64,000 nt of DNA from Vreelandella songnenensis (lineage in GTDB: Bacteria > Pseudomonadota > Gammaproteobacteria > Pseudomonadales > Halomonadaceae), in assembly GCF_003002925.1 (NCBI RefSeq), contig NZ_PVTK01000005.1:186001-250000 (forward strand), in the 5' to 3' direction. The notes under the pieces were generated by a model that was given only the letters and a program-made list of their open reading frames with translations, ran no database searches and was not told the origin of the DNA. Within the stretch, counting starts at the first letter, position 1; every line of letters starts with the position of its first letter. A program made the translations under genes and the position numbers. Below are positions 1 through 64,000 of the stretch, one piece after another.

Positions 1-3000
1 ACACGTACTCGCCTGCGGCATCCTGAAGCATGACCATCGGGCGCTTGTCGCGGCCAGCCATCGGGCGTGCTGCGGACTCGATAACTTCGATAGAGGAAAG
101 GCCGGTCATCTCATCGACTGAGCGGTGCATGGTGACACCCTCGTCAAGATCGAGGAACTGCGCTTTACCTTCTACTTCGGCAATGATCGGGTGAGTGTGC
201 GGATCCCATTTGGCGACCATCGCACCGGCATCGACCACATCGCCGTCACGCACGGACAGCTCGGCGCCGTAAGGCAGCTTGTAGTATTCGCGCTCACGAC
301 CGTGATCGTCAGCAACCGCCAAGGCGCTTGAACGCGATACCACCACCAGCTTGCCGTCGGCACGCTCTACGTGCTTGATATTGTGCAGACGAACCTTGCC
401 GCCGTGCTTGACCTGTACGCTATCTACCGCGGATGAACGCGATGCCGCGCCACCGATGTGGAAGGTACGCATGGTCAGCTGGGTACCCGGCTCACCGATG
501 GACTGTGCGGCGATAACACCGACAGATTCACCGATATTGACCTGGTGGCCACGGGCAAGGTCACGTCCGTAACAGGACGAACACACGCCGTGCGGCGTAT
601 CACAGGTGATGGTCGAGCGTACGATGATCTCATCCACACCCATGGTGTCGAGCTCGGCACACCACTTCTCGTCGAGCAGGGTGTTACGCGGAATCAACAC
701 TTCTTCGGTGCCCGGATCGACAACGTCTACCGCTACGACACGACCCAGTACGCGCTGGGACAGCGGCACGATGATGTCGCCACCCTCGATGATCGGGTGC
801 AGCGTCAGGCCGTTTTCAGTACCACAGTCGACCTCGGTAATCACCAGATCCTGGGCCACGTCGACCAGACGGCGGGTCAGGTAACCGGAGTTGGCCGTTT
901 TCAGGGCCGTATCCGCCAGACCTTTACGGGCACCGTGGGTCGAGATGAAGTACTGAAGTACGTTCAGACCTTCACGGAAGTTGGCGACGATGGGCGTCTC
1001 GATGATCGAGCCATCAGGCTTGGCCATCAGGCCACGCATACCGGCCAGCTGACGGATCTGGGCGGCAGAACCACGCGCACCGGAGTCGGCCATGATGAAG
1101 ACGCTGTTGAACGAATCCTGCTCAACCTCGTTGCCATCGCGGTCGATGACGGTCTCTTTCGAGATACCCACCATCATCGCCTTGGCAACTTTATCGTTGG
1201 CCTTGGACCAGATATCGATAACCTTGTTGTACTTCTCGCCGGCCGTTACCAGGCCAGATGAGAACTGGTCTTCGATCTCTTTGACTTCGGCTTCCGCTGC
1301 ATCAACGATTTCAGTCTTGGCATCCGGGATAACGAAGTCGTTGACGCCGATCGAGGCGCCGGACCAGGTCGCCAGGCGGAAACCGGTGTACATAAGCTGG
1401 TCAGCGAAGATGACCGTCGGCTTGAGACCGGAGCGGCGATACACTTCGTTGATCAGGCCGGAAATCGCCTTCTTCTTCATCGGCTGGTCGATCAGCGCAA
1501 AGGGCACGCCTTCGGGCAGAATGCGGAACAGCAGCGCACGGCCAACCGTGGTTTCGTACAGACGGCGATGGAATGACTTCTCGCCGGTCTCTTCTTCAAT
1601 ATCGATCTCGTCCAGGCGCACCTTGACGCGGGCGTGCAGCGATACCGACTGGGTACCGAAGGCGCGCTCAACCTCGTTGAGGTCGGAGAACACCATGCCT
1701 TCGCCCTTGGCGTTGATCTTTTCGCGGGTCATGTAGTAAAGACCCAGAACAACGTCCTGCGACGGTACGATGATCGGCTCGCCGTTGGCCGGCGACAGCA
1801 CGTTGTTGGTCGCCATCATCAGCGCACGGGCTTCGAGCTGGGCTTCCAGGGTCAGCGGTACGTGTACCGCCATCTGGTCACCGTCAAAGTCGGCGTTGTA
1901 GGCCGCACACACCAGCGGGTGCAGCTGGATCGCCTTGCCTTCGATCAAAAGCGGCTCGAACGCCTGGATACCCAGACGGTGAAGCGTCGGCGCGCGGTTC
2001 AAGAGTACCGGGTGTTCGCGGATGACATCAGCCAGGATGTCCCACACTTCCGGAAGCTCGCGCTCGACCATCTTCTTCGCGGCCTTGATCGTGGACGCAT
2101 GGCCCAGCGACTGAAGCTTGGAGTAGATGAACGGCTTGAACAGCTCGAGCGCCATTTTCTTCGGCAGACCGCACTGGTGCAGACGCAGGGTCGGACCCAC
2201 GGTGATGACCGAACGGCCGGAGTAATCGACACGCTTGCCCAACAAGTTCTGACGGAAACGACCCTGCTTACCCTTGATCATGTCGGCAAGGGATTTCAGC
2301 GGACGCTTGTTGGAACCCGTGATCGCACGGCCACGACGGCCGTTATCCAGCAGCGCGTCGACCGCTTCCTGAAGCATACGCTTCTCGTTGCGCACGATGA
2401 TGTCCGGCGCGTTCAGGTCGAGAAGACGCTTCAGGCGGTTGTTACGGTTGATCACGCGACGGTAAAGGTCGTTGAGATCCGAGGTCGCGAAGCGGCCACC
2501 GTCCAGCGGTACCAGCGGACGCAGATCCGGCGGCAGCACGGGCAGCACTTCCATGACCATCCACGCCGGCGCATTGCCGGAGTGGTAGAACGCTTCCAGA
2601 AGCTTCAAACGCTTGGAAAGCTTCTTGATCTTGGTTTCAGAGTTGGTCTGCGGAATCTCTTCACGCAGCGTGTTGATCTCTTCTTCCAGATCGATGTCTT
2701 TGAGCAGTTCCTGCACGGCTTCGGCGCCCATGCGGGCATCGAAGTCGTCGCCGAACTCTTCAAGGGCTTCGAAGTACTGCTCATCGTTCAACAGCTGGCC
2801 GCGCTCAAGCGTGGTCATGCCCGGGTCGATCACCACGAAGCTCTCGAAGTACAGCACGCGCTCGATATCACGCAGGGTCATATCGAGGAACATGCCGATA
2901 CGCGACGGCAGTGACTTCAGAAACCAGATGTGAGCAACCGGTGACGCCAGTTCGATATGGCCCATGCGCTCACGGCGCACGGCAGCCTTGGTCACTTCGA

Positions 3001-3268
3001 CGCCACACTTCTCACAGATGATGCCGCGATGCTTCATGCGCTTGTACTTGCCGCACAAGCACTCGTAATCCTTTACCGGACCAAAGATCTTGGCACAGAA
3101 CAGGCCATCCCGCTCCGGCTTGAAGGTACGGTAGTTGATGGTCTCAGGCTTCTTCACCTCGCCGAAAGACCAGGAGCGAATCATGTCCGGCGACGCCAGA
3201 GTAATCTTGATCGCGTCAAACTCTTCGGACTGAGATTGCGATTTGAGTACTTTCACCAAATCTTTCAT
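1..3268 (-). CDS. rpoC: RNA polymerase beta' subunit (3' end beyond window)
   Basis: Largest catalytic subunit of RNA polymerase. About 1089 codons are visible from the start, so roughly the last 300 of a usual ~1400 lie off the left edge. The start ATG is preceded by an AGGAG ribosome site and lies 10 bases after the rpoB stop. The N-terminal zinc motif (CLCG...CEKCG) is present. The Mg2+-binding catalytic loop NADFDGD is at residues 458-464 (bases 1877-1897). The second zinc cluster ([14 protein letters not shown]) is visible near the left edge. It is co-transcribed with rpoB as the last gene of the secE-nusG-rpl-rpoB series. No frameshift was seen. Confidence 0.99.
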
Positions 3269-3278
3269 ATGACGGCTC

Positions 3279-6200
3279 CTAGCTCTCTAACTCGATATCG
3301 ATGCCCAGCGAGCGGATTTCCTTCACGAGTACGTTGAAGGATTCCGGCATGCCCGCCTGCATGGTGTGGTCGCCATCCACGATGTTTTTGTACATCTTGG
3401 TGCGGCCTTCGACGTCATCCGATTTGACGGTGAGCATCTCCTGCAGGGTGTAGGCTGCGCCATAGGCTTCCAGCGCCCACACTTCCATCTCACCAAAGCG
3501 CTGACCACCGAACTGCGCCTTACCACCCAAGGGCTGCTGGGTAACCAGCGAGTAAGAACCGGTAGAACGTGCGTGCATCTTGTCGTCTACCAGGTGGTTC
3601 AGTTTCAGCATGTACATGTAACCCACGGTTACCGGGCGATCGAATGCATCACCGGTACGGCCGTCGTACAGCGCCATCTGGCCCGACTCAGGAATGTCCG
3701 CAAGCTTCAGCAGGTGTTTGATCTCGTGCTCTTTGGCACCATCAAATACCGGCGTTGCCATGGGCACACCGCCTTTCAGGTTCTTGGCCAGTGCGATGAC
3801 TTCGTCGTCACTCAGCGAATCCAGGTCTTCAGCGCGGGCGCCCGGCGTGTTGTACACCTGACCCAGGAAGTCGCGAATCTCGGCAACCTGCTGGCCACGC
3901 GCATCACGCAGCATGGCGTCGATCTTGACACCCAGACCGCGCGCCGCCATACCCAGGTGGGTTTCCAGAATCTGACCGACGTTCATGCGCGACGGTACAC
4001 CCAGCGGGTTGAGCACGACGTCGACCGGCTCGCCCTTCTCGTCAAACGGCATGTCTTCGATCGGCATGATCGCGGAGATAACACCCTTGTTACCGTGACG
4101 ACCGGCCATCTTGTCGCCGGGCTGGATGCGACGCTTGACCGCCATGTAGACCTTGACGATCTTCAGCACGCCCGGTGCGAGATCATCGCCCTGGGTCAGC
4201 TTGCGCTTCTTGTCTTCGAAGCGCTCGTCCATCTCTTTACGGCGGTTTTCCAGCTGTTCGTCAGCCTGAGCCAGAAGCTCGTTGTAGGACTCATCCTGCA
4301 TGCGCAGTTTGAACCACTGCTGACGCGGCAGCTCTTCAAGGTACTCTTCGTCGAGCACATCGCCTTTCTTGAGTTTCGGACCACCGTTGACCGGCTGACC
4401 ATCCAGCGTACGCTTCAGACGCTCGAAGGTGGCGTCTTCGGCAATACGGTAGGTTTCCTGCAGATCCTTGCGCACTTCATCGAGCTGCATCTGCTCGATG
4501 GAAAGCGCACGGGAGTCTTTTTCGACGCCGTCACGGGTGAAGACCTGAACGTCGATGACCGTACCTTTCATGCCGGTGGGGGCACGCAGGGAGGTATCTT
4601 TAACGTCGGAGGCCTTCTCACCGAAGATCGCACGCAGCAGCTTCTCTTCCGGCGTCAGCTGGGTTTCACCCTTCGGCGTCACCTTGCCGACCAGGATGTC
4701 GCCCGGGCCCACTTCGGCGCCGATGTAGACAACGCCCGCCTCGTCCAGCTTGCCAAGCGCCGACTCGCCGACGTTGGGAATGTCCGAGGTGATCTCTTCC
4801 GGCCCCAGCTTGGTGTCGCGCGACACACAGGTCAGTTCCTGGATGTGAATCGTGGTGAAACGGTCTTCCTGAACCACCCGCTCGGACAGCAGGATGGAGT
4901 CCTCGAAGTTGTAGCCGTTCCAGGGCATGAACGCGATACGCATGTTCTGACCGAGTGCCAGGTCACCCATGTCGACCGACGGGCCGTCGGCGAGGATGTC
5001 GCCACGTGCCACGCTGTCACCCGGACGCACGATGGGGCGCTGGTTCATGCAGGTGTTCTGGTTCGAACGCGTGTACTTGGTCAGGTTGTAGATATCAACG
5101 CCGGCTTCACCGCCGATGATTTCATCTTCATTGACCCGTACGACGACACGACGCGCATCGACGGAATCGATCACACCGCCACGGCGCGCTACGGCACAAA
5201 CGCCGGAGTCGCGTGCAACGAAACGCTCCATACCGGTACCCACGAGCGGCTTGTCGGCGCGCAGAGTGGGAACGGCCTGACGCTGCATGTTCGCACCCAT
5301 TAGGGCGCGGTTGGCATCATCGTGCTCAAGGAACGGGATCAGGGCCGCGGCCACCGATACAACCTGACGCGGGGACACGTCCATCAGCGTCACTTGCTCA
5401 GGACGCATGAAGGTAGTCTCGCCGCGGTGACGCACCTGAACCAGGTCATCACTGAGCTTGTTGGACTCGTCAACCGCCGCCGACGCCTGGGCGATAACGA
5501 AATCACCCTCTTCGATCGCTGACAGGTGAACGATATCGTCCGTCACCTGACCCGCGTTCACCTTACGGTACGGCGTCTCGAGGAAACCGTAGCTGTTGGT
5601 GTGGCTGTAGGTGGCCAGCGAGTTGATCAGACCGATGTTCGGACCTTCCGGCGTCTCGATCGGGCACAGACGACCGTAGTGCGTGGCGTGTACGTCACGT
5701 ACTTCGAAGCCTGCACGCTCACGGGTCAGACCACCCGGGCCGAGTGCAGACACACGACGCTTGTGGGTAACTTCCGAAAGCGGGTTGTTCTGGTCCATGA
5801 ACTGTGAAAGCTGGCTTGAACCGAAGAACTCTTTCACCGCCGCCGCGACCGGCTTGGCGTTGATCAGATCCTGCGGCATCAGGCCTTCGCTTTCCGCCAT
5901 GGACAGACGCTCTTTCACCGCACGCTCGACACGTACCAGACCCACGCGGAACTGGTTTTCGGCCATCTCGCCGACACAGCGGATACGGCGGTTGCCCAGG
6001 TGATCGATATCGTCAACGTCACCAAAGCCGTTACGGATATTGATCAGCTCGCGCAGTACATCCAGGATGTCCTTGCGGTCCAGCACGCCGGAGCCGGTGT
6101 CGGAATCGCGACGCAGGCGGCGGTTGAACTTCATGCGGCCGACACCGGAAAGATCGTAGCGGTCTTCGGTGAAGAACAGGTTGTGGAACAGCGTTTCAGC

Positions 6201-7355
6201 CGCTTCCTTGGTGGGCGGCTCGCCAGGACGCATCATGCGGTAGATTTCAACGAGCGCCTCGAGCTGCGAACCGGTGGTATCGAGCTTCAGGGTGTCGGAA
6301 ATGAACGAGCCGCAATCCAGGTCGTTGGTGTAGAGCGTTTCGATCAGGGTGATACCACCCTGGGCCATGCGCTCCAGCACTTCAGGCGTAATTTCGGTAT
6401 TGCAGGGGCAGATCAGCTCGCCAGTCTTGGTGTCGATCTGATCCTTGGCCAGCGTCTTGCCGAACAGGTACTCCATCGGTACTTCCAGGCGCTCAAGGCC
6501 GGCTTTTTCAAGCTGACGAATGTGCTTCTGGGTAATACGACGGCCCTCTTCCACAATGATCTCGCCGTTACCGTCTTTAATATCGAAGGTAGCGGTTTCA
6601 CCGCGCAGGCGCGAAGGCACCAGCTCCACGGAGAAGCCGGACTTCTCGATGTGGAACACGCTGGTGTCGAAGAACTCGTTGAGGATTTCTTCAGCGCTCA
6701 TGCCAAGCGCGCGCATCAGTACCGAGGCCGGCAGTTTGCGGCGACGGTCGATACGTACGAACACGTTGTCTTTCGGGTCGAACTCGAAGTCGAGCCAGGA
6801 ACCACGGTAAGGAATCACGCGCGCTGAATAGAGCAGCTTGCCTGATGAGTGGCTCTTGCCTTTGTCGTGATCGAAGAACACACCGGGCGAGCGGTGGAGC
6901 TGGGAAACGATAACCCGCTCAGTACCGTTGATAACAAAGGTACCGTTCTCAGTCATCAGGGGGATTTCCCCCATGTAGACTTCTTGCTCTTTAATATCCT
7001 TGATTGCCTTGTTCGAGGAATCGCGATCGTAGATGATCAAGCGAACCTTGACGCGCAGCGGGGCGGAATAGGTCACGCCGCGCAGCTGACACTCCTTAAC
7101 ATCGAACGCCGGCGTGCCAAAGCGATAGCTGACGTACTCAAGTGCTGCGTTACCGGAGAAGCTCTCAATCGGGAACACGGACTTGAACGCCGCATGCAGG
7201 CCAACTTCGTGACGCTCGTCAGGCGAACGATCTTGCTGGAGAAAGTCGTAATAGGAATCAAGCTGGATGGCCAGCAAGTAAGGCACATCCATCACTTGGG
7301 GCAGTTTGCCGAAATCCTTGCGGATGCGTTTTTTCTCAGTATATGAGTAAGCCAT
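3279..7355 (-). CDS. rpoB: RNA polymerase beta subunit
   Basis: Core RNA polymerase subunit of 1358 residues, close to the gammaproteobacterial norm (1342 in E. coli). It begins [15 protein letters not shown] and ends with a short acidic tail (DIELES). The rifampicin-pocket segment starts at residue 514 ([20 protein letters not shown]) and looks wild type at the positions usually mutated in resistance (D, H and S residues retained). [12 protein letters not shown], the conserved basic segment near the active site, is present. A GGGGA ribosome site precedes the ATG. It sits 258 bases downstream of rplL with a hairpin in the gap, and it is tightly followed by rpoC. Confidence 0.99.
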
Positions 7356-7537
7356 CTGTATTCCCCAGCTTGTTCACCATGGGTGACCGATGCGTGGTCA
7401 TCGCTGCCCTGCGCGGGCGTGTCAGACGCAGACAGCAAGCTCCTAAGTCGGTAGCTCGCCGTCGAAAATCTTGATCGATAACAGTGTTACAACAACGGTA
7501 TTACTGTGCTTCTGCAACAACCTTATGGTTGTAACAG

Positions 7538-7573
7538 AAAAAGGCCGGCAGCGGGATATGCCCGCCGCCAGCC
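7538..7573 (-). terminator. Terminator-like hairpin (attenuator) between rplL and rpoB
   Basis: On the minus strand a 13-bp GC-rich stem (GGCTGGCGGCGGG pairing with CCCGCTGCCGGCC, two G-U pairs) with loop CATAT is followed by five T. It lies 41-76 bases after the rplL stop and about 180 bases before rpoB. A second small hairpin (ACAACC-TTAT-GGTTGT, 7517-7532) follows. In E. coli the rplL-rpoB gap has a partial attenuator that lowers rpoBC expression relative to L7/L12, and this hairpin fits that role. The rest of the 258-base gap shows no gene. Confidence 0.75.
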
Positions 7574-7613
7574 GTGGAAGCTTACGCAGCGCGTAAAGCC
7601 GTCAGCACAAGAA

Positions 7614-7985
7614 TTACTTGAGCTCGACGGTTGCGCCCGCTTCTTCCAGCTTCGCTTTAGCTGCTTCAGCGTCGTCCTTGGACATCGCTTCTTTGATGGT
7701 CGCCGGAGCGCCGTCAACGGCACCCTTGGCTTCTTTCAGGCCAAGACCGGTGATTTCGCGAACCGCTTTGATGACGTTAACTTTCTTGTCACCAGCAGAT
7801 GCCAGAACCAGGTCGAATTCGGTCTGCTCTTCTGCAGCAGCTTCGCCGCCAGCAGCCGGGCCAGCCATAACAGCTGCAGCAGCTGATACGCCGAATTTCT
7901 CTTCCATCGCTTCGATCAGCTCGACAACTTCCATTACTGACATGTCGGCTACAGCATTGATGATATCGTCTTTAGACAGTGCCAT
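7614..7985 (-). CDS. rplL: 50S ribosomal protein L7/L12
   Basis: Ribosomal stalk protein that recruits translation factors, 123 residues (family 120-130). It shows the N-terminal dimerisation helices ([19 protein letters not shown]), an Ala-rich hinge (residues ~35-50), and a C-terminal domain with the factor-binding stretch [15 protein letters not shown]. It ends ATVELK. It lies just downstream of rplJ, the partner that holds L12 dimers, with a gap of 111 bases. Confidence 0.98.
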
Positions 7986-8096
7986 TTTTCATTCCTAACT
8001 TTGCGGGAGTCTCGGTCGGCCGAGAACTCAGGATTCATTGCTCGGTTCAGGCAGCGAGCTGCAACAACAGTTCACGCCGCCTGCAAAAAGATCTGC

Positions 8097-8600
8097 TTAC
8101 GCAGCTTCTTCTTGCTTCTGGTCGCGCAGGGCGGCCAGAGTACGAACCAGCTTGCCAGCGGAGGCTTCTTTCATTACCGACATCAACTTGGCAATAGCTT
8201 CGTTGTAAGTCGGCAGGGTTGCCAGACGGTCGATGTCAGCAGCCGGGATCAGTTCGCCTTCGTAGGCCAACGCCTTCACTTCGAAGTTCTGCTCGGTTTT
8301 AGCAAAATCCTTGAACAAACGAGCGGCAGCGCCCGGATGGTCAGTAGAGAAAGCCAACAGAGTCGGACCAACAAAGCTCTCGTTCAGACACTCCCACTGA
8401 GTGCCCTCGAGGGCGCGGCGAGCCAGAGTGTTGCGAACAACACGCAGCTCTACACCATTCTCACGTGCCTGCTTGCGCAGATCGGTCATTTTACCGACCG
8501 TTACACCGCGAGAATCGGCAACTACGACGGAGAGTGCGCCCTTGGCCGCTTCACTGACCTCGGCAACAATCGCTTTCTTGCCTTCAAGTGCTAGTGGCAC
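8097..8600 (-). CDS. rplJ: 50S ribosomal protein L10
   Basis: Base of the ribosomal stalk and the protein that binds its own leader for feedback control. A GTG at 8600 is chosen as start, giving 167 residues beginning [15 protein letters not shown]. It has AAGGAG with 8-base spacing, whereas a second in-frame GTG at 8609 sits directly against that site. Conserved elements are the N-terminal [15 protein letters not shown] rRNA-binding part and the C-terminal L12-docking helix. The preceding 302 bases hold the L10 leader. Confidence 0.96.
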
Positions 8601-8690
8601 AGTGATCACTCCTTCGTGCCGGAACCGTTAAGGGCTCCGGAGGTTACCATCTCTTTCAGGCCTGATATAACCGGCGCTGAAAGCCTTGGG

Positions 8691-8755
8691 GGATGGTGCT
8701 CACCAGAAAGCAGTGTCAGCTAAAAGCTTCAACCAACTGGCGGCCACACCATCTG
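8691..8755 (-). promoter_or_regulatory. L10 leader-like RNA fold upstream of rplJ
   Basis: On the minus strand GATGGTG (8747-8753) can pair with CACCATC (8692-8698), enclosing a second pairing of CCGCCAG (8737-8743) with CTGGTG (8701-8706) and a further loop. This bulged stem about 90-150 bases before rplJ has the position and shape of the L10(L12)4 autoregulatory leader known from E. coli. The identification rests on hand pairing, not on a covariance model. Confidence 0.6.
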
Positions 8756-8811
8756 CGCAGGCGCTCTAGGCAATTAAGCCGCGCTGACATGTAGACATAC
8801 GGCGCGGCACC

Positions 8812-8860
8812 TGCGGTCTTTGACGGTGCTCTGGCAGGCTTACCTCACCAGAGGACCGCA
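8812..8860 (-). other. Long imperfect stem between rplA and rplJ
   Basis: On the minus strand TGCGGTCCTCTGG (8848-8860) pairs with CCAGAG (8829-8834) and, across a 10-base bulge, GACCGCA (8812-8818). It begins 43 bases after the rplA stop and is not followed by a T-run, so it is not a classic terminator. It may be the distal arm of the rplJ leader or protect the rplKA mRNA end. No clear -10/-35 for a separate rplJ promoter could be fixed. Confidence 0.45.
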
Positions 8861-8902
8861 AAGTTCTTGCTCGGTTCTTACTAGAAACTGACGACGTTCT
8901 GC

Positions 8903-9595
8903 TTATACAAATGCAGAGTGGTCGATAGTCAGACCTGGGCCCATGGTAGTGGACAGGGTGACTTTCTTAAAGTAAATACCTTTGGAAGAGCTCGGCTTGA
9001 GACGCTTCAGGTCTGCAACCAGCGCTTCCAGGTTACCCTGAACGGACGCCGCATCGAACGTCACTTTACCCAGCGTAGTGTGGATAATGCCGTTCTTGTC
9101 AGTACGGAAACGTACCTGACCCGCTTTGGCGTTCTTGACGGCCGTGGCAACGTCAGGCGTTACAGTGCCGACTTTCGGGTTAGGCATCAGGCCGCGCGGA
9201 CCCAGGATCTGACCCAGCTGACCCACAACGCGCATGGCGTCGGGTGAAGCGATAACGACGTCAAAATCCATCACGCCTTTTTTCACTTGCTCAGCCAGTT
9301 CGTCCATACCCACGATGTCAGCGCCGGCTTCTTTAGCCGCTTCAGCGTTGGCGCCCTGAGTGAAGACTGCTACACGAACGTCTTTACCGGTGCCGTTAGG
9401 CATGACGGTAGCGCCACGTACAACCTGGTCGGATTTACGCGGGTCAACGCCAAGGTTGATCGCAACGTCAACAGACTCGTTGAATTTGACGGTAGACAGC
9501 TCAGAGAGCAGCGCAACCGCTTCTTCCAGAGAGTAGGACTTGTTGGCGTCTACTTTTTCGCGAATCACTTTCGCGCGCTTGGACAGTTTAGCCAT
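8903..9595 (-). CDS. rplA: 50S ribosomal protein L1
   Basis: Ribosomal L1-stalk protein, 230 residues (family ~230-235), beginning [16 protein letters not shown]. It carries the hallmark [16 protein letters not shown] in the second half, the most conserved L1 segment, and ends [10 protein letters not shown]. In E. coli L1 also represses rplK-rplA translation. The start codon is two bases after the rplK stop, so translation is probably coupled. Confidence 0.98.
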
Positions 9596-9597
9596 GA

Positions 9598-10029
9598 TCA
9601 GAGACCCTCCACGTTAAGGCCCATGCTACGAGCGCTGCCTGCGATAGTACGTACGGCGGCGTCGAGATCGGAAGCCGTCAGATCAGGTTCTTTGGTCTTG
9701 GCGATCTCTTCAAGCTGCTCGCGAGACACGGTGCCGACCTTCTTCTTGTTCGGCTCACCAGAACCAGACTTGATGCCAGCGGCTTTTTTCAGCAGCACGG
9801 CAGCAGGCGGCGTCTTGGTGACGAACGTGAAGCTACGGTCAGAGTAGACAGTGATCACGACAGGCGTCGGCAGGCCCGGCTCAATGTCTTGAGTCGCGGC
9901 GTTGAACGCTTTACAGAATTCCATGATGTTCACGCCGTGCTGACCCAGCGCTGGGCCTACGGGCGGACTTGGATTGGCTTTACCTGCAGCTACCTGCAGC
10001 TTGATGTAAGCCTGGACTTTCTTGGCCAT
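9598..10029 (-). CDS. rplK: 50S ribosomal protein L11
   Basis: Binds 23S rRNA at the GTPase centre with L10. It has 143 residues (142 in E. coli) and starts [20 protein letters not shown] with [18 protein letters not shown] directly after, both diagnostic of L11. The C-terminal RNA-binding domain ends [16 protein letters not shown] site precedes the ATG. It is first gene of the rplKA pair, 110 bases after nusG. Confidence 0.98.
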
Positions 10030-10079
10030 GGTAATTACTCCATTTGGGTACTAGCGCCTTGCGGCTCCCCGGGACTAAC

Positions 10080-10100
10080 GAGACAGCCAATGGCTGCCTC
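10080..10100 (-). other. Stem-loop between nusG and rplK
   Basis: On the minus strand a 9-bp stem GAGGCAGCC / GGCTGTCTC has loop ATT and is followed by GTTAGT, so there is little U-richness. It sits midway in the 110-base nusG-rplK gap. It could be a weak terminator or mRNA processing signal. The L11 leader that L1 binds in E. coli also lies in this gap, but I cannot define that site here. Confidence 0.5.
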
Positions 10101-10139
10101 TTGCGAATTTTCGACTGCGAGACCTATCGGCTTGCAAGC

Positions 10140-10673
10140 TTACTCTTTTTCAACCTGAGAAAACTCGAGCTCGACAGGGGTTGCACGCCCAAAGATCAAC
10201 ACGCTGACCTGCAAACGGCTCTTGTCGTAGTTGACTTCCTCGACCACGCCGTTGAAATCAGCAAACGGGCCATCCACCACGCGCACCGACTGGCCTGGCT
10301 CGAACATGGTCTTGGGCCGCGGCTTGTCGGTACCGTCTTTCACGCGACGCAAGATAGCGTCGGCTTCACGAGACGTGATCGGTGCCGGTTTCTCTTTGGT
10401 GCCGCCAATGAAGCCCATGACGCGCGGGGTTTCATTGACGAGGTGCCATGTTTCGTCGGCCATTTCCATCTCGACCAGTACATAGCCGGGATAGAATTTG
10501 CGCTCGCTCTTGCGGCGCTTGCCGTCGCGCATCTCAACGACTTCTTCCGTCGGCACCAGAATCTCGCCAAAGCGATCTTCCATGCCGTGCATTTTCACAC
10601 GCTCGATAAGTGAGCGCATGACATGCTTTTCGAAGCCGGAATAGGCGTGAACGACGTACCAACGTTTGGACAT
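10140..10673 (-). CDS. nusG: Transcription termination/antitermination factor NusG
   Basis: RNA polymerase processivity factor linking transcription to Rho and to ribosomes. It has 177 residues (181 in E. coli). The NGN domain begins [17 protein letters not shown], and the C-terminal KOW domain contains [19 protein letters not shown]. It is eight bases downstream of secE, the usual secE-nusG pair. Confidence 0.98.
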
Positions 10674-10681
10674 GAAAGCTC

Positions 10682-11065
10682 CTAACCAATGACGCCGGAC
10701 ATTGCCCAGCCAAGAAGAGTATCAATCAACCACAGCATCAAACCCACCACGAGAACAGCCACCAGAACAATCGCGGTGGTTTGAATCGTTTCGGGACGGG
10801 TCGGCCATACAACGCGCTGAATCTCTTTCTTGGCGCTAACGGCCAGCTCCATCAAGCTGCGACCTTTGGCAGTGGTGAGTGCGATCAGACCTGCAAGCGC
10901 ACATAACACCACCACGCCCAGAACGCGGTAGAGCAGACCAATATCGGTGAAATAGGTATTACCTACGACAGCAACGACAAGCAGCGCTATAACCGCCGCC
11001 CACTTGAGCCCGTCATGGCGCGTCTGTTGCACCTCGGCGCCATGTTTTACAGAACTCGGCTTCAT
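10682..11065 (-). CDS. secE: Preprotein translocase subunit SecE
   Basis: Essential SecYEG channel subunit, 127 residues. The ATG at 11065 ([19 protein letters not shown]) is chosen because GAGGAG precedes it by ten bases. Longer in-frame readings run back through the tRNA-Trp gene and are artefacts. Three membrane segments are visible (residues ~19-35, ~42-62 and ~95-120), as in other gammaproteobacteria. The conserved cytoplasmic amphipathic helix and hinge [15 protein letters not shown] comes before the last one. Confidence 0.95.
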
Positions 11066-11120
11066 AAAAACGAGACTCCTCAGGGTGCAGCGAGCGACTA
11101 TGGAATTCTTTAAATACATA

Positions 11121-11136
11121 CCAACCTGGGGAAGGT

Positions 11137-11139
<3 letters not shown>
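11121..11139 (-). other. Hairpin abutting the tRNA-Trp 3' end
   Basis: On the minus strand CCAACC-TTCCCCA-GGTTGG begins with the encoded CCA of tRNA-Trp. With no T-run it is unlikely to terminate, since secE must be transcribed through it. It may mark where the tRNA is cut from the secE message. Confidence 0.5.
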
Positions 11140-11212
<73 letters not shown>

Positions 11213-11263
11213 GTATCATCGCGTGCCCGGGCATTTAGCCAAGCCCAAGCAACAGCGGGCGCC

Positions 11264-11292
11264 ATGGTAGCGGAGAAGTAACCGCCTGACAA
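11264..11292 (-). promoter_or_regulatory. Promoter for tRNA-Trp-secE-nusG
   Basis: On the minus strand TTGTCA (11287-11292), a 17-base spacer, then TACCAT (11264-11269), about 50 bases before tRNA-Trp. The sequence after the -10 is GC-rich (GGCGCCCGC), typical of stringently controlled stable-RNA promoters. Read by eye. Confidence 0.65.
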
Positions 11293-11342
11293 CCCTTTTT
11301 TGCAGATTAAGCGTGCAGTATGCACCACCTAATCACAGAGAC

Positions 11343-11367
11343 AAAAAAAGCGAGCTTGGCTCGCTTT
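11343..11367 (-). terminator. Intrinsic terminator of the tRNA-Tyr-Gly-Thr operon
   Basis: On the minus strand GCGAGC-CAA-GCTCGC, extended by AAA/TTT, ends in seven T, starting 11 bases after the tRNA-Thr CCA end. It separates the three-tRNA operon from the tRNA-Trp promoter, in the place where other gammaproteobacteria read on into tuf. Confidence 0.9.
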
Positions 11368-11377
11368 CTTCGCAATA

Positions 11378-11452
11378 TGGAGCTCATGGACGGAATTGAA
11401 CCGTCGACCTCACCCTTACCAAGGGTGTGCTCTACCCCTGAGCTACATGAGC
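11378..11452 (-). tRNA. tRNA-Thr (GGT anticodon)
   Basis: 75 bases with encoded CCA. The acceptor GCTCATG pairs with CATGAGC, the anticodon stem ACCCT/AGGGT frames loop TGGTAA with anticodon GGT, and the T arm holds GGTTCAATTCC. Last gene of a Tyr-Gly-Thr tRNA cluster. Confidence 0.97.
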
Positions 11453-11466
11453 ATAAACACATCAAC

Positions 11467-11540
<74 letters not shown>

Positions 11541-11658
11541 AAACCTGGGGCCACGTAACCGCTGCCCGAATGACAAGCCGCGCACGCCGAACGATAGACA
11601 ATGCCCACTTACCGGCTTTCATCCAGCAACATCGACCCTGGCCGACGCTGCTTAAATC

Positions 11659-11742
<84 letters not shown>

Positions 11743-11756
11743 ATCTTTGGCGGCAC

Positions 11757-11784
11757 ATTATGCCAGCCTCCAAAACAGTGTCAA
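11757..11784 (-). promoter_or_regulatory. Strong tRNA operon promoter
   Basis: On the minus strand a perfect TTGACA (11779-11784), a 16-base spacer and CATAAT (11757-11762), followed by the GC-rich discriminator GTGCCGCC. It lies 15 bases before tRNA-Tyr, which fits a growth-rate-controlled stable-RNA promoter. Confidence 0.85.
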
Positions 11785-11860
11785 GCTAGATATTTACTTA
11801 ATTTATCGTAGCTTGCGATGCCTGAGCACCCATACCTGCCTTGGAACGCGCTGCATTCTG

Positions 11861-12700
11861 TCAAAGCAGCATGGAGAATGCAAGGCCTGCGCGAATTTTT
11901 TCTAATGATACCGGCTCAGGCACCCGTGGCGCGCCGGACATCTTGCCCGCCCGTTCGGCAAACGTCAGCGGGAAGCTGGCTTCAAGCCCCCCGTAAACCA
12001 TGTCCGGCCACACCGCGTGAGGCACCTGAACACCTCTGGACACCACGCGCGCATCACCGCCGGTCAGCAGCATGGGCAGCGAGATGCCCTGCTGGTCACA
12101 TACTTCGCTGTAGATACGGTTGATGGCGCTGACCGCAGCCATGTAAATACCGTGATTGACCGCGTCCACTGTCCGCCGCCCGGGTTCCAGAAGCGCGTCC
12201 GCTTCACTTTCAGGGTCGATGGCCACATTGCGCGTACCCAGCTTCAAGCTCTCTTTCATCAGGCGCAGCCCGGGAATGATGAAGCCTCCCAGGTGAACAC
12301 CGCCCGGCAGCACGAAATCGATGGTAATGGCGCTGCCGCAGTCGACCGCGCAGCAGCCTCCGGCCAATTGATAGCCGGCAAGCGCGCCCATCCAGCGATC
12401 AACCCCGAGACGCCCGGGCTCGTCGTAGCCGTTGATCACCCCCAGGGCCTCCGCCTGGGAGTGGGCCACGAACACGTGGCGCACCTGACGGCGCAGAAGG
12501 GTAACGGTTTCCTCCAGCACCGCCGCGCGAGCTACGCTGGAGATACGCACTGCCTCGACCACGTCGAGGTCGGGAATATCCGCCCCCGGGCGCCACTCTT
12601 CGCGGGTCCATACCGCACCGCGCGAGCGTATCTCGCTACTTTCGGCATCCTTGAGTCGCCACTTCGACAAGGTGTTGCCGATATCCAGATCCAGAATCAT
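11861..12700 (-). CDS. coaX: Type III pantothenate kinase
   Basis: First step of coenzyme A synthesis, phosphorylating pantothenate. It has 279 residues, slightly longer than the common ~250. ASKHA-fold motifs are visible: the N-terminal phosphate loop DLDIGNTLSKWR, then GVDRWMGALAGY, DCGSAITIDFV, and GGFIIPGLRLM. Its ATG overlaps the birA TGA (ATGA), so the two are translationally coupled, a common bacterial pair. No type I CoaA is visible in the window. Confidence 0.95.
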   Translation of the reverse strand: MILDLDIGNTLSKWRLKDAESSEIRSRGAVWTREEWRPGADIPDLDVVEAVRISSVARAAVLEETVTLLRRQVRHVFVAHSQAEALGVINGYDEPGRLGVDRWMGALAGYQLAGGCCAVDCGSAITIDFVLPGGVHLGGFIIPGLRLMKESLKLGTRNVAIDPESEADALLEPGRRTVDAVNHGIYMAAVSAINRIYSEVCDQQGISLPMLLTGGDARVVSRGVQVPHAVWPDMVYGGLEASFPLTFAERAGKMSGAPRVPEPVSLEKIRAGLAFSMLL

Positions 12701-13680
12701 AAGCGCCTGCGTACGCTGATCTCACCGCCTGCCAAGCGCCGCGAGTGACCGTTTTCAGTAACCCACAGGTTACCGCTCTCATCCACGTCGCCTGCGATCG
12801 CATCGCTTGCGCGCTCCCCTTGAATAATACACACGGGCAATCCGGCATAGGCGTGACGTGCATTCCATCCGTCACGCCAGGCGGCAAAGCCTACCTGCTC
12901 GAACTCGGCCAGCATGGTCAAAAGCCCGGCGACCATGTCGGCGGCCAGCTGATTGCGCGAAAGCCCGGCATGCACATCAAACAGGGCCGCCACCGGTTGG
13001 TCAATGGCAGCGCGCTGGGATTCACTCAGCGACAGGTTCATGCCCATGCCGATCACCACCTCACAAGGGCCCGCAGCATCGCCGGTGACCTCGATCAGAA
13101 TACCGGCAAGCTTGCCCAGCTCATCGCCGGTTTCGGCCAGCAGAATGTCGTTGGGCCACTTGAGCCTGGGCGCTGCCCCGTGCTGCTCCAGCACCTGGGA
13201 AACCACCACGCCGACGGCCAGGCTCAGCCCTTCAAGAGCAGTCACTCCAGATTCGAAGCGCCAGCCCAGCGACATCATCAAGCTCTGCCCCCAGGGGGTG
13301 GTCCACACCCGGCCGCGCCGGCCGCGCCCCGCGGTCTGCAGCTCGACCAGGCAGACTTCGCCGTGTCCGGCGGCCTGGCTAAAACGCTGACGCAGGTACT
13401 CGTTGCTCGACGGCAGCTGATCTTCCACGAACAGGCGTGTCAGCAGATGGCGCGCCTGGGCGGGCAGGCGCTCAACGATTCTGGCGCCTTCCAGCGGCTC
13501 CAGACGCTGAGCCAGCCGGTAGCCTCTCCCCTTGACGGCTACCAGCTCCACGCCGAGCGCTTCCAATTTTTTTAACTGTTTCCATACGGCAGCCCGCGAA
13601 ACGCCCAGCGCTTCACCTAATTGTTCACCGGAGTGAACCTCGCCATCGCTCAACAAACGCATCAGGTTACCGATGGTCAT
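12697..13680 (-). CDS. birA: Biotin-protein ligase / biotin operon repressor
   Basis: Attaches biotin to carboxyl-carrier proteins and represses biotin genes as biotinoyl-AMP complex. It has 327 residues. Residues ~1-60 form a winged helix-turn-helix (SGEQLGEALGVSRAAVWKQL). The catalytic domain has the biotinyl-AMP loop GRGRRGRVW and KWPND. The C-terminal SH3-like domain includes GNLWVTENGHSRRLAGGEIS. The presence of the DNA-binding domain indicates the bifunctional class. Confidence 0.96.
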   Translation of the reverse strand: MTIGNLMRLLSDGEVHSGEQLGEALGVSRAAVWKQLKKLEALGVELVAVKGRGYRLAQRLEPLEGARIVERLPAQARHLLTRLFVEDQLPSSNEYLRQRFSQAAGHGEVCLVELQTAGRGRRGRVWTTPWGQSLMMSLGWRFESGVTALEGLSLAVGVVVSQVLEQHGAAPRLKWPNDILLAETGDELGKLAGILIEVTGDAAGPCEVVIGMGMNLSLSESQRAAIDQPVAALFDVHAGLSRNQLAADMVAGLLTMLAEFEQVGFAAWRDGWNARHAYAGLPVCIIQGERASDAIAGDVDESGNLWVTENGHSRRLAGGEISVRRRL

Positions 13681-13807
13681 GTGCTTGCCCCAACTGGGAA
13701 AACGCCTATCTTAACGGATGCAGCGCAGAGGCGAAAACTGCCGCCTTTGGGTTATTGACTCGCCGCTTTATTTAAGACAGCGCTGGTAGTCGACCACCCC
13801 CAGACCC

Positions 13808-13813
13808 TATAAT
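13808..13813 (+). promoter_or_regulatory. Consensus -10 box upstream of typA
   Basis: A perfect TATAAT lies 30 bases before the typA GTG. No good -35 hexamer is placed at 16-18 bases, so the promoter may be weak or activator-dependent. It lies in the birA/typA divergent gap of 163 bases, which holds no gene. Confidence 0.5.
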
Positions 13814-13843
13814 GCCGCCCTATTTTTCCAGCAGGATCGCGTC

Positions 13844-15670
13844 GTGATCGAGAATCTTCGTAACATTGCCATCATCGCCCACGTTGACCACGGCAAAACT
13901 ACCTTGGTAGACAAGCTGTTAAGTCAATCAGGCACCCTAGACCGCAAGGCCGAAGGCCAAGAGCGGATCATGGACTCCAATGACCAGGAAAAGGAACGCG
14001 GCATTACCATCCTGGCCAAAAACACGGCCATTCAGTGGCAAGATGGCAATGGTACGGGCTATCACATCAACATCGTGGACACCCCTGGGCACGCCGACTT
14101 CGGTGGCGAAGTCGAGCGCGTCATGTCCATGGTGGACTCGGTTCTGCTGCTGGTCGACGCGGTTGACGGTCCGATGCCCCAGACTCGCTTCGTTACCCAG
14201 AAAGCGTTCTCCCAGGGCCTGAAGCCGATCGTCGTGGTCAACAAGATTGACCGCCCCGGCGCGCGCCCGGACTGGGTCATCGACCAGATCTTCGATCTGT
14301 TCGACAACCTCGGCGCCACCGACGAGCAGCTCGATTTCCCGATCATCTACTGCTCGGCGCTGAACGGCATTGCCGGCATGGACCCGGAAGAACTTGCCGA
14401 GAACATGGATCCCATGTTCCAGGCCATCGTGGACATCGTCGAGCCGCCGAAAGTCGAAGTCGACGGCCCCTTCCAGATGCAGATCTCCGCACTGGATTAC
14501 AACAGCTACGTAGGCGTTATCGGTCTTGGCCGCATCAAGCGCGGCAGCGTCAAGCCGGGCCAGCAGATCACCGTGATCACCAAGGAAGGCAATACCCGTA
14601 AGGGTAAGGTCGGCCAGGTCATGACGCACATGGGTCTGGAGCGCGTACAGACGACTGAAGCCACCGCCGGCGACATCGTCTGCATCACAGGTATCGAAGA
14701 TCTGGCGATTTCCGATACGCTGTGCGACTCAAGCGCCGTTGAAGCCCTGCCGCCGCTGTCCGTCGACGAGCCGACCGTCTCCATGACCTTCCAGGTCAAC
14801 GACTCGCCGTTCGCCGGTAAAGAAGGCAAGTTCGTGACCAGCCGGAACATCAAGGACCGTCTTGATCAAGAGCTGATTCACAACGTGGCGCTGCGCGTTG
14901 AACAGGGCGAAACCCCTGAGAAATTCAAGGTTTCCGGCCGTGGTGAGCTTCACCTGTCGGTACTGATCGAAACCATGCGTCGTGAAGGCTTCGAGCTTGC
15001 CGTTGGCCGCCCGGAAGTCATCATCAAAGAAATCGACGGTGTGAAGCAGGAGCCCTACGAAGAAGTCATCATCGACTGTGAAGAGCAGCACCAGGGCTCG
15101 ATCATGGAAGAGCTTGGCTACCGTAAGGGTGAAATGACCAACATGAACCCGGATGGCAAGGGTCGTGTTCGTCTGGACTTCATCATTCCGGCACGCGGCC
15201 TGATCGGCTTCCGTGGTCAGTTTTTGACCCTGACCTCCGGCACCGGCATCCTGACCAGCCGTTTCGATCACTACGGCCCGCTGAAGCCTGATGCGTCCAT
15301 CGAGCGTCGTAACGGCGTGCTGGTCTCCATGGTGGGCGGCAAGGCACTGGCCTATGCGCTGTACGCCCTGCAGGATCGCGGCAAGCTGATCATCGACCAC
15401 GCCACTGAAGTTTACGAAGGCATGCTGATCGGCATCAACAACCGTGCCAACGACATGGTGGTCAACCCGACCAAGGGCAAGAAGCTCGATAACATGCGCT
15501 CCACCGGTAACGATGAAAACATCGTGCTGACGCCGCCGATCAAGTTCACCCTGGAACAGGCCATCGAATTCCTGGATTCCGATGAGCTGGTGGAAGTGAC
15601 GCCGACGCACATCCGTCTGCGCAAGAAGCACCTGACTGAAAACGAGCGTAAGCGCGCCGGCAAGAAATAA
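13844..15670 (+). CDS. typA: Ribosome-associated GTPase TypA/BipA
   Basis: Translational GTPase of the EF-G family acting in ribosome assembly and stress or cold growth. It has 608 residues (607 in E. coli). Start is GTG with a weak AGGA site, giving [20 protein letters not shown]. The P-loop AHVDHGKT is at residues 12-19, [14 protein letters not shown] forms G3, and [10 protein letters not shown] forms G4. The C-terminal BipA-specific domain includes [15 protein letters not shown] near the end. Followed by a strong terminator. Confidence 0.98.
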
Positions 15671-15689
15671 GCCACCGCCTGAGCGCTTG

Positions 15690-15728
15690 AAAACGCCCCC
15701 TGAAGCCCCTGGCCTCAGGGGGCGTTTT
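15690..15728 (+). terminator. Intrinsic terminator of typA
   Basis: 14-bp perfect inverted repeat AAAACGCCCCCTGA / TCAGGGGGCGTTTT with an 11-base loop, starting 20 bases after the typA stop. The T-run forms the 3' arm. Confidence 0.9.
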
Positions 15729-15909
15729 GCGTTTATTAGCTTTCACAGGAGATAAAATCGCCGCGTTAACGCAGCCTAAACGGTAGGGTGCTGGAAAGCG
15801 GAGGCTTTCTAACGCAAAGTAGACCCAACAGTTCGAGACAGACGTACCACCCCTGTTCATCCCAGTGTCTGGATCCCCTTCCAGCCACCCGTACCTGGAC
15901 ACCGATCTC

Positions 15910-17361
15910 ATGAGCGGTCATAACGTCTGGACCCACAAAGGCACGTTCCTGCTCGCCGCGGTCGGCTCTGCCGTGGGGCTGGGTAATCTGTGGCGCTTCC
16001 CTTACCTGATCGGCGAGAACGGCGGCGGGGCGTTCATTCTGGTGTACGCACTGACCATCTTTGCCGTCGGCATACCCATTCTGATCGCCGAAACCATGCT
16101 GGGCCGTACCAGCCGCCGCAGTCCGATCATGGGCATGCGCCACCTGACCAGGACGCACCGCACCTTCCGCTTCTGGGAGTCGATTGGCTGGCTGGGGGCC
16201 GCCGCCGCCTTTCTGATCCTGAGCTTCTATTCGGTGATCGCTGGCTGGGCCATTCACTACACCTGGCTGATGTTTACCGGTTCGCTGCTCGAGGCCGATG
16301 CGCGCACCATCAGCGAGGGTTTTACCGCTCTGCTCGCCTCACCTGCCCTGATGACGCTCTACCACACCCTGTTTATCGGCTGCTCAGGCATCATCGTGGG
16401 CATGGGTATTCACAAGGGTATCGAATCCGGGCTTCGCATCATGATGCCCGCGCTGTTCGGCATCCTGCTGGTGGTGCTGGTCTACAGCGTGATCAATGGC
16501 GATATCGCCGCGGCGGCGCGCTTTCTGTTCACCTTCAACGTGGCGGATTTGAGCGTTGAAGGATGGCTGCAGGCCATGGGGCAATCGTTTTTCACCCTGA
16601 GTCTCGGCATGGGCGCCATCATGGCCTACGGCGCTTACATGACCAGCGAGACCTCGCTGACCCGCACCGCCATTGCCGTCGCCTTTATCGATACCGCCGT
16701 TGCCATGGTGGCCGGCCTTGCCATCTTTGCGCTGGTGTTCGGCGCCGGGCTCGATATCAATCAGGGGCCGGGGTTGATGTTCGTCACCCTGCCGCTGGCC
16801 TTTGCCGACATGCCCATGGGCGCGCTGATCGGCGGCATCTTCTTCATTCTGGTGCTGGGCGCGGCGATCAGCTCGGCCATCTCGCTGATCGAGCCGGTAG
16901 CGGCCTATCTGGTCGAGCGCTTTGACATGACCCGCCCCCAGGCGGTGGCCGTCATGGTCGTGGCGGCGTGGGCCATGGGGCTTTTAACGGTCATCAGCTT
17001 CAACATCTGGGCAGAAGGCACGATTTTCCACGCCCTGTTCGGGCGTAGCGCGTTTGAGCTTATTGAGCTTTTGACCAATGTCTTTATGCCCCTGGGTGGG
17101 CTTATGATTGCCCTCTTTGCAGGCTGGGCCCTGACCCAGACGGAAGTGAGAAAAGAGCTTGATACCAGCACGGCCTGGTTTGCCACGTGGCGGTTTCTGG
17201 TGCGTTTTGTCAGCCCGGCGGCGGTCGCGTTCGTGTTCCTGCGCGCCCTGCCCGGCATAGAGGGTTACCTGATACCGGCCGGGGGCGCAGTGCTTTTCGT
17301 CGGCCTGTTTGCTCTGGGCCAGCACCGCTTGGCCAGGCGTCGCCAACGTACACAACAATAG
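15910..17361 (+). CDS. Sodium-dependent neurotransmitter:symporter-family transporter
   Basis: Na+-coupled amino-acid-type symporter in the inner membrane (LeuT fold). It shows the family signature early (FLLAAVGSAVGLGNLWRFPY) and about 11-12 hydrophobic segments. ATG at 15910 (MSGHNVWTHKG) gives 483 residues; a GTG at 15865 would add 15 residues, and neither has a clear ribosome site. Substrate cannot be read from sequence. It lies 20 bases before an ABC amino-acid-type importer, suggesting a shared transcript and perhaps a related solute. Sodium coupling would suit a halophile (inference). Confidence 0.9.
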   Translation: MSGHNVWTHKGTFLLAAVGSAVGLGNLWRFPYLIGENGGGAFILVYALTIFAVGIPILIAETMLGRTSRRSPIMGMRHLTRTHRTFRFWESIGWLGAAAAFLILSFYSVIAGWAIHYTWLMFTGSLLEADARTISEGFTALLASPALMTLYHTLFIGCSGIIVGMGIHKGIESGLRIMMPALFGILLVVLVYSVINGDIAAAARFLFTFNVADLSVEGWLQAMGQSFFTLSLGMGAIMAYGAYMTSETSLTRTAIAVAFIDTAVAMVAGLAIFALVFGAGLDINQGPGLMFVTLPLAFADMPMGALIGGIFFILVLGAAISSAISLIEPVAAYLVERFDMTRPQAVAVMVVAAWAMGLLTVISFNIWAEGTIFHALFGRSAFELIELLTNVFMPLGGLMIALFAGWALTQTEVRKELDTSTAWFATWRFLVRFVSPAAVAFVFLRALPGIEGYLIPAGGAVLFVGLFALGQHRLARRRQRTQQ

Positions 17362-17381
17362 CCACAAAGCGCGAGGGAGCG

Positions 17382-18152
17382 ATGACACCGCTTATCGAAG
17401 TTCAGCAAGTCAACAAGGCCTTCGGCGGCCTGCAGGTTATCAACAACTGCTCGATCCACGTCGAGAAAGGCTCCATCACGGGCATGATCGGCCCCAACGG
17501 CGCGGGTAAATCTACCCTGTTCAACCTGATCGCCGGCGCGCTCACCCCGGACAGCGGCCGCGTGCTGCTCGATGGCGAGGACATCACTGCGCTGAGTGCC
17601 GACCAGCGGTTTCACAAGGGTTTGCTGCGCACCTTTCAGATCGCCCACGAATTCAGCCAGATGAGCGCGCTCGAGAATCTGATGATGGTACCGCCGCGCC
17701 AGGCCGGCGAGCGCCTGTTCAGTACCTGGTTCAAGCCCGGCCAGGTGCGCGAACAGGAGGCCGAGGTGCGCAGGCGTGCGCTCGAAGTGATTGATTTCGT
17801 CGGGCTGCACCATGTGCGTAACGAGCTTGCCGGCAACCTTTCTGGCGGCCAGAAGAAGCTTCTGGAACTTGGCCGCACCATGATGACGGATGCCAAGGTG
17901 GTGCTGCTCGATGAAATCGCCGCCGGGGTCAACCGCACCCTGCTGGGCGATTTGATCGGCAATATCGAACGCCTCAACCGCGAAATGGGCTACACCTTCC
18001 TGGTCATCGAACACGACATGGAGATGATCGCCCGGCTATGTGATCCGGTCATCGTGCTGGCCCAGGGCAGCGTCATGGTCGAGGGACATATCGAGGAGAT
18101 CCAGAACAATCCGGACGTCATCGAAGCCTATTTCGGCACCGACGCCGCCTGA
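17382..18152 (+). CDS. ABC transporter ATP-binding protein, LivG type
   Basis: One of two ATPases of a branched-chain amino acid/amide (HAAT) importer, 256 residues. ATG is preceded by GAGGGAG; a longer in-frame reading starting inside the symporter gene is rejected. Walker A is GPNGAGKST, the signature LSGGQKKLLELGR, and Walker B VVLLDE. The switch His follows in FLVIEHDMEMIA. The Walker B is followed by IAAGVN rather than the usual PTAG. Start of the livG-livF-livH-livM-like set. Confidence 0.93.
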   Translation: MTPLIEVQQVNKAFGGLQVINNCSIHVEKGSITGMIGPNGAGKSTLFNLIAGALTPDSGRVLLDGEDITALSADQRFHKGLLRTFQIAHEFSQMSALENLMMVPPRQAGERLFSTWFKPGQVREQEAEVRRRALEVIDFVGLHHVRNELAGNLSGGQKKLLELGRTMMTDAKVVLLDEIAAGVNRTLLGDLIGNIERLNREMGYTFLVIEHDMEMIARLCDPVIVLAQGSVMVEGHIEEIQNNPDVIEAYFGTDAA

Positions 18153-18246
18153 GCGGCGCCTTGCGCAAGAGCTGCGAAAAGACCAAGTCAAAAACTAAGA
18201 CAAAAACCACATGCCGCGTGAACGCGGCGCTGCGAGACACTTTTCT

Positions 18247-18975
18247 ATGTCATTACCGATGTCATCAACGACGCCTTTGCTCGAGGCGCGCGACGTGCAC
18301 GGTGGCTATGGCGGCATGAACATCCTCAACGGGGTGAACATGACGCTACACGCCAACGAAGTGGGGGTCATCGTCGGGCCCAACGGGGCGGGCAAGTCCA
18401 CCATGCTGAAAGCCGTCTTCGGCCTTCTGAACGTCACCCAGGGCGAGATTCTGCTCAATGGCCAACCGATCCATAACCTGCCGCCCAACAAGCTGGTAGA
18501 GCGCGGCATGGGCTTTGTGCCCCAGGAGAAAAACGTTTTCCCGAGCCTGACAGTCAAGGAGAACCTGGAGATGGGCGCGTATTTGAAGCCGCAAAACGTC
18601 AAGCGCATGCTCGAGCAGGTGTATGCATTCTTCCCGCCACTGGTCGAAAAACGCCACCAACCGGCGGGTGAGCTTTCCGGCGGCCAGCGGCAGATGGTCG
18701 CCATGGGCCGGGCGCTAATGGCCGAGCCAAGCCTCTTGCTGCTGGATGAACCTACCGCCGGGCTTTCACCGCTTTACATGAACGAGATCTTTGATCGGGT
18801 CAAACAGATCAATGCCGCCGGCGTCGGGATCTTGATGGTCGAGCAGAACGCAAAGCAAGCGCTCGCCATTGCCGACAAGGGCTTCGTGCTGGCCGCCGGC
18901 CAGAACCGTTTCACTGATACGGGTGCTGCGCTTCTTGCCGACCCGGATGTCGCCAAGAGCTTTTTGGGCGGCTAG
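18247..18975 (+). CDS. ABC transporter ATP-binding protein, LivF type
   Basis: Second ATPase of the HAAT importer, 242 residues from ATG 18247 (MSLPMSSTTPLLEARDVH). In-frame ATGs at 18211 and 18259 are alternatives and none has a good ribosome site. Walker A is GPNGAGKST, the signature LSGGQRQMVAMGRALM, and Walker B LLLLDEPTAGLSP. The gap before it contains CCGCG-TGAA-CGCGG (18214-18227), a small hairpin that would fold within the longest reading. Only 16 bases separate it from the next gene. Confidence 0.92.
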   Translation: MSLPMSSTTPLLEARDVHGGYGGMNILNGVNMTLHANEVGVIVGPNGAGKSTMLKAVFGLLNVTQGEILLNGQPIHNLPPNKLVERGMGFVPQEKNVFPSLTVKENLEMGAYLKPQNVKRMLEQVYAFFPPLVEKRHQPAGELSGGQRQMVAMGRALMAEPSLLLLDEPTAGLSPLYMNEIFDRVKQINAAGVGILMVEQNAKQALAIADKGFVLAAGQNRFTDTGAALLADPDVAKSFLGG

Positions 18976-18991
18976 CCCGGGGGAGAAACCT

Positions 18992-19999
18992 GTGAACGAA
19001 CTGGTCTTTTTTATCAACAACGTGATCATTGCCGGCAGCGTGACCGGCTCGATCTACGCCATTGGCGCCATTGGCGTGACGCTGATCTTCAGCATCATGC
19101 GTTTTGCCCACTTCGCCCACGCCGACATGATGACGTTTGGCGCCTTCATGGTGCTGCTGCTGACTACGCTGTTTCCCGCCGCTGGCACCAGCATCGGTGT
19201 GCCCACGGCGCTGGTCATGCTGCCGCTCGCCATGCTGCTGACCGCCGCACTTGCCGTGGGTATCGACAAGGCCTTCTACAAGCCGCTGCGCGCTCATGGG
19301 GTCAAGCCCATCGTGCTGGTGATCGGCTCCCTTGGCGTCACGCTGATGCTGCAGGGGCTTATTCGCCTGTTTTCAGGCACTGGCGGGCAGAGCCTGTACG
19401 TGGATGACCGCAAGGAGATCTTCCGCCTGGCGCTGCCCTTCGAGGGCGCCCGCGCGCCTATCGTGATTACCGAGCCGCAGCTTTACCTGTTCGTGATTAC
19501 CCTGGTGGCGGTGGTGGCGCTGCACGTGTTTCTCAACCGCTCGCGGCTGGGCAAGGCGATGCGCGCCATGTCGGATAACCCGGAGCTTGCCCAGGCCTCG
19601 GGCATCAACACCAATACCATCGTGGCGGTTACCTGGGTGATTGCCGGGGGCCTGGCGGCCATTGCCGGCACGCTGCTGTCGCTGGATGTGACCTTCAAGC
19701 CCGATTTGAGCTTCTTCCTGCTGCTGCCGATCTTTGCCGCGGCGATTGTGGGCGGGGTGGGCCATCCTTACGGCGCAATTGCCGGCGGCTTCGTGGTGGG
19801 CTTTGCCGAAACCCTGGCGGTCTTCAACTGGAACGTGCTGCTGCGCCCCTTCCGCGACAGCCTGCCCACCTGGCTGGAACTGCCGTCCAACCTGGCCTTC
19901 GTGGGTACCGAGTACAAGATCGTGGTGCCGTTCTTCATTCTGGTGGCCATTCTGGTGTGGCGTCCTACCGGCCTGTTCAAGGGCAAGGTGATCCAATGA
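18992..19999 (+). CDS. ABC transporter permease, LivH type
   Basis: Inner-membrane permease of the HAAT importer, 335 residues, from a GTG preceded by GGGGGAG (NELVFFINNVIIAGSVTGSI). A longer in-frame reading inside livF is rejected. About eight hydrophobic segments occur, plus the typical GLAAIAGTLLSLDVTF and PIFAAAIVGGVGHPYGAIAG cytoplasmic-loop region. Its TGA overlaps the ATG of the next gene (ATGA). Confidence 0.92.
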   Translation: MNELVFFINNVIIAGSVTGSIYAIGAIGVTLIFSIMRFAHFAHADMMTFGAFMVLLLTTLFPAAGTSIGVPTALVMLPLAMLLTAALAVGIDKAFYKPLRAHGVKPIVLVIGSLGVTLMLQGLIRLFSGTGGQSLYVDDRKEIFRLALPFEGARAPIVITEPQLYLFVITLVAVVALHVFLNRSRLGKAMRAMSDNPELAQASGINTNTIVAVTWVIAGGLAAIAGTLLSLDVTFKPDLSFFLLLPIFAAAIVGGVGHPYGAIAGGFVVGFAETLAVFNWNVLLRPFRDSLPTWLELPSNLAFVGTEYKIVVPFFILVAILVWRPTGLFKGKVIQ

Positions 20000-21321
20000 G
20001 CAATTCGACAGAAACCCGCGACCCGACCTATACCCCGCGTGACGCCACGCCCGCGCGGCGCTTTCCCGTACGCGAGGTAGTGCTGTTTGGCGCGCTCCTG
20101 GCCGCCATTCTGGCGGTTTACGCGCTGATGGGGGCGGCCTACAGCACACGCATGCTGGTGGAGGCCGCCTGCTATGCCATTCTGGCGCTGGGTCTGACCA
20201 TTCAGTGGGGCTACGCCGGGCAGTTCAATGCCGGGGTGATGGGCTTTGTGGCGCTGGGCGGCTTTTGCGCCATGCTGTTCAGCGTACCGGTCAACGATGC
20301 CTTCTGGGGCACCAGCCTGCCCGGCGAGCTGGGCAGCGTATTGCTCTACGGCGTGGCCGCCACCTTCCTGGTGGTAGGCGCCAGCCGACTTGACCGTCTG
20401 GGGGTACCCAAAAAGCTGCGCACTCTGATTACCGTGGTGCTGGCGCTGGTGCTGTACTTGATCGTGATCAGCCAGCTGCGCGAGGTGACCAGCCAGATTC
20501 AGTCCCAGGCGGGGTTTGTGGGTGGTCTTGGCCTGCCCGCCTGGGTGGGCTGGATCGTGGGCGGGGCGCTGGCCGGTGGCGTGGGCTACCTTATCGGCCA
20601 CGTCTGCCTGGGCCTGCGCAGCGACTACCTGGCGATTGCCACGCTGGGCATTGCCGAGATCATCAAGGCATTTCTGAAGAACTCCGACTGGTTGACCCGG
20701 GGCACCGCCACCGTGTCGCCGCTGCCTTGGCCCACGCCCGGGCCGGCGGAGCTTGGTTTTACCCTGTCGCGGGCGGTGTATCTGTCCTTCACGGCGGTGG
20801 TGATTGCGGTGATCTTCTTTCTGCTTCACCGCGCCTATCACGCCCCCTGGGGGCGGATGATCCGAGCGATTCGCGACAATGAGGTTTCCGCTGCCGCCAT
20901 GGGCAAGGACATCAACAAGCGCCGCCTGGAGATCTTCGTGCTCGGCTGCATCCTGATGGGCCTGGGCGGCGGCATGCTGGGCACCTTCAATAGCCTGTTC
21001 GACCCTCAGGGCTACCTGCCGCTCAACCACACCTTCCTGGTGCTGGTCATGGTGATTCTGGGCGGGCCCGGCAATAACCTGGGCACCATCTTCGGCGCCG
21101 TGGCGGTGTATATCATCTGGATCATGTCGGAGCCGCTGGCGCTGTTTGTGATGGAGCTTGTGGTCAGCGTCGGGGAAGGTACCTTCGGCTGGGATGCGCC
21201 CAGCAACATGGATAGCCGAGCGCTGCAGGCCCGGGTACTGGTCATCGGCATGCTGATCACGCTGGTACTGCGCTTTGCCCCCAAGGGACTATTGCCAGAG
21301 AAGATTGCCCATCACGGCTGA
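19996..21321 (+). CDS. ABC transporter permease, LivM type
   Basis: Second permease, 441 residues, longer than many LivM proteins. ATG 19996 (MSNSTETRDPTYTPRD) overlaps the livH-like stop. The hydrophobic body includes AACYAILALGLTIQWGYAG and the conserved GRMIRAIRDNEVSAAAMG loop that docks with the ATPase. A long loop between early membrane segments (residues ~110-180) accounts for the extra length. Ends at a bidirectional terminator. Confidence 0.92.
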   Translation: MSNSTETRDPTYTPRDATPARRFPVREVVLFGALLAAILAVYALMGAAYSTRMLVEAACYAILALGLTIQWGYAGQFNAGVMGFVALGGFCAMLFSVPVNDAFWGTSLPGELGSVLLYGVAATFLVVGASRLDRLGVPKKLRTLITVVLALVLYLIVISQLREVTSQIQSQAGFVGGLGLPAWVGWIVGGALAGGVGYLIGHVCLGLRSDYLAIATLGIAEIIKAFLKNSDWLTRGTATVSPLPWPTPGPAELGFTLSRAVYLSFTAVVIAVIFFLLHRAYHAPWGRMIRAIRDNEVSAAAMGKDINKRRLEIFVLGCILMGLGGGMLGTFNSLFDPQGYLPLNHTFLVLVMVILGGPGNNLGTIFGAVAVYIIWIMSEPLALFVMELVVSVGEGTFGWDAPSNMDSRALQARVLVIGMLITLVLRFAPKGLLPEKIAHHG

Positions 21322-21363
21322 TTGAGCGATCGCGCGCGTTACACATTAGTGCCTTTACAAACG

Positions 21364-21390
21364 AAAGCCCCGATCAACGATCGGGGCTTT
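21364..21390. terminator. Bidirectional terminator between importer and its binding protein
   Basis: Perfect 12-bp repeat AAAGCCCCGATC-AAC-GATCGGGGCTTT, with A and T runs on either side so it can stop transcription from both strands. It serves the convergent permease and binding-protein genes. Confidence 0.9.
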
Positions 21391-21425
21391 CAGGTTTAGA
21401 CAACCATTGCTACGTCAGGCACTGC

Positions 21426-22637
21426 TTACAGATCCACCTGCCCTTTCGTGGTGAAGGTGCCATTCTCGACCGCCATTTCCACGACCACGCCGGGCACGTC
21501 GCCATTGTCATCGAACTCATGGGAGCCGGAGGCGCCTTCATAATTGATCTCGGTGCCGGCGGCAATCAGCTCGACCGCTTTTTCCCACTCGCCGGGCAGA
21601 ATCACCTCACCTGGGGCGCTCGAAACGCTGCGCAGGGCATCGACCAGGCCTTCACGCTCGGCGCTGCCGTTCTGCTCGATGGCCAGCGCCAGCAGGAAGG
21701 CGGCGTCATAGGCCTGAGCGGCAAACACGGCGCTGGGGTCGAACCCGGCAGCTTCGGCGGCGTCATTGAAAATCGGCGTGCCGGGAAGGTCCGGACTGCC
21801 CGGGCGGGTGGCGATCATGCCGTCGAGCACGTCGGCGCCAATGGCTTCGATCAGGCTGTCACCCACCATGCCGTCGGCCCCCACATACTGGGTGAACATG
21901 CCGCTTTCATAGGCCTGGCGAAGCACGGTCTGGCCGGAGGTGTCGGCATAGGCCAATACCACCAGCGTATCCACACCGCTTGCCGACAGCGAACCCAGCT
22001 CCGAGCGGTAGTCGGCGCGGTTATCCTCGTGGGCCAGGTTCTCGGCAATATCGCCGCCGCCGGCTTCAAAGGCGGCGCTGAAAGCATCGGAAAGGCCGCG
22101 GCCGTAGTCGTTGTTGACGAAGGTAACCGCCACCGCGTCGATGCCTTTATCCAGCAGCAGCTTGGCCAGGATCTCGCCCTGGAAGGCGTCGGAAGGCACG
22201 GTGCGGAATACCAGGTCGTTATCGTCAAGTTCGGTGACCGCAGGCGCCGTGGAGGCGGGTGACACCATCACCACGCCCCCCGGAATGGCCGCGTTGTTGG
22301 CCGCGGCAATCGTGGCACCGGTGCACAGCGCGCCGACAATCGCGGTGACCTGCTCGGAATTGACCATGCGGTCGGCGGCGTTGGAGGCCGCCGAGGCATC
22401 AGAGCAGGTGGTATCGCCTGATGGCATGGAAAGTGTCTGGCCGCCGAGTATCCCGCCCTGCTCGTTGACCTGTGCAACGGCCAGCTTGGCGCCTTCAAAA
22501 ATGGGCGGCGTCAGGCTCTCGATTCCCCCGGTAAAACCACCCAGAAAGCCAATCTTGACCTCTTCTGCCTGTGCAAACCCTGCCAGGGCAAGTGAAGAGG
22601 CCGCAACGGCGGTGGCTAATGCGCGTTTATTGATCAT
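21426..22637 (-). CDS. Periplasmic substrate-binding protein of LIV/HAAT importer
   Basis: Receptor expected to feed the adjacent importer, 403 residues from ATG 22637. The signal peptide MINKRALATAVAASSLALAG ends at AQA before EEVKIG. Type I binding fold: VKIGFLGGFTGGIESLTPP at the start, a likely disulfide pair (DTTCSD ... GALCTG) as in LivJ, and VSPASTAPAV. It is transcribed convergently to the permease and ATPase genes, so its level can be set independently. Ligand unknown. Confidence 0.92.
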   Translation of the reverse strand: MINKRALATAVAASSLALAGFAQAEEVKIGFLGGFTGGIESLTPPIFEGAKLAVAQVNEQGGILGGQTLSMPSGDTTCSDASAASNAADRMVNSEQVTAIVGALCTGATIAAANNAAIPGGVVMVSPASTAPAVTELDDNDLVFRTVPSDAFQGEILAKLLLDKGIDAVAVTFVNNDYGRGLSDAFSAAFEAGGGDIAENLAHEDNRADYRSELGSLSASGVDTLVVLAYADTSGQTVLRQAYESGMFTQYVGADGMVGDSLIEAIGADVLDGMIATRPGSPDLPGTPIFNDAAEAAGFDPSAVFAAQAYDAAFLLALAIEQNGSAEREGLVDALRSVSSAPGEVILPGEWEKAVELIAAGTEINYEGASGSHEFDDNGDVPGVVVEMAVENGTFTTKGQVDL

Positions 22638-22756
22638 ATTGTTCGTCGCTCCCAATGAGGTAAACATTCCCGCGCCGTGCGCGGAAACTTTATCTAATCT
22701 GGAACCACTGCGCCAAAAACACAAGCAACGCTTTCTAACGCTGCTTTGATGTTGAC

Positions 22757-24325
22757 CTACAGCCAGCGCTCAAGCCGGAAGGTATGGCTGATCCAAGCAT
22801 TGAAATGCCGCCACAGACTGCCAGGCTCTTCTGTCAGCAGGCGTGGCTCGCCGTCGTGCTCCAGCTCCCAATTCACATGGCCAGCGTCATCCAGCACCAC
22901 GTGATAGCTGATGGCCGGGTCACGGCCGATCTCCACCAGCTCGTCGAAAGCCGCCATCAGCGTTGCGCTTTTCACCAGCACGCCGACCTCGGTATTCCAC
23001 AGCACCGAGCGCGGGTCAACATTGAAGGAGCCGACAAACAGCTGGTCATCAAAGCTGATGGCCTTGATATGCAGGGCGGACGCCGAGGCACCGGGCACAC
23101 GCATCTCGTTTTCGGCATCTACCTCGTCGGCCTCCTGCTCCGGGCGCAGCTCGTAGAGCGTGACACCGTGCTCTAGAAGCGTTTGCCGCCAGGGGGCGTA
23201 GGCACCGTGCACGACGGCAGCATCGGTGGACTCAAGCGAATTGGTGATCACCTCTACCGCCACCCCCTGATCAGCCAGGTGGGTCAGGCGCTCGACGCCG
23301 TCTTCGGTGGGCACAAAGTAGGCGGAAATCAGCGTCAGCCGTTCGCTGGTCTGGGTATTGGCCGTCAGATCGCCCAGCAGCGTGGTCTGCCAGTCCGGGG
23401 CGCCGCTTTCGGCAAGCTTGCCCGGTGCATCCCACAGCGCCTGGCCTTCGCCCCAGTGGAGCGTCTCCCAGGGCGGCGCCTCGCGCGACTGCTGGCGCAG
23501 CTCGGAAAAGTAGGCGGAATCGGCGTTATCATCCAGCCACTCGTCAAGCTCACTCTGAAGCGCCTGCCAGGCGTCGTCCGCCACCTGGTGATAGCGCTCG
23601 ATGGGCTGGGCCAGGCCATGGTTCCAGTAAAGATCGAAGCTTCTGGAGAGCTCCGGCACCACCTCGCCCACGGTAACCAGATCCAGGTCGGCGAAGTTGC
23701 GCGCATCGTTGGCGTCGAAATACTCGTCACCCAGATTGCGCCCCCCCACAATCGCCACGCTGTTGTCGGCGATCCAGAGCTTGTTGTGCATGCGCCGGTG
23801 CTGCTGGGCTGGGTTGGTGATCGACGCCAGTACCCGCGTCACCAGGTGGCCCCGGCCCACCGCTACCGGATTGTAGACCCGCACATGAATACCCGGGTGG
23901 CTTGCCAGGGCAGCCAGGCGCTCGCCCTGGCCGACTGCGCCGATGTCATCTACCAGCAGCCGCACCCGTACGCCCTCTTCGGCGGCCTTGAGCAGGCGTG
24001 ACAGCACCAGGTTGGTGGTCTGCCCCTCGCCCAGCAGATAGGTCTGGATATCCAGCTCGCGCTGGGTCTGCTGGATAAGCCCGGCGCGCACGGCAAAGGC
24101 CTCCTTGCCGTTGGCCAGCATGCCAAAGCCGTCCGGCTCGCTCTGGGCAGCCAGCACCTGTTCAACCTGCCCGCCCAGCCAGGTCTGCCGGGCCTCCTCC
24201 AGGGTCAGGGCCGTCTGGTGTTCGCGCACCACCGCGTGAGTACAACCGGCAAGCAGCAGACAAAGCGCCAGCCAGCCAAGCCAGCGCGACCACTCACGGG
24301 CACTAGGCATGGTCGCTGTCATCAC
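22757..24325 (-). CDS. Phospholipase D-family lipoprotein, cardiolipin synthase C-like
   Basis: Two-HKD phospholipase D superfamily enzyme, 522 residues, probably making cardiolipin at the membrane. Both catalytic motifs are intact: HNKLWIAD then GGRNLGDEYFD in the first half, and HIKAISFD then GSFNVDPRS in the second. The N-terminus carries a lipoprotein signal (LALCLLLAGC), so it is likely a lipoprotein, unusual next to classical ClsA/B. ATGs at 24325, 24322 and 24310 are all possible starts. All overlap the upstream small membrane gene. Confidence 0.88.
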   Translation of the reverse strand: MMTATMPSAREWSRWLGWLALCLLLAGCTHAVVREHQTALTLEEARQTWLGGQVEQVLAAQSEPDGFGMLANGKEAFAVRAGLIQQTQRELDIQTYLLGEGQTTNLVLSRLLKAAEEGVRVRLLVDDIGAVGQGERLAALASHPGIHVRVYNPVAVGRGHLVTRVLASITNPAQQHRRMHNKLWIADNSVAIVGGRNLGDEYFDANDARNFADLDLVTVGEVVPELSRSFDLYWNHGLAQPIERYHQVADDAWQALQSELDEWLDDNADSAYFSELRQQSREAPPWETLHWGEGQALWDAPGKLAESGAPDWQTTLLGDLTANTQTSERLTLISAYFVPTEDGVERLTHLADQGVAVEVITNSLESTDAAVVHGAYAPWRQTLLEHGVTLYELRPEQEADEVDAENEMRVPGASASALHIKAISFDDQLFVGSFNVDPRSVLWNTEVGVLVKSATLMAAFDELVEIGRDPAISYHVVLDDAGHVNWELEHDGEPRLLTEEPGSLWRHFNAWISHTFRLERWL

Positions 24326-24545
24326 GCCGTGCGGCGCGCTGTTTACGCAACCGGTTACGGCGATACACCCGCACCAGGGCGATAGCCAGGGCGGCGGCCA
24401 GCATCAGGCCAAGCGTCACGCCCTGCCAGGGCCGTGCGGCATCGCCCAGCACAGTCTCAAGCGTGATGACGACGATCAGGCCCAATGCCTGGGAGCCAAT
24501 GGCCAGCGCACGCAGGACATCAAAGGCGGGTTGAGGCATAGACAA
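24303..24545 (-). CDS. Small two-helix membrane protein
   Basis: 80 residues, function not recognised. Two hydrophobic segments (residues ~11-33 and ~41-60) are followed by a highly basic tail (RVYRRNRLRKQRAARRDD). Its 3' end overlaps the start of the phospholipase D-family gene by up to 23 bases, implying coupled translation. The basic tail would face the cytoplasm by the positive-inside rule (inference). Confidence 0.7.
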   Translation of the reverse strand: MSMPQPAFDVLRALAIGSQALGLIVVITLETVLGDAARPWQGVTLGLMLAAALAIALVRVYRRNRLRKQRAARRDDSDHA

Positions 24546-24605
24546 ACTCCGTAAAAGACAGCTCTCGTGATATGGTCTCTAGTGTACCTGCTTATTGGAA
24601 AGACC

Positions 24606-25409
24606 ATGAATGCCATCGCCCTTGGGCCGCTGTTGATTTCGTTACCCAGGCTTTACGCCATTGGCTGCGCGCTGCTGCTGTGGCTGGCCGCTCGCTACTT
24701 GCTGCGCCTGCCGTCGGCGGCCCGGCAGCGCTGGTTTACCGGGCTGGTCATCGCCTGGCTGGTCGGCGCGCGCATCGCGCATATTACCCTTCATGGGGAG
24801 AGCTATAGCGCCACGCCCCTAGACACGCTCAAGCTCTGGCAGCCGGGCTATCACGGCATCGGCGGGCTGCTGGCGGGGCTTCTCTGGAGTGTTTTTGCGC
24901 TGCGCAAGCACCTTCTTGCCCTGCTCGGCAGTACCGCGCTGCTGCTTGGCGCCTCTGGTGTGTGGCTTGTTTTGATGACGGTGTCGCCGCTGGGCGGCAC
25001 GTCTGACATCAGCCGGATACCCGAACTCAGCCTGGAAAACCTGGAGGGCGAAGAGGTCTATCTGCCCGCGCTTGTGGAGGGCAGCGAGCGGGTCGTGGTC
25101 AACCTGTGGGCCACCTGGTGCCCACCGTGCCGGCGGGAAATGCCGCTGCTCGAAGAGATGGCCGGGCATGAAGGAGTGACCGTTGCCGTCATCAACCAAG
25201 GCGAGGATCTGCTGCCCATCGTGCGTTATTTGGACGCAGAAGGACTCACCTTTACCCACGCCCTGCGCGACCCAGGCCAACAGCTGATGGCACTGTTTGA
25301 AGCCCCCGGCCTACCCACCACCGTACTTTTCGATGGCCAGGGCAATACCCTGGATATACATGTAGGCGAGCTTACCCGCGCCCACCTTGAGCGCTGGCTG
25401 GAAGATTGA
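24606..25409 (+). CDS. Membrane-anchored TlpA-like thioredoxin with half-Lgt membrane domain
   Basis: 267 residues from ATG 24606 (MNAIALGPLL), which GGAAAG precedes. Residues ~1-125 are membrane-spanning and match the front half of prolipoprotein diacylglyceryl transferase (GARIAHI ... PLDTLKLWQPGYHGIGGLLAG). The later Lgt catalytic region with the conserved Arg/Asn is absent. Residues ~137-267 are a TlpA/DsbE-type thioredoxin fold with NLWATWCPPC (CPPC at 172-175) and cis-Pro loop GLPTTVLF. Predicted periplasmic thiol-disulfide reductase; partner unknown. Divergent from the small membrane gene. Confidence 0.85.
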   Translation: MNAIALGPLLISLPRLYAIGCALLLWLAARYLLRLPSAARQRWFTGLVIAWLVGARIAHITLHGESYSATPLDTLKLWQPGYHGIGGLLAGLLWSVFALRKHLLALLGSTALLLGASGVWLVLMTVSPLGGTSDISRIPELSLENLEGEEVYLPALVEGSERVVVNLWATWCPPCRREMPLLEEMAGHEGVTVAVINQGEDLLPIVRYLDAEGLTFTHALRDPGQQLMALFEAPGLPTTVLFDGQGNTLDIHVGELTRAHLERWLED

Positions 25410-25524
25410 CGGCGATACTCCTTAATCCCCCGCCGCCTTTGCGTTAGAATCCCCCGCCCTACTGCTGCCGATGGCGCGCCCTCGGCAGCGTATGACCCGT
25501 TTTTGTAGACTTCCCCGAGGCATC

Positions 25525-28470
25525 ATGAGCGATTTTTCTCCCGGCCAGCGCTGGATTAGCGACGGCGAAGCCGAGCTTGGGCTTGGCACCGTGCTTAACT
25601 GCGACGCCCGTAGCGTTACCATCTTGTTCAGTGCCAGCCAGGAAACCCGTACCTATAACACCCGCCAGGCGCCACTGACCCGGGTGATGTTCGGCAGCGG
25701 CGACCGGGTACTGTCCGCCGACGGCTGGCAGATGATCGTTGATGACAGCAAAGAGTCTCACGGCCTGATCACCTACATTGGTGAAGACAGCGAAGGCGCG
25801 CTGCGCGAGCTGCCCGAAGCCAAGCTTGCCGACACCATGCAGTTCGACCAGGCCCGCGACCGGCTGCTGACAGGCCAGGTGGATCGCAACGACTGGTTCG
25901 ACCTACGCTTTCGCACCCTGCACCACTTTCAGCGCATCGAGCAGCACAGCGCGCTGGGCTTTGCCGGGCCGCGCATCGACCTGATCCCCCACCAGCTGTA
26001 TATCGCCGATGAAGTGGCCCGGCGTCACGCGCCTCGGGTGCTGCTGGCCGACGAAGTGGGCCTGGGCAAGACCATCGAAGCCGGGCTGATTCTGCACCGT
26101 CTGCTGCTGGCCGGGCGCGTCGAGCGCGCGCTGATTCTGGTGCCCGACAGCCTCACCCACCAGTGGCTGGTGGAACTGCTGCGCCGCTTCTCGCTCAACG
26201 TCAGCCTGCTCGACGAACACCAGAGCCAGGCCCACGGCAGCGCCAACCCGTTCGAAAGTGCCCAACTGGTACTGGCAAGCCAGGGCTGGCTGTTTGCCAA
26301 CATTCATCGTCAGGATCAGGCGCTCGCCAGCCGTTTCGACCTGCTGATTGTCGATGAGGCGCACCACCTGGACTGGAGCAGCGAAGGCAGCGGCCCGGGC
26401 TATCAGTGCGTCGAGCAGCTCGCGGCGGAAATTCCCGGCCTGCTGCTGCTGACCGCCACCCCCGAACAGATGGGTATCGAAAGTCACTTTGCCCGCCTGC
26501 GCCTGCTCGACGGCGAGCGCTACCACGACCTGGAGCGCTTCAAGGACGAGGAGCGCCACTACGCCGGCGTAGCCAGCGCCATTGACGCCCTGGATGAGCT
26601 GCCCGCTGCGCCGGATGCCCGCGCCCGCGTCGAGGCCGTCGCCGACGACCGCGACAGCCAGGCGCTGCTGGCCACACTCTGCAACCCGGAAGCCAGTACC
26701 GAGCAGCAGGACGCCGCCCGCCTTCAGCTGCGCGACGCCCTGCTTGACCGCCACGGCACCGGCCGGGTGATGTTCCGCAACAGCCGCCGTCACGTAGGTG
26801 GCTTCCCCGAGCGGCGCCTGCACCTGGCGCCTCTGGAGCTGCCGTCGGCCTACCGCCGGGTGGTGCGTCGTCTGGAGCGCGACGACGACTATCTTGACGA
26901 GCTGTTGATCGAAACCGGCATGGATCATCCGGATGTACTGATCTACCCGGATGCCATGTATCGCGAGCTCAGCAACGACCCGCTCAATGGCGAGGCCTGG
27001 TGGCATATCGATCCGCGGGTCAACTGGCTGCTCGAGAAACTCAGCGACGACAGCGACACCGGCTTTGCCAACGACAAGGTGCTGGTGATTGCCCACCATC
27101 GCGAAACCGCCGAAGGCATCGCCGAAGGGCTGCGCGTACTGGGCGGCTATCAGGCGCCGGTCTTTCATGAAGGGCTGTCGCTGGTGGAGCGTGACCGCGC
27201 CGCGGCCGCCTTCGCCGATGAGGAAGAAGGCGTTCAGGTGCTCGTCTGTTCGGAAATCGGCTCGGAGGGGCGCAACTTCCAGTTCTGCCGCCATCTGGTC
27301 ATGTTCGATATGCCCCAGCACCCGGACCAGCTGGAGCAGCGCATTGGCCGCCTGGACCGTATCGGCCAGAAGCATGCCATCGAACTCCACGCCCCGACCT
27401 TTATCGGCAGCCCCGGCGAGCGCCTGCTGCGCTGGTATCACGAAGGCATGGATGCGTTCAGCGCGCCCCACGGCATCGGCAGCGATCTGTTCGAAGCCTT
27501 TGGCGATGCCCTGGCGGATGCGCTTTTAGATGATGAAACGCTGGATGAAATCATCGAAGAGACCCGGGAGATGTTTACCGCCAAGCTTGCCGAGCGCGAT
27601 GCGGGCCGCAACCGTCTGCTGGAGCTCAATGCCTGCCGCCCGGCCCGTGCCCAGGAAGTCATTGATGCCGTGCGCGAACTTGACGAAGACGCCGCGCTGC
27701 CACGCTATGTCGAACGTGCCCTGGACGTATTTGGCGTCGACAGCCAGGAGATCGGCAAGGGGCTTTTCCACCTTCAGCCCAGCCAGCACATGCTGGACGG
27801 ACTGCCGGGACTGGTGAAGGGTGAGGAGGGTTTTACCGCCACCTACAGCCGCGCCCAGGCGCTGGCCCGCGACGATATCCATCGGCTTTCCTGGGAGCAC
27901 CCGCTGCTGCGCGAAATGATGGGTCGCGTGCTGGATGGCACCATGGGCAACACGGCCCTGGCCCTGTTGCGCCACCCCTCCATCCCCAGCGGCCGGCTGA
28001 TGGCGGAGCTTGTGTTCCGCACCCACTGCCCGGCGCCCCGCTCGCTGCATCTCAACCGCTTCTTGCCGCCCACCGCTGTGCGCGTGCTGCTGGATGAATC
28101 CGGCGCCAACCTGACCAGCAAGATCTCGTTCACCGGCCTGGGCAAGAACCTGCAAAAGGTCAACAAGTCGCTGGCCCGGGACTTGATCAAGAGCCGTCAC
28201 GACCAGCTGCGCGAGCTGCTGAGCCAGGGGGAAGGCGAGGCAGAGCGCGAACTGCCGAGTATCGTGGAAGCCGCCGAGACGCGCATGCGCAGCCAGCTGG
28301 ATGCCGAGCTTGCCCGCCTGACCGCACTTGCCGAGCACAATCCGTCGGTGCGTGATGAGGAGCTTGCAGCGCTGAAGCAGGAGCGCGTAGCGCTGAGCGA
28401 GGCGATCGAGAATACCCGGCTGCGTCTGGACTCCGTTCGGGTCATCATTACCGTGGACCCGAACGCCTGA
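25525..28470 (+). CDS. rapA: RNA polymerase-associated ATPase RapA (HepA)
   Basis: SWI2/SNF2-family translocase that recycles RNA polymerase, 981 residues (968 in E. coli). ATG 25525 (MSDFSPGQRWISDGEAELGLG) is preceded by GAGG. Tudor-like N-terminus, then Walker A ADEVGLGKTIEAGLIL, DEAH box VDEAHHL, TATPEQMG, and motif VI QRIGRLDRIGQKH. The C-terminal ~450 residues form the RapA-specific region. A CTGCCGA/TCGGCAG hairpin (25465-25488) lies in the 115-base upstream gap. Confidence 0.97.
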   Translation: MSDFSPGQRWISDGEAELGLGTVLNCDARSVTILFSASQETRTYNTRQAPLTRVMFGSGDRVLSADGWQMIVDDSKESHGLITYIGEDSEGALRELPEAKLADTMQFDQARDRLLTGQVDRNDWFDLRFRTLHHFQRIEQHSALGFAGPRIDLIPHQLYIADEVARRHAPRVLLADEVGLGKTIEAGLILHRLLLAGRVERALILVPDSLTHQWLVELLRRFSLNVSLLDEHQSQAHGSANPFESAQLVLASQGWLFANIHRQDQALASRFDLLIVDEAHHLDWSSEGSGPGYQCVEQLAAEIPGLLLLTATPEQMGIESHFARLRLLDGERYHDLERFKDEERHYAGVASAIDALDELPAAPDARARVEAVADDRDSQALLATLCNPEASTEQQDAARLQLRDALLDRHGTGRVMFRNSRRHVGGFPERRLHLAPLELPSAYRRVVRRLERDDDYLDELLIETGMDHPDVLIYPDAMYRELSNDPLNGEAWWHIDPRVNWLLEKLSDDSDTGFANDKVLVIAHHRETAEGIAEGLRVLGGYQAPVFHEGLSLVERDRAAAAFADEEEGVQVLVCSEIGSEGRNFQFCRHLVMFDMPQHPDQLEQRIGRLDRIGQKHAIELHAPTFIGSPGERLLRWYHEGMDAFSAPHGIGSDLFEAFGDALADALLDDETLDEIIEETREMFTAKLAERDAGRNRLLELNACRPARAQEVIDAVRELDEDAALPRYVERALDVFGVDSQEIGKGLFHLQPSQHMLDGLPGLVKGEEGFTATYSRAQALARDDIHRLSWEHPLLREMMGRVLDGTMGNTALALLRHPSIPSGRLMAELVFRTHCPAPRSLHLNRFLPPTAVRVLLDESGANLTSKISFTGLGKNLQKVNKSLARDLIKSRHDQLRELLSQGEGEAERELPSIVEAAETRMRSQLDAELARLTALAEHNPSVRDEELAALKQERVALSEAIENTRLRLDSVRVIITVDPNA

Positions 28471-28486
28471 CCCCTGGGGCTATCCG

Positions 28487-29389
28487 TTAAAGAATGGCCG
28501 CAAGTGCCCTGTCGAGCGTGGGATAGTGAAATTCGAACCCCGCCTCGGCAAGGCGTGCCGGGCGCATATCGGCCCCGGTCAGCAGCAGCCGGGACATTTC
28601 CCCAAGGCCCGCCTTCAAGACAAAGGCGGGTACCGGGAAAATGGCCGGGCGGTGCAGCTGGCCGGCCAGCGTCCTGGTAAATTCGGCGTTGGTGACCGGA
28701 TGCGGGGCGCTGCCATTGAATACCCCGCTTAACGCATCGTGTTCCAGCAGAAAGATAATCGCGGCCACCAGGTCATCGCGATGAATCCACGGCATGAACT
28801 GCTTACCGCTGCCAAAACGCCCGCCCAGGCCCATCTTGAACGGGGGCAGCATCTTCTCGAGCGTGCCTCCCCCGCTGTCCAGCACAAGCCCCGTGCGCAG
28901 AATCGCCAGACGCACACCGAGTTCTTCTACCGGTTCAGCAGCAGCTTCCCACTTGGCGCATAGCCGATGGGCAAACTCGTCGTGGGGAGCGGTTTCTTCG
29001 GTGACGACGCGCTTGCCCTGATCACCGTAATAACCCATCGCAGAGCCGCTGATCATGACCTTGGGGACCGGCTGGCCGCTGGCCTTGAGCTGCTCGCACA
29101 GCGTGACCAGTTGATGGGTGGCCTTGGTGCGTGACTCGACCAGGCGTTTTTTCTGCGCCTCGCTCCAGCGCTTGCCGGCAATCGATTCGCCGGCCAGATT
29201 GACGATGGCCTGTGGCGGGGCATCCATGAAGCCGAGCGCGCTGTCACGAATATCACACCCGTCAGGCAGCTTCTCCCGCGCCTTGTCCGGATGACGCGAC
29301 ACCACCTGTACCGCGTGGCCAAGCGCCAGCAGCTTTTCGCAAAGACGCTGGCCGACAAAACCGCTGCCGCCTGTTATCAGTACACGCAT
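28487..29389 (-). CDS. NAD-dependent epimerase-like protein (TIGR01777/YfcH family)
   Basis: Extended short-chain dehydrogenase-like protein, 300 residues from ATG 29389 with AGGAG upstream. Rossmann motif ITGGSGFVGQRL, family stretch NLAGESIAGKRW, active-site region SGSAMGYYGD, and a C-terminal DUF1731-like part (FPVPAFVLKAGLGEMSRLLL). Substrate not known for the family. It diverges from the LitR-like regulator across a 392-base AT-rich gap, and family members occur in light-induced gene sets with photolyase in other proteobacteria (inference). Confidence 0.9.
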   Translation of the reverse strand: MRVLITGGSGFVGQRLCEKLLALGHAVQVVSRHPDKAREKLPDGCDIRDSALGFMDAPPQAIVNLAGESIAGKRWSEAQKKRLVESRTKATHQLVTLCEQLKASGQPVPKVMISGSAMGYYGDQGKRVVTEETAPHDEFAHRLCAKWEAAAEPVEELGVRLAILRTGLVLDSGGGTLEKMLPPFKMGLGGRFGSGKQFMPWIHRDDLVAAIIFLLEHDALSGVFNGSAPHPVTNAEFTRTLAGQLHRPAIFPVPAFVLKAGLGEMSRLLLTGADMRPARLAEAGFEFHYPTLDRALAAIL

Positions 29390-29781
29390 GGTGTCACTCC
29401 TGTTGATAGACGCTTTCGGGCAAATAGAACCGCGTACACTACCTATACACTGCAAACGCCGCATGTTTACCCAAAGTAGCTTTAGTAGTATCCCTGTAGA
29501 ACCTGGCTATTTTATCAACATAGGTTACGAACGGCTTATAAACCAATCGTTCCATTAACATCACGTACTTAGAACATATTTTAAATCTTGCTTGAATTGA
29601 CTTTAAATCCAAAGGTTGTACCGGATAGCGACAAGTTGTACAAATAGGGCTAGGATAGACGTACTTCAATTACGTTTATTCAAGCGATACACGATATGGA
29701 TTGTGAAACAACTTCGCCGCATCGCGCCCCAAGAGCGCTTAGCTTTATGCGGTTTGAGTCAACCAAGAGGCAAAGGCGCCC
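29390..29781. promoter_or_regulatory. AT-rich divergent intergenic region with repeated TTGTAC
   Basis: 392 bases without a convincing gene. It is visibly AT-rich against its surroundings, especially 29480-29700. TTGTAC occurs at 29616-29621 and 29636-29641, exactly 20 bases (two helical turns) apart. TACACT occurs at 29435-29440 and 29446-29451, 11 bases apart, near the epimerase start. These are plausible sites for the adjacent MerR/LitR-type regulator. A 76-codon reading frame on the minus strand (29439-29669) has no recognisable features and is not called. Confidence 0.5.
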
Positions 29782-30702
29782 ATGAGTAGCAAGGCGACCC
29801 ATCCACCCGATACTCCGCTCTATCCGATTCGGGAAGTTTCCCGTTTGACGGGTGTGAACTCGGTCACCCTGCGCGCCTGGGAGCGACGCTACGGCCTGAT
29901 TCGTCCTAAACGCACGCCAAAAGGCCACCGTTTATATGCTCAGGACGATATCGCGCGCATCGAGCGCATTCTTCAGTGGCTCAATCGCGGCGTGCCGGTC
30001 AGCCAGGTCGTGGACCTGCTCGACCAGCCCGAAACCATCGAAGCGCCAGCCCCGGATGCAGGCGACTGGTTAAGCCAGCGTCAGCAGCTGCAGGCCGTTA
30101 TAGAAGCGCTGGATCTGCCCAAGCTCGAGATGCTCTATCACCAGAGTCTGGCGCTTTATCCGTTGAGCGTTGCCGTCAACGAGCTGTGGCAGCCGGTACT
30201 GATGGCGCTGGAAACCAAGTGGGCCATACAGCCGGACAATCTGGTGCGCCGCACGCTGGAAGCGTTCTTGCGCAGTCAGGTAGGCACCCGCCTGCACTAC
30301 GCCAATCAGTCCACACGCGGCCCTCTGATACTGCTTAACGCCATGCCCGATGACCCCGGCCCCCTCTGGGTGCTGATGGCTGCCTTGATGGCCAGCGAGC
30401 AGGGTTACCGCGTTCAGATGCTGGATCACTCCCTGCCGCTTGAAGACCTGCCACAGGCCGTGGCTCGCCTTCACTCCTCCATGGTGCTGTTGACCAGCGG
30501 CCAACGGGAGAGCGATAGCTTCATTCATACGGCGCTTCCCAACGCCGCTGAGGCGCTCAACGTGCCGCTTGGCGTATGCGGTGCCGTGGCCAGGCTGCGC
30601 GATAGCGAATTGCGCAGTGGTCCTGTACATACCCTGGGTGATGACCTGCCCCAGGCGATTGCGCGTCTCAGGCCGCTGCTGCGTGAGTCGGGCGTGCTGT
30701 AA
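29782..30702 (+). CDS. MerR-family LitR/CarH-like regulator with non-canonical B12-type domain
   Basis: 306 residues. Residues ~14-80 are a MerR winged helix (YPIREVSRLTGVNSVTLRAWE, RRYGLIRPKRTPKGHRLY). Residues ~100-300 resemble the helical bundle and Rossmann-like cobalamin-binding parts of CarH/LitR light sensors, including EQGYRVQMLDHSLP. The cobalamin signature DxHxxG reads DDPGPL at 190-195, with no His and no Gly, and the bundle EH motif is also missing. It therefore probably does not bind adenosylcobalamin. It resembles class II LitR proteins of Pseudomonas, which work without B12. Photolyase follows 51 bases later. Confidence 0.85.
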   Translation: MSSKATHPPDTPLYPIREVSRLTGVNSVTLRAWERRYGLIRPKRTPKGHRLYAQDDIARIERILQWLNRGVPVSQVVDLLDQPETIEAPAPDAGDWLSQRQQLQAVIEALDLPKLEMLYHQSLALYPLSVAVNELWQPVLMALETKWAIQPDNLVRRTLEAFLRSQVGTRLHYANQSTRGPLILLNAMPDDPGPLWVLMAALMASEQGYRVQMLDHSLPLEDLPQAVARLHSSMVLLTSGQRESDSFIHTALPNAAEALNVPLGVCGAVARLRDSELRSGPVHTLGDDLPQAIARLRPLLRESGVL

Positions 30703-30753
30703 ATATCTGTTGATCGGGCGCGAGCCCCGAGATTTGGCACTACCGGAGAGAAC

Positions 30754-32166
30754 ATGGATGTTCAACTAGTCTGGTTGCGAAGCGACCTGCGCATTCACGA
30801 TAATACGGCGCTCGCGGCGGCCGCCGCCAAAGGGCCGGTGGTGGCGGTCTTCCTGCGCAGCGTTGCCCAGTGGCAGTATCACGGCCACGGTGCGACGAAG
30901 ATCGACTTCTGGGCGCGCGGCGTTAGCGCGCTCAAGGATGCACTCAACGGGCTTAACATTCCCCTGCTGCACCGCGATATTGACCGCTACGATGACGCGC
31001 CCCAGGCGCTTCTAGACATCGCACGCGAGCACAACATCGCACGGCTGCATTTCAACTATCAGTACCCGCTCAACGAACAGCGCCGCGACCAGGCGGTGCT
31101 GGATGCCTTCAAGAAGGAAGGCATCGCCGTCCACGGCTATCATGACGCAGTCGCCTTTGCCCCCGGCACGCTGCTGACCGGCAAGGGCGACTACTACGGC
31201 GTGTTTACGCCTTTCTCCAAGGCGTGGCACAAACAGGTCAGCGCCGAGCAGCTTGAGCTGCGCGATACGCCCGAACCGCAAGAGCGGCTATCCATCAAAA
31301 GCGACAAGCTGCCGGAGCTACCCGAATTCGATGATGCCCCGGTAGGCGGCCGCGAGTGGCCCGCCGGTGAAGAGACGGCAGGCGACCATCTGGCGCGTTT
31401 TTTACGCTTTCGTGGCCGTCACTATAACGACCAGCGCGACTTTCCCAGCGTACGCGGCACCAGCGAGCTTTCGCCTTACCTGGCGCTGGGCATGATTTCC
31501 TACCGCCAGTGTCTGCAGGCCGTGATGAGCGAAAACGGTGGCCACCTGGCCGATGGCGATGCGGGGCTAACCACCTGGGTGAACGAGCTTATCTGGCGTG
31601 AGTTTTATCAACATGTGGCGGTAGGATTTCCCGAAGTATGCCGCTATCAGCCGTTTCAGGAACACACCAAGCAGCTTGCCTGGCGCGAGGATGACGAAGG
31701 CTTCAAGGCCTGGTGCGAGGGGCGTACGGGATATCCGCTGGTGGACGCGGCCATGCGTCAGATGCTGGCAACGGGCTGGATGCACAACCGGCTCAGAATG
31801 GTCACGGCCATGTTCTTGAGCAAGCATCTGCTGATCGATTGGCGCCGGGGCGAGGCGTTTTTCATGCGCCATCTGGTAGATGGTGAGTTCTGTGCCAATA
31901 ACGGCGGCTGGCAGTGGGCGGCGTCCACCGGTACGGATTCAGCGCCCTATTTCCGGATCTTCAACCCGACCACCCAGTCCACGCGCTTCGACCCTGACGG
32001 CGAGTTCATTGCCAAATGGGTGCCGGAGCTTGCCGAGCTGCCCGCCAAGGCGCGCCATGCGCCGCCTCGGGACATGCTGACCCAACTGGACTACCCGGAA
32101 CCCATCGTGGATCACAAGGCTGCCCGAGCGCGCGCGCTGGATGCATTCAAGGCGCTGAGCAAATAA
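30754..32166 (+). CDS. phrB: Deoxyribodipyrimidine photolyase
   Basis: Light-driven repair of cyclobutane pyrimidine dimers, 470 residues (472 in E. coli). Antenna domain begins VQLVWLRSDLRIHDNTALA. The FAD-binding region has WVNELIWREFY, GYPLVDAAMRQMLATGWMHN, RMVTAMFLSKHLLIDWRRGE and GGWQWAASTGTDSAPYFRIF, with the tryptophans needed for electron transfer retained. GGAGAG precedes the ATG. Probably co-transcribed with the LitR-like regulator. Confidence 0.97.
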   Translation: MDVQLVWLRSDLRIHDNTALAAAAAKGPVVAVFLRSVAQWQYHGHGATKIDFWARGVSALKDALNGLNIPLLHRDIDRYDDAPQALLDIAREHNIARLHFNYQYPLNEQRRDQAVLDAFKKEGIAVHGYHDAVAFAPGTLLTGKGDYYGVFTPFSKAWHKQVSAEQLELRDTPEPQERLSIKSDKLPELPEFDDAPVGGREWPAGEETAGDHLARFLRFRGRHYNDQRDFPSVRGTSELSPYLALGMISYRQCLQAVMSENGGHLADGDAGLTTWVNELIWREFYQHVAVGFPEVCRYQPFQEHTKQLAWREDDEGFKAWCEGRTGYPLVDAAMRQMLATGWMHNRLRMVTAMFLSKHLLIDWRRGEAFFMRHLVDGEFCANNGGWQWAASTGTDSAPYFRIFNPTTQSTRFDPDGEFIAKWVPELAELPAKARHAPPRDMLTQLDYPEPIVDHKAARARALDAFKALSK

Positions 32167-32188
32167 AGGCCGGCTTGCTGCGATCAGA

Positions 32189-34027
32189 CTAGAGGGCGCC
32201 TGCCGCAGCGGTCAGCGCCGTCCAGCGCTGCTCCAGTTCAGCCGCCGGTAGCGGGCGGGCAAAATAGAACCCCTGCACGATCGAGCAGCCTGCATTGATC
32301 AGAAACTGGCACTGCTCTTCGGTTTCAACGCCCTCGGCAACCACGTCCAGGCCCATCCCTCGGGCCATGGCAAGCACCGCTTTTACAATGGCGGCATCCG
32401 CATGGCTTGCGGGCAGCTCGCGGATAAAGGCGCGGTCCAGCTTGATCTTGTCCACCGGTAGCCGCTTGAGATAGCCCAGCGACGAGTAGCCTGTGCCGAA
32501 ATCATCAATGGCAATCGAGTACCCCTGCTCTTTCAAGGCTTTCAAGCGGGGGCCCATGTCGCCGGCGCGCTCGTCGATCAGTACCGATTCGGTAAGCTCC
32601 AGGCCAATCTGGGAGGGTTTTAACTGATAGCGCTTCAAGCAGGTATTCAGCTGCGCTTCCAGGTCGCCCTGAAACAGCTGCAGGGCGGAAATATTGATCC
32701 AGATGGGTAGCTTGGGCATACCGCTGTACTGCCAGTGAGCCTGCTGAGCGCAGGCTTTCTCGATCACCCAGCTGCCCAGCTCCGACATCAGACCGTGGCG
32801 CTCGGCCAGCGGAATGAAGTCGCCCGGCGAAATCATGCCGTCCAGCGGGTGGCGCCAGCGCAGCAGCGCTTCCATGCCGAGAACCTCGCCGGTGCCCGGG
32901 TGGTGCTGGGTCTGGTAGTGCAGCTCAAGCTGGTCACCGGAGATCAGTGCCGCACGCAGGTCGCTGACCAGCGCCAGCTGCGGGTTATCCTGCTTGTCCA
33001 GTGCCGGGCGAAACCGCAGGCTATGATTGCGCCCCAGCCGCTTGGCACTGTACAGGGCAGACTCAAGACGCTGGAAAAGAACGCCCGAGTCGCGGCCATC
33101 TTCCGGCGCCCGACAGCTGCCGATGGTGAGGCCCAGGCGCAAAAGCTGGTCGCTGATTTCAAACGGCCGACTCATATGCTCGCGAAGCCCCGCTACCCAC
33201 GTTTCATGGTCATCATAGGTAGTGGTACGAATCACCATGAATTCGTCTCCTCCCAGCCGCCCAACCACGCTGCCCGCGACATAGCTTGCCAACCGCTGGG
33301 CAAAACGGGCCAGTAGCCGGTCCCCCTGCTCAACGCCCAGGCTGTCATTGACGGACTTCAGCCCGTCGATATCGATCAGGGCAATATCCAGGCTCTCGCC
33401 TGCCCGCAGATGGCGCAGACGCGACCCCATCAGATCATGCAGCCGCCGGCGGTTGGGCAGCCCGGTCAGCGGGTCTTCATAGCCAATACGCCGCAGATCA
33501 TGCTCGCGCGCCTTCTGCGCCGAGATATCGGTAAACAGGCTGATGAAGTGGGTAATAGTGCCGCGTTTATCGGTAATCGCACGCACCTTCAACCACTCGG
33601 GATACTCGTCCCCATGCTTGCGCCGGTTCCACATTTCTCCTTCCCAGCGCCCGGTAGCCTTGAGGGTACTCCAGAAGTTCTGGTAAAACGCCTTGTCGTG
33701 CCGGGGAGCAGCCAGGGCTTCAAGTTTCAGCCCGACCACTTCGTCGCTGGCGTAGCCGGTAATATCGGTAAAGGCAGGATTGACCGCCAGGATCCGGTTG
33801 TGTGCATCGCTCACAACGACGGCATCACTCGCCAGATCCGTGGCGTTGTTCGCCAGCCGATAACGCAGCCGCTGCTGGCGCACCTGGTGCCAGGCATCCC
33901 ATAGCCCGAATACCACAAAACTGACCGCCACCAGGCGCAGCATGGCATCGGGCAGCCATACACAGGCAGGCAGGGCAGCGAGCGCTATCCAAACCAACGG
34001 ACGATTGAGAGAAACAGGGAGCCACAT
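32189..34027 (-). CDS. Membrane PAS-GGDEF-EAL cyclic-di-GMP protein
   Basis: 612 residues. Two N-terminal hydrophobic segments (~10-45), a PAS domain (~60-180; AVNPAFTDITGY), GGDEF (RLGGDEF) and EAL (GMEALLRWRHP). EAL catalytic residues look intact (ELTESVLID, DDFGTGYSSLGYLK, AEGVETEEQC), so phosphodiesterase activity is plausible. GGDEF is canonical, but the upstream RxxD inhibitory site is absent. Net activity cannot be told. It diverges from fabA and converges on phrB with 22 bases between stops. Confidence 0.95.
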   Translation of the reverse strand: MWLPVSLNRPLVWIALAALPACVWLPDAMLRLVAVSFVVFGLWDAWHQVRQQRLRYRLANNATDLASDAVVVSDAHNRILAVNPAFTDITGYASDEVVGLKLEALAAPRHDKAFYQNFWSTLKATGRWEGEMWNRRKHGDEYPEWLKVRAITDKRGTITHFISLFTDISAQKAREHDLRRIGYEDPLTGLPNRRRLHDLMGSRLRHLRAGESLDIALIDIDGLKSVNDSLGVEQGDRLLARFAQRLASYVAGSVVGRLGGDEFMVIRTTTYDDHETWVAGLREHMSRPFEISDQLLRLGLTIGSCRAPEDGRDSGVLFQRLESALYSAKRLGRNHSLRFRPALDKQDNPQLALVSDLRAALISGDQLELHYQTQHHPGTGEVLGMEALLRWRHPLDGMISPGDFIPLAERHGLMSELGSWVIEKACAQQAHWQYSGMPKLPIWINISALQLFQGDLEAQLNTCLKRYQLKPSQIGLELTESVLIDERAGDMGPRLKALKEQGYSIAIDDFGTGYSSLGYLKRLPVDKIKLDRAFIRELPASHADAAIVKAVLAMARGMGLDVVAEGVETEEQCQFLINAGCSIVQGFYFARPLPAAELEQRWTALTAAAGAL

Positions 34028-34396
34028 GGCGATTCGCTACGTCCTATCCTGAAAACTGACATAAAATAAACATGACCTCGAGCAACATACGCATCATGCC
34101 GCGTTACCAAAAGCTTGAATACACGCATATTACGTTAATAGGTCATTTAAGTGGGCAATTCACTCATTGCAAAGCCCCCTAAAAGACTGGCTGGCAGCGA
34201 CTACCGCTTAATAAAAAACGCTCGTTAGCAGCGATATATGGCGTCTTACGTGCATTCGAGGGTTTCGGGAAGTAGACTAGGACAGGCCTTGCGGGCCGTG
34301 CCTAGGCGCGAGGCCCCAGTGCTATGCTCAGGTGCTATGCCTCGGCTCTTGGTGCCGCACGCGGCCAACAATCATCTTGAAACTCGGAACGATTCA
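34028..34396. promoter_or_regulatory. Divergent gap between the c-di-GMP gene and fabA
   Basis: 369 bases with no convincing gene. The half near the c-di-GMP gene is AT-rich. GTGCTATGC is repeated at 34319-34327 and 34332-34340, 13 bases apart, about 60-80 bases before the fabA start. No FadR- or FabR-like operator could be recognised by eye. Longer readings of fabA into this region are rejected. Confidence 0.4.
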
Positions 34397-34912
34397 GTGA
34401 CCAAGCAACATTCCTTTGATCGCGAAGAACTGCTGGCCTGCTCGCGCGGCGAGCTATTCGGCCCCGGCAATGCGCAGCTTCCGGCTCCCAACATGCTGAT
34501 GCTCGACCGTATTGCGCACATCCATGAAGAAGGCGGCGAGCATGGCAAGGGCGAACTGATCGCCGAGCTGGATATCTCTCCGGACCTGTGGTTTTTTGAC
34601 TGCCATTTCCCGGGCGACCCGGTGATGCCTGGCTGTCTGGGGCTTGATGCCATGTGGCAGCTGGTCGGCTTCTATCTGGGCTGGCTTGGCCACCCGGGCC
34701 GTGGTCGTGCGCTTGGCTGCGGTGAAGTCAAGTTCAGCGGGCAGATCATGCCGGATGCCAAAAAAGTGACTTACCGTATCAATATCAAGCGTATCATTAC
34801 CCGACGGCTTATCTTGGGTATCGCTGACGGTACTGTATCCGTTGACGGACGCGATATTTATCAGGCTAACGACTTGCGCGTTGGTCTATTCACCTCCACT
34901 GCGAATTTCTAA
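34397..34912 (+). CDS. fabA: 3-hydroxydecanoyl-ACP dehydratase/isomerase
   Basis: Makes and isomerises the C10 intermediate that starts anaerobic unsaturated fatty acid synthesis. GTG 34397 gives 171 residues (172 in E. coli). It places the catalytic pair exactly at His70 ([11 protein letters not shown]) and Asp84 (LGLDAMWQL), which supports this start over a longer one. Ribosome site is weak (GGAAC). fabB follows 12 bases later. Confidence 0.96.
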
Positions 34913-34924
34913 CAGGAGGCTCCC

Positions 34925-36142
34925 ATGCGACGAGTGGTAGTCACCGGCCTTGGCATCGTGTCATGCCTTGGCAATGACCAGCAACAGGTTCTCGAGGCGC
35001 TCAAGAGCGGGCGCAGCGGTATTCGTTTCAAGGAAGAGTACGCCGAGCGAGGATTCCGCAGCCACGTAGCAGGCAGCGTTGATATCGATCTGGATGCCCT
35101 TATCGATCGTAAGCTGCGCCGCTTCATGGGTGACGCAGCGGCTTATGCCTATGTCTCCATGGCGCAGGCCATCGAAGATGCTGGCCTTTCCGAAGAGCAG
35201 GTGTCCAACGAGCGTACCGGGCTTATCGCCGGCTCCGGCGGTGCATCAAGCGCCAACCAGGTAGAAGCTGCCGACGTCATGCGCGAGAAAGGCCTGCGCC
35301 GCGTGGGCCCCTACCGGGTTACCCGCACCATGGGCAGCACGGTATCGGCCTGTCTTGCCACCCCGTTCAAGATCAAGGGCGTGAACTACTCGATCTCCTC
35401 TGCCTGTGCAACGTCTGCACACTGTATCGGCAGTGCGATGGAGCAGATTCAGCTGGGCAAGCAGGACGTGGTCTTTGCCGGCGGCGGTGAAGAGGAGCAC
35501 TGGACGCTTTCCTGCCTGTTCGATGCCATGGGCGCACTCTCTACCCAGTACAACGATACCCCTGACCAGGCATCGCGCCCCTACGATCAGGCGCGCGACG
35601 GTTTTGTCATCGCCGGCGGCGGCGGCATGCTGGTACTTGAAGAGCTGGAGCATGCCAAGGCACGCGGCGCCAAGATCTACGGCGAGCTGGTAGGTTACGG
35701 CGCCACCTCCGATGGCCACGATATGGTAGCGCCCTCCGGTGAAGGCGCGGTGCGCTGCATGCGTCAGGCGATGGCGACCGTGGAAGGCGATATCGACTAT
35801 ATCAACACCCACGGCACCTCCACGCCGGTTGGCGATGTCGCCGAGCTCAAGGCGGTACGTGAAGTGTTTGGCAACTCGACACCGGCAATGAGCTCCACCA
35901 AGTCCCTCACCGGGCACTCCCTGGGCGCCACCGGCGTACAGGAAGCCATCTACTCGCTACTGATGATGCAGCACGACTTCGTGGCCGCGTCTGCCAACGT
36001 CGAGCACCTTGATGAGCAGGCGGATGGTTTCGACATCGTCACCCAGCGGCGTGATGGCGTAACGCTTGAGCGCATCCTGTCCAACAGCTTCGGGTTCGGC
36101 GGCACCAACGCCTGCCTGGTGTTCCAGCGCTTCGCTGACTGA
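34925..36142 (+). CDS. fabB: 3-oxoacyl-ACP synthase I
   Basis: Condensing enzyme that extends the cis-unsaturated intermediate from FabA, 405 residues (406 in E. coli). Catalytic Cys lies in [14 protein letters not shown], and the two His in [11 protein letters not shown] and [18 protein letters not shown] precedes the ATG. The fabA-fabB operon order is typical of Pseudomonas and Halomonas, and it is closed by a terminator. Confidence 0.97.
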
Positions 36143-36158
36143 GACACCGGTCGGGAAT

Positions 36159-36187
36159 AAAAAACGGCGCCTTCAAGGCGCCGTTTT
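36159..36187 (+). terminator. Terminator of fabAB
   Basis: Inverted repeat AAAACGGCGCC / GGCGCCGTTTTT with a TTCAA loop, 16 bases after fabB. The A-run on the left arm may also let it act for the convergent plsC transcript. Confidence 0.9.
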
Positions 36188-36219
36188 TGTTGCTGGCCAC
36201 TTCTCATCTTTGCCGCTCA

Positions 36220-36954
36220 CTAGCGTACCAGCGGGCGGGGCACCTCGGAAATTTCCTGCAGCTGCCCTTCGATCCAGGCCTCCACTTCCGCAAGCACCTC
36301 GTCCGGCGTGCGCCCTTGGGTCTGGATAGGCTCACCAATGCGCACCCGCAGCACGCCTGGACGTTTCACCCAGTAGCGCCCCGGCCAGCGCTCCCCGGCA
36401 TTGTGCGCCACCGGCAGTACGGGCACGCCTGCTCGGCAAGCCACTACGCTGCCACTCTTGTTGTAGCGCTTGCGCACGCCAGGGTCGACCCGCGTTCCTT
36501 CCGGAAAAATCAGGACCGAAAGCCCCGTGCCCAGCCGTGCCACGCCCTGACTCAATACCTGCTTGAGCGCGCGGGCGGGCTTGGAGCGGTCCAGGCTGAT
36601 CGGGCGCAGCAGGCGCAGCCCCCAGCCAAAGATCGGGATACGCAGCAGTTCGCGTTTGAGCACGGTGCAAACCGGAGGTTTCATTACCTGCAAGAACACC
36701 GTCTCCCACTCGCACTGATGGTTGGCCTGAATAACGCACGGGCCTTCAGGGATGCGCTCACGCCCCTGGATATCGTAGCGAACGCCACAGGCTATCCGGA
36801 ACCAGACCATCAGGAAGTGGTTATACAGATTGAGCAGCCGATAGCGCCCGGCTAGCGGTAAAAAGGGTGCAATGGGCAGAAACAGCACGCCACTAATCAG
36901 CATGGCGAAGAAATACCCGGCATAAAATACCAGGCTACGAACCACATTGATCAA
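36220..36954 (-). CDS. plsC: 1-acyl-sn-glycerol-3-phosphate acyltransferase family
   Basis: Makes phosphatidic acid from lysophosphatidate in the inner membrane; 244 residues. N-terminal membrane segment (~10-32). Acyltransferase block I is NHQCEWETV, where the usual HxxxxD is HxxxxE. Block III is FPEGTRVDPG. Its ATG overlaps the stop of the upstream gene (ATGA). Lies opposite fabAB, a fitting lipid context. A paralogue specific for another acyl chain cannot be excluded. Confidence 0.9.
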   Translation of the reverse strand: MINVVRSLVFYAGYFFAMLISGVLFLPIAPFLPLAGRYRLLNLYNHFLMVWFRIACGVRYDIQGRERIPEGPCVIQANHQCEWETVFLQVMKPPVCTVLKRELLRIPIFGWGLRLLRPISLDRSKPARALKQVLSQGVARLGTGLSVLIFPEGTRVDPGVRKRYNKSGSVVACRAGVPVLPVAHNAGERWPGRYWVKRPGVLRVRIGEPIQTQGRTPDEVLAEVEAWIEGQLQEISEVPRPLVR

Positions 36955-37841
36955 ACGGACTCTCCTGTACTGGCGTCAAGCTGGTCATCGCGCGTCAGGC
37001 ACCAGGCATCCAGCATACGGCCCACTTCCAGCCGCCACGGCTTTTGGTGCACGCCAAACACATCCAGCACGCGGCGGCAGTTCAAGACGCGCCGCAGCTT
37101 GGCATCGTGGTGGTGGTTCAGGGCGGTTACCTGCCCAAGCTCTATCTGTTCACCCCGGCCTTCCAGGTGGGTCGCCAACTGAGTGCGCACCATGGAAGTA
37201 AACGTGAACGCACTGACCGGCTCGGTACCTGCCAGATGATAGGCGCCCCAGGCATTGGCACCGCTCGCCTGCTGCTGAAGCATGCCCACCAGCGCCATGG
37301 CCACAGCGTCCACCGAGGTAGGACAGAACACCACATCTTCCGCCGCGCGCACGCTTTCTCCCAGCATCAGCCTGTCAATGATGTCATTGAGCCAGGCGTG
37401 GCTGCCTTCAAGCGCAAACAGCGGGCCCAGGCGCACAATCAGATGGCGATGATACTCCGCTCGAATCCGGTCGCCGGTGGTCACCAGCCGGCGCAGACAT
37501 TCGTCGCGCGGAGTGGGCACCACATGCTCATCGATGGGCTCGTCAAAGCCCTCTTCGTAGAGCTGATCCGACACGCACCACACCAGCGGCACGCCCTGTG
37601 CCAGACACGCCTCCAGGCAGCTATCCACCGCGTCCGCATGCGCCCCGACCACCGCAGGGGTCATCTCCAGCGGCTGTGCCAGGGGTGGAATGATCACCGC
37701 GTCCGGGGCGATCCTTTGCAGCTGGGCGGCGCTAACCACCACCCCCTGCTCGATCACCAGTTCAGTATCCGTACGGCGGTTTACTTCTCGGGCCAGTGCC
37801 AAGCTCAAGCAGTGCCCTGCATCCAGTATCAGCAGCTTCAA
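36951..37841 (-). CDS. RmlD-like sugar-nucleotide reductase family protein
   Basis: 296 residues from a TTG at 37841, which has GAGGG seven bases upstream (LKLLILDAGHCLSLALAR). Weak Rossmann N-terminus without the full GxxGxxG; C-terminal GAYHLAGTEPVSAFTFTSMV and RRVLDVFGVHQKPWRLEVGR resemble the substrate domain of dTDP-4-dehydrorhamnose reductase. No rhamnose-pathway neighbours are present, so the substrate is unknown and RmlD activity is not claimed. Coupled to plsC by a four-base overlap. Confidence 0.7.
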   Translation of the reverse strand: MKLLILDAGHCLSLALAREVNRRTDTELVIEQGVVVSAAQLQRIAPDAVIIPPLAQPLEMTPAVVGAHADAVDSCLEACLAQGVPLVWCVSDQLYEEGFDEPIDEHVVPTPRDECLRRLVTTGDRIRAEYHRHLIVRLGPLFALEGSHAWLNDIIDRLMLGESVRAAEDVVFCPTSVDAVAMALVGMLQQQASGANAWGAYHLAGTEPVSAFTFTSMVRTQLATHLEGRGEQIELGQVTALNHHHDAKLRRVLNCRRVLDVFGVHQKPWRLEVGRMLDAWCLTRDDQLDASTGESV

Positions 37842-37907
37842 GACAGACCCTCTTTTATCAACCAACGAACATCGCCAACGACCAGAGTGCAGCGTACTCG
37901 ACTGACG

Positions 37908-38564
37908 TCAGAACGGGATTTCGTCGTCGAAATCGTCAAAGCTACCTGGGTCCGGCGCGCCATAGTTGCTGTTCTGCTGGCCCTGCTGCGGAGCGCCGCC
38001 GCCCTGCTGGGGGGCTGGCTGTGGGCGTGGTGCAGGCTGGCCACCCTGCTGCGGGTTGCCCTGGCTCGGTGCGCCCTGGCCCTGCTGGCCCTGGTTCTGA
38101 TAGCTCTGACCGCCATAGTTGTTGCCCTGAGGCGCGCCATTCTGCTGCGCATAGCCGCCCTGAGGCGCACCGCCCTGGCTGTTGCCGTAGCCATTCTGCG
38201 GCGCGCCGCCGCCCTGGAAATCACCGCCGCGGCCATCGAGCATCTGCATGTCGTTGGCAACGATTTCCGTGCTGAAGCGATCCTGGCCGTTCTGATCCTG
38301 CCATTTACGCGTCTGCAGACGGCCTTCGATATACACCTTGGAGCCTTTTTTCAAATACTGCTGGGCAATTTCAGCGGTCTTGTTGAACAGCACGATACGG
38401 TGCCATTCGGTACGCTCCTGGCGCTGACCGCTCTGACGGTCCATCCAGGTGTCGGACGTCGCCAGGTTCAGGTTGGCAACCGCCGTGCCGCTTGGGGTAA
38501 AGCGCACTTCCGGGTCTTGCCCCAGGTTGCCGATCAAGATCACTTTATTGATACCGCGAGCCAT
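37908..38564 (-). CDS. ssb: Single-stranded DNA-binding protein
   Basis: 218 residues; ATG 38564 with AAGGAG gives [22 protein letters not shown]-fold over residues ~1-110, then a long Gly/Gln/Pro-rich linker ([18 protein letters not shown]), and the conserved acidic tip DFDDEIPF that binds partner proteins. The linker makes it longer than E. coli SSB (178). Lies in the MFS-ssb block divergent from uvrA. Confidence 0.97.
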
Positions 38565-38659
38565 AAGGCGCTCCTTCATTTAACTGACGTATAGGTAGAC
38601 ATCCGCGCGCTACTTGCCTCGCCGATGCCTGTGTCTTTAGCGGCTGACAGGCAGCCGCC

Positions 38660-40036
38660 TCAGGATTTCGGAGGAATCAGTCGTGTCAGCGCATCTCGAT
38701 CAAGCCGCTGACGATTAACCTTTAAATAGACCAGGCGCTCTTCGGGCACCACCATTACATCCTCGACGCCCACCACCTCGGCCAGACGTTCGAGCAGTAA
38801 ATCCAGCATATCAGGTGGCGTATCGTTGAGCGCCACCACTTCGCTTGAAAGCGGCGGTGGAGACGGCATCTGCCACATCGCCAACCACCATAGCAGGGCC
38901 AGCACCGCACAGCCGATAAACACGGCGTCAAGCCCCCACGTGTTGGCCAGCAAGCCGCCCAGCGTGCCGCCCAGAAACGCACCCATGAACTGGCTGGTGG
39001 AGTACACCCCCATGGCGGTGCCCTTGGCGCCTGCCGGGGCGAGTTTACTGAGCATTGAAGGCAGCGTGGCTTCCAGCAAGTTGAAGCCGGTAAAAAACAC
39101 GAACAGGCCGATAAACAGCCAGCGCCCCTCGGAAAACGGCAGGCCAAGTGTCGCCAGGCTCACCGCAATCGCGCCAATGGCGACCAGGCACACCGCCTTG
39201 ATCTGCTGCTTTTTCTCGGCCACGATCATCAGCGGCACCATGGCGACAAATGAAAGCCCCATGATGGCAAGGTAAGCCAGGCCGTGATGCGCCAGCGGAA
39301 TACCGGCTTGCTGCAAGCGAAAGGGCACCGCCACGAAAATCGCCATCAGTACCAGATGCAGAGCAAAGATCGACATGTCCAGGCGCCACAGGTCCGGCCG
39401 CGTAATCACGCTTTTGAACTGCTCCCGATCAAGCCCCACGTCGCGGTGACGCACCCGCCGCGGCGCGGGCGGTACCCAGCGCCACAGTACCAGAAGACCC
39501 AACAGCGTCAGCAGGGCGGTAAACCAGAATACCCCGGCAAGCCCGGCCCAGGAGGCGAGCCAGGGCCCGATCACCATGGCAATCGCAAACGATACGCCTA
39601 TCGATAGCCCGATGGTCGCCATGGCCGCCGTGCGTACCTGCTCACGGGTCTGGTCGGCCAGAAGCGCCATGATGGCGGCCGCCACGGCCCCGCCGCCCTG
39701 CAGCGCACGCCCGACAATGATGCCCCCAATGGAATCGGCAAGGGCCGCCACCACACTGCCCACGGCAAAGATGATCAGCCCGAGTGCAATCACCCGCTTG
39801 CGACCAATGCGGTCAGACAACAAGCCAAAGGGAATCTGCAGGGTGGCCTGGGTGAGTCCGTAGACACCTAGCGCAATGCCCACCAGCAGCGGAGTGGCAC
39901 CTTCAAGCGCATCGGCATACAGCGCCAGCACCGGCAATACCATGAAAAGCCCCAGCATGCGGGACGCATAAAGCCCGGCCAGGCCGCTGATTGCACGACG
40001 CTCACTGGCCAGTAGCAGTGCAGAAACCTTGCGCAT
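38660..40036 (-). CDS. MFS transporter, YajR-like with C-terminal domain
   Basis: Drug/proton antiporter-type major facilitator, 458 residues from ATG 40036 (MRKVSALLLASERRAISGLA), which AAGGGC precedes; longer starts exist. Twelve hydrophobic segments; motif A is GLLSDRIGRKRV. After the last segment an extra ~65-residue soluble tail (MLDLLLERLAEVVGVEDVMV ... YLKVNRQRLDRDAL) matches the ferredoxin-like YAM domain seen in YajR. Substrate unknown. Gene order MFS-ssb divergent to uvrA is common in pseudomonads. Confidence 0.9.
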   Translation of the reverse strand: MRKVSALLLASERRAISGLAGLYASRMLGLFMVLPVLALYADALEGATPLLVGIALGVYGLTQATLQIPFGLLSDRIGRKRVIALGLIIFAVGSVVAALADSIGGIIVGRALQGGGAVAAAIMALLADQTREQVRTAAMATIGLSIGVSFAIAMVIGPWLASWAGLAGVFWFTALLTLLGLLVLWRWVPPAPRRVRHRDVGLDREQFKSVITRPDLWRLDMSIFALHLVLMAIFVAVPFRLQQAGIPLAHHGLAYLAIMGLSFVAMVPLMIVAEKKQQIKAVCLVAIGAIAVSLATLGLPFSEGRWLFIGLFVFFTGFNLLEATLPSMLSKLAPAGAKGTAMGVYSTSQFMGAFLGGTLGGLLANTWGLDAVFIGCAVLALLWWLAMWQMPSPPPLSSEVVALNDTPPDMLDLLLERLAEVVGVEDVMVVPEERLVYLKVNRQRLDRDALTRLIPPKS

Positions 40037-40147
40037 AATGCCCTTGAGTATGGTGAATAGAGCCAAAGCCCCTGGATAACCGTCCATTCTAGCGGTTTGC
40101 AACCACGCTGGAAACGCCGTCCTGCGTTAAGCTGTCACAAAGCGTTT

Positions 40148-40177
40148 TTGCCGGATAGGGGATGGCAAACGTATAAT
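40148..40177 (+). promoter_or_regulatory. Promoter for uvrA
   Basis: TTGCCG (40148-40153), 18-base spacer, perfect TATAAT (40172-40177), 30 bases before the uvrA ATG. No CTGT-N8-ACAG LexA box was found in the gap, so SOS control is not evident here. Confidence 0.65.
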
Positions 40178-40207
40178 TACTCTTTTGCCGCGCGAGTCGA
40201 GGTGTTG

Positions 40208-43051
<2,844 letters not shown>

Positions 43052-43055
43052 CCTA

Positions 43056-43092
43056 TGATATCAGGGTGGGCCATCTGCCTACCCTGATATCA
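43056..43092. repeat. 12-bp perfect inverted repeat after uvrA
   Basis: TGATATCAGGGT (43056-43067) and ACCCTGATATCA (43081-43092) flank a 13-base spacer, starting 4 bases after the uvrA stop. There is no T-run afterwards, so it is an atypical terminator. It could instead be an operator in the 174-base gap before the Crp/Fnr gene. Each arm itself contains the palindrome TGATATCA. Confidence 0.8.
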
Positions 43093-43225
43093 AATCTGTG
43101 CAATAATCCGGCCGTTTGAACTTCTTTATCAGCGTAGCTAGGCAACGCCGTATGCGATTGAATTGCTTATCGTAATTAGCCGAACGACGTGATATGTGTA
43201 AGGCAATACTCATGGAGAAAAAACT

Positions 43226-43969
43226 GTGAGCCAAGAACAGAGTTGCATCATTCACCATTTCAATCACTACTGCTCGTTGAGCAAAGAAGAAAAAGAACTT
43301 CTGCTATCACTGGAAGAGACCCCTACCGATATAAAGGGCGGCTCTTTGCTGTGGGGAATGGGCGAGTCGGCGAATGAGTTCTGCACCTTGAAAAGCGGCT
43401 GGGCCTACTCCTACCGGCACCTTGAAAACGGCGACCGGCAGATCCTGGAAGTTTTTCTCCCCGGCGACATCATCGGACTGCGCGAATTCGCGTTTGCCGA
43501 GCGCCTGGAGAATGTCCGCATGATTACCGATGGCGTTATCTGCCACTTTCCTCACAAGCGGCTTCTGGAGCTTTTCCGCCAGTCGCTTACCTTGACCTCG
43601 GTGATCTTTGCCATCAGCAGCCGTCATCAGGCGCTGATTACCGAACGGCTGGTGACCCTGGCAAGACGCAGCGCTCGCCAGAAGACCGCGCACTTCCTGT
43701 ACGAAATGTACGCCCGCCTGAACCAAACGAACGGCGATCTCAAGGGCAAGTTCCGGCTGCCGCTTTCCCAGGAGCAGCTGGCGGATATTCTGGGTCTGAG
43801 TCCTGTGCACGTGAGCCGCACGTTCAGCCTGCTCAGTGAGGAAGGCCTGGTATTTCGTGACCGGCACAACGTTACCATCCCCGATTTGAAGGCGCTTGCC
43901 GAGGCTGGCGAGTTCGACGCCTGCTATCTGAGCGATAGCGTCCGTCCGCTGCTCGAGACGTCCGCCTGA
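43226..43969 (+). CDS. Crp/Fnr-family transcriptional regulator
   Basis: 247 residues from GTG 43226 with GGAG upstream (MSQEQSCIIHHFNHYCSLS). Cupin-like effector domain ~20-130, long dimer helix, then C-terminal winged helix LSQEQLADILGLSPVHVSRT. The cAMP-contacting Arg-Ser pair of CRP is not apparent, and the four-Cys cluster of FNR is missing (only two early Cys). It is therefore neither true CRP nor oxygen-sensing FNR; the signal is unknown. Confidence 0.9.
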   Translation: MSQEQSCIIHHFNHYCSLSKEEKELLLSLEETPTDIKGGSLLWGMGESANEFCTLKSGWAYSYRHLENGDRQILEVFLPGDIIGLREFAFAERLENVRMITDGVICHFPHKRLLELFRQSLTLTSVIFAISSRHQALITERLVTLARRSARQKTAHFLYEMYARLNQTNGDLKGKFRLPLSQEQLADILGLSPVHVSRTFSLLSEEGLVFRDRHNVTIPDLKALAEAGEFDACYLSDSVRPLLETSA

Positions 43970-44111
43970 TTGATTGACCGTCTGCCCCCAAACGCCCCCT
44001 GCTGATTGCCGCCGTGCGCTCGAGGGGGTGGCTAAACGCAGCCAGGCGCTTTTGCCATGCCTTTGCGCCCTGTAATCTGTAAGTCTTCCTACCCAACTGA
44101 CTGTGCTGATC

Positions 44112-44651
44112 ATGAAATCACTCTTAACGGCCTTGGCAAGCAGCGCGCTTTTAATGGGCGCGCCTTTAGCGTCGGGGGTTACTTTCAATACCCAGGAAGT
44201 AAACACTCACGGCCAGTGGCAATCGCTGATTTTGAACCTGGGTCGCGAACACCACTTTCGTGCCGTCGAAACTCAGAGCTACTCGGATGCCACGCTCAGC
44301 CTGAACGCCACGCAAGACGTGTGCGACCTGCCGTGGCTTGAAGTACGGGTGACGCTTGAAGAGCAGCAGGCAGAGAGCCGCACGGTTAACCTGGTACCCA
44401 CACGAATCAGGATCGACGAGCAGCCAGTGATGGATAGCATGGCGGAATTTATCACCGAGCGCGGCGATGACGGGTTTTACGTGCACTTCTACCTGGGCGA
44501 TATGCCCGCCTTGATTCGCCAGATGCGAGAGGGTGAGCAGCTGTTTCTAGGCTTTGATCAGGGTGAACAGCCCCCCTGGTACATGACGTTTCAACTTGAG
44601 GGTGCCAATGAGGCCATTTCACGCATGCAGACACTGTGTGAAGCGGCCTAG
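44112..44651 (+). CDS. Exported protein of unknown function
   Basis: 179 residues, not recognised. N-terminal signal peptide (MKSLLTALASSALLMGAPLA) with probable cleavage near ASG-VTF. The mature part is mostly beta-like and acidic, with two Cys (QDVCDLP and the near-terminal TLCEAA) that could form a disulfide. Start ATG 44112 lacks a clear ribosome site; a GTG nine bases upstream is possible. Convergent with the phytochrome-like gene, stops two bases apart. Confidence 0.75.
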   Translation: MKSLLTALASSALLMGAPLASGVTFNTQEVNTHGQWQSLILNLGREHHFRAVETQSYSDATLSLNATQDVCDLPWLEVRVTLEEQQAESRTVNLVPTRIRIDEQPVMDSMAEFITERGDDGFYVHFYLGDMPALIRQMREGEQLFLGFDQGEQPPWYMTFQLEGANEAISRMQTLCEAA

Positions 44652-44653
44652 GC

Positions 44654-46669
44654 TCACCCTTTGACGCGAGCCGCTTCGCCAGCGGCTACTTCCACCCGAT
44701 TTCGCCCCTTGCGCTTAGCCAGGTACATGGCTGCATCGGCGCGGGCCATCAGCGTCTTGCAGCTGTCATCAGGCTGCCAGGCCACCACGCCGATACTCAC
44801 CGTTACCGGCTGATCAAGCCCCGGCAGTTGAAGCGTCACCAACAGCTCGCGCAGTCGTTCAGCCAGGCCTGCTGCCGCCTGGATATCCGAATGGGTTGCC
44901 AGTATCACAAACTCCTCCCCTCCCCAGCGGCCAAAATAGTCGCAGCCCCGCAGCGAGCTTTCCACCCTCCGGGCCAGGGCTACCAGTACTTCATCGCCCA
45001 GGCTGTGGCCGTAGGTATCGTTGATCGCCTTGAAGTGGTCGACGTCAAACATGAGCAGCGCGAAGGTGGCGCCATAACGCTTGGCGGCGACCAGCTCGTC
45101 ATCGATTGCCTGCTCGATACGGTAGCGGTTCCATATCTGCGTCAACGGATCAAAATGCGCCAGCTGTTCTAGGCGCTGATTGGCGGAGGCCAGTGCCTTG
45201 CGCTCACGCTCCAGATGCATATTGAGCATGCTGATTTCGTAGCTTGAAATAGCCAACGTCAAGTCGCGCCCCAGGCTCATCGCCGCCAGGCGCTCAACGC
45301 GCTGCCACGCTTCGCTACAGCCTGTCACCTCCTCGTACCAGGCCGTTGGCAGCGTACCGCTTACCGGCAGTGCGACGGCGCTTACCGGACGCACGGACCA
45401 GTGAAGCACGGGACACGGCGTCAAGCGGAAGAAAAACAGCCAGGCGCGCTGGGCATGGCCCATGGATAACGGGATCGCCATCACTCCGGCCTGCTCCGGC
45501 ATGGCAAGCGAACTGGTCAATGAATGCTTGGCCGTATTGCGCGTGCACCAGGGGCCATTGTGAGGATGAGCCTGGCGCAGACGTATGACCATCTGGCTGA
45601 TTACCTCGGGAGCCGGCGTCTTTCCCGCCTGATACACCCCGCCGGCATGCCATAGCGCGACGCCCTGGGCTCGAAACAGGGTCATCCAGGTGGCGGCCTG
45701 ATCCAGCAGCAGCTGTTCAGGGCCCCGGGGGCTTTGTTGGGTGTTCATGGAGGACGCCAGGCTGTCCTGCACGCGTTTTAAATAGCGTGCCTCGTGCCGG
45801 GCGCGCAGCAGCGAAAGCCGCTCGGTGGCGGCCTGTACCAGGATATGCACCGCATCGCGCACCGCGGCAGTTACCTCGTGCGCCGCCGTTGCATGACAGA
45901 ACAACACGCCCCATAGCCCGGTTTCGCAGATCATGGAGACGTTGAGCATGCCGCGCACGCCGAGCCGTTCCAGGTAGCGCTGACGCTCGAACGTGGGTGC
46001 GCGCAGTACGCTGGCGCTCAGATCAACGGAAAGATCGCCAGGCGTCAGCGGTCCGACAGGGGCTTGGGCATCTTGAATATAGCGTACCGGGTGGCGTACG
46101 TAGGCACGCCGCAACGCCACGGGGAAATCACGGGCCGCCAGCCGCTGGCCCGCGATGGAGCACTCATCATCTGCTTTGGCTTCGGCCACGATATGTCCGT
46201 GCCAGTCCGGATCAAACTGGCATACCGCCACACGCGTAAAGCCGGTCAGCGTGCGAACGGTGGTGACCAGATAAGCCAGCAGCTCCTCTTGATGAGTCGT
46301 TTCAGCCAGGCGCGAAAGATGTTCGTGGAGCGCTCCCAGCAGGCGGTGCTGACCGTCCATCCGAAACGGCTCGAGCTCCATGAGCACATGCTCGCCGCTA
46401 CGGTAAGCGCGCAGTTGAAAGTGTAAAGACCTGTTCGCCCCGCGGCTAAAGACCAGCGGCGCTGCCAGGCGTGGCTGGCCCTGCAGTTCGCACCGCACCT
46501 GCTGAGTCAGGCGTCTGCCCAGCAGTTGTTCAAGCGTTATCGGGGGTGATGATGCGCCAAGGCCAGCCAGCGTTGCGAGATTGGCGCTGGTCGCCTGAAT
46601 GCGGCGGCTTTCGGCATCCAGTACCAGCAGGGCACCGAACGATTGCAATAAAGGGTAATGCTTGGACAC
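44654..46669 (-). CDS. Bacteriophytochrome-like diguanylate cyclase lacking chromophore ligands
   Basis: 671 residues, order PAS-GAF-PHY-GGDEF. PAS: GALLVLDAESRRIQATSANL. GAF: AARDFPVALRRAY, SVDLSASVLRAP, GLWGVLFCHA. PHY end: AWYEEVTGCSEAWQRVE. Cyclase: GRWGGEEF with inhibitory site RGCD five residues before. In the reading frame a stop lies six codons before the GTG, so the N-terminal Cys segment of bacteriophytochromes cannot be present. The GAF His aligns to Arg229, and tongue PRxSF is missing. Cyclase activity is likely and biliverdin binding unlikely (inference). Eleven bases after the motD-type gene, hence probably the last gene of the flagellar operon. Confidence 0.88.
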   Translation of the reverse strand: MSKHYPLLQSFGALLVLDAESRRIQATSANLATLAGLGASSPPITLEQLLGRRLTQQVRCELQGQPRLAAPLVFSRGANRSLHFQLRAYRSGEHVLMELEPFRMDGQHRLLGALHEHLSRLAETTHQEELLAYLVTTVRTLTGFTRVAVCQFDPDWHGHIVAEAKADDECSIAGQRLAARDFPVALRRAYVRHPVRYIQDAQAPVGPLTPGDLSVDLSASVLRAPTFERQRYLERLGVRGMLNVSMICETGLWGVLFCHATAAHEVTAAVRDAVHILVQAATERLSLLRARHEARYLKRVQDSLASSMNTQQSPRGPEQLLLDQAATWMTLFRAQGVALWHAGGVYQAGKTPAPEVISQMVIRLRQAHPHNGPWCTRNTAKHSLTSSLAMPEQAGVMAIPLSMGHAQRAWLFFFRLTPCPVLHWSVRPVSAVALPVSGTLPTAWYEEVTGCSEAWQRVERLAAMSLGRDLTLAISSYEISMLNMHLERERKALASANQRLEQLAHFDPLTQIWNRYRIEQAIDDELVAAKRYGATFALLMFDVDHFKAINDTYGHSLGDEVLVALARRVESSLRGCDYFGRWGGEEFVILATHSDIQAAAGLAERLRELLVTLQLPGLDQPVTVSIGVVAWQPDDSCKTLMARADAAMYLAKRKGRNRVEVAAGEAARVKG

Positions 46670-46680
46670 AAACCCGGCCT

Positions 46681-47358
46681 TTAGTTATTTTCACCCTCCG
46701 GCTGTTGGCGCAGCAACAGCTCAACGCGCCGGTTAGCGGCGCGTCCGGCCGGCGTTGCGTTACTTTCCATGGGTTGGGTGTCGGCGTAGCCAACCGCCCG
46801 CATGCGAGAAATAGCCACTCCCTGACGCTCAAGATGACGCATCACGGCGATAGCGCGCCCGGCAGAAAGCTCCCAGTTGGAAGGAAAGCGGGGCGTGGCA
46901 ATCGGAATATTGTCAGTATGCCCTTCAACGGAAATCTGCCCATCAAAGGTTGCCAGCGCGTCAATCAGGCTTTCTACCACATCTTGCCCCTGAGCTGTTA
47001 GCACTGCCTCGCCGCTTGGAAACAAAAGGCTATCATCGATGCGCAGCGTTACGCCCTCACGCCCCTGGGAGACGCTGACACCCGGAATATCGAGTGCCGC
47101 CATGGCAGGCTGTACGCCGTTTTGGCGCGGCATTAAACCCGCGCCATGCGGGCCCATAAGCGGGTCCCCCGTACCCGCCCCGGACAGGCGGGTACTCTCT
47201 TGCGCCTCCTGGCCGCCGGGCGGCGCCAGCGCAAGCAACAGTACAAACAGCGTAATCAGCAGCGTGAGTACGTCCAGATAGCTGGTCAGCCAGCTTTCGT
47301 CGCTTTCGCCCTGCGCGGCGGGCAGCTCCAGCGTATGGCGCGTATCGCGATCCAGCAC
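46681..47358 (-). CDS. motD: Flagellar stator protein, MotB/MotD type
   Basis: Peptidoglycan-anchored half of the flagellar stator, 225 residues. GTG start. One membrane helix with the ion-binding Asp in WLTSYLDVLTLLITLFVLLL. OmpA-like domain ~100-220 with VEGHTDNIPI, SNWELSAGRA and NRRVELLL. The gene directly after the MotA-type partner and fliA corresponds to pseudomonad motD; a second motAB could exist outside the window. Choice of H+ or Na+ cannot be read. Confidence 0.88.
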   Translation of the reverse strand: MLDRDTRHTLELPAAQGESDESWLTSYLDVLTLLITLFVLLLALAPPGGQEAQESTRLSGAGTGDPLMGPHGAGLMPRQNGVQPAMAALDIPGVSVSQGREGVTLRIDDSLLFPSGEAVLTAQGQDVVESLIDALATFDGQISVEGHTDNIPIATPRFPSNWELSAGRAIAVMRHLERQGVAISRMRAVGYADTQPMESNATPAGRAANRRVELLLRQQPEGENN

Positions 47359-47361
47359 CGG

Positions 47362-48180
47362 TCAGCCCTTTGCCGATGCGCTGTCAGTGCCGGGCCGGGG
47401 TTTTATGCTGGGGTCGCGAATTTCATCGTTGTAGTTGGCAATAAACGAATTCAGCGTTTCTTCGATAAAGGACGGCAGGCGACGCTTGGTGATCAGCGAG
47501 ATGCCTTCCAGCACCATGTTCATGGTGATCAGGCGCTCTTCGGTACGCCGTTCAAGCTTGACGGCAATCGGCTTGAACACCAGATTGGCCAGCAGAATGC
47601 CGTAGAACGTGGTAAGCAGCGCCACCGCCATGCGCGGGCCGATCACCTCAAGATCACCGGCGTCCATGACTTCGAGCATGTTGACCAGCCCCACCAGCGT
47701 GCCAATCATGCCAAAGGCGGGCGCGTAGGTGGCCATCGTACGAAATATCTGCGCCTCGGCATGCTCCCGCGCCTTCAGGCGGGCAATCCGCCAGCGCAGC
47801 ATGTCGAAAATTTCATTCTCTTTGGTATTGGCAATGACCAGCTGAATACCGGTGCGCAGAAACGGATTGCGGGTATGCTCGAGCGCTTTTTCCACGGCGC
47901 GCACATCGCCCTTGAACCACAGCCGTGACATGGCAACCAGCTCGTTGATGTCGTCGCGGGCATAGGTGTTCTCACGTCGGAATACCAGGCCCACCAGGCG
48001 CACGACGCGCAGCACTTCCTTGAGCGGATAGCTGATGAACGTAGCCGCCAGGGTGCCGGTCACCACGATCGCCAGACCCGGCAGGTTAATGAAACTTTCC
48101 GGCGACTCGGCGGTAAAGAACAGCACGCTTATCAGCAGCAGAATGCTGGCGAATATACCTATCAACGTAGACGGGTTCAT
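47362..48180 (-). CDS. motC: Flagellar stator protein, MotA/MotC type
   Basis: Four-helix stator subunit, 272 residues; ATG 48180 with GAGGAG upstream (MNPSTLIGIFASILLL). Large cytoplasmic loop with charged residues that touch the rotor (~85-150), then MIGTLVGLVNMLEVM and PRMAVALLTTFYGILLANLV in helices 3-4. Resembles PomA/MotC rather than E. coli MotA in length. Three bases separate its stop from motD. Confidence 0.88.
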   Translation of the reverse strand: MNPSTLIGIFASILLLISVLFFTAESPESFINLPGLAIVVTGTLAATFISYPLKEVLRVVRLVGLVFRRENTYARDDINELVAMSRLWFKGDVRAVEKALEHTRNPFLRTGIQLVIANTKENEIFDMLRWRIARLKAREHAEAQIFRTMATYAPAFGMIGTLVGLVNMLEVMDAGDLEVIGPRMAVALLTTFYGILLANLVFKPIAVKLERRTEERLITMNMVLEGISLITKRRLPSFIEETLNSFIANYNDEIRDPSIKPRPGTDSASAKG

Positions 48181-48220
48181 CAACGGCTCCTCGCCGGTTG
48201 GTGTAAGTGAGAGTGGCAGT

Positions 48221-48922
48221 TCAGCCAGCGTCGTTCAGGCGAGCCCGCAAACGGCTGATGGCCTGGCTATGCAGTTGGGAGACCCGGGATTCGGTAACAC
48301 CCAGCACGGCACCTACCTCCTTGAGGTTCAGCTCCTCCTGATAGTAAAGCGCCATCAGCAGCTTTTCGCGCTCCGGCAAGGCGTCGATTGCCGCCACCAG
48401 CGTCTCACGCTGCTGATCACCCAGAAGTTGATCAAACGGCAGGTTGCCGGCATCAAAGCTTGCCGGCTCACTACCATCGGCCACCAGCTCTTCAAAGGGC
48501 AAAAGCTGGCCGCTGTTGGTATCGTTGAGAAGCTGCTGATACTCGTTTAGCGGCATATCGAGATCGCGGGCGATTTCGCCCTCTTCAGGTGGGCGTCCCA
48601 ACTGCTGCTCAAGCCGGCGGATAGTGTCGTCCACTGCCCGCGCCGCGCGCCGGACGCTGCGCGGCAGCCAGTCCCGGGTACGCAGCTCATCCAGCATCGC
48701 CCCGCGAATACGCTGGCTGGCAAAGGTGGCAAAACTGGCACCCTGGGTCGCATCGAAGCGGCTGAGTGCTTCCAGAAGCCCCACCGTGCCCGCCTGGATA
48801 AGATCGTCAAGTTCAATGCTTGCCGGTAACCTGACCTGCAGCGTTAAGGCATGACGTCTCACCAGGGGCATGTACTGCGTCAGTAGCTCACGCTGTTGGA
48901 TCCTGCCTTGTGCTGTGTACAT
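48221..48922 (-). CDS. fliA: Flagellar sigma factor 28
   Basis: Late flagellar sigma factor, 233 residues (239 in E. coli). Regions 2 (DLIQAGTVGLLEALSRFDA, FASQRIRGAMLDELR) and 4 (EELNLKEVGAVLGVTESRVS) are typical of FliA/WhiG. The cluster order flhF-x-(flhE)-fliA-motCD is pseudomonad-like. No sigma-28 promoter could be confirmed by eye in the cluster. Confidence 0.96.
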   Translation of the reverse strand: MYTAQGRIQQRELLTQYMPLVRRHALTLQVRLPASIELDDLIQAGTVGLLEALSRFDATQGASFATFASQRIRGAMLDELRTRDWLPRSVRRAARAVDDTIRRLEQQLGRPPEEGEIARDLDMPLNEYQQLLNDTNSGQLLPFEELVADGSEPASFDAGNLPFDQLLGDQQRETLVAAIDALPEREKLLMALYYQEELNLKEVGAVLGVTESRVSQLHSQAISRLRARLNDAG

Positions 48923-48948
48923 CTTATGGCCTCGCGGCTATACAACTT

Positions 48949-49350
48949 TCACTGGTAGTTCACAATGACTTGCAGCCCTTGCACGCGTACTGGGCGCTGG
49001 CCTGGACGTAGCGCAAAGCGAAAACGCAGCGGCGCATCCGCCTGCCTGCCCGCAAGCGCGGTAACGGTCCCGCGCATACCGGAAAGCGCAACACACTGCT
49101 GGGGATGACAGAGCCAAGCGTTGACGACCTCCCCGGGCGGTGCATCCAGACGCCAGTGTATCCGGTCGATAACCCCCCCATCGAGAGATACACCGGGCGG
49201 CGGCGTGACCGGGTGGCTGACGCTCTCCCGATCGCTCATGGCGACCATGACGCCGGGCACCTGGGCACTCCAGCTGCCTGCCGCATGGGTCGCGCCGACG
49301 AACGCGATAAGCCAAGCGCAACTCATTACCCTTAATATCCAGCTTAGCAT
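48949..49350 (-). CDS. flhE: Flagellar protein FlhE
   Basis: 133-residue periplasmic protein. Signal peptide ends near THAAG-SWSA. Family features: IHWRLDAPPG, the paired Cys stretch WLCHPQQCVALSG, LRFRFAL and terminal VIVNYQ. In enterobacteria flhE follows flhBA and helps prevent proton leak through the export apparatus. Here it lies after flhF and the FleN-position gene, 26 bases before fliA. GAGGA precedes the ATG. Confidence 0.85.
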   Translation of the reverse strand: MLSWILRVMSCAWLIAFVGATHAAGSWSAQVPGVMVAMSDRESVSHPVTPPPGVSLDGGVIDRIHWRLDAPPGEVVNAWLCHPQQCVALSGMRGTVTALAGRQADAPLRFRFALRPGQRPVRVQGLQVIVNYQ

Positions 49351-49419
49351 GCTTGTTGCATCCTCAAGATAACGGTTCCGACAAAATTACGCCGCCCAAG
49401 CCGCTGATATATACCGCAT

Positions 49420-50016
49420 TCAGCGTGCCAGCAAGAGAAGATCGGTAGCCAGGTAGCTGGCGGCGGCGGCGCGCAGGTTGCTCAAGAGCCCCTGTCGTCT
49501 TACATTCGGCTCATGTAGCGCCAGCAGACGCTGTGGGCCACCATGCTCACGCGCCAGACGCAGGGCGCGGTACATCTGGGCAAAGGCATCGGCATCGCTG
49601 CTGATCCACAGCGCCCAACGGGCATGCTGCGCCGTGAGCCGGGCAAGCTCGGGGGCATCCGGATCAATGACATGGATCTCCCACGCCTCGGGGCTGCCAG
49701 CCCACTTGCGACCCAGCGTCGACCACTGCCCCAGGCGTTGCTTTACCTGCGCGCGGGTAAGCGTCCCCCGTCCCGCCGGGCCAATGACCCATAGCGGTTT
49801 CAACGGCGCAGGCGGTGTAATGGCCAGGGGTGCGATGGGCTGAGGAGCGCCGCTGGATACTTCGGGCGATAGTTCGCTCTCAGGCGCTGCTTGACTGGCA
49901 GGCACGGGCGTCATGGGCGCAAGACTTTCTTCAGCAAGCTCTTCGCCACCTTGCTCCTGCTTCATGCGCTGGGCATCCGCCCATTGGCGAAGGCCCGCCG
50001 CCTGGTCCTGACTCAT
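49420..50016 (-). CDS. FleN/FlhG-position protein without P-loop
   Basis: 198 residues, not confidently assigned. Residues 1-75 are Pro/Ala/Glu-rich and disordered-looking; ~75-198 are compact (PLWVIGPAGRGTLTRAQVKQ ... ARWALWISSDADAFAQMYRA ... YLATDLLLLAR). It occupies the slot of fleN (flhG) between flhF and fliA, and part of its second half faintly resembles the MinD/FleN helix after the Walker B strand. There is no KGGxGKT motif, so it is not a working FleN ATPase. ATG overlaps the flhF TGA. Confidence 0.65.
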   Translation of the reverse strand: MSQDQAAGLRQWADAQRMKQEQGGEELAEESLAPMTPVPASQAAPESELSPEVSSGAPQPIAPLAITPPAPLKPLWVIGPAGRGTLTRAQVKQRLGQWSTLGRKWAGSPEAWEIHVIDPDAPELARLTAQHARWALWISSDADAFAQMYRALRLAREHGGPQRLLALHEPNVRRQGLLSNLRAAAASYLATDLLLLAR

Positions 50017-52178
50017 ACGCCTACCTCGCGACTGACGCTACCCAACTGACGAATGGCGTCCCGCGCCATGAAGGCGTAGACCAGCGCATCCAGCATGGCC
50101 GTATCACGACGCTTGCGGCGAGTGCCCAGCAGGTTCAGCAGATCGGTACGCAAAGCCAGCGCGGCCTCATCAGAGGCGTTATCCAGATGACTGACCACCG
50201 CCGCCACGCCACTGGCCATCAACAGGCGCACCTCGGCGCTTACATCACCGCTATCGGCTTCCTTGAGCTGCTGCCAGGCGCGCTTGGTCAACGCCGAGAG
50301 CCCCTCGCTTTGCAGTTGGGTCGTTAACAGCGGCAGTACTTCGCCACCCAGCCGCGCAGGCGTGAGCCAGTAGCGCCGGGCAACCACCTTGGCGCTTTCC
50401 GGATCGCGAATCTCGCCGTACCAGGCCGTCAGCGCATCGCCGGCGTCGCCATGCACTTCAGCGTAGGCGTTCCATAGCTGCATGGCCTGGCCGCGAAAGC
50501 GAACATCAACGCGGTGGCTAAGTGTGCTGTCATTGAACAGGGCACGCAGCGTGGAGCGCTCGCCGTGGAAGGATACCCGCTGGGCAGGGGCCGCGAGACT
50601 GACCCAGGTCAACGCCTGCGCATTTAACCACTGCCGGGTGTCGAAATCGGGCAGCACGGGCAGCAGGTGCGCGCGTGTGCCCGAGCGCTCGTTCTGGGCT
50701 TCCAAACGGGCCTGCCAACCGGCGGGCTGGCGGTGCTGCAACGCAGGCAGCGCAAGCCAAGCGTCTTGCTCGTCGATACCCATATCCGGCATGGCCCAGT
50801 CACAGCCGCGCTCGTTGCGCCGCGCCGACCAGGCCGTGGTGGCAGCCGGCAAGGGCTTGGCAAGCAACGCATCCAGCTGGCTGTCCTGCAGGCCGCCGGG
50901 CAGTGCGCCGATATCCCACACGGCTTCCAGCGCACCAAAGCCGGTCATGCGCTGGCGTAACCGGGTCAGTAGCGATGACAGACGCCGCCCCTGGCCCAGC
51001 ACATCCCGCGACCAGCGCGGCATGCTGAGCGGAGCGGCAAGCCCTGAGCGCGTGCTGACCGGGGCCTGGGTTTCAAGCGCTTGATGGATCAGCGCCCTGG
51101 GTGTGGCCACACTCATGTCTTCGGGCACCTGCTGGCCATGCGAGCTGAACAGCACGCGCATGCCATGGCGGATGACGATATCCAGCACCGGAGCCAGACG
51201 GCCCGCTTCGTCCTGCTTGGTGATGATGCAGTCATCGAGCTCGGCGCCTGCCGCCCGGGCCGCCTGACGATAGCGCAGCACCACTTCTTCCAGGGTTTCC
51301 GGCTGGCTGGCGGCATTCAGCAGCAGCACCAGGCGAACGCGGGAGTGTCCGCCCTGAAGGTGGGCAATCTGTTCGATCACGCGCTGATCGCGCTGGCTCA
51401 TGCCCACCGTGTCGATCATGACCCACTGCTTGCCCTGCAGTCGGTTGAGCAGATCATCTACCGGCTGTTCGGCATCGAGCGCATACATGGGCGTATCCAG
51501 CAGCCGGGCGTAAATGCGCAGCTGTTCGTGGGCACCGATACGAAAACTGTCGGTGGTTACCAGCGCTACCGGGCGAGTGCCGTGGCGCATGACGAAGCGT
51601 GCGGCAAGCTTGGCGGTGGTGGTGGTCTTGCCGACACCGGTAGGCCCTACCAGGGCGACAATACCGGTCTGGTCGAAAAAGCTGGCTTCATCATCGAGCA
51701 CGTTAAGTCGACCGGCCAGCTGCTGGCGCAGCCAGGCAAGCGGCGCATCGCTTTGGGGGTCAAGCGCTTTGAGCGACTCGGGTAGCCCCGAAAGTATTTC
51801 GTCACCCAGCTCGGCGCTGAAGCCGACCCGTGCCAGCAGCTCACTCAGCTGTGCCTGGGTGCTCGTGGCCGCCGGGGCCGACGCTACGGGCTGCGCTGCC
51901 TGCTGGCGGGTCAGCAGTGCGCGCATATCCTGCATTTCCTGCAGCAGTCGTTCGCTCATGGCCTGCAGCGGATCAGGCGCACTCACCGGTTCGGCCACCG
52001 CCATCGGTGGCGTGGGCGTGAGTTCAGCGGCGTCGACCGCGTCATCGGCCATGGCCAGAATTTCCACGCCTTCATCAGTACGTCGATTGGCCAGAATCAG
52101 GGCGTCATCGCCCAGCGTCTCACGGACCTGGCGCATGACATCGCGACTGTTTGCTCCAATAAAACGCCTAACGCTCAT
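50013..52178 (-). CDS. flhF: Flagellar SRP-like GTPase FlhF with long C-terminal extension
   Basis: SRP-family GTPase that places the flagellar export apparatus. N-terminal domain SVRRFIGANSRDVMRQVRET, linker, then the NG core: P-loop GPTGVGKTTTTAKL from residue 178, MIDTVGMSQRD (~255) and TKQDEAGRL (~320). The core ends near 370, as whole FlhF proteins of ~400-480 residues usually do, but this one continues to 721. The extra ~350 residues match no domain I recognise and share the frame without interruption. Confidence 0.92.
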   Translation of the reverse strand: MSVRRFIGANSRDVMRQVRETLGDDALILANRRTDEGVEILAMADDAVDAAELTPTPPMAVAEPVSAPDPLQAMSERLLQEMQDMRALLTRQQAAQPVASAPAATSTQAQLSELLARVGFSAELGDEILSGLPESLKALDPQSDAPLAWLRQQLAGRLNVLDDEASFFDQTGIVALVGPTGVGKTTTTAKLAARFVMRHGTRPVALVTTDSFRIGAHEQLRIYARLLDTPMYALDAEQPVDDLLNRLQGKQWVMIDTVGMSQRDQRVIEQIAHLQGGHSRVRLVLLLNAASQPETLEEVVLRYRQAARAAGAELDDCIITKQDEAGRLAPVLDIVIRHGMRVLFSSHGQQVPEDMSVATPRALIHQALETQAPVSTRSGLAAPLSMPRWSRDVLGQGRRLSSLLTRLRQRMTGFGALEAVWDIGALPGGLQDSQLDALLAKPLPAATTAWSARRNERGCDWAMPDMGIDEQDAWLALPALQHRQPAGWQARLEAQNERSGTRAHLLPVLPDFDTRQWLNAQALTWVSLAAPAQRVSFHGERSTLRALFNDSTLSHRVDVRFRGQAMQLWNAYAEVHGDAGDALTAWYGEIRDPESAKVVARRYWLTPARLGGEVLPLLTTQLQSEGLSALTKRAWQQLKEADSGDVSAEVRLLMASGVAAVVSHLDNASDEAALALRTDLLNLLGTRRKRRDTAMLDALVYAFMARDAIRQLGSVSREVGV

Positions 52179-52226
52179 GGCTTACCTTTAATGTGTCGAA
52201 ATAATCGCTGCGTGTGGCCGCCATGC

Positions 52227-54314
52227 TTAGCGGCCCCCGACCAGCGTGGTAACACGCAGCGTTCGGTCATCTGGAATTTCGGCCTGGGACATCACGACCA
52301 GATGGCGCATCCGGCGGCGCAGAAAGCGCGAGAGCACGCCGCGCAGCGAGTGCTGGACCACCAGCACCGGCGCTTCGCCGCTCGCTTCGTGACGCTCCAG
52401 CGCTTGATGCGCCTGGGTCATCAGGGTATCTGCCAAACCGGGCTCCATCGCGCCGTTGCCGTTCATTGCCTGAATCAACACCTGCTCAAGCTGGGCATCG
52501 AGTCCCATCACGTTGAGCGTCTCCTGGCCGGCAAACCACTGCTGGGTAATGGCGCGACCCAGACCGATACGCACCAGGGCCGTCAGTTCGCCCGGGTCTT
52601 TCTGCTGGCCGGCATACTCGGCCAGGGTATCCAGAATGGAGCGCATGTCACGAATGGAGACATCCTCTTCCAGCAGGTTTTGCAGAATACGCTGCAAGAC
52701 GGTGAGCGAAATGGCCTTGGGCACCACTTCCTCGACCAGCGATTTCTGATCCTCGCCCAGCTTATCGAGCAGCTTCTGGACTTCCTGGCGCCCCAGCATT
52801 TCCGGCGAATGGCGGTGCAGCAGATGATTCAGGTGCGTGGCAATCACGGTGCTGGCATCCACCACCGTATAGCCATAGACCTGGGCATGCTCACGCTGGT
52901 TGGTATCGATCCACACCGCCGGCAGGCCAAAGGCGGGGTCTTGGGTGGCCGTGCCCTGAAGCTCACCGGAAACCTGGCCTGGGTCGATGGCAAGCCACTT
53001 GCCCGGCTGAGCGTCGGCGCGGCCAATTTCTGCGCCTTTCAGTGAAAGCACGTAGGCGTTGGGGGAAAGCTCCAGGTTGTCGCGGATATGCACCACCGGG
53101 GGCAGAAAGCCGACTTCCTGAGCAAATTTCTTGCGCACGCTCTTGATGCGTCCCAATAGCTCACCTTTCTGGCGCGCATCCACCAGCGGAATCAGGCGGT
53201 GGCCGACTTCCAGCCCCAGCGTATCCACCAGTTGAACATCCTCCCAGCTGGCCTCGGGCGTCTCCTGGGTGACCGAGGGCGCGGTGGCGATCTCTTCCTG
53301 TACCTGGGTTTTCTGCTTATGACGAATCAGGACCCAGGCCAGCCCGCCCAGCAGCGCGGTAAACAGCAGAAATACGAAATTGGGCATGCCGGGCACCATA
53401 CCCAACAGCCCCAGGACGACGGCGGCCAGAATCAATACCTGAGGATTCACGAACAGCTGGCTGAGCATTTGCTGGCCAATGTCTTCGTTCGTGTCGGTAC
53501 TCACTCGAGATACCGTGACACCCGCGGCCGTCGAGATCACCAGCGCCGGAATTTGAGCGACCAGGCCGTCACCAATCGCCAGCAGCATGTACGTCGTGGC
53601 GGCGTCGGAGAACCCCATATCGTGCTGCAGCATGCCTATCATCAGCCCGCCGATGATATTGACGACCATGATCACCAGGCCGGCAATGGCATCACCGCGG
53701 ACGAACTTGCTCGCACCGTCCATCGAGCCAAAGAAATCCGCCTCTTGAGCGACCTCCGCGCGACGCTTCTTGGCATCCTCTTCGCCAATCAGGCCAGCAT
53801 TGAGATCGGCATCGATAGCCATCTGCTTACCGGGCATGGCATCCAGCGTGAAGCGCGCTCCTACCTCGGCAATTCGCCCGGCGCCTTTGGTGATGACCAT
53901 GAAGTTGATGATGACGAGGATCAAAAAGACCACCAGGCCCACGGCGAAATTGCCGCCCACCAGGAATGCTCCGAAGGCTTCGATAACCTTACCGGCGGAG
54001 GCACCGCCCAGGTGGCCCTCCATCAGCACCACCCGGGTCGAGGCGACGTTAAGTGACAGACGCAGCAGGGTGGTAAAGAGCAATATGGATGGAAACGCCG
54101 CAAAATCCAGCGGCTTACGTGTAAACATGCTGACCATCAGCACCATGATGGCCAAGGCAATATTGAAGGTGAAGAGTAGGTCGAGCGCAAAAGGGGGCAA
54201 GGGCACGATCATCATGCCCAGGATCATCAGAATCAGCAGCGGCCCGACCAGCAGCTTCATGCGCACATCGCTCATCCAGTCGCGCTGACCTATTAGCTGA
54301 CTAAAACCTTTCAT
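52227..54314 (-). CDS. flhA: Flagellar export gate protein FlhA
   Basis: Type III export gate component, 695 residues. Eight N-terminal membrane helices (MLLIRNISG-like family region PFALDLLFTFNIALAIMVLM and SLNVASTRVVLMEGH), the FHIPEP-type loop (GAGRIAEVGARFTLDAMPGK), and a large cytoplasmic domain from ~330 on. Start overlaps the flhB stop (ATGA). Confidence 0.97.
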   Translation of the reverse strand: MKGFSQLIGQRDWMSDVRMKLLVGPLLILMILGMMIVPLPPFALDLLFTFNIALAIMVLMVSMFTRKPLDFAAFPSILLFTTLLRLSLNVASTRVVLMEGHLGGASAGKVIEAFGAFLVGGNFAVGLVVFLILVIINFMVITKGAGRIAEVGARFTLDAMPGKQMAIDADLNAGLIGEEDAKKRRAEVAQEADFFGSMDGASKFVRGDAIAGLVIMVVNIIGGLMIGMLQHDMGFSDAATTYMLLAIGDGLVAQIPALVISTAAGVTVSRVSTDTNEDIGQQMLSQLFVNPQVLILAAVVLGLLGMVPGMPNFVFLLFTALLGGLAWVLIRHKQKTQVQEEIATAPSVTQETPEASWEDVQLVDTLGLEVGHRLIPLVDARQKGELLGRIKSVRKKFAQEVGFLPPVVHIRDNLELSPNAYVLSLKGAEIGRADAQPGKWLAIDPGQVSGELQGTATQDPAFGLPAVWIDTNQREHAQVYGYTVVDASTVIATHLNHLLHRHSPEMLGRQEVQKLLDKLGEDQKSLVEEVVPKAISLTVLQRILQNLLEEDVSIRDMRSILDTLAEYAGQQKDPGELTALVRIGLGRAITQQWFAGQETLNVMGLDAQLEQVLIQAMNGNGAMEPGLADTLMTQAHQALERHEASGEAPVLVVQHSLRGVLSRFLRRRMRHLVVMSQAEIPDDRTLRVTTLVGGR

Positions 54315-55480
54315 GGTTGTTGCGCCTCATTACCACCGGCGCCATGCCCGGGGCTTTCCAATTCCGGTGGAACCGGCAGATTATCGGGAGTTGGGGGCAC
54401 CTCGCCTCCTTGTTGTGCAACGTGCTTCAGGCGATAAGCCCAGGCCATGACCTCGGCCACGGCGGTATAAAGCTCGGCGGGCACTTCGGCGTCCAGGTCC
54501 ACATGATGGTAAAGCGCGCGCGCCAGCGGTGGCGCCTCCAGCCGCGGAATCCCTGACTCGCTACCCAGCTCGCGAATACGCGCCGCCACGGCGTCCGCCC
54601 CTTTGGCCACCAGACGCGGCGCGCCCATACTGCCTTCCTGGTACATCAGGGCCACGGCATAATGGGTCGGGTTGGTAATGATAACGTCGGCCTGGGGTAC
54701 CTTGCTCATCATTCTGCCCCGCGCCATGGCCTGCTGCTGCTGACGGATACGCCCTTTCACATGAGGGTCGCCCTCGGACTCCTTGTGCTCGCGCTTGATC
54801 TCTTCCTTGCTCATGCGAAGCTTCTTGGCATTGCTCCACAGCTGAAAAGGTACGTCCATGAGAATCACGACAATCAGCGAAAACACCATCAGTCCGGCGG
54901 CCTGAGCGGCCATGTTAAGCGCTCCGGCAAGGGCCTGCTGAATAGGCTGGTCCATCAAGGACAGAAACTTGCCGATATTGAAGTACAAAAACGCCGAGGC
55001 CACGCTGCCGATCAGTACCGATTTGGCAATCGCCTTGGCAAGCTCGATAAGCGCCTGAGAAGAGAAGATGCGCTTGACGCCTGCCACCGGGTTAAGCTTG
55101 GAAAACTTGGGCTTCATGGACTTGGCGGACACGATCCAGCCGCCCAGCAGCGCCGGCGACACCAGCGCGACCACCATAAGCAGCAGAAACAGTGGCGTCA
55201 GGGCAATCAGCGTTCGCTGGCCCAGATCCAGCGCATTGACCAGCATGGGCATCTCTTCCATGGCCTGGCGCCGCTCGAACAGAAATGCCTGCTCCATGAC
55301 CATGCCCAGCTGGTCATAAAGCATCATGCCCATACTCCACAAACCAACGACGCCGCCCAGCAGGAGTAGAAACGTGGTGAGCTCGCGGGAGCGGGGAACC
55401 TGTCCCTCTTCACGGGCTTTTTCTCTACGCCTGGGCGTGGCCTCTTCGGTCTTTTCCTGATCGCTATCGTTATCTGCCAT
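54311..55480 (-). CDS. flhB: Flagellar export switch protein FlhB
   Basis: Substrate-specificity switch of the export gate, 389 residues. N-terminal charged tail (EKTEEATPRRREKAREEGQV), four membrane helices, and the autocleavage motif NPTH within DVIITNPTHYAVALMY. A terminator-like hairpin separates it from cheZ upstream, so flhBA may have its own promoter. Confidence 0.97.
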   Translation of the reverse strand: MADNDSDQEKTEEATPRRREKAREEGQVPRSRELTTFLLLLGGVVGLWSMGMMLYDQLGMVMEQAFLFERRQAMEEMPMLVNALDLGQRTLIALTPLFLLLMVVALVSPALLGGWIVSAKSMKPKFSKLNPVAGVKRIFSSQALIELAKAIAKSVLIGSVASAFLYFNIGKFLSLMDQPIQQALAGALNMAAQAAGLMVFSLIVVILMDVPFQLWSNAKKLRMSKEEIKREHKESEGDPHVKGRIRQQQQAMARGRMMSKVPQADVIITNPTHYAVALMYQEGSMGAPRLVAKGADAVAARIRELGSESGIPRLEAPPLARALYHHVDLDAEVPAELYTAVAEVMAWAYRLKHVAQQGGEVPPTPDNLPVPPELESPGHGAGGNEAQQP

Positions 55481-55515
55481 GCTGCTACCTGGCCCGCTTA
55501 GCGGCTCACCATAAA

Positions 55516-55541
55516 TTCAGCCGCCCCAGGGGACGGCTGAA
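55516..55541 (-). terminator. Hairpin between cheZ and flhB
   Basis: On the minus strand TTCAGCCG...CGGCTGAA, with inner CCCC/GGGG pairing, is followed by TTTAT. Weak T-run, so partial termination is more likely than a full stop. It lies in the 115-base cheZ-flhB gap. Confidence 0.55.
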
Positions 55542-55595
55542 CAAAGCGCTTATTCTGCCAGAGGCAGCTAATGACAAAGTCTTAATAACGCCGCA

Positions 55596-56291
55596 TTAAA
55601 AGCCTAATTCGTCCAATAAGTCGTCCACCTGGTCCTGACCTGTCACGATATCCGGCGCATTTTCCCTGATTTGCGGGCCGTTCAGGAGCTCTTCACTGCG
55701 CCGGGCGTTATCGTTCTTCCATTGATCCTCGGCCTTGCGCTGCATGGTTTCACGGGACTGAACACCGGGCACGTTATCGATTAGCACCCGAACGAGCTGG
55801 TGTTCGATCTCGCGGATCACATCCATCATCTTCTTGATGACCTGGCCGGTCAGGTCCTGAAAGTCCTGGGCCATCATGATGTCAAGAAGCTCTTTATTCG
55901 TGGCCGCGGTGATCGCCGGCACATCGCTCAAATAAGTGCGGGTTTCCTTGACCAGGGTCTTGGCATCGTCAAGATCCTTGGGTGCCTCGAACCACTCGGC
56001 CCACTGTTTATCAAGTCCTTCGGCACGCTCGGCGAGCTGGTCCTGAAGCGGCTGCGCGCGATCAATGGCGTTGAGCGCCCGCTCGGCGGCCTGTTCGGTC
56101 ATGGTGGCAACGTAGTGCAGCCGGTCCCGGGCGTCTGGAATGGCTTCAGCCGCTTTTTCAATCTCTTTGTCCAGCCCCAGCTCCCGCATATTGTCACGCA
56201 ACATGCGGGTAAGCTTACCGATGCGATGAATTAGATCTTCAGCGACTTCCTCGGATGTCTGGGCAGAACCTGTCTGCTCGTTCTGACTCAT
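55596..56291 (-). CDS. cheZ: CheY-P phosphatase CheZ
   Basis: Removes phosphate from CheY, 231 residues. Long helical hairpin with the catalytic Gln in [18 protein letters not shown], and the C-terminal CheY-binding peptide [12 protein letters not shown]. Forty-two bases after cheY. Presence of CheZ is typical of beta- and gammaproteobacterial chemotaxis. Confidence 0.97.
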
Positions 56292-56333
56292 TACGATGTC
56301 TCCTCGCTGACCGAGCCCAAAGGCCCAGCCGCT

Positions 56334-56723
56334 TTATTTACCCATTTTCTCGAAGATTTTGTTCAGCTTCTCTTCCAGGGTAGCGGCAGTGAACGGCTTG
56401 ACTACATAGCCGTTGGCGCCCGCTTGAGCGGCCGCAATAATATTCTCTTTCTTGGCTTCCGCCGTCACCATCAACACCGGCAAATGCTTCAGGCCTTCAT
56501 CCTGGCGAATCTCTTTGAGCATTTCCAGGCCATCCATATTGGGCATGTTCCAGTCTGACACTACAAACTCGAAGCTGCCGGCGCGTAGCTTGTTCAGCGC
56601 GTCCTGGCCATCCTCGGCTTCATCAACATTGGTAAAACCCAGCTCTTTCAGCAGGCTGCGTACAATCCGGCGCATGGTAGGAAAGTCATCGACTACCAGG
56701 AAGCTCATGTTCTTATCGGCCAT
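56334..56723 (-). CDS. cheY: Chemotaxis response regulator CheY
   Basis: Single receiver domain of 129 residues that binds the motor switch when phosphorylated. Acidic pair in [15 protein letters not shown], phospho-acceptor Asp in [15 protein letters not shown], Thr in MVTAEAK and Lys in VKPFT. A GTCAC-CTT-GTGAC mini-hairpin lies in the gap upstream. Confidence 0.98.
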
Positions 56724-56776
56724 TACTCATCCTCTATTTAATGCGCGTCACAAGGTGACGGTTTACTCAGTCAGGG

Positions 56777-58474
56777 TTAAAAGGCTTCCCACTCTTCATG
56801 ATCACTGTGGCTTTGCACAGCGCGGGTCGTGGGAGTAGCCGGTGCGGTTTTCTTGGTCATCTTGGGAAGTGATGCTGATGCCCGCGGCGGCAAGGCCGCG
56901 TGTTGAGGCGCCTGATTGCCAAGCAGCTTGAACACGGCAACGGCCTCTTCCAGCCGGTTTGCCTGCTCCTCCAGCGAAGCGGCCGCAGACGACGCCTCCT
57001 GCACCAGTGCGGCGTTCTGCTGCGTTACCTGGTCCATCTGGCCTATCGCGTGGCCTACCTGCTCGATGCCATCGCTCTGCTCTTGGGAAGCGGCAGAAAT
57101 CTCATCCATGATATCGGTTACCCGACGCACGGCGGTGACCACTTCTGCCATGGTGGAACCGGCCTGCTCAACGAGCGTCGATCCCTGCTTGATCTGGGTG
57201 ACCGAGGCATCGATCAGCGTACGAATCTCCTTGGCAGCATCGGCACTCCGGCTGGCCAGGTTACGCACCTCACCGGCCACAACGGCAAACCCACGGCCCT
57301 GCTCACCGGCCCGCGCAGCTTCAACCGACGCATTGAGCGCCAGAATGTTGGTCTGAAACGCAATGGAGTCAATTACGCTGGTGATATCAGCCACTTTTTG
57401 TGAGCTGGTGGAAATACCGTGCATGGTCTGAACGACCTGATCCACCACCTGCCCACCGTGCTCCGCCGTGGTCGAGGCATCCGCCGCCAGTGTGCTTGCC
57501 TGGCGAGCGTTATCGGCATTCTGTTTCACCGTGGCGGTCATCTCTTCCATGCTCGCCGCAGTCTCTTCAATCGAGGCGGCCTGCTGCTCGGTGCGTGAGG
57601 AAAGATCCGCATTGCCGCCGGCAATCTCACGGGTGCCATGGTGGATTTCCGAGCTGCCCTCCCGCACTCGCATGACGATGGCCGTCAGGTTTTGCTGCAT
57701 GACCGCCATGGCGGTAAACAGTCGGCCAATTTCGTTGTTGCCTGCTTCAGGCAGCGGCTGGGTCAGGTCGGCTTCAGCGATCTTGTTCAGCCGCGCGACC
57801 GCGTCATTGAGCGGTGCGGTAACCGTACGCCGCAAACCCATATAGATCAGCAGGGTAATCAAAAGCGCAAGCCCCACAGCAATCGCACTGATGAACGAAA
57901 AGAGCTGCCCCTGCTCCTGCGCTTCGCTGCGAATGTCATCGGTTCGCTGAAAGCCATAGTCGGTAAATGCGGTTGTGCTCTGGGCAAGGTCGGCCAGCGG
58001 CTCGACCAGCTCATCACGGAGATCGTTATAGGTATTGATATCCATCTGCGCAAAGCTTTCGTGCTGCTGCTTGACCAGGGCAACCACTTCCTGGAAGTCG
58101 GCTATCAGCTCAGCCCCCAATACCTCGCCCTGAGGCGTACGCGGCGTAGACGCAAATTTCGCAAAACGCGTTTCGGCACGGCTGATACGATCCCCGGCAA
58201 TCGCCAGTTGCTCATTGGTTCTGCGCATCTCGCCAACCATCATGTAGTTCGACGCGATCTCCATAGCCAGCATGGCCTGGTTGAGCAGTGAATCCGCCCG
58301 GTTGATCTCGTTGAGCTGGTCGCCGCTGATTCGGCTGTAGATGGCCAGATTATCCTGTGCGTTACGATCAGATACAAAACCTATTCCAGCCGTCACCACA
58401 ATCAGCGTGGCAAAGCAACCAAGCGCCGCTATGACAGCCGCATGAATACTCATATTGCGCAGTAAACGCATCAT
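56777..58474 (-). CDS. Methyl-accepting chemotaxis protein
   Basis: Transmembrane receptor, 565 residues from ATG 58474 with GGGGAG seven bases upstream. First membrane helix ~10-35, Tar-type four-helix periplasmic domain ~36-190, second helix ~195-220, HAMP, and signalling domain with the highly conserved hairpin tip ([20 protein letters not shown]). Ends EEWEAF, a WxxF-type tail for CheR/CheB docking. Ligand unknown. Lies between cheB and cheY, as tar/tap lie close to cheR in E. coli. Confidence 0.95.
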
Positions 58475-58512
58475 TGGATCACTCCCCAGCAAGCATTATT
58501 ATGTAAGAAGGT

Positions 58513-59574
58513 TTAAACCCGCTGAGCGCGGCCAGAAGCCGCTACCATTGCCATCAGACGAGCAGGAATGTCATCAAGGGCGGCGACTTCAACCGCCCCA
58601 CCTACGGCAATGGCTTCGCGCGGCATACCAAATACCACGCAGCTTGCCTCGTTTTGTGCGATGGTCGGTGCGCCGGCATTACGCATTTCCAGAAGCCCGA
58701 CGGCGCCATCCTTGCCCATCCCTGTCAGAATCACGCCGATGGCGTTTCGTCCGGCGTGCTCGGCCGCGGAGTGAAACAGCACATCCACGGAGGGACGATG
58801 GCGATTGACCGGAGGGCCACTGTCCAGGCGAGCCACGTAGTTCGCGCCACTGCGCACCAGCTTCAGGTGCTGGTCGCCGGGCGCAATGTAAGCGTGTCCC
58901 GGCAGTACGCGCTCACCGTCGGTGGCCTCTTTCACCGTGATGCGGCACAGCCGATCAAGGCGCTCGGCAAAGGAGCGGGTAAAGCCACCAGGCATATGCT
59001 GGGTGATCAGGATGGCCGGGGCGTTGGCCGGCAGCGGCTCAAGCACGGCGCGTATGGCTTCGGTTCCACCGGTGGACGCGCCGATGATGATCAGCTTTTC
59101 ACTGGACACCAGCGGCGCCTTCAGCTGCGCCGGCGGCGGGGTATTCTTGTGGCGCGCCTGACGCGGGCGCGAGCGCGCCGCGGCACGCAGTTTTTCAGCG
59201 ATTTCGTTGGCGTACTCCATCATGCCGTTGCGAATGCCCAGGCTTGGCTTGGCCACGAAATCCAGCGCGCCCAGCTCAAGCGCGCGCAGGGTGATTTCCG
59301 AGCCGCTCTGGGTCAGCGATGACACCATCAGCACCGGCATAGGCCGCAGGCGCATCAGGCGCTCAAGAAAATCCAGACCGTCCATGCGCGGCATTTCAAC
59401 GTCCAGCGTCAGTACGTCGGGGTTGTGCTGCTTGATCAAGTCACGCGCAACAAGAGGATCAGGGGCTACGGCAACCACTTCCATATCGGGCTGTGAGTTG
59501 ATAATTTCGGTCAGCAGGTCACGAATAAGTGCCGAATCATCGACACACAACACTTTGATCTTGGCAGCGCTCAA
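58513..59574 (-). CDS. cheB: Chemotaxis methylesterase/deamidase CheB
   Basis: 353 residues. Starts at a TTG with AGGAGG upstream ([20 protein letters not shown]). Receiver domain with phospho-acceptor in [16 protein letters not shown], then a linker and the esterase domain with the catalytic triad in [12 protein letters not shown] (Ser), [16 protein letters not shown] (His) and [11 protein letters not shown] (Asp). Opposes CheR in receptor adaptation. Confidence 0.97.
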
Positions 59575-59669
59575 AGCACGCCTCCTCTTGCAATTAACGC
59601 CTGATGTGCAGCTTCATGAGCGCGGGCTTCCACGCCTTTAAAGTCTGAAAAGCACGACAATGGCCTGGA

Positions 59670-60548
59670 TCAGGCCCGGGTATATACCGTCTGGCCACGC
59701 AGCTTGAACGCGTCGCTGATATACGAGAAGTTCTCGGAGTGCCCGGCAAACAGCAGCCCCTCCGGCTTCATCAGCGGCGCAAATCGCTTGAGTATCTTGG
59801 CCTGCGTTTCCTTGTCGAAATAGATCATGATGTTGCGACAGAAAACAGCGTCGAACGGGCCTTTGACCGGCCACTGGGGCGCCAGCAGATTCAACGGTAA
59901 AAACTCGACCAGTTCAGACACCTCCGGGCGTATGCGGGCAAGGCCCTGCTGCTGACCGGTGCCCTTTTGAAAGAAGCGCTTGACCCGCGCCTCGTCGAGT
60001 TTGCGCACCTGCTCCAGGGGATAGATCCCCATCCGCGCCTTGCTCAACGCGTCGGTATCGATATCCGTGGCAATCACTTTCGACTGGGCCGCCTTGGGGC
60101 CAAGCGTCTCCAGCAGCGTCATCGCCAGCGAGTAGGGCTCTTCCCCGGTGGAAGCCGCCGAACACCAGATGGTGACCGGGCCCGGCTTGTTGCGAATATG
60201 CTCAGCCAGTAGCGGAAAATGGTGCGCTTCCCGGAAAAAAGCGGTGAGGTTGGTGGTCAGTGCGTTGGTGAACGCCTCCCACTCCTTTGCTTCGGGCTGA
60301 CGCTCCAGGCGGACAAGATAGTCGGTAAAGCGCGTCATGTTGTGATGCCTTAGCCGCTTGGCCAGCCGGCTATACACCATTTCACGCTTGTGCTCTGCCA
60401 ATACAATGCCCGCGCGCTGATAAATCAGCTCACGGATGCGAGCAAAGTCAGCATCCGTCAGCACCAGATCACGCTCGATCTGGTTGCCAGACGCCCACTG
60501 GCTGGCGTCGATACTCCTTTCGCGTTGCTCAGTCAAAATGCTTCCCAT
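59670..60548 (-). CDS. cheR: Chemotaxis methyltransferase CheR
   Basis: Methylates receptor glutamates using S-adenosylmethionine, 292 residues. N-terminal helical domain ([13 protein letters not shown]), SAM site [16 protein letters not shown], then [13 protein letters not shown] and [11 protein letters not shown] 60548 overlaps the 3' end of the PAS-receptor gene by 16 bases; a TTG at 60536 is an alternative start. Confidence 0.96.
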
Positions 60549-62701
60549 TCCTCTACAGGTACCGCTTGGCGCCGCTCAGAAGGCACGGATGGCGACGTGC
60601 GCTCTGCAGGGCCAGCGAGCCTGGACGTCTGTCTGGCAGATGATGTGTCTGTGACTGCCAGAGACGACCCAGCGCGTTGGTGATTGAGTCGAAACGCTTC
60701 GACCGAGAGCGCGAGCATACTCGCCTGCTGCTCCAGCTTAACGGCCGCGCGTGCTGTTTCTTGAACCCGCACTGCATTTTGTTGCGTGGCCTGATCCATT
60801 TCGGTCACGGCCTGATTGACTTCGGCGATGCCACTGCTTTGCTCTTTAGACGCAGCGGAAATTTCATGCATGATATGCGTCACGCTACGCGCGGCTTCCG
60901 CTACTTCGCCTATGGCGGCCTCGGCCCTCTCGACCAGTCCGGCGCCGGTCGCTACTTCCTGGTTGGAACCATCAATCAACCCACGGATTTCCTGAGCAGC
61001 ACCAGCGCTGCGCCCCGCCAGTTTCCTGACTTCCTCGGCCACAACCGCAAACCCGCGACCGTGCTCACCGGCGCGTGCAGCCTCGACCGAGGCATTCAGC
61101 GCCAGAATGTTGGTTTGAAACGCAATGGAGTCGATGACATTGATGATATCGGTCATCTTTTGCGAGCGTTGCGTGATGCGCTGCATGTTTTCCACCAGCT
61201 GCGCCATGAGTTCGCCCGTTTGCGACACCTGCGTAGCATTATTATCGGCAAGTCGGCGAGCTTCTTGAGCATTCTCGCTGTTTTGCCGCACCGTTGCTGT
61301 CATCTCTTCCATGCTGGAGGCCGTCTGCTGCAGCGAGGCCGCCTGCTGCTCTGTACGCGAGGAGAGCGCTTCGTTACCGCTGGCGATATCCTGGGCGGCG
61401 GGAGTGACGATATCGATCCCGCCCTTCACATCGCCGATGATACTGCTCAGGCTTTTACGCATCGCATTAAGCGAGTCGATGAGCTGACCCACCTCATCAT
61501 GCCGGCGCTTGGGCGCCATCGCCGCCAGATTGCCGCCGGCAATCTGCAGGGTAAAACGCGAGGCGCTTTGCAGCGGCCGTACAATGGCACGCAGCGTTAC
61601 CAGACCGATCAGAATCAGTACCAGCAAGCCGATACCCAGCACCACCGCCTGAAAGGTGATAATTGTGGTTTGTGTCTGTCCGGCCTGGCTTGCCATGGCT
61701 TCAGCTGCCAGCTGCTTCTGCCCGATCAGTTGATTGACGATTTCGGACAATGCCCGGCCTTCACCCGACATGACCTCAATGATAGCGTCCAAGCCGGTAA
61801 AAGCCTGGTAGGTCTCTTCAGCCTGCAAAACGCTCGCGCCCTGGCTCATCCCTTCGTCCAGAAACGCCTGAAGCTGTTCGTTGAACGCAGTGGCCAGCGG
61901 CGTGGCATTCACCGGGCGTGAGTAGTAGGCCTGCCACACGCTGGCGATCTCTTCGGCGCGCTGTTCAATGGTCTGGCCTATATCAAGGCGCTGATTGATC
62001 AAGGCCATGCGTTCAGGCTCGATCAACTCCTGGCGCGTTTTGGCAATCGCCTGATCGATTTGCTGTAGCCTGACGACGTCGCGCAGACCATCACTATTGA
62101 GCCGCTCAAGGCGTTCACTTGAAGCGTTCAACCCGTAAAGACCCAGCCCGCCGCTGACCAGCAGCAGCGCCGCCGCGACTAACACCATGCCCACCAGCTT
62201 GGCGCGCACGGTATTCAATTGAACCCGCTTCAGGCGCTGCACCATGCCGCGTTGACGCAGGCGCCCCTTATCCAGATAGAGCCGCTTGCCGCGCCCTTCA
62301 CGTATCTCGGTATACGCCTGTTCGGCGCGCTGAATAGCATCGCGCGAAGCCTGAACGCGCACCGAGGCGTAACCCACCACCTCATCGTTCTCGATAATTG
62401 GCGTGACGCTGGCATCGACCCAGTAGTGATCACCGTTCTTGCACCGGTTCTTGACCAGCCCCCGCCAGGTGTCGCCGGCTTGAATGGTTTGCCACAGGTT
62501 CGCAAAGGCGGCCGACGGCATGTCAGGATGTCGAATCAGGTTATGCGGCGCGCCCAGCAATTCGTCCTTCGTGAAGCCGCTTATCTGGATAAATGCCGGG
62601 TTTGTGTAGGTAATACGACCTTTCAGATCCGTGCGGGAGACTAAAAAGTCGTCTTCCTTCAACTCAACTTCGCGTTGAGAAACAGGCTGGTTATTGCGCA
62701 T
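60533..62701 (-). CDS. PAS-containing aerotaxis-type receptor (Aer-like)
   Basis: 722 residues. Cytoplasmic N-terminal PAS domain ~10-120 with Aer-type signature [17 protein letters not shown] and [18 protein letters not shown] basic stretch and membrane helix follow (~165-190), then a ~165-residue region rich in helices (periplasmic), second helix (~345-370), HAMP and signalling tip [19 protein letters not shown]. Classic Aer has no periplasmic domain, so this one combines PAS and a periplasmic sensor. Ends EEWEAF. Confidence 0.93.
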
Positions 62702-62759
62702 TCTTGTGCCCTGTATTGTAAGTATTCTTGGAATATTGGTACGGGTAACTGCTTAGGGC

Positions 62760-64000
62760 CTAGAAGGACTCCCAGGCGTCGTGCTCTACCACCTTGGGTG
62801 CAGCAGCCACGCGTGACGCGCGAGGTGCCAAAGAGGGGCTCATAAGGGTGGTGGAAACAGGCAACGCGGCTTTAGGGGTATGGGTATTAGCTACCTGAAA
62901 GCGCTCGACGGCACTTCTCAGGCGAGCCGCTTCGCTTTCAAGCTCATTGGCGCTGCGCGCGGCGTTTTGAACCAGCTGGGCATTTTGCTGAATCACCTGA
63001 TCCATCTGCGCAACGGCCTGATTGACCTGAACGATACCGTTGCTCTGCTCTTCAGAGGCGGCCGCAATGTCATCCATGATATCGCTGACCCGCTGTACGG
63101 CATCCACTAGCGCCTGCATGGTTTCACCGGCCTGGTTGACGCGCTGGGTGCCGGCATCCACCTTGCCAAGCGAGGTGTCGATCAGGGTACGGATCTCCTT
63201 GGCGGCATTGGCGCTGCGGCTGGCCAGGCTACGCACTTCCTGGGCAACGACGGCAAAGCCTTTGCCATGCTCACCGGCACGGGCAGCCTCGACCGAGGCG
63301 TTGAGCGCCAGGATATTGGTTTGAAAGGCGATGTTGTCAATAACGGTGATGATATCCGCTACCTGATGGGAGCTTGCGCTGATTTCCTGCATCGTTCCCA
63401 CGATGCCACCCACCTCTTCACCGCTGCGCCGAGCCGTCAGCGTTGCGCTCTGTGCCAGCTGGCTGGCCTGACGCGCATTGTCGGCGTTATGGCCAACCGT
63501 TGAGGCGAGCTCCTCCATGCTGGAAGCCGTTTCTTCAAGTGAGGAGGCCTGCTGTTCGGTGCGGGAGGAGAGATCGTTATTGCCGCTGGCAATCTGTTGG
63601 GAGCGCTCAAAAATGGTGGCGCCACTACTGCGAACGACGCCGACAGTTTCCGATAGGGAAGACTGCATATGCGCCATGGCAACGTATAAGCGGCCGATTT
63701 CGTTATTGCCGGGGGCCGTAATCTGCTGGCTTAAATCACCCTGAGCCATATGCTCGAAGTAGCCGACCAACCGGTCAAGCGGTTTCAGCACATTACTCGT
63801 CACACCCCAGATCACGATCACTACGGTGGCAACGGTGACCAGTACGATGGCTATCAGCATCCAGCGGATACGCGCTGTAAAATCGGTAAACACTGCCTGT
63901 GATGCCTGGCCATCGCCAATCGCCTGCATGATGGCCGCACCGTGCTGCAGCGCGTAAAAACCGATGCCGCACGCCACAATCACCAATAGCGAGAAGGAGG
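62760..64000 (-). CDS. Methyl-accepting chemotaxis protein with short periplasmic part (5' end beyond window)
   Basis: Frame is open to the right edge (413 codons visible), so the start is missing. First membrane helix visible (SLLVIVACGIGFYAL), then only ~30 residues outside before the second helix (MLIAIVLVTVATVVIVIWGV). HAMP and signalling domain follow, with [19 protein letters not shown] at the tip. Ends HDAWESF, a WxxF-type tail. The ~150-residue ligand domain usual in such receptors is nearly absent. Confidence 0.93.
   Translation of the reverse strand, partial: SFSLLVIVACGIGFYALQHGAAIMQAIGDGQASQAVFTDFTARIRWMLIAIVLVTVATVVIVIWGVTSNVLKPLDRLVGYFEHMAQGDLSQQITAPGNNEIGRLYVAMAHMQSSLSETVGVVRSSGATIFERSQQIASGNNDLSSRTEQQASSLEETASSMEELASTVGHNADNARQASQLAQSATLTARRSGEEVGGIVGTMQEISASSHQVADIITVIDNIAFQTNILALNASVEAARAGEHGKGFAVVAQEVRSLASRSANAAKEIRTLIDTSLGKVDAGTQRVNQAGETMQALVDAVQRVSDIMDDIAAASEEQSNGIVQVNQAVAQMDQVIQQNAQLVQNAARSANELESEAARLRSAVERFQVANTHTPKAALPVSTTLMSPSLAPRASRVAAAPKVVEHDAWESF

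Follow-up and report, generated by a model that had tools for sequence, protein, structure and literature searches.

What would keep a phytochrome-type sensor at the end of a flagellar operon once the residues that hold its pigment are gone? The question is raised by a gene at 44654..46669 on the minus strand of the window, i.e. the whole 64,000-nucleotide stretch of the Vreelandella songnenensis genome analyzed here. From its open reading frame, Pfam matches, alignment and a structural model, the gene is predicted to encode a blind PAS-GAF-PHY-GGDEF diguanylate cyclase of 671 amino acids with a GTG start. A first-pass annotation had described lost pigment landmarks, an intact-looking cyclase and a place in a stator operon, and all of these are supported by the present study and extended to a whole clade of related genes.

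Domain layout and predicted structure

Pfam search confirmed the domain order claimed beforehand, with PAS_2 (amino acids 7-101, 46367..46651), GAF (128-281, 45827..46288), PHY (298-473, 45251..45778) and GGDEF (504-658, 44696..45160) matched on the minus strand, all above curated cut-offs, and the first three in the order found in bacteriophytochromes. The score with the NCBIfam model for bacteriophytochrome BphP (NF041576) was 125.7 bits, below the equivalog cut-off of 1040. The GGDEF domain scored 152 bits and contains the GGEEF motif of the PadC definition, the inhibitory-site motif RxxD (as RGCD) and the FDxDxFKxIND stretch; the annotated integrity of GGEEF and RxxD thus holds, and a full GGDEF domain with both is the pattern expected of an active cyclase. 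Sensor and effector are joined by a helical linker (474-505, 45155..45250, minus strand) that in the alignment is 7 residues longer than the coiled-coil linker of IsPadC, the closest solved structure (phmmer E 9.3e-91, aligned over residues 7-659). An AlphaFold2 model reached pLDDT 89.6 and pTM 0.70, and its best Foldseek match was IsPadC 5llw (E 1.5e-58, TM 0.72), with the qualification that the alignment under the model includes sighted phytochromes and the fold is partly theirs. Among the 50 entries listed by VIA-align, coverage was mostly of residues 1-480 and IsPadC was absent; this absence among the entries listed was not counted against IsPadC because Foldseek ranks it first.

Loss of pigment landmarks

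The PAS_2 domain is preceded by no Cys-containing N-terminal segment. An in-frame TAA lies at 46685-46687, 5 codons 5′ of the GTG, so the reading frame has no room for the approximately 20-residue segment, and there is no CxxEPVH motif, in agreement with the first reading. The bilin-binding Cys that defines PadC proteins is thus missing. Equally as annotated, the GAF His is replaced, Arg229 aligning with the His of SPLHMQY in IsPadC (5llw), and the tongue PRxSF is gone, with LPTAW at the place of PRKSF. The DIP motif reads DFP at 181-183, its Asp kept and its Ile changed. Two Arg and two Tyr are kept at what we take to be places lining the bilin pocket of other phytochromes. Cys150 presumably occupies the position of Tyr176 in DrBphP (numbering carried over by motif), which to our knowledge is not a bilin-linking site.

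There were three more trivial explanations to consider, all of which were rejected. Light sensing through ligands that had been misplaced, a doubt raised by the annotation itself, is not borne out by alignments with IsPadC and 12 sighted relatives, in which the ligand positions of the window protein carry neither Cys nor His. A start-codon error hiding the Cys segment is countered by 34 motD-linked relatives in which a stop precedes the aligned start by 5-29 codons and the Cys motif is missing throughout; a stray Cys does occur above the likely start in 11 of 42 blind rows of the comparison described below, never within a CxxEPVH motif. A one-off sequencing artefact is excluded by the presence of the gene in 34 other intact motD-linked loci.

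Flagellar neighborhood

The cyclase gene is the last in a run flhB-flhA-flhF-ORF-flhE-fliA-motC-motD-cyclase. From flhF onward the genes are on the minus strand: flhF, an SRP54-type GTPase by profile match (50013..52178); a 198-residue ORF without a Pfam match, at the place where FlhG would be expected (49420-50016); flhE (48949..49350, Pfam); a sigma factor with sigma-70 regions 2, 3 and 4 that is called fliA by its place (48221..48922); a motC-type stator gene with MotA_ExbB (47362..48183); and a motD-type stator gene with MotB_plug and OmpA (46681..47358). The genes flhA (52227-54314) and flhB (54311-55480) lie upstream of flhF. The ORF at 49420-50016 is matched in most motD-linked loci, and the label FlhG is a guess.

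The motD stop is at 46681-46683 and the cyclase begins at 46669, which leaves the 11 bases (46670..46680, minus strand) that had been reported and that include a Shine-Dalgarno-like AAAGG just 5′ of the GTG. The annotation had recognized that a promoter and terminator at this junction would count against its reading, and the junction showed neither a terminator-like site nor, on the minus strand, a sigma-70-like one; one sigma-70-like site spans it on the plus strand, at about chance level. Co-transcription of motD and the cyclase is therefore plausible from the layout of the sequence. The further suggestion, that the protein is made with both the stators and FliA, fared unevenly: the short gap and lack of a terminator-like site favor it, but a sigma-28-type promoter scan gave no exact match. 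When up to 2 mismatches were allowed there were 7 matches, against 2.5 expected, and none of these lay in the interval from fliA to the cyclase.

Two other features of the window may be recorded. A 182-residue ORF without a Pfam match (44103-44651, plus strand) is convergent with the cyclase, and ORFs resembling it still face motD where the cyclase has been lost (e.g. L103, L104). At 29782-32166 (plus strand) a DNA photolyase adjoins a MerR-type regulator, in which B12 binding is matched only weakly (23 bits; the cut-off is 32) and which may serve a LitR/CarH-like light response needing no phytochrome.

A blind clade and its sighted relatives

Loci were collected with two short GGDEF peptide patterns, so the sighted set comprises only relatives with a close cyclase part. 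Among the 61 genome loci found, sensor and cyclase parts were both matched in 58, of which 54 have an intact frame; these and the window gene form a table of 55 rows, with 42 blind (window included), 12 sighted and one intermediate (L042). All 12 sighted rows have the Cys motif and His, with PRxSF in 7 and a variant PxRSF in the other 5, and in none of the 42 intact blind rows is there a CxxEPVH-type Cys motif, a GAF His or a PRxSF. Each of the 54 blind and sighted rows has both GGD/EEF and RxxD. At the His position, the 35 motD-linked rows have Arg (34) or Gln (1) and the 7 blind rows without a motD link have Gln (5) or Leu (2). The intermediate is without the Cys and tongue motif and has kept His, DIP and Tyr.

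In a tree of the 55-row set, which took 24 of the 35 motD-linked rows, the 31 sampled blind rows formed one clade (SH-aLRT 99) with L042 as its sister (98). This was a quick search with SH-aLRT values only; its rooting is uncertain and the IsPadC branch is long. In 49-row trees, the blind clade had a support of 98 from the sensor only and of 83 from GGDEF only, the latter being free of any convergence in the pocket. A single origin of the blind genes is thus well supported by these alignments. The position of L042 suggests stepwise loss of the landmarks, a conclusion with less support because the GGDEF-only tree places L042 elsewhere, not beside the blind clade.

The blind gene is accompanied in five Halomonadaceae genomes by a sighted PadC that has Cys, His, DIP, PRRSF and GGEEF (pairs L034/L070, L037/L065, L018/L067, L040/L064 and L054/L076), the genomes being those of Billgrantia campisalis, a Halomonas MAG, Halomonas sp. 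QHL1, H. jincaotanensis and H. urumqiensis. In H. jincaotanensis (L040:5956-13571) the blind PadC, a GAF-PAS-GGDEF-EAL gene, the sighted PadC and a heme oxygenase are side by side, and mixed blind/sighted dimers are conceivable there. An EAL companion of this type also occurs near the blind L034, near the intermediate L042 and near sighted genes of Onishia (L048, L053). These arrangements indicate that the blind gene arose when a gene at a photosensory locus was duplicated.

The V. songnenensis genome has one PHY protein, and no match to heme oxygenase (PF01126) was found in it. In a survey of 45 genomes, drawn from 45 of the 58 loci, heme oxygenase was present in 11 of 12 sighted genomes vs 10 of 31 blind-bearing ones, and the genomes of L042 and L059 had none. 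In 9 of the 10 blind-bearing genomes with the enzyme it adjoins another PHY protein, and in the H. jincaotanensis cluster (L040) this pair lies together with the blind gene; the 10 genomes with the enzyme, and this cluster, count against a light-independent cyclase. There is also a second type of phytochrome (L085, L088, L092), approximately 500-550 residues long, with His and PRRSF and no GGDEF motif, which adjoins heme oxygenase in genomes G019, G009 and G025. Many genomes of the genus have proteins of approximately 470-500 residues whose match to the PHY profile is confined to its initial portion (e.g. G055:C46:10367-10585).

Spread, probable relocation and loss

Directly upstream of the blind gene, on the same strand, 34 of its 41 intact blind relatives have motD, and a distance of 11-87 bases separates the motD stop from the aligned start in 33 of the 34 (L007 was not measurable). 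The remaining seven are not at motD. In H. urumqiensis (L054:6001-13055) a second, separate flagellar neighborhood is seen: next after the blind gene comes a PAS-GGDEF-EAL gene, and then, approximately 2.6 kb from the blind gene, fliD and the flagellin gene fliC. For the other six, no flagellar neighbors were found among the proteins searched, apart from PAS/receiver-domain matches; two of them (L039, L052) adjoin an MFS-uvrA pair with no motD nearby, and such a pair is also near the window cyclase, there with uvrA on the cyclase side. The trees thus suggest that loss of the pigment site preceded the arrival of the gene behind motD.

MotD was matched at E 1e-20 in 74 of 82 genus genomes, and 71 were counted after G090, G110 and G126 had been left out for a weak best MotD match; in G126, the genome of L031, a contig ends within this region and the cyclase does follow a piece of motD there. 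Counting PHY matches only at E 1e-14 or better, there was a strong match within 2.5 kb of MotD in 50 of the 71 genomes and no strong match anywhere in the genome in 21, which include two of the three closest by MotD (G080, G072). Remnants directly behind motD were present in 3 of the 14 PHY-less loci read (L104, 46 codons; L105, 28; L106, 58), and are losses of the gene. From these absences and remnants the gene is dispensable. In L117, L118, L119 and L120 the cyclase frame is broken behind motD, with motD whole in L117 and L118 and also split in L119 and L120, where assembly errors are likely.

Selection and the pigment pocket

Nei-Gojobori dN/dS was computed for 12 blind and 3 sighted pairs, hand-picked and some sharing a member. 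Among blind pairs it was 0.08-0.32 for PAS, 0.01-0.15 for GAF, 0.05-0.28 for PHY, 0-0.20 for the linker (one not computable) and 0.02-0.11 for GGDEF, and among sighted pairs 0.20-0.39, 0.14-0.20, 0.12-0.20, 0-0.08 and 0.05-0.20, respectively, such that GAF, PHY and GGDEF in blind pairs are similar to or below the sighted ones. The window gene and its relative L002 gave PAS 0.28, GAF 0.12, PHY 0.15 and GGDEF 0.08. The sensor part is therefore still under purifying selection.

The pocket itself was very conserved in sighted rows (entropy 0.35 vs 1.01 in the rest of GAF) and only marginally so in motD-linked blind rows (0.64 vs 0.94, P 0.07 by sampling). New residues are fixed or nearly so in the latter: C150 (35/35), F182 (32/35), A226 and R229 (34/35). 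Arg223, Arg196, Tyr190 and Tyr232 each occur in 35/35, as does Cys258, a residue shared by 11 of 12 sighted rows. Among the 7 blind genes without motD, 2 have Tyr at the C150 position. Arg223 and Arg196 are presumably the propionate-binding positions of DrBphP. Side-chain volume summed over 21 pocket positions was 3134 in sighted rows, 3106 in motD-linked blind rows and 3226 in the window protein, a crude residue sum that ignores the backbone and relies on positions carried over by motif.

Discussion

The protein is likely, on balance, a light-independent diguanylate cyclase that would supply c-di-GMP near the flagellar motor, to judge from its motifs and its neighbors. Most likely the cyclase is made with the MotC/MotD stator and the old photosensor is kept as a dimeric regulatory module; judging by gene position, c-di-GMP may be set in step with motility. 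SadC, a diguanylate cyclase of Pseudomonas aeruginosa, is a membrane protein and not a phytochrome. It offers a precedent in that MotC binds and stimulates it (PMC12288467), and the window protein may work with the MotC stator in a like manner, as its operon position suggests. In IsPadC, the coiled coil changes register so that the GGDEF domains can meet (PMC6005682), and linker lengths in steps of seven are usual (PMC9587094). The window protein may be a dimer like IsPadC, the frequency of contact between its two GGDEF domains being governed by the blind PAS-GAF-PHY and the longer coiled coil. As the step of seven and a constrained linker have been kept, movement of the linker by the sensor probably persists. 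In place of light, the input would be a non-bilin ligand or contact with another protein, the likeliest partner being the stator or motor made from this operon, and the c-di-GMP produced would act on motility by analogy with MotC and SadC. As a guess, stator or motor contact ranks first among triggers, because of the operon place and the MotC-SadC precedent, an input-less scaffold second and a re-sculpted ligand or redox pocket third. It is only tentatively that we go further and propose that a duplicated red-light photoreceptor, once its pigment site had gone, became a cytoplasmic flagellar-motor sensor, reading the state of the stator or motor or a motility-linked metabolite and driving the cyclase of its operon through the coiled coil. 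A special motility role is not required, since the genome has 25 GGDEF matches.

An alternative explanation, possible although we think it unlikely, is that the blind sensor is a dimerizing scaffold only and the cyclase constitutive, with product feedback at RxxD and a level set by its expression together with the motility genes. This would account for the pocket having lost most of its extra conservation, for linker and GGDEF being the most constrained parts in most blind pairs and for the intact RxxD, but not readily for purifying selection on PAS, GAF and PHY, nor for a pocket re-fixed at C150, R229 and F182, seemingly beyond what a bare scaffold needs. A second alternative is a pocket re-sculpted for another ligand, either anionic or redox-active through Cys150 and Cys258, making the protein a chemical or redox sensor like RpBphP4. 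We regard this as a little more doubtful again. It gains from the invariance of Arg223, Arg196, Tyr190, Tyr232, Cys150 and Cys258 in motD-linked rows and from the nearly unchanged summed volume, by which crude estimate the cavity need not be filled; it loses from the Tyr at C150 outside the motD group, from Cys258 being shared with sighted rows and from a volume that ignores the backbone and rests on positions carried over by motif, and we know of no ligand-family signature with this residue pattern.

The gene could instead be in decay, still translated and on its way out, as the remnants behind motD in L104, L105 and L106 and the broken frames beside a whole motD in L117 and L118 might indicate. 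This is improbable given dN/dS far below 1 in all domains, including those of the window pair, and the intact 671-residue frame. Least probable is that bilin is still bound non-covalently, with a light response, the landmarks having merely been replaced. The DIP Asp, Arg223, Tyr232 and His259 are largely kept and about a third of blind-bearing genomes (10/31) have heme oxygenase, but Cys motif, His and PRxSF are missing from every intact blind row (42/42), no oxygenase match was obtained in the V. songnenensis genome or in 21 of the 31 blind-bearing genomes, and 9 of the 10 oxygenases adjoin another PHY protein. IsPadC without bilin aggregates and could not be purified (PMC6005682), and this, with the poor expression of HmPadC, could mean that a cofactor is missing in E. 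coli, which counts against the light-independent cyclase that we favor.

The statement of the first-pass annotation that such a protein would be new was too strong. HmPadC (HmPadC+14) of Halomonas meridiana is said to miss all essential motifs and was expressed too poorly to be characterized, and, judged by this description, is very likely an orthologue of the window gene; the account, as far as it was available, gives no gene neighborhood, clade, paralogue or selection analysis (PMC9587094). The window protein has its architecture, fold and GGEEF in common with IsPadC (5llw, 5llx, 6et7) and the PadC family, with a linker differing by 7. Red light activates IsPadC, which has the bilin Cys (PMC9587094) and also His, DIP and PRxSF; the window protein is without Cys, His and PRxSF and reads DFP for DIP. 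Because three of the four motifs fail, it is not a PadC by the definition in PMC9587094, and is best filed as a blind offshoot of that family.

Phytochromes with other uses are also known. RpBphP4 of Rhodopseudomonas palustris is reportedly a redox sensor, and the light-independent bacteriophytochromes of this species are tied to light-harvesting genes, not cyclases. The low-light role of RpBphP2/P3 does not need red-light sensing (PMC6879726). The window protein would likewise be a phytochrome working without bilin or without red-light sensing, and unlike those of R. palustris it has a GGDEF output and flagellar neighbors. Known before, then, were phytochromes with light-independent roles and one blind PadC homologue in print; added here are the blind clade, the intermediate, the sighted paralogues, the place behind motD, the selection and the gene losses. 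In the open-license literature searched, by title and the start of abstracts, the operon, clade or paralogue was reported nowhere.

From the trees and neighbors, a sighted PadC beside a heme oxygenase may have been duplicated, the copy would have lost the Cys and tongue motif and then the His, and in the Vreelandella line the blind copy would have come to lie behind motD. Nature has here run an experiment in steps: the pigment landmarks of a phytochrome cyclase are lost, its sensor stays selected, and several of the genomes supply a sighted sister gene as a built-in control. The blind proteins may show how a phytochrome fold is held and switched without bilin, and are instructive because IsPadC is not purifiable in that state (PMC6005682). 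As dozens of related species have kept the gene, the way in which a light sensor was probably turned to a different use is open to test, and, if the link to the stator is true, the family would provide a soluble, phytochrome-derived route to how motors set c-di-GMP.
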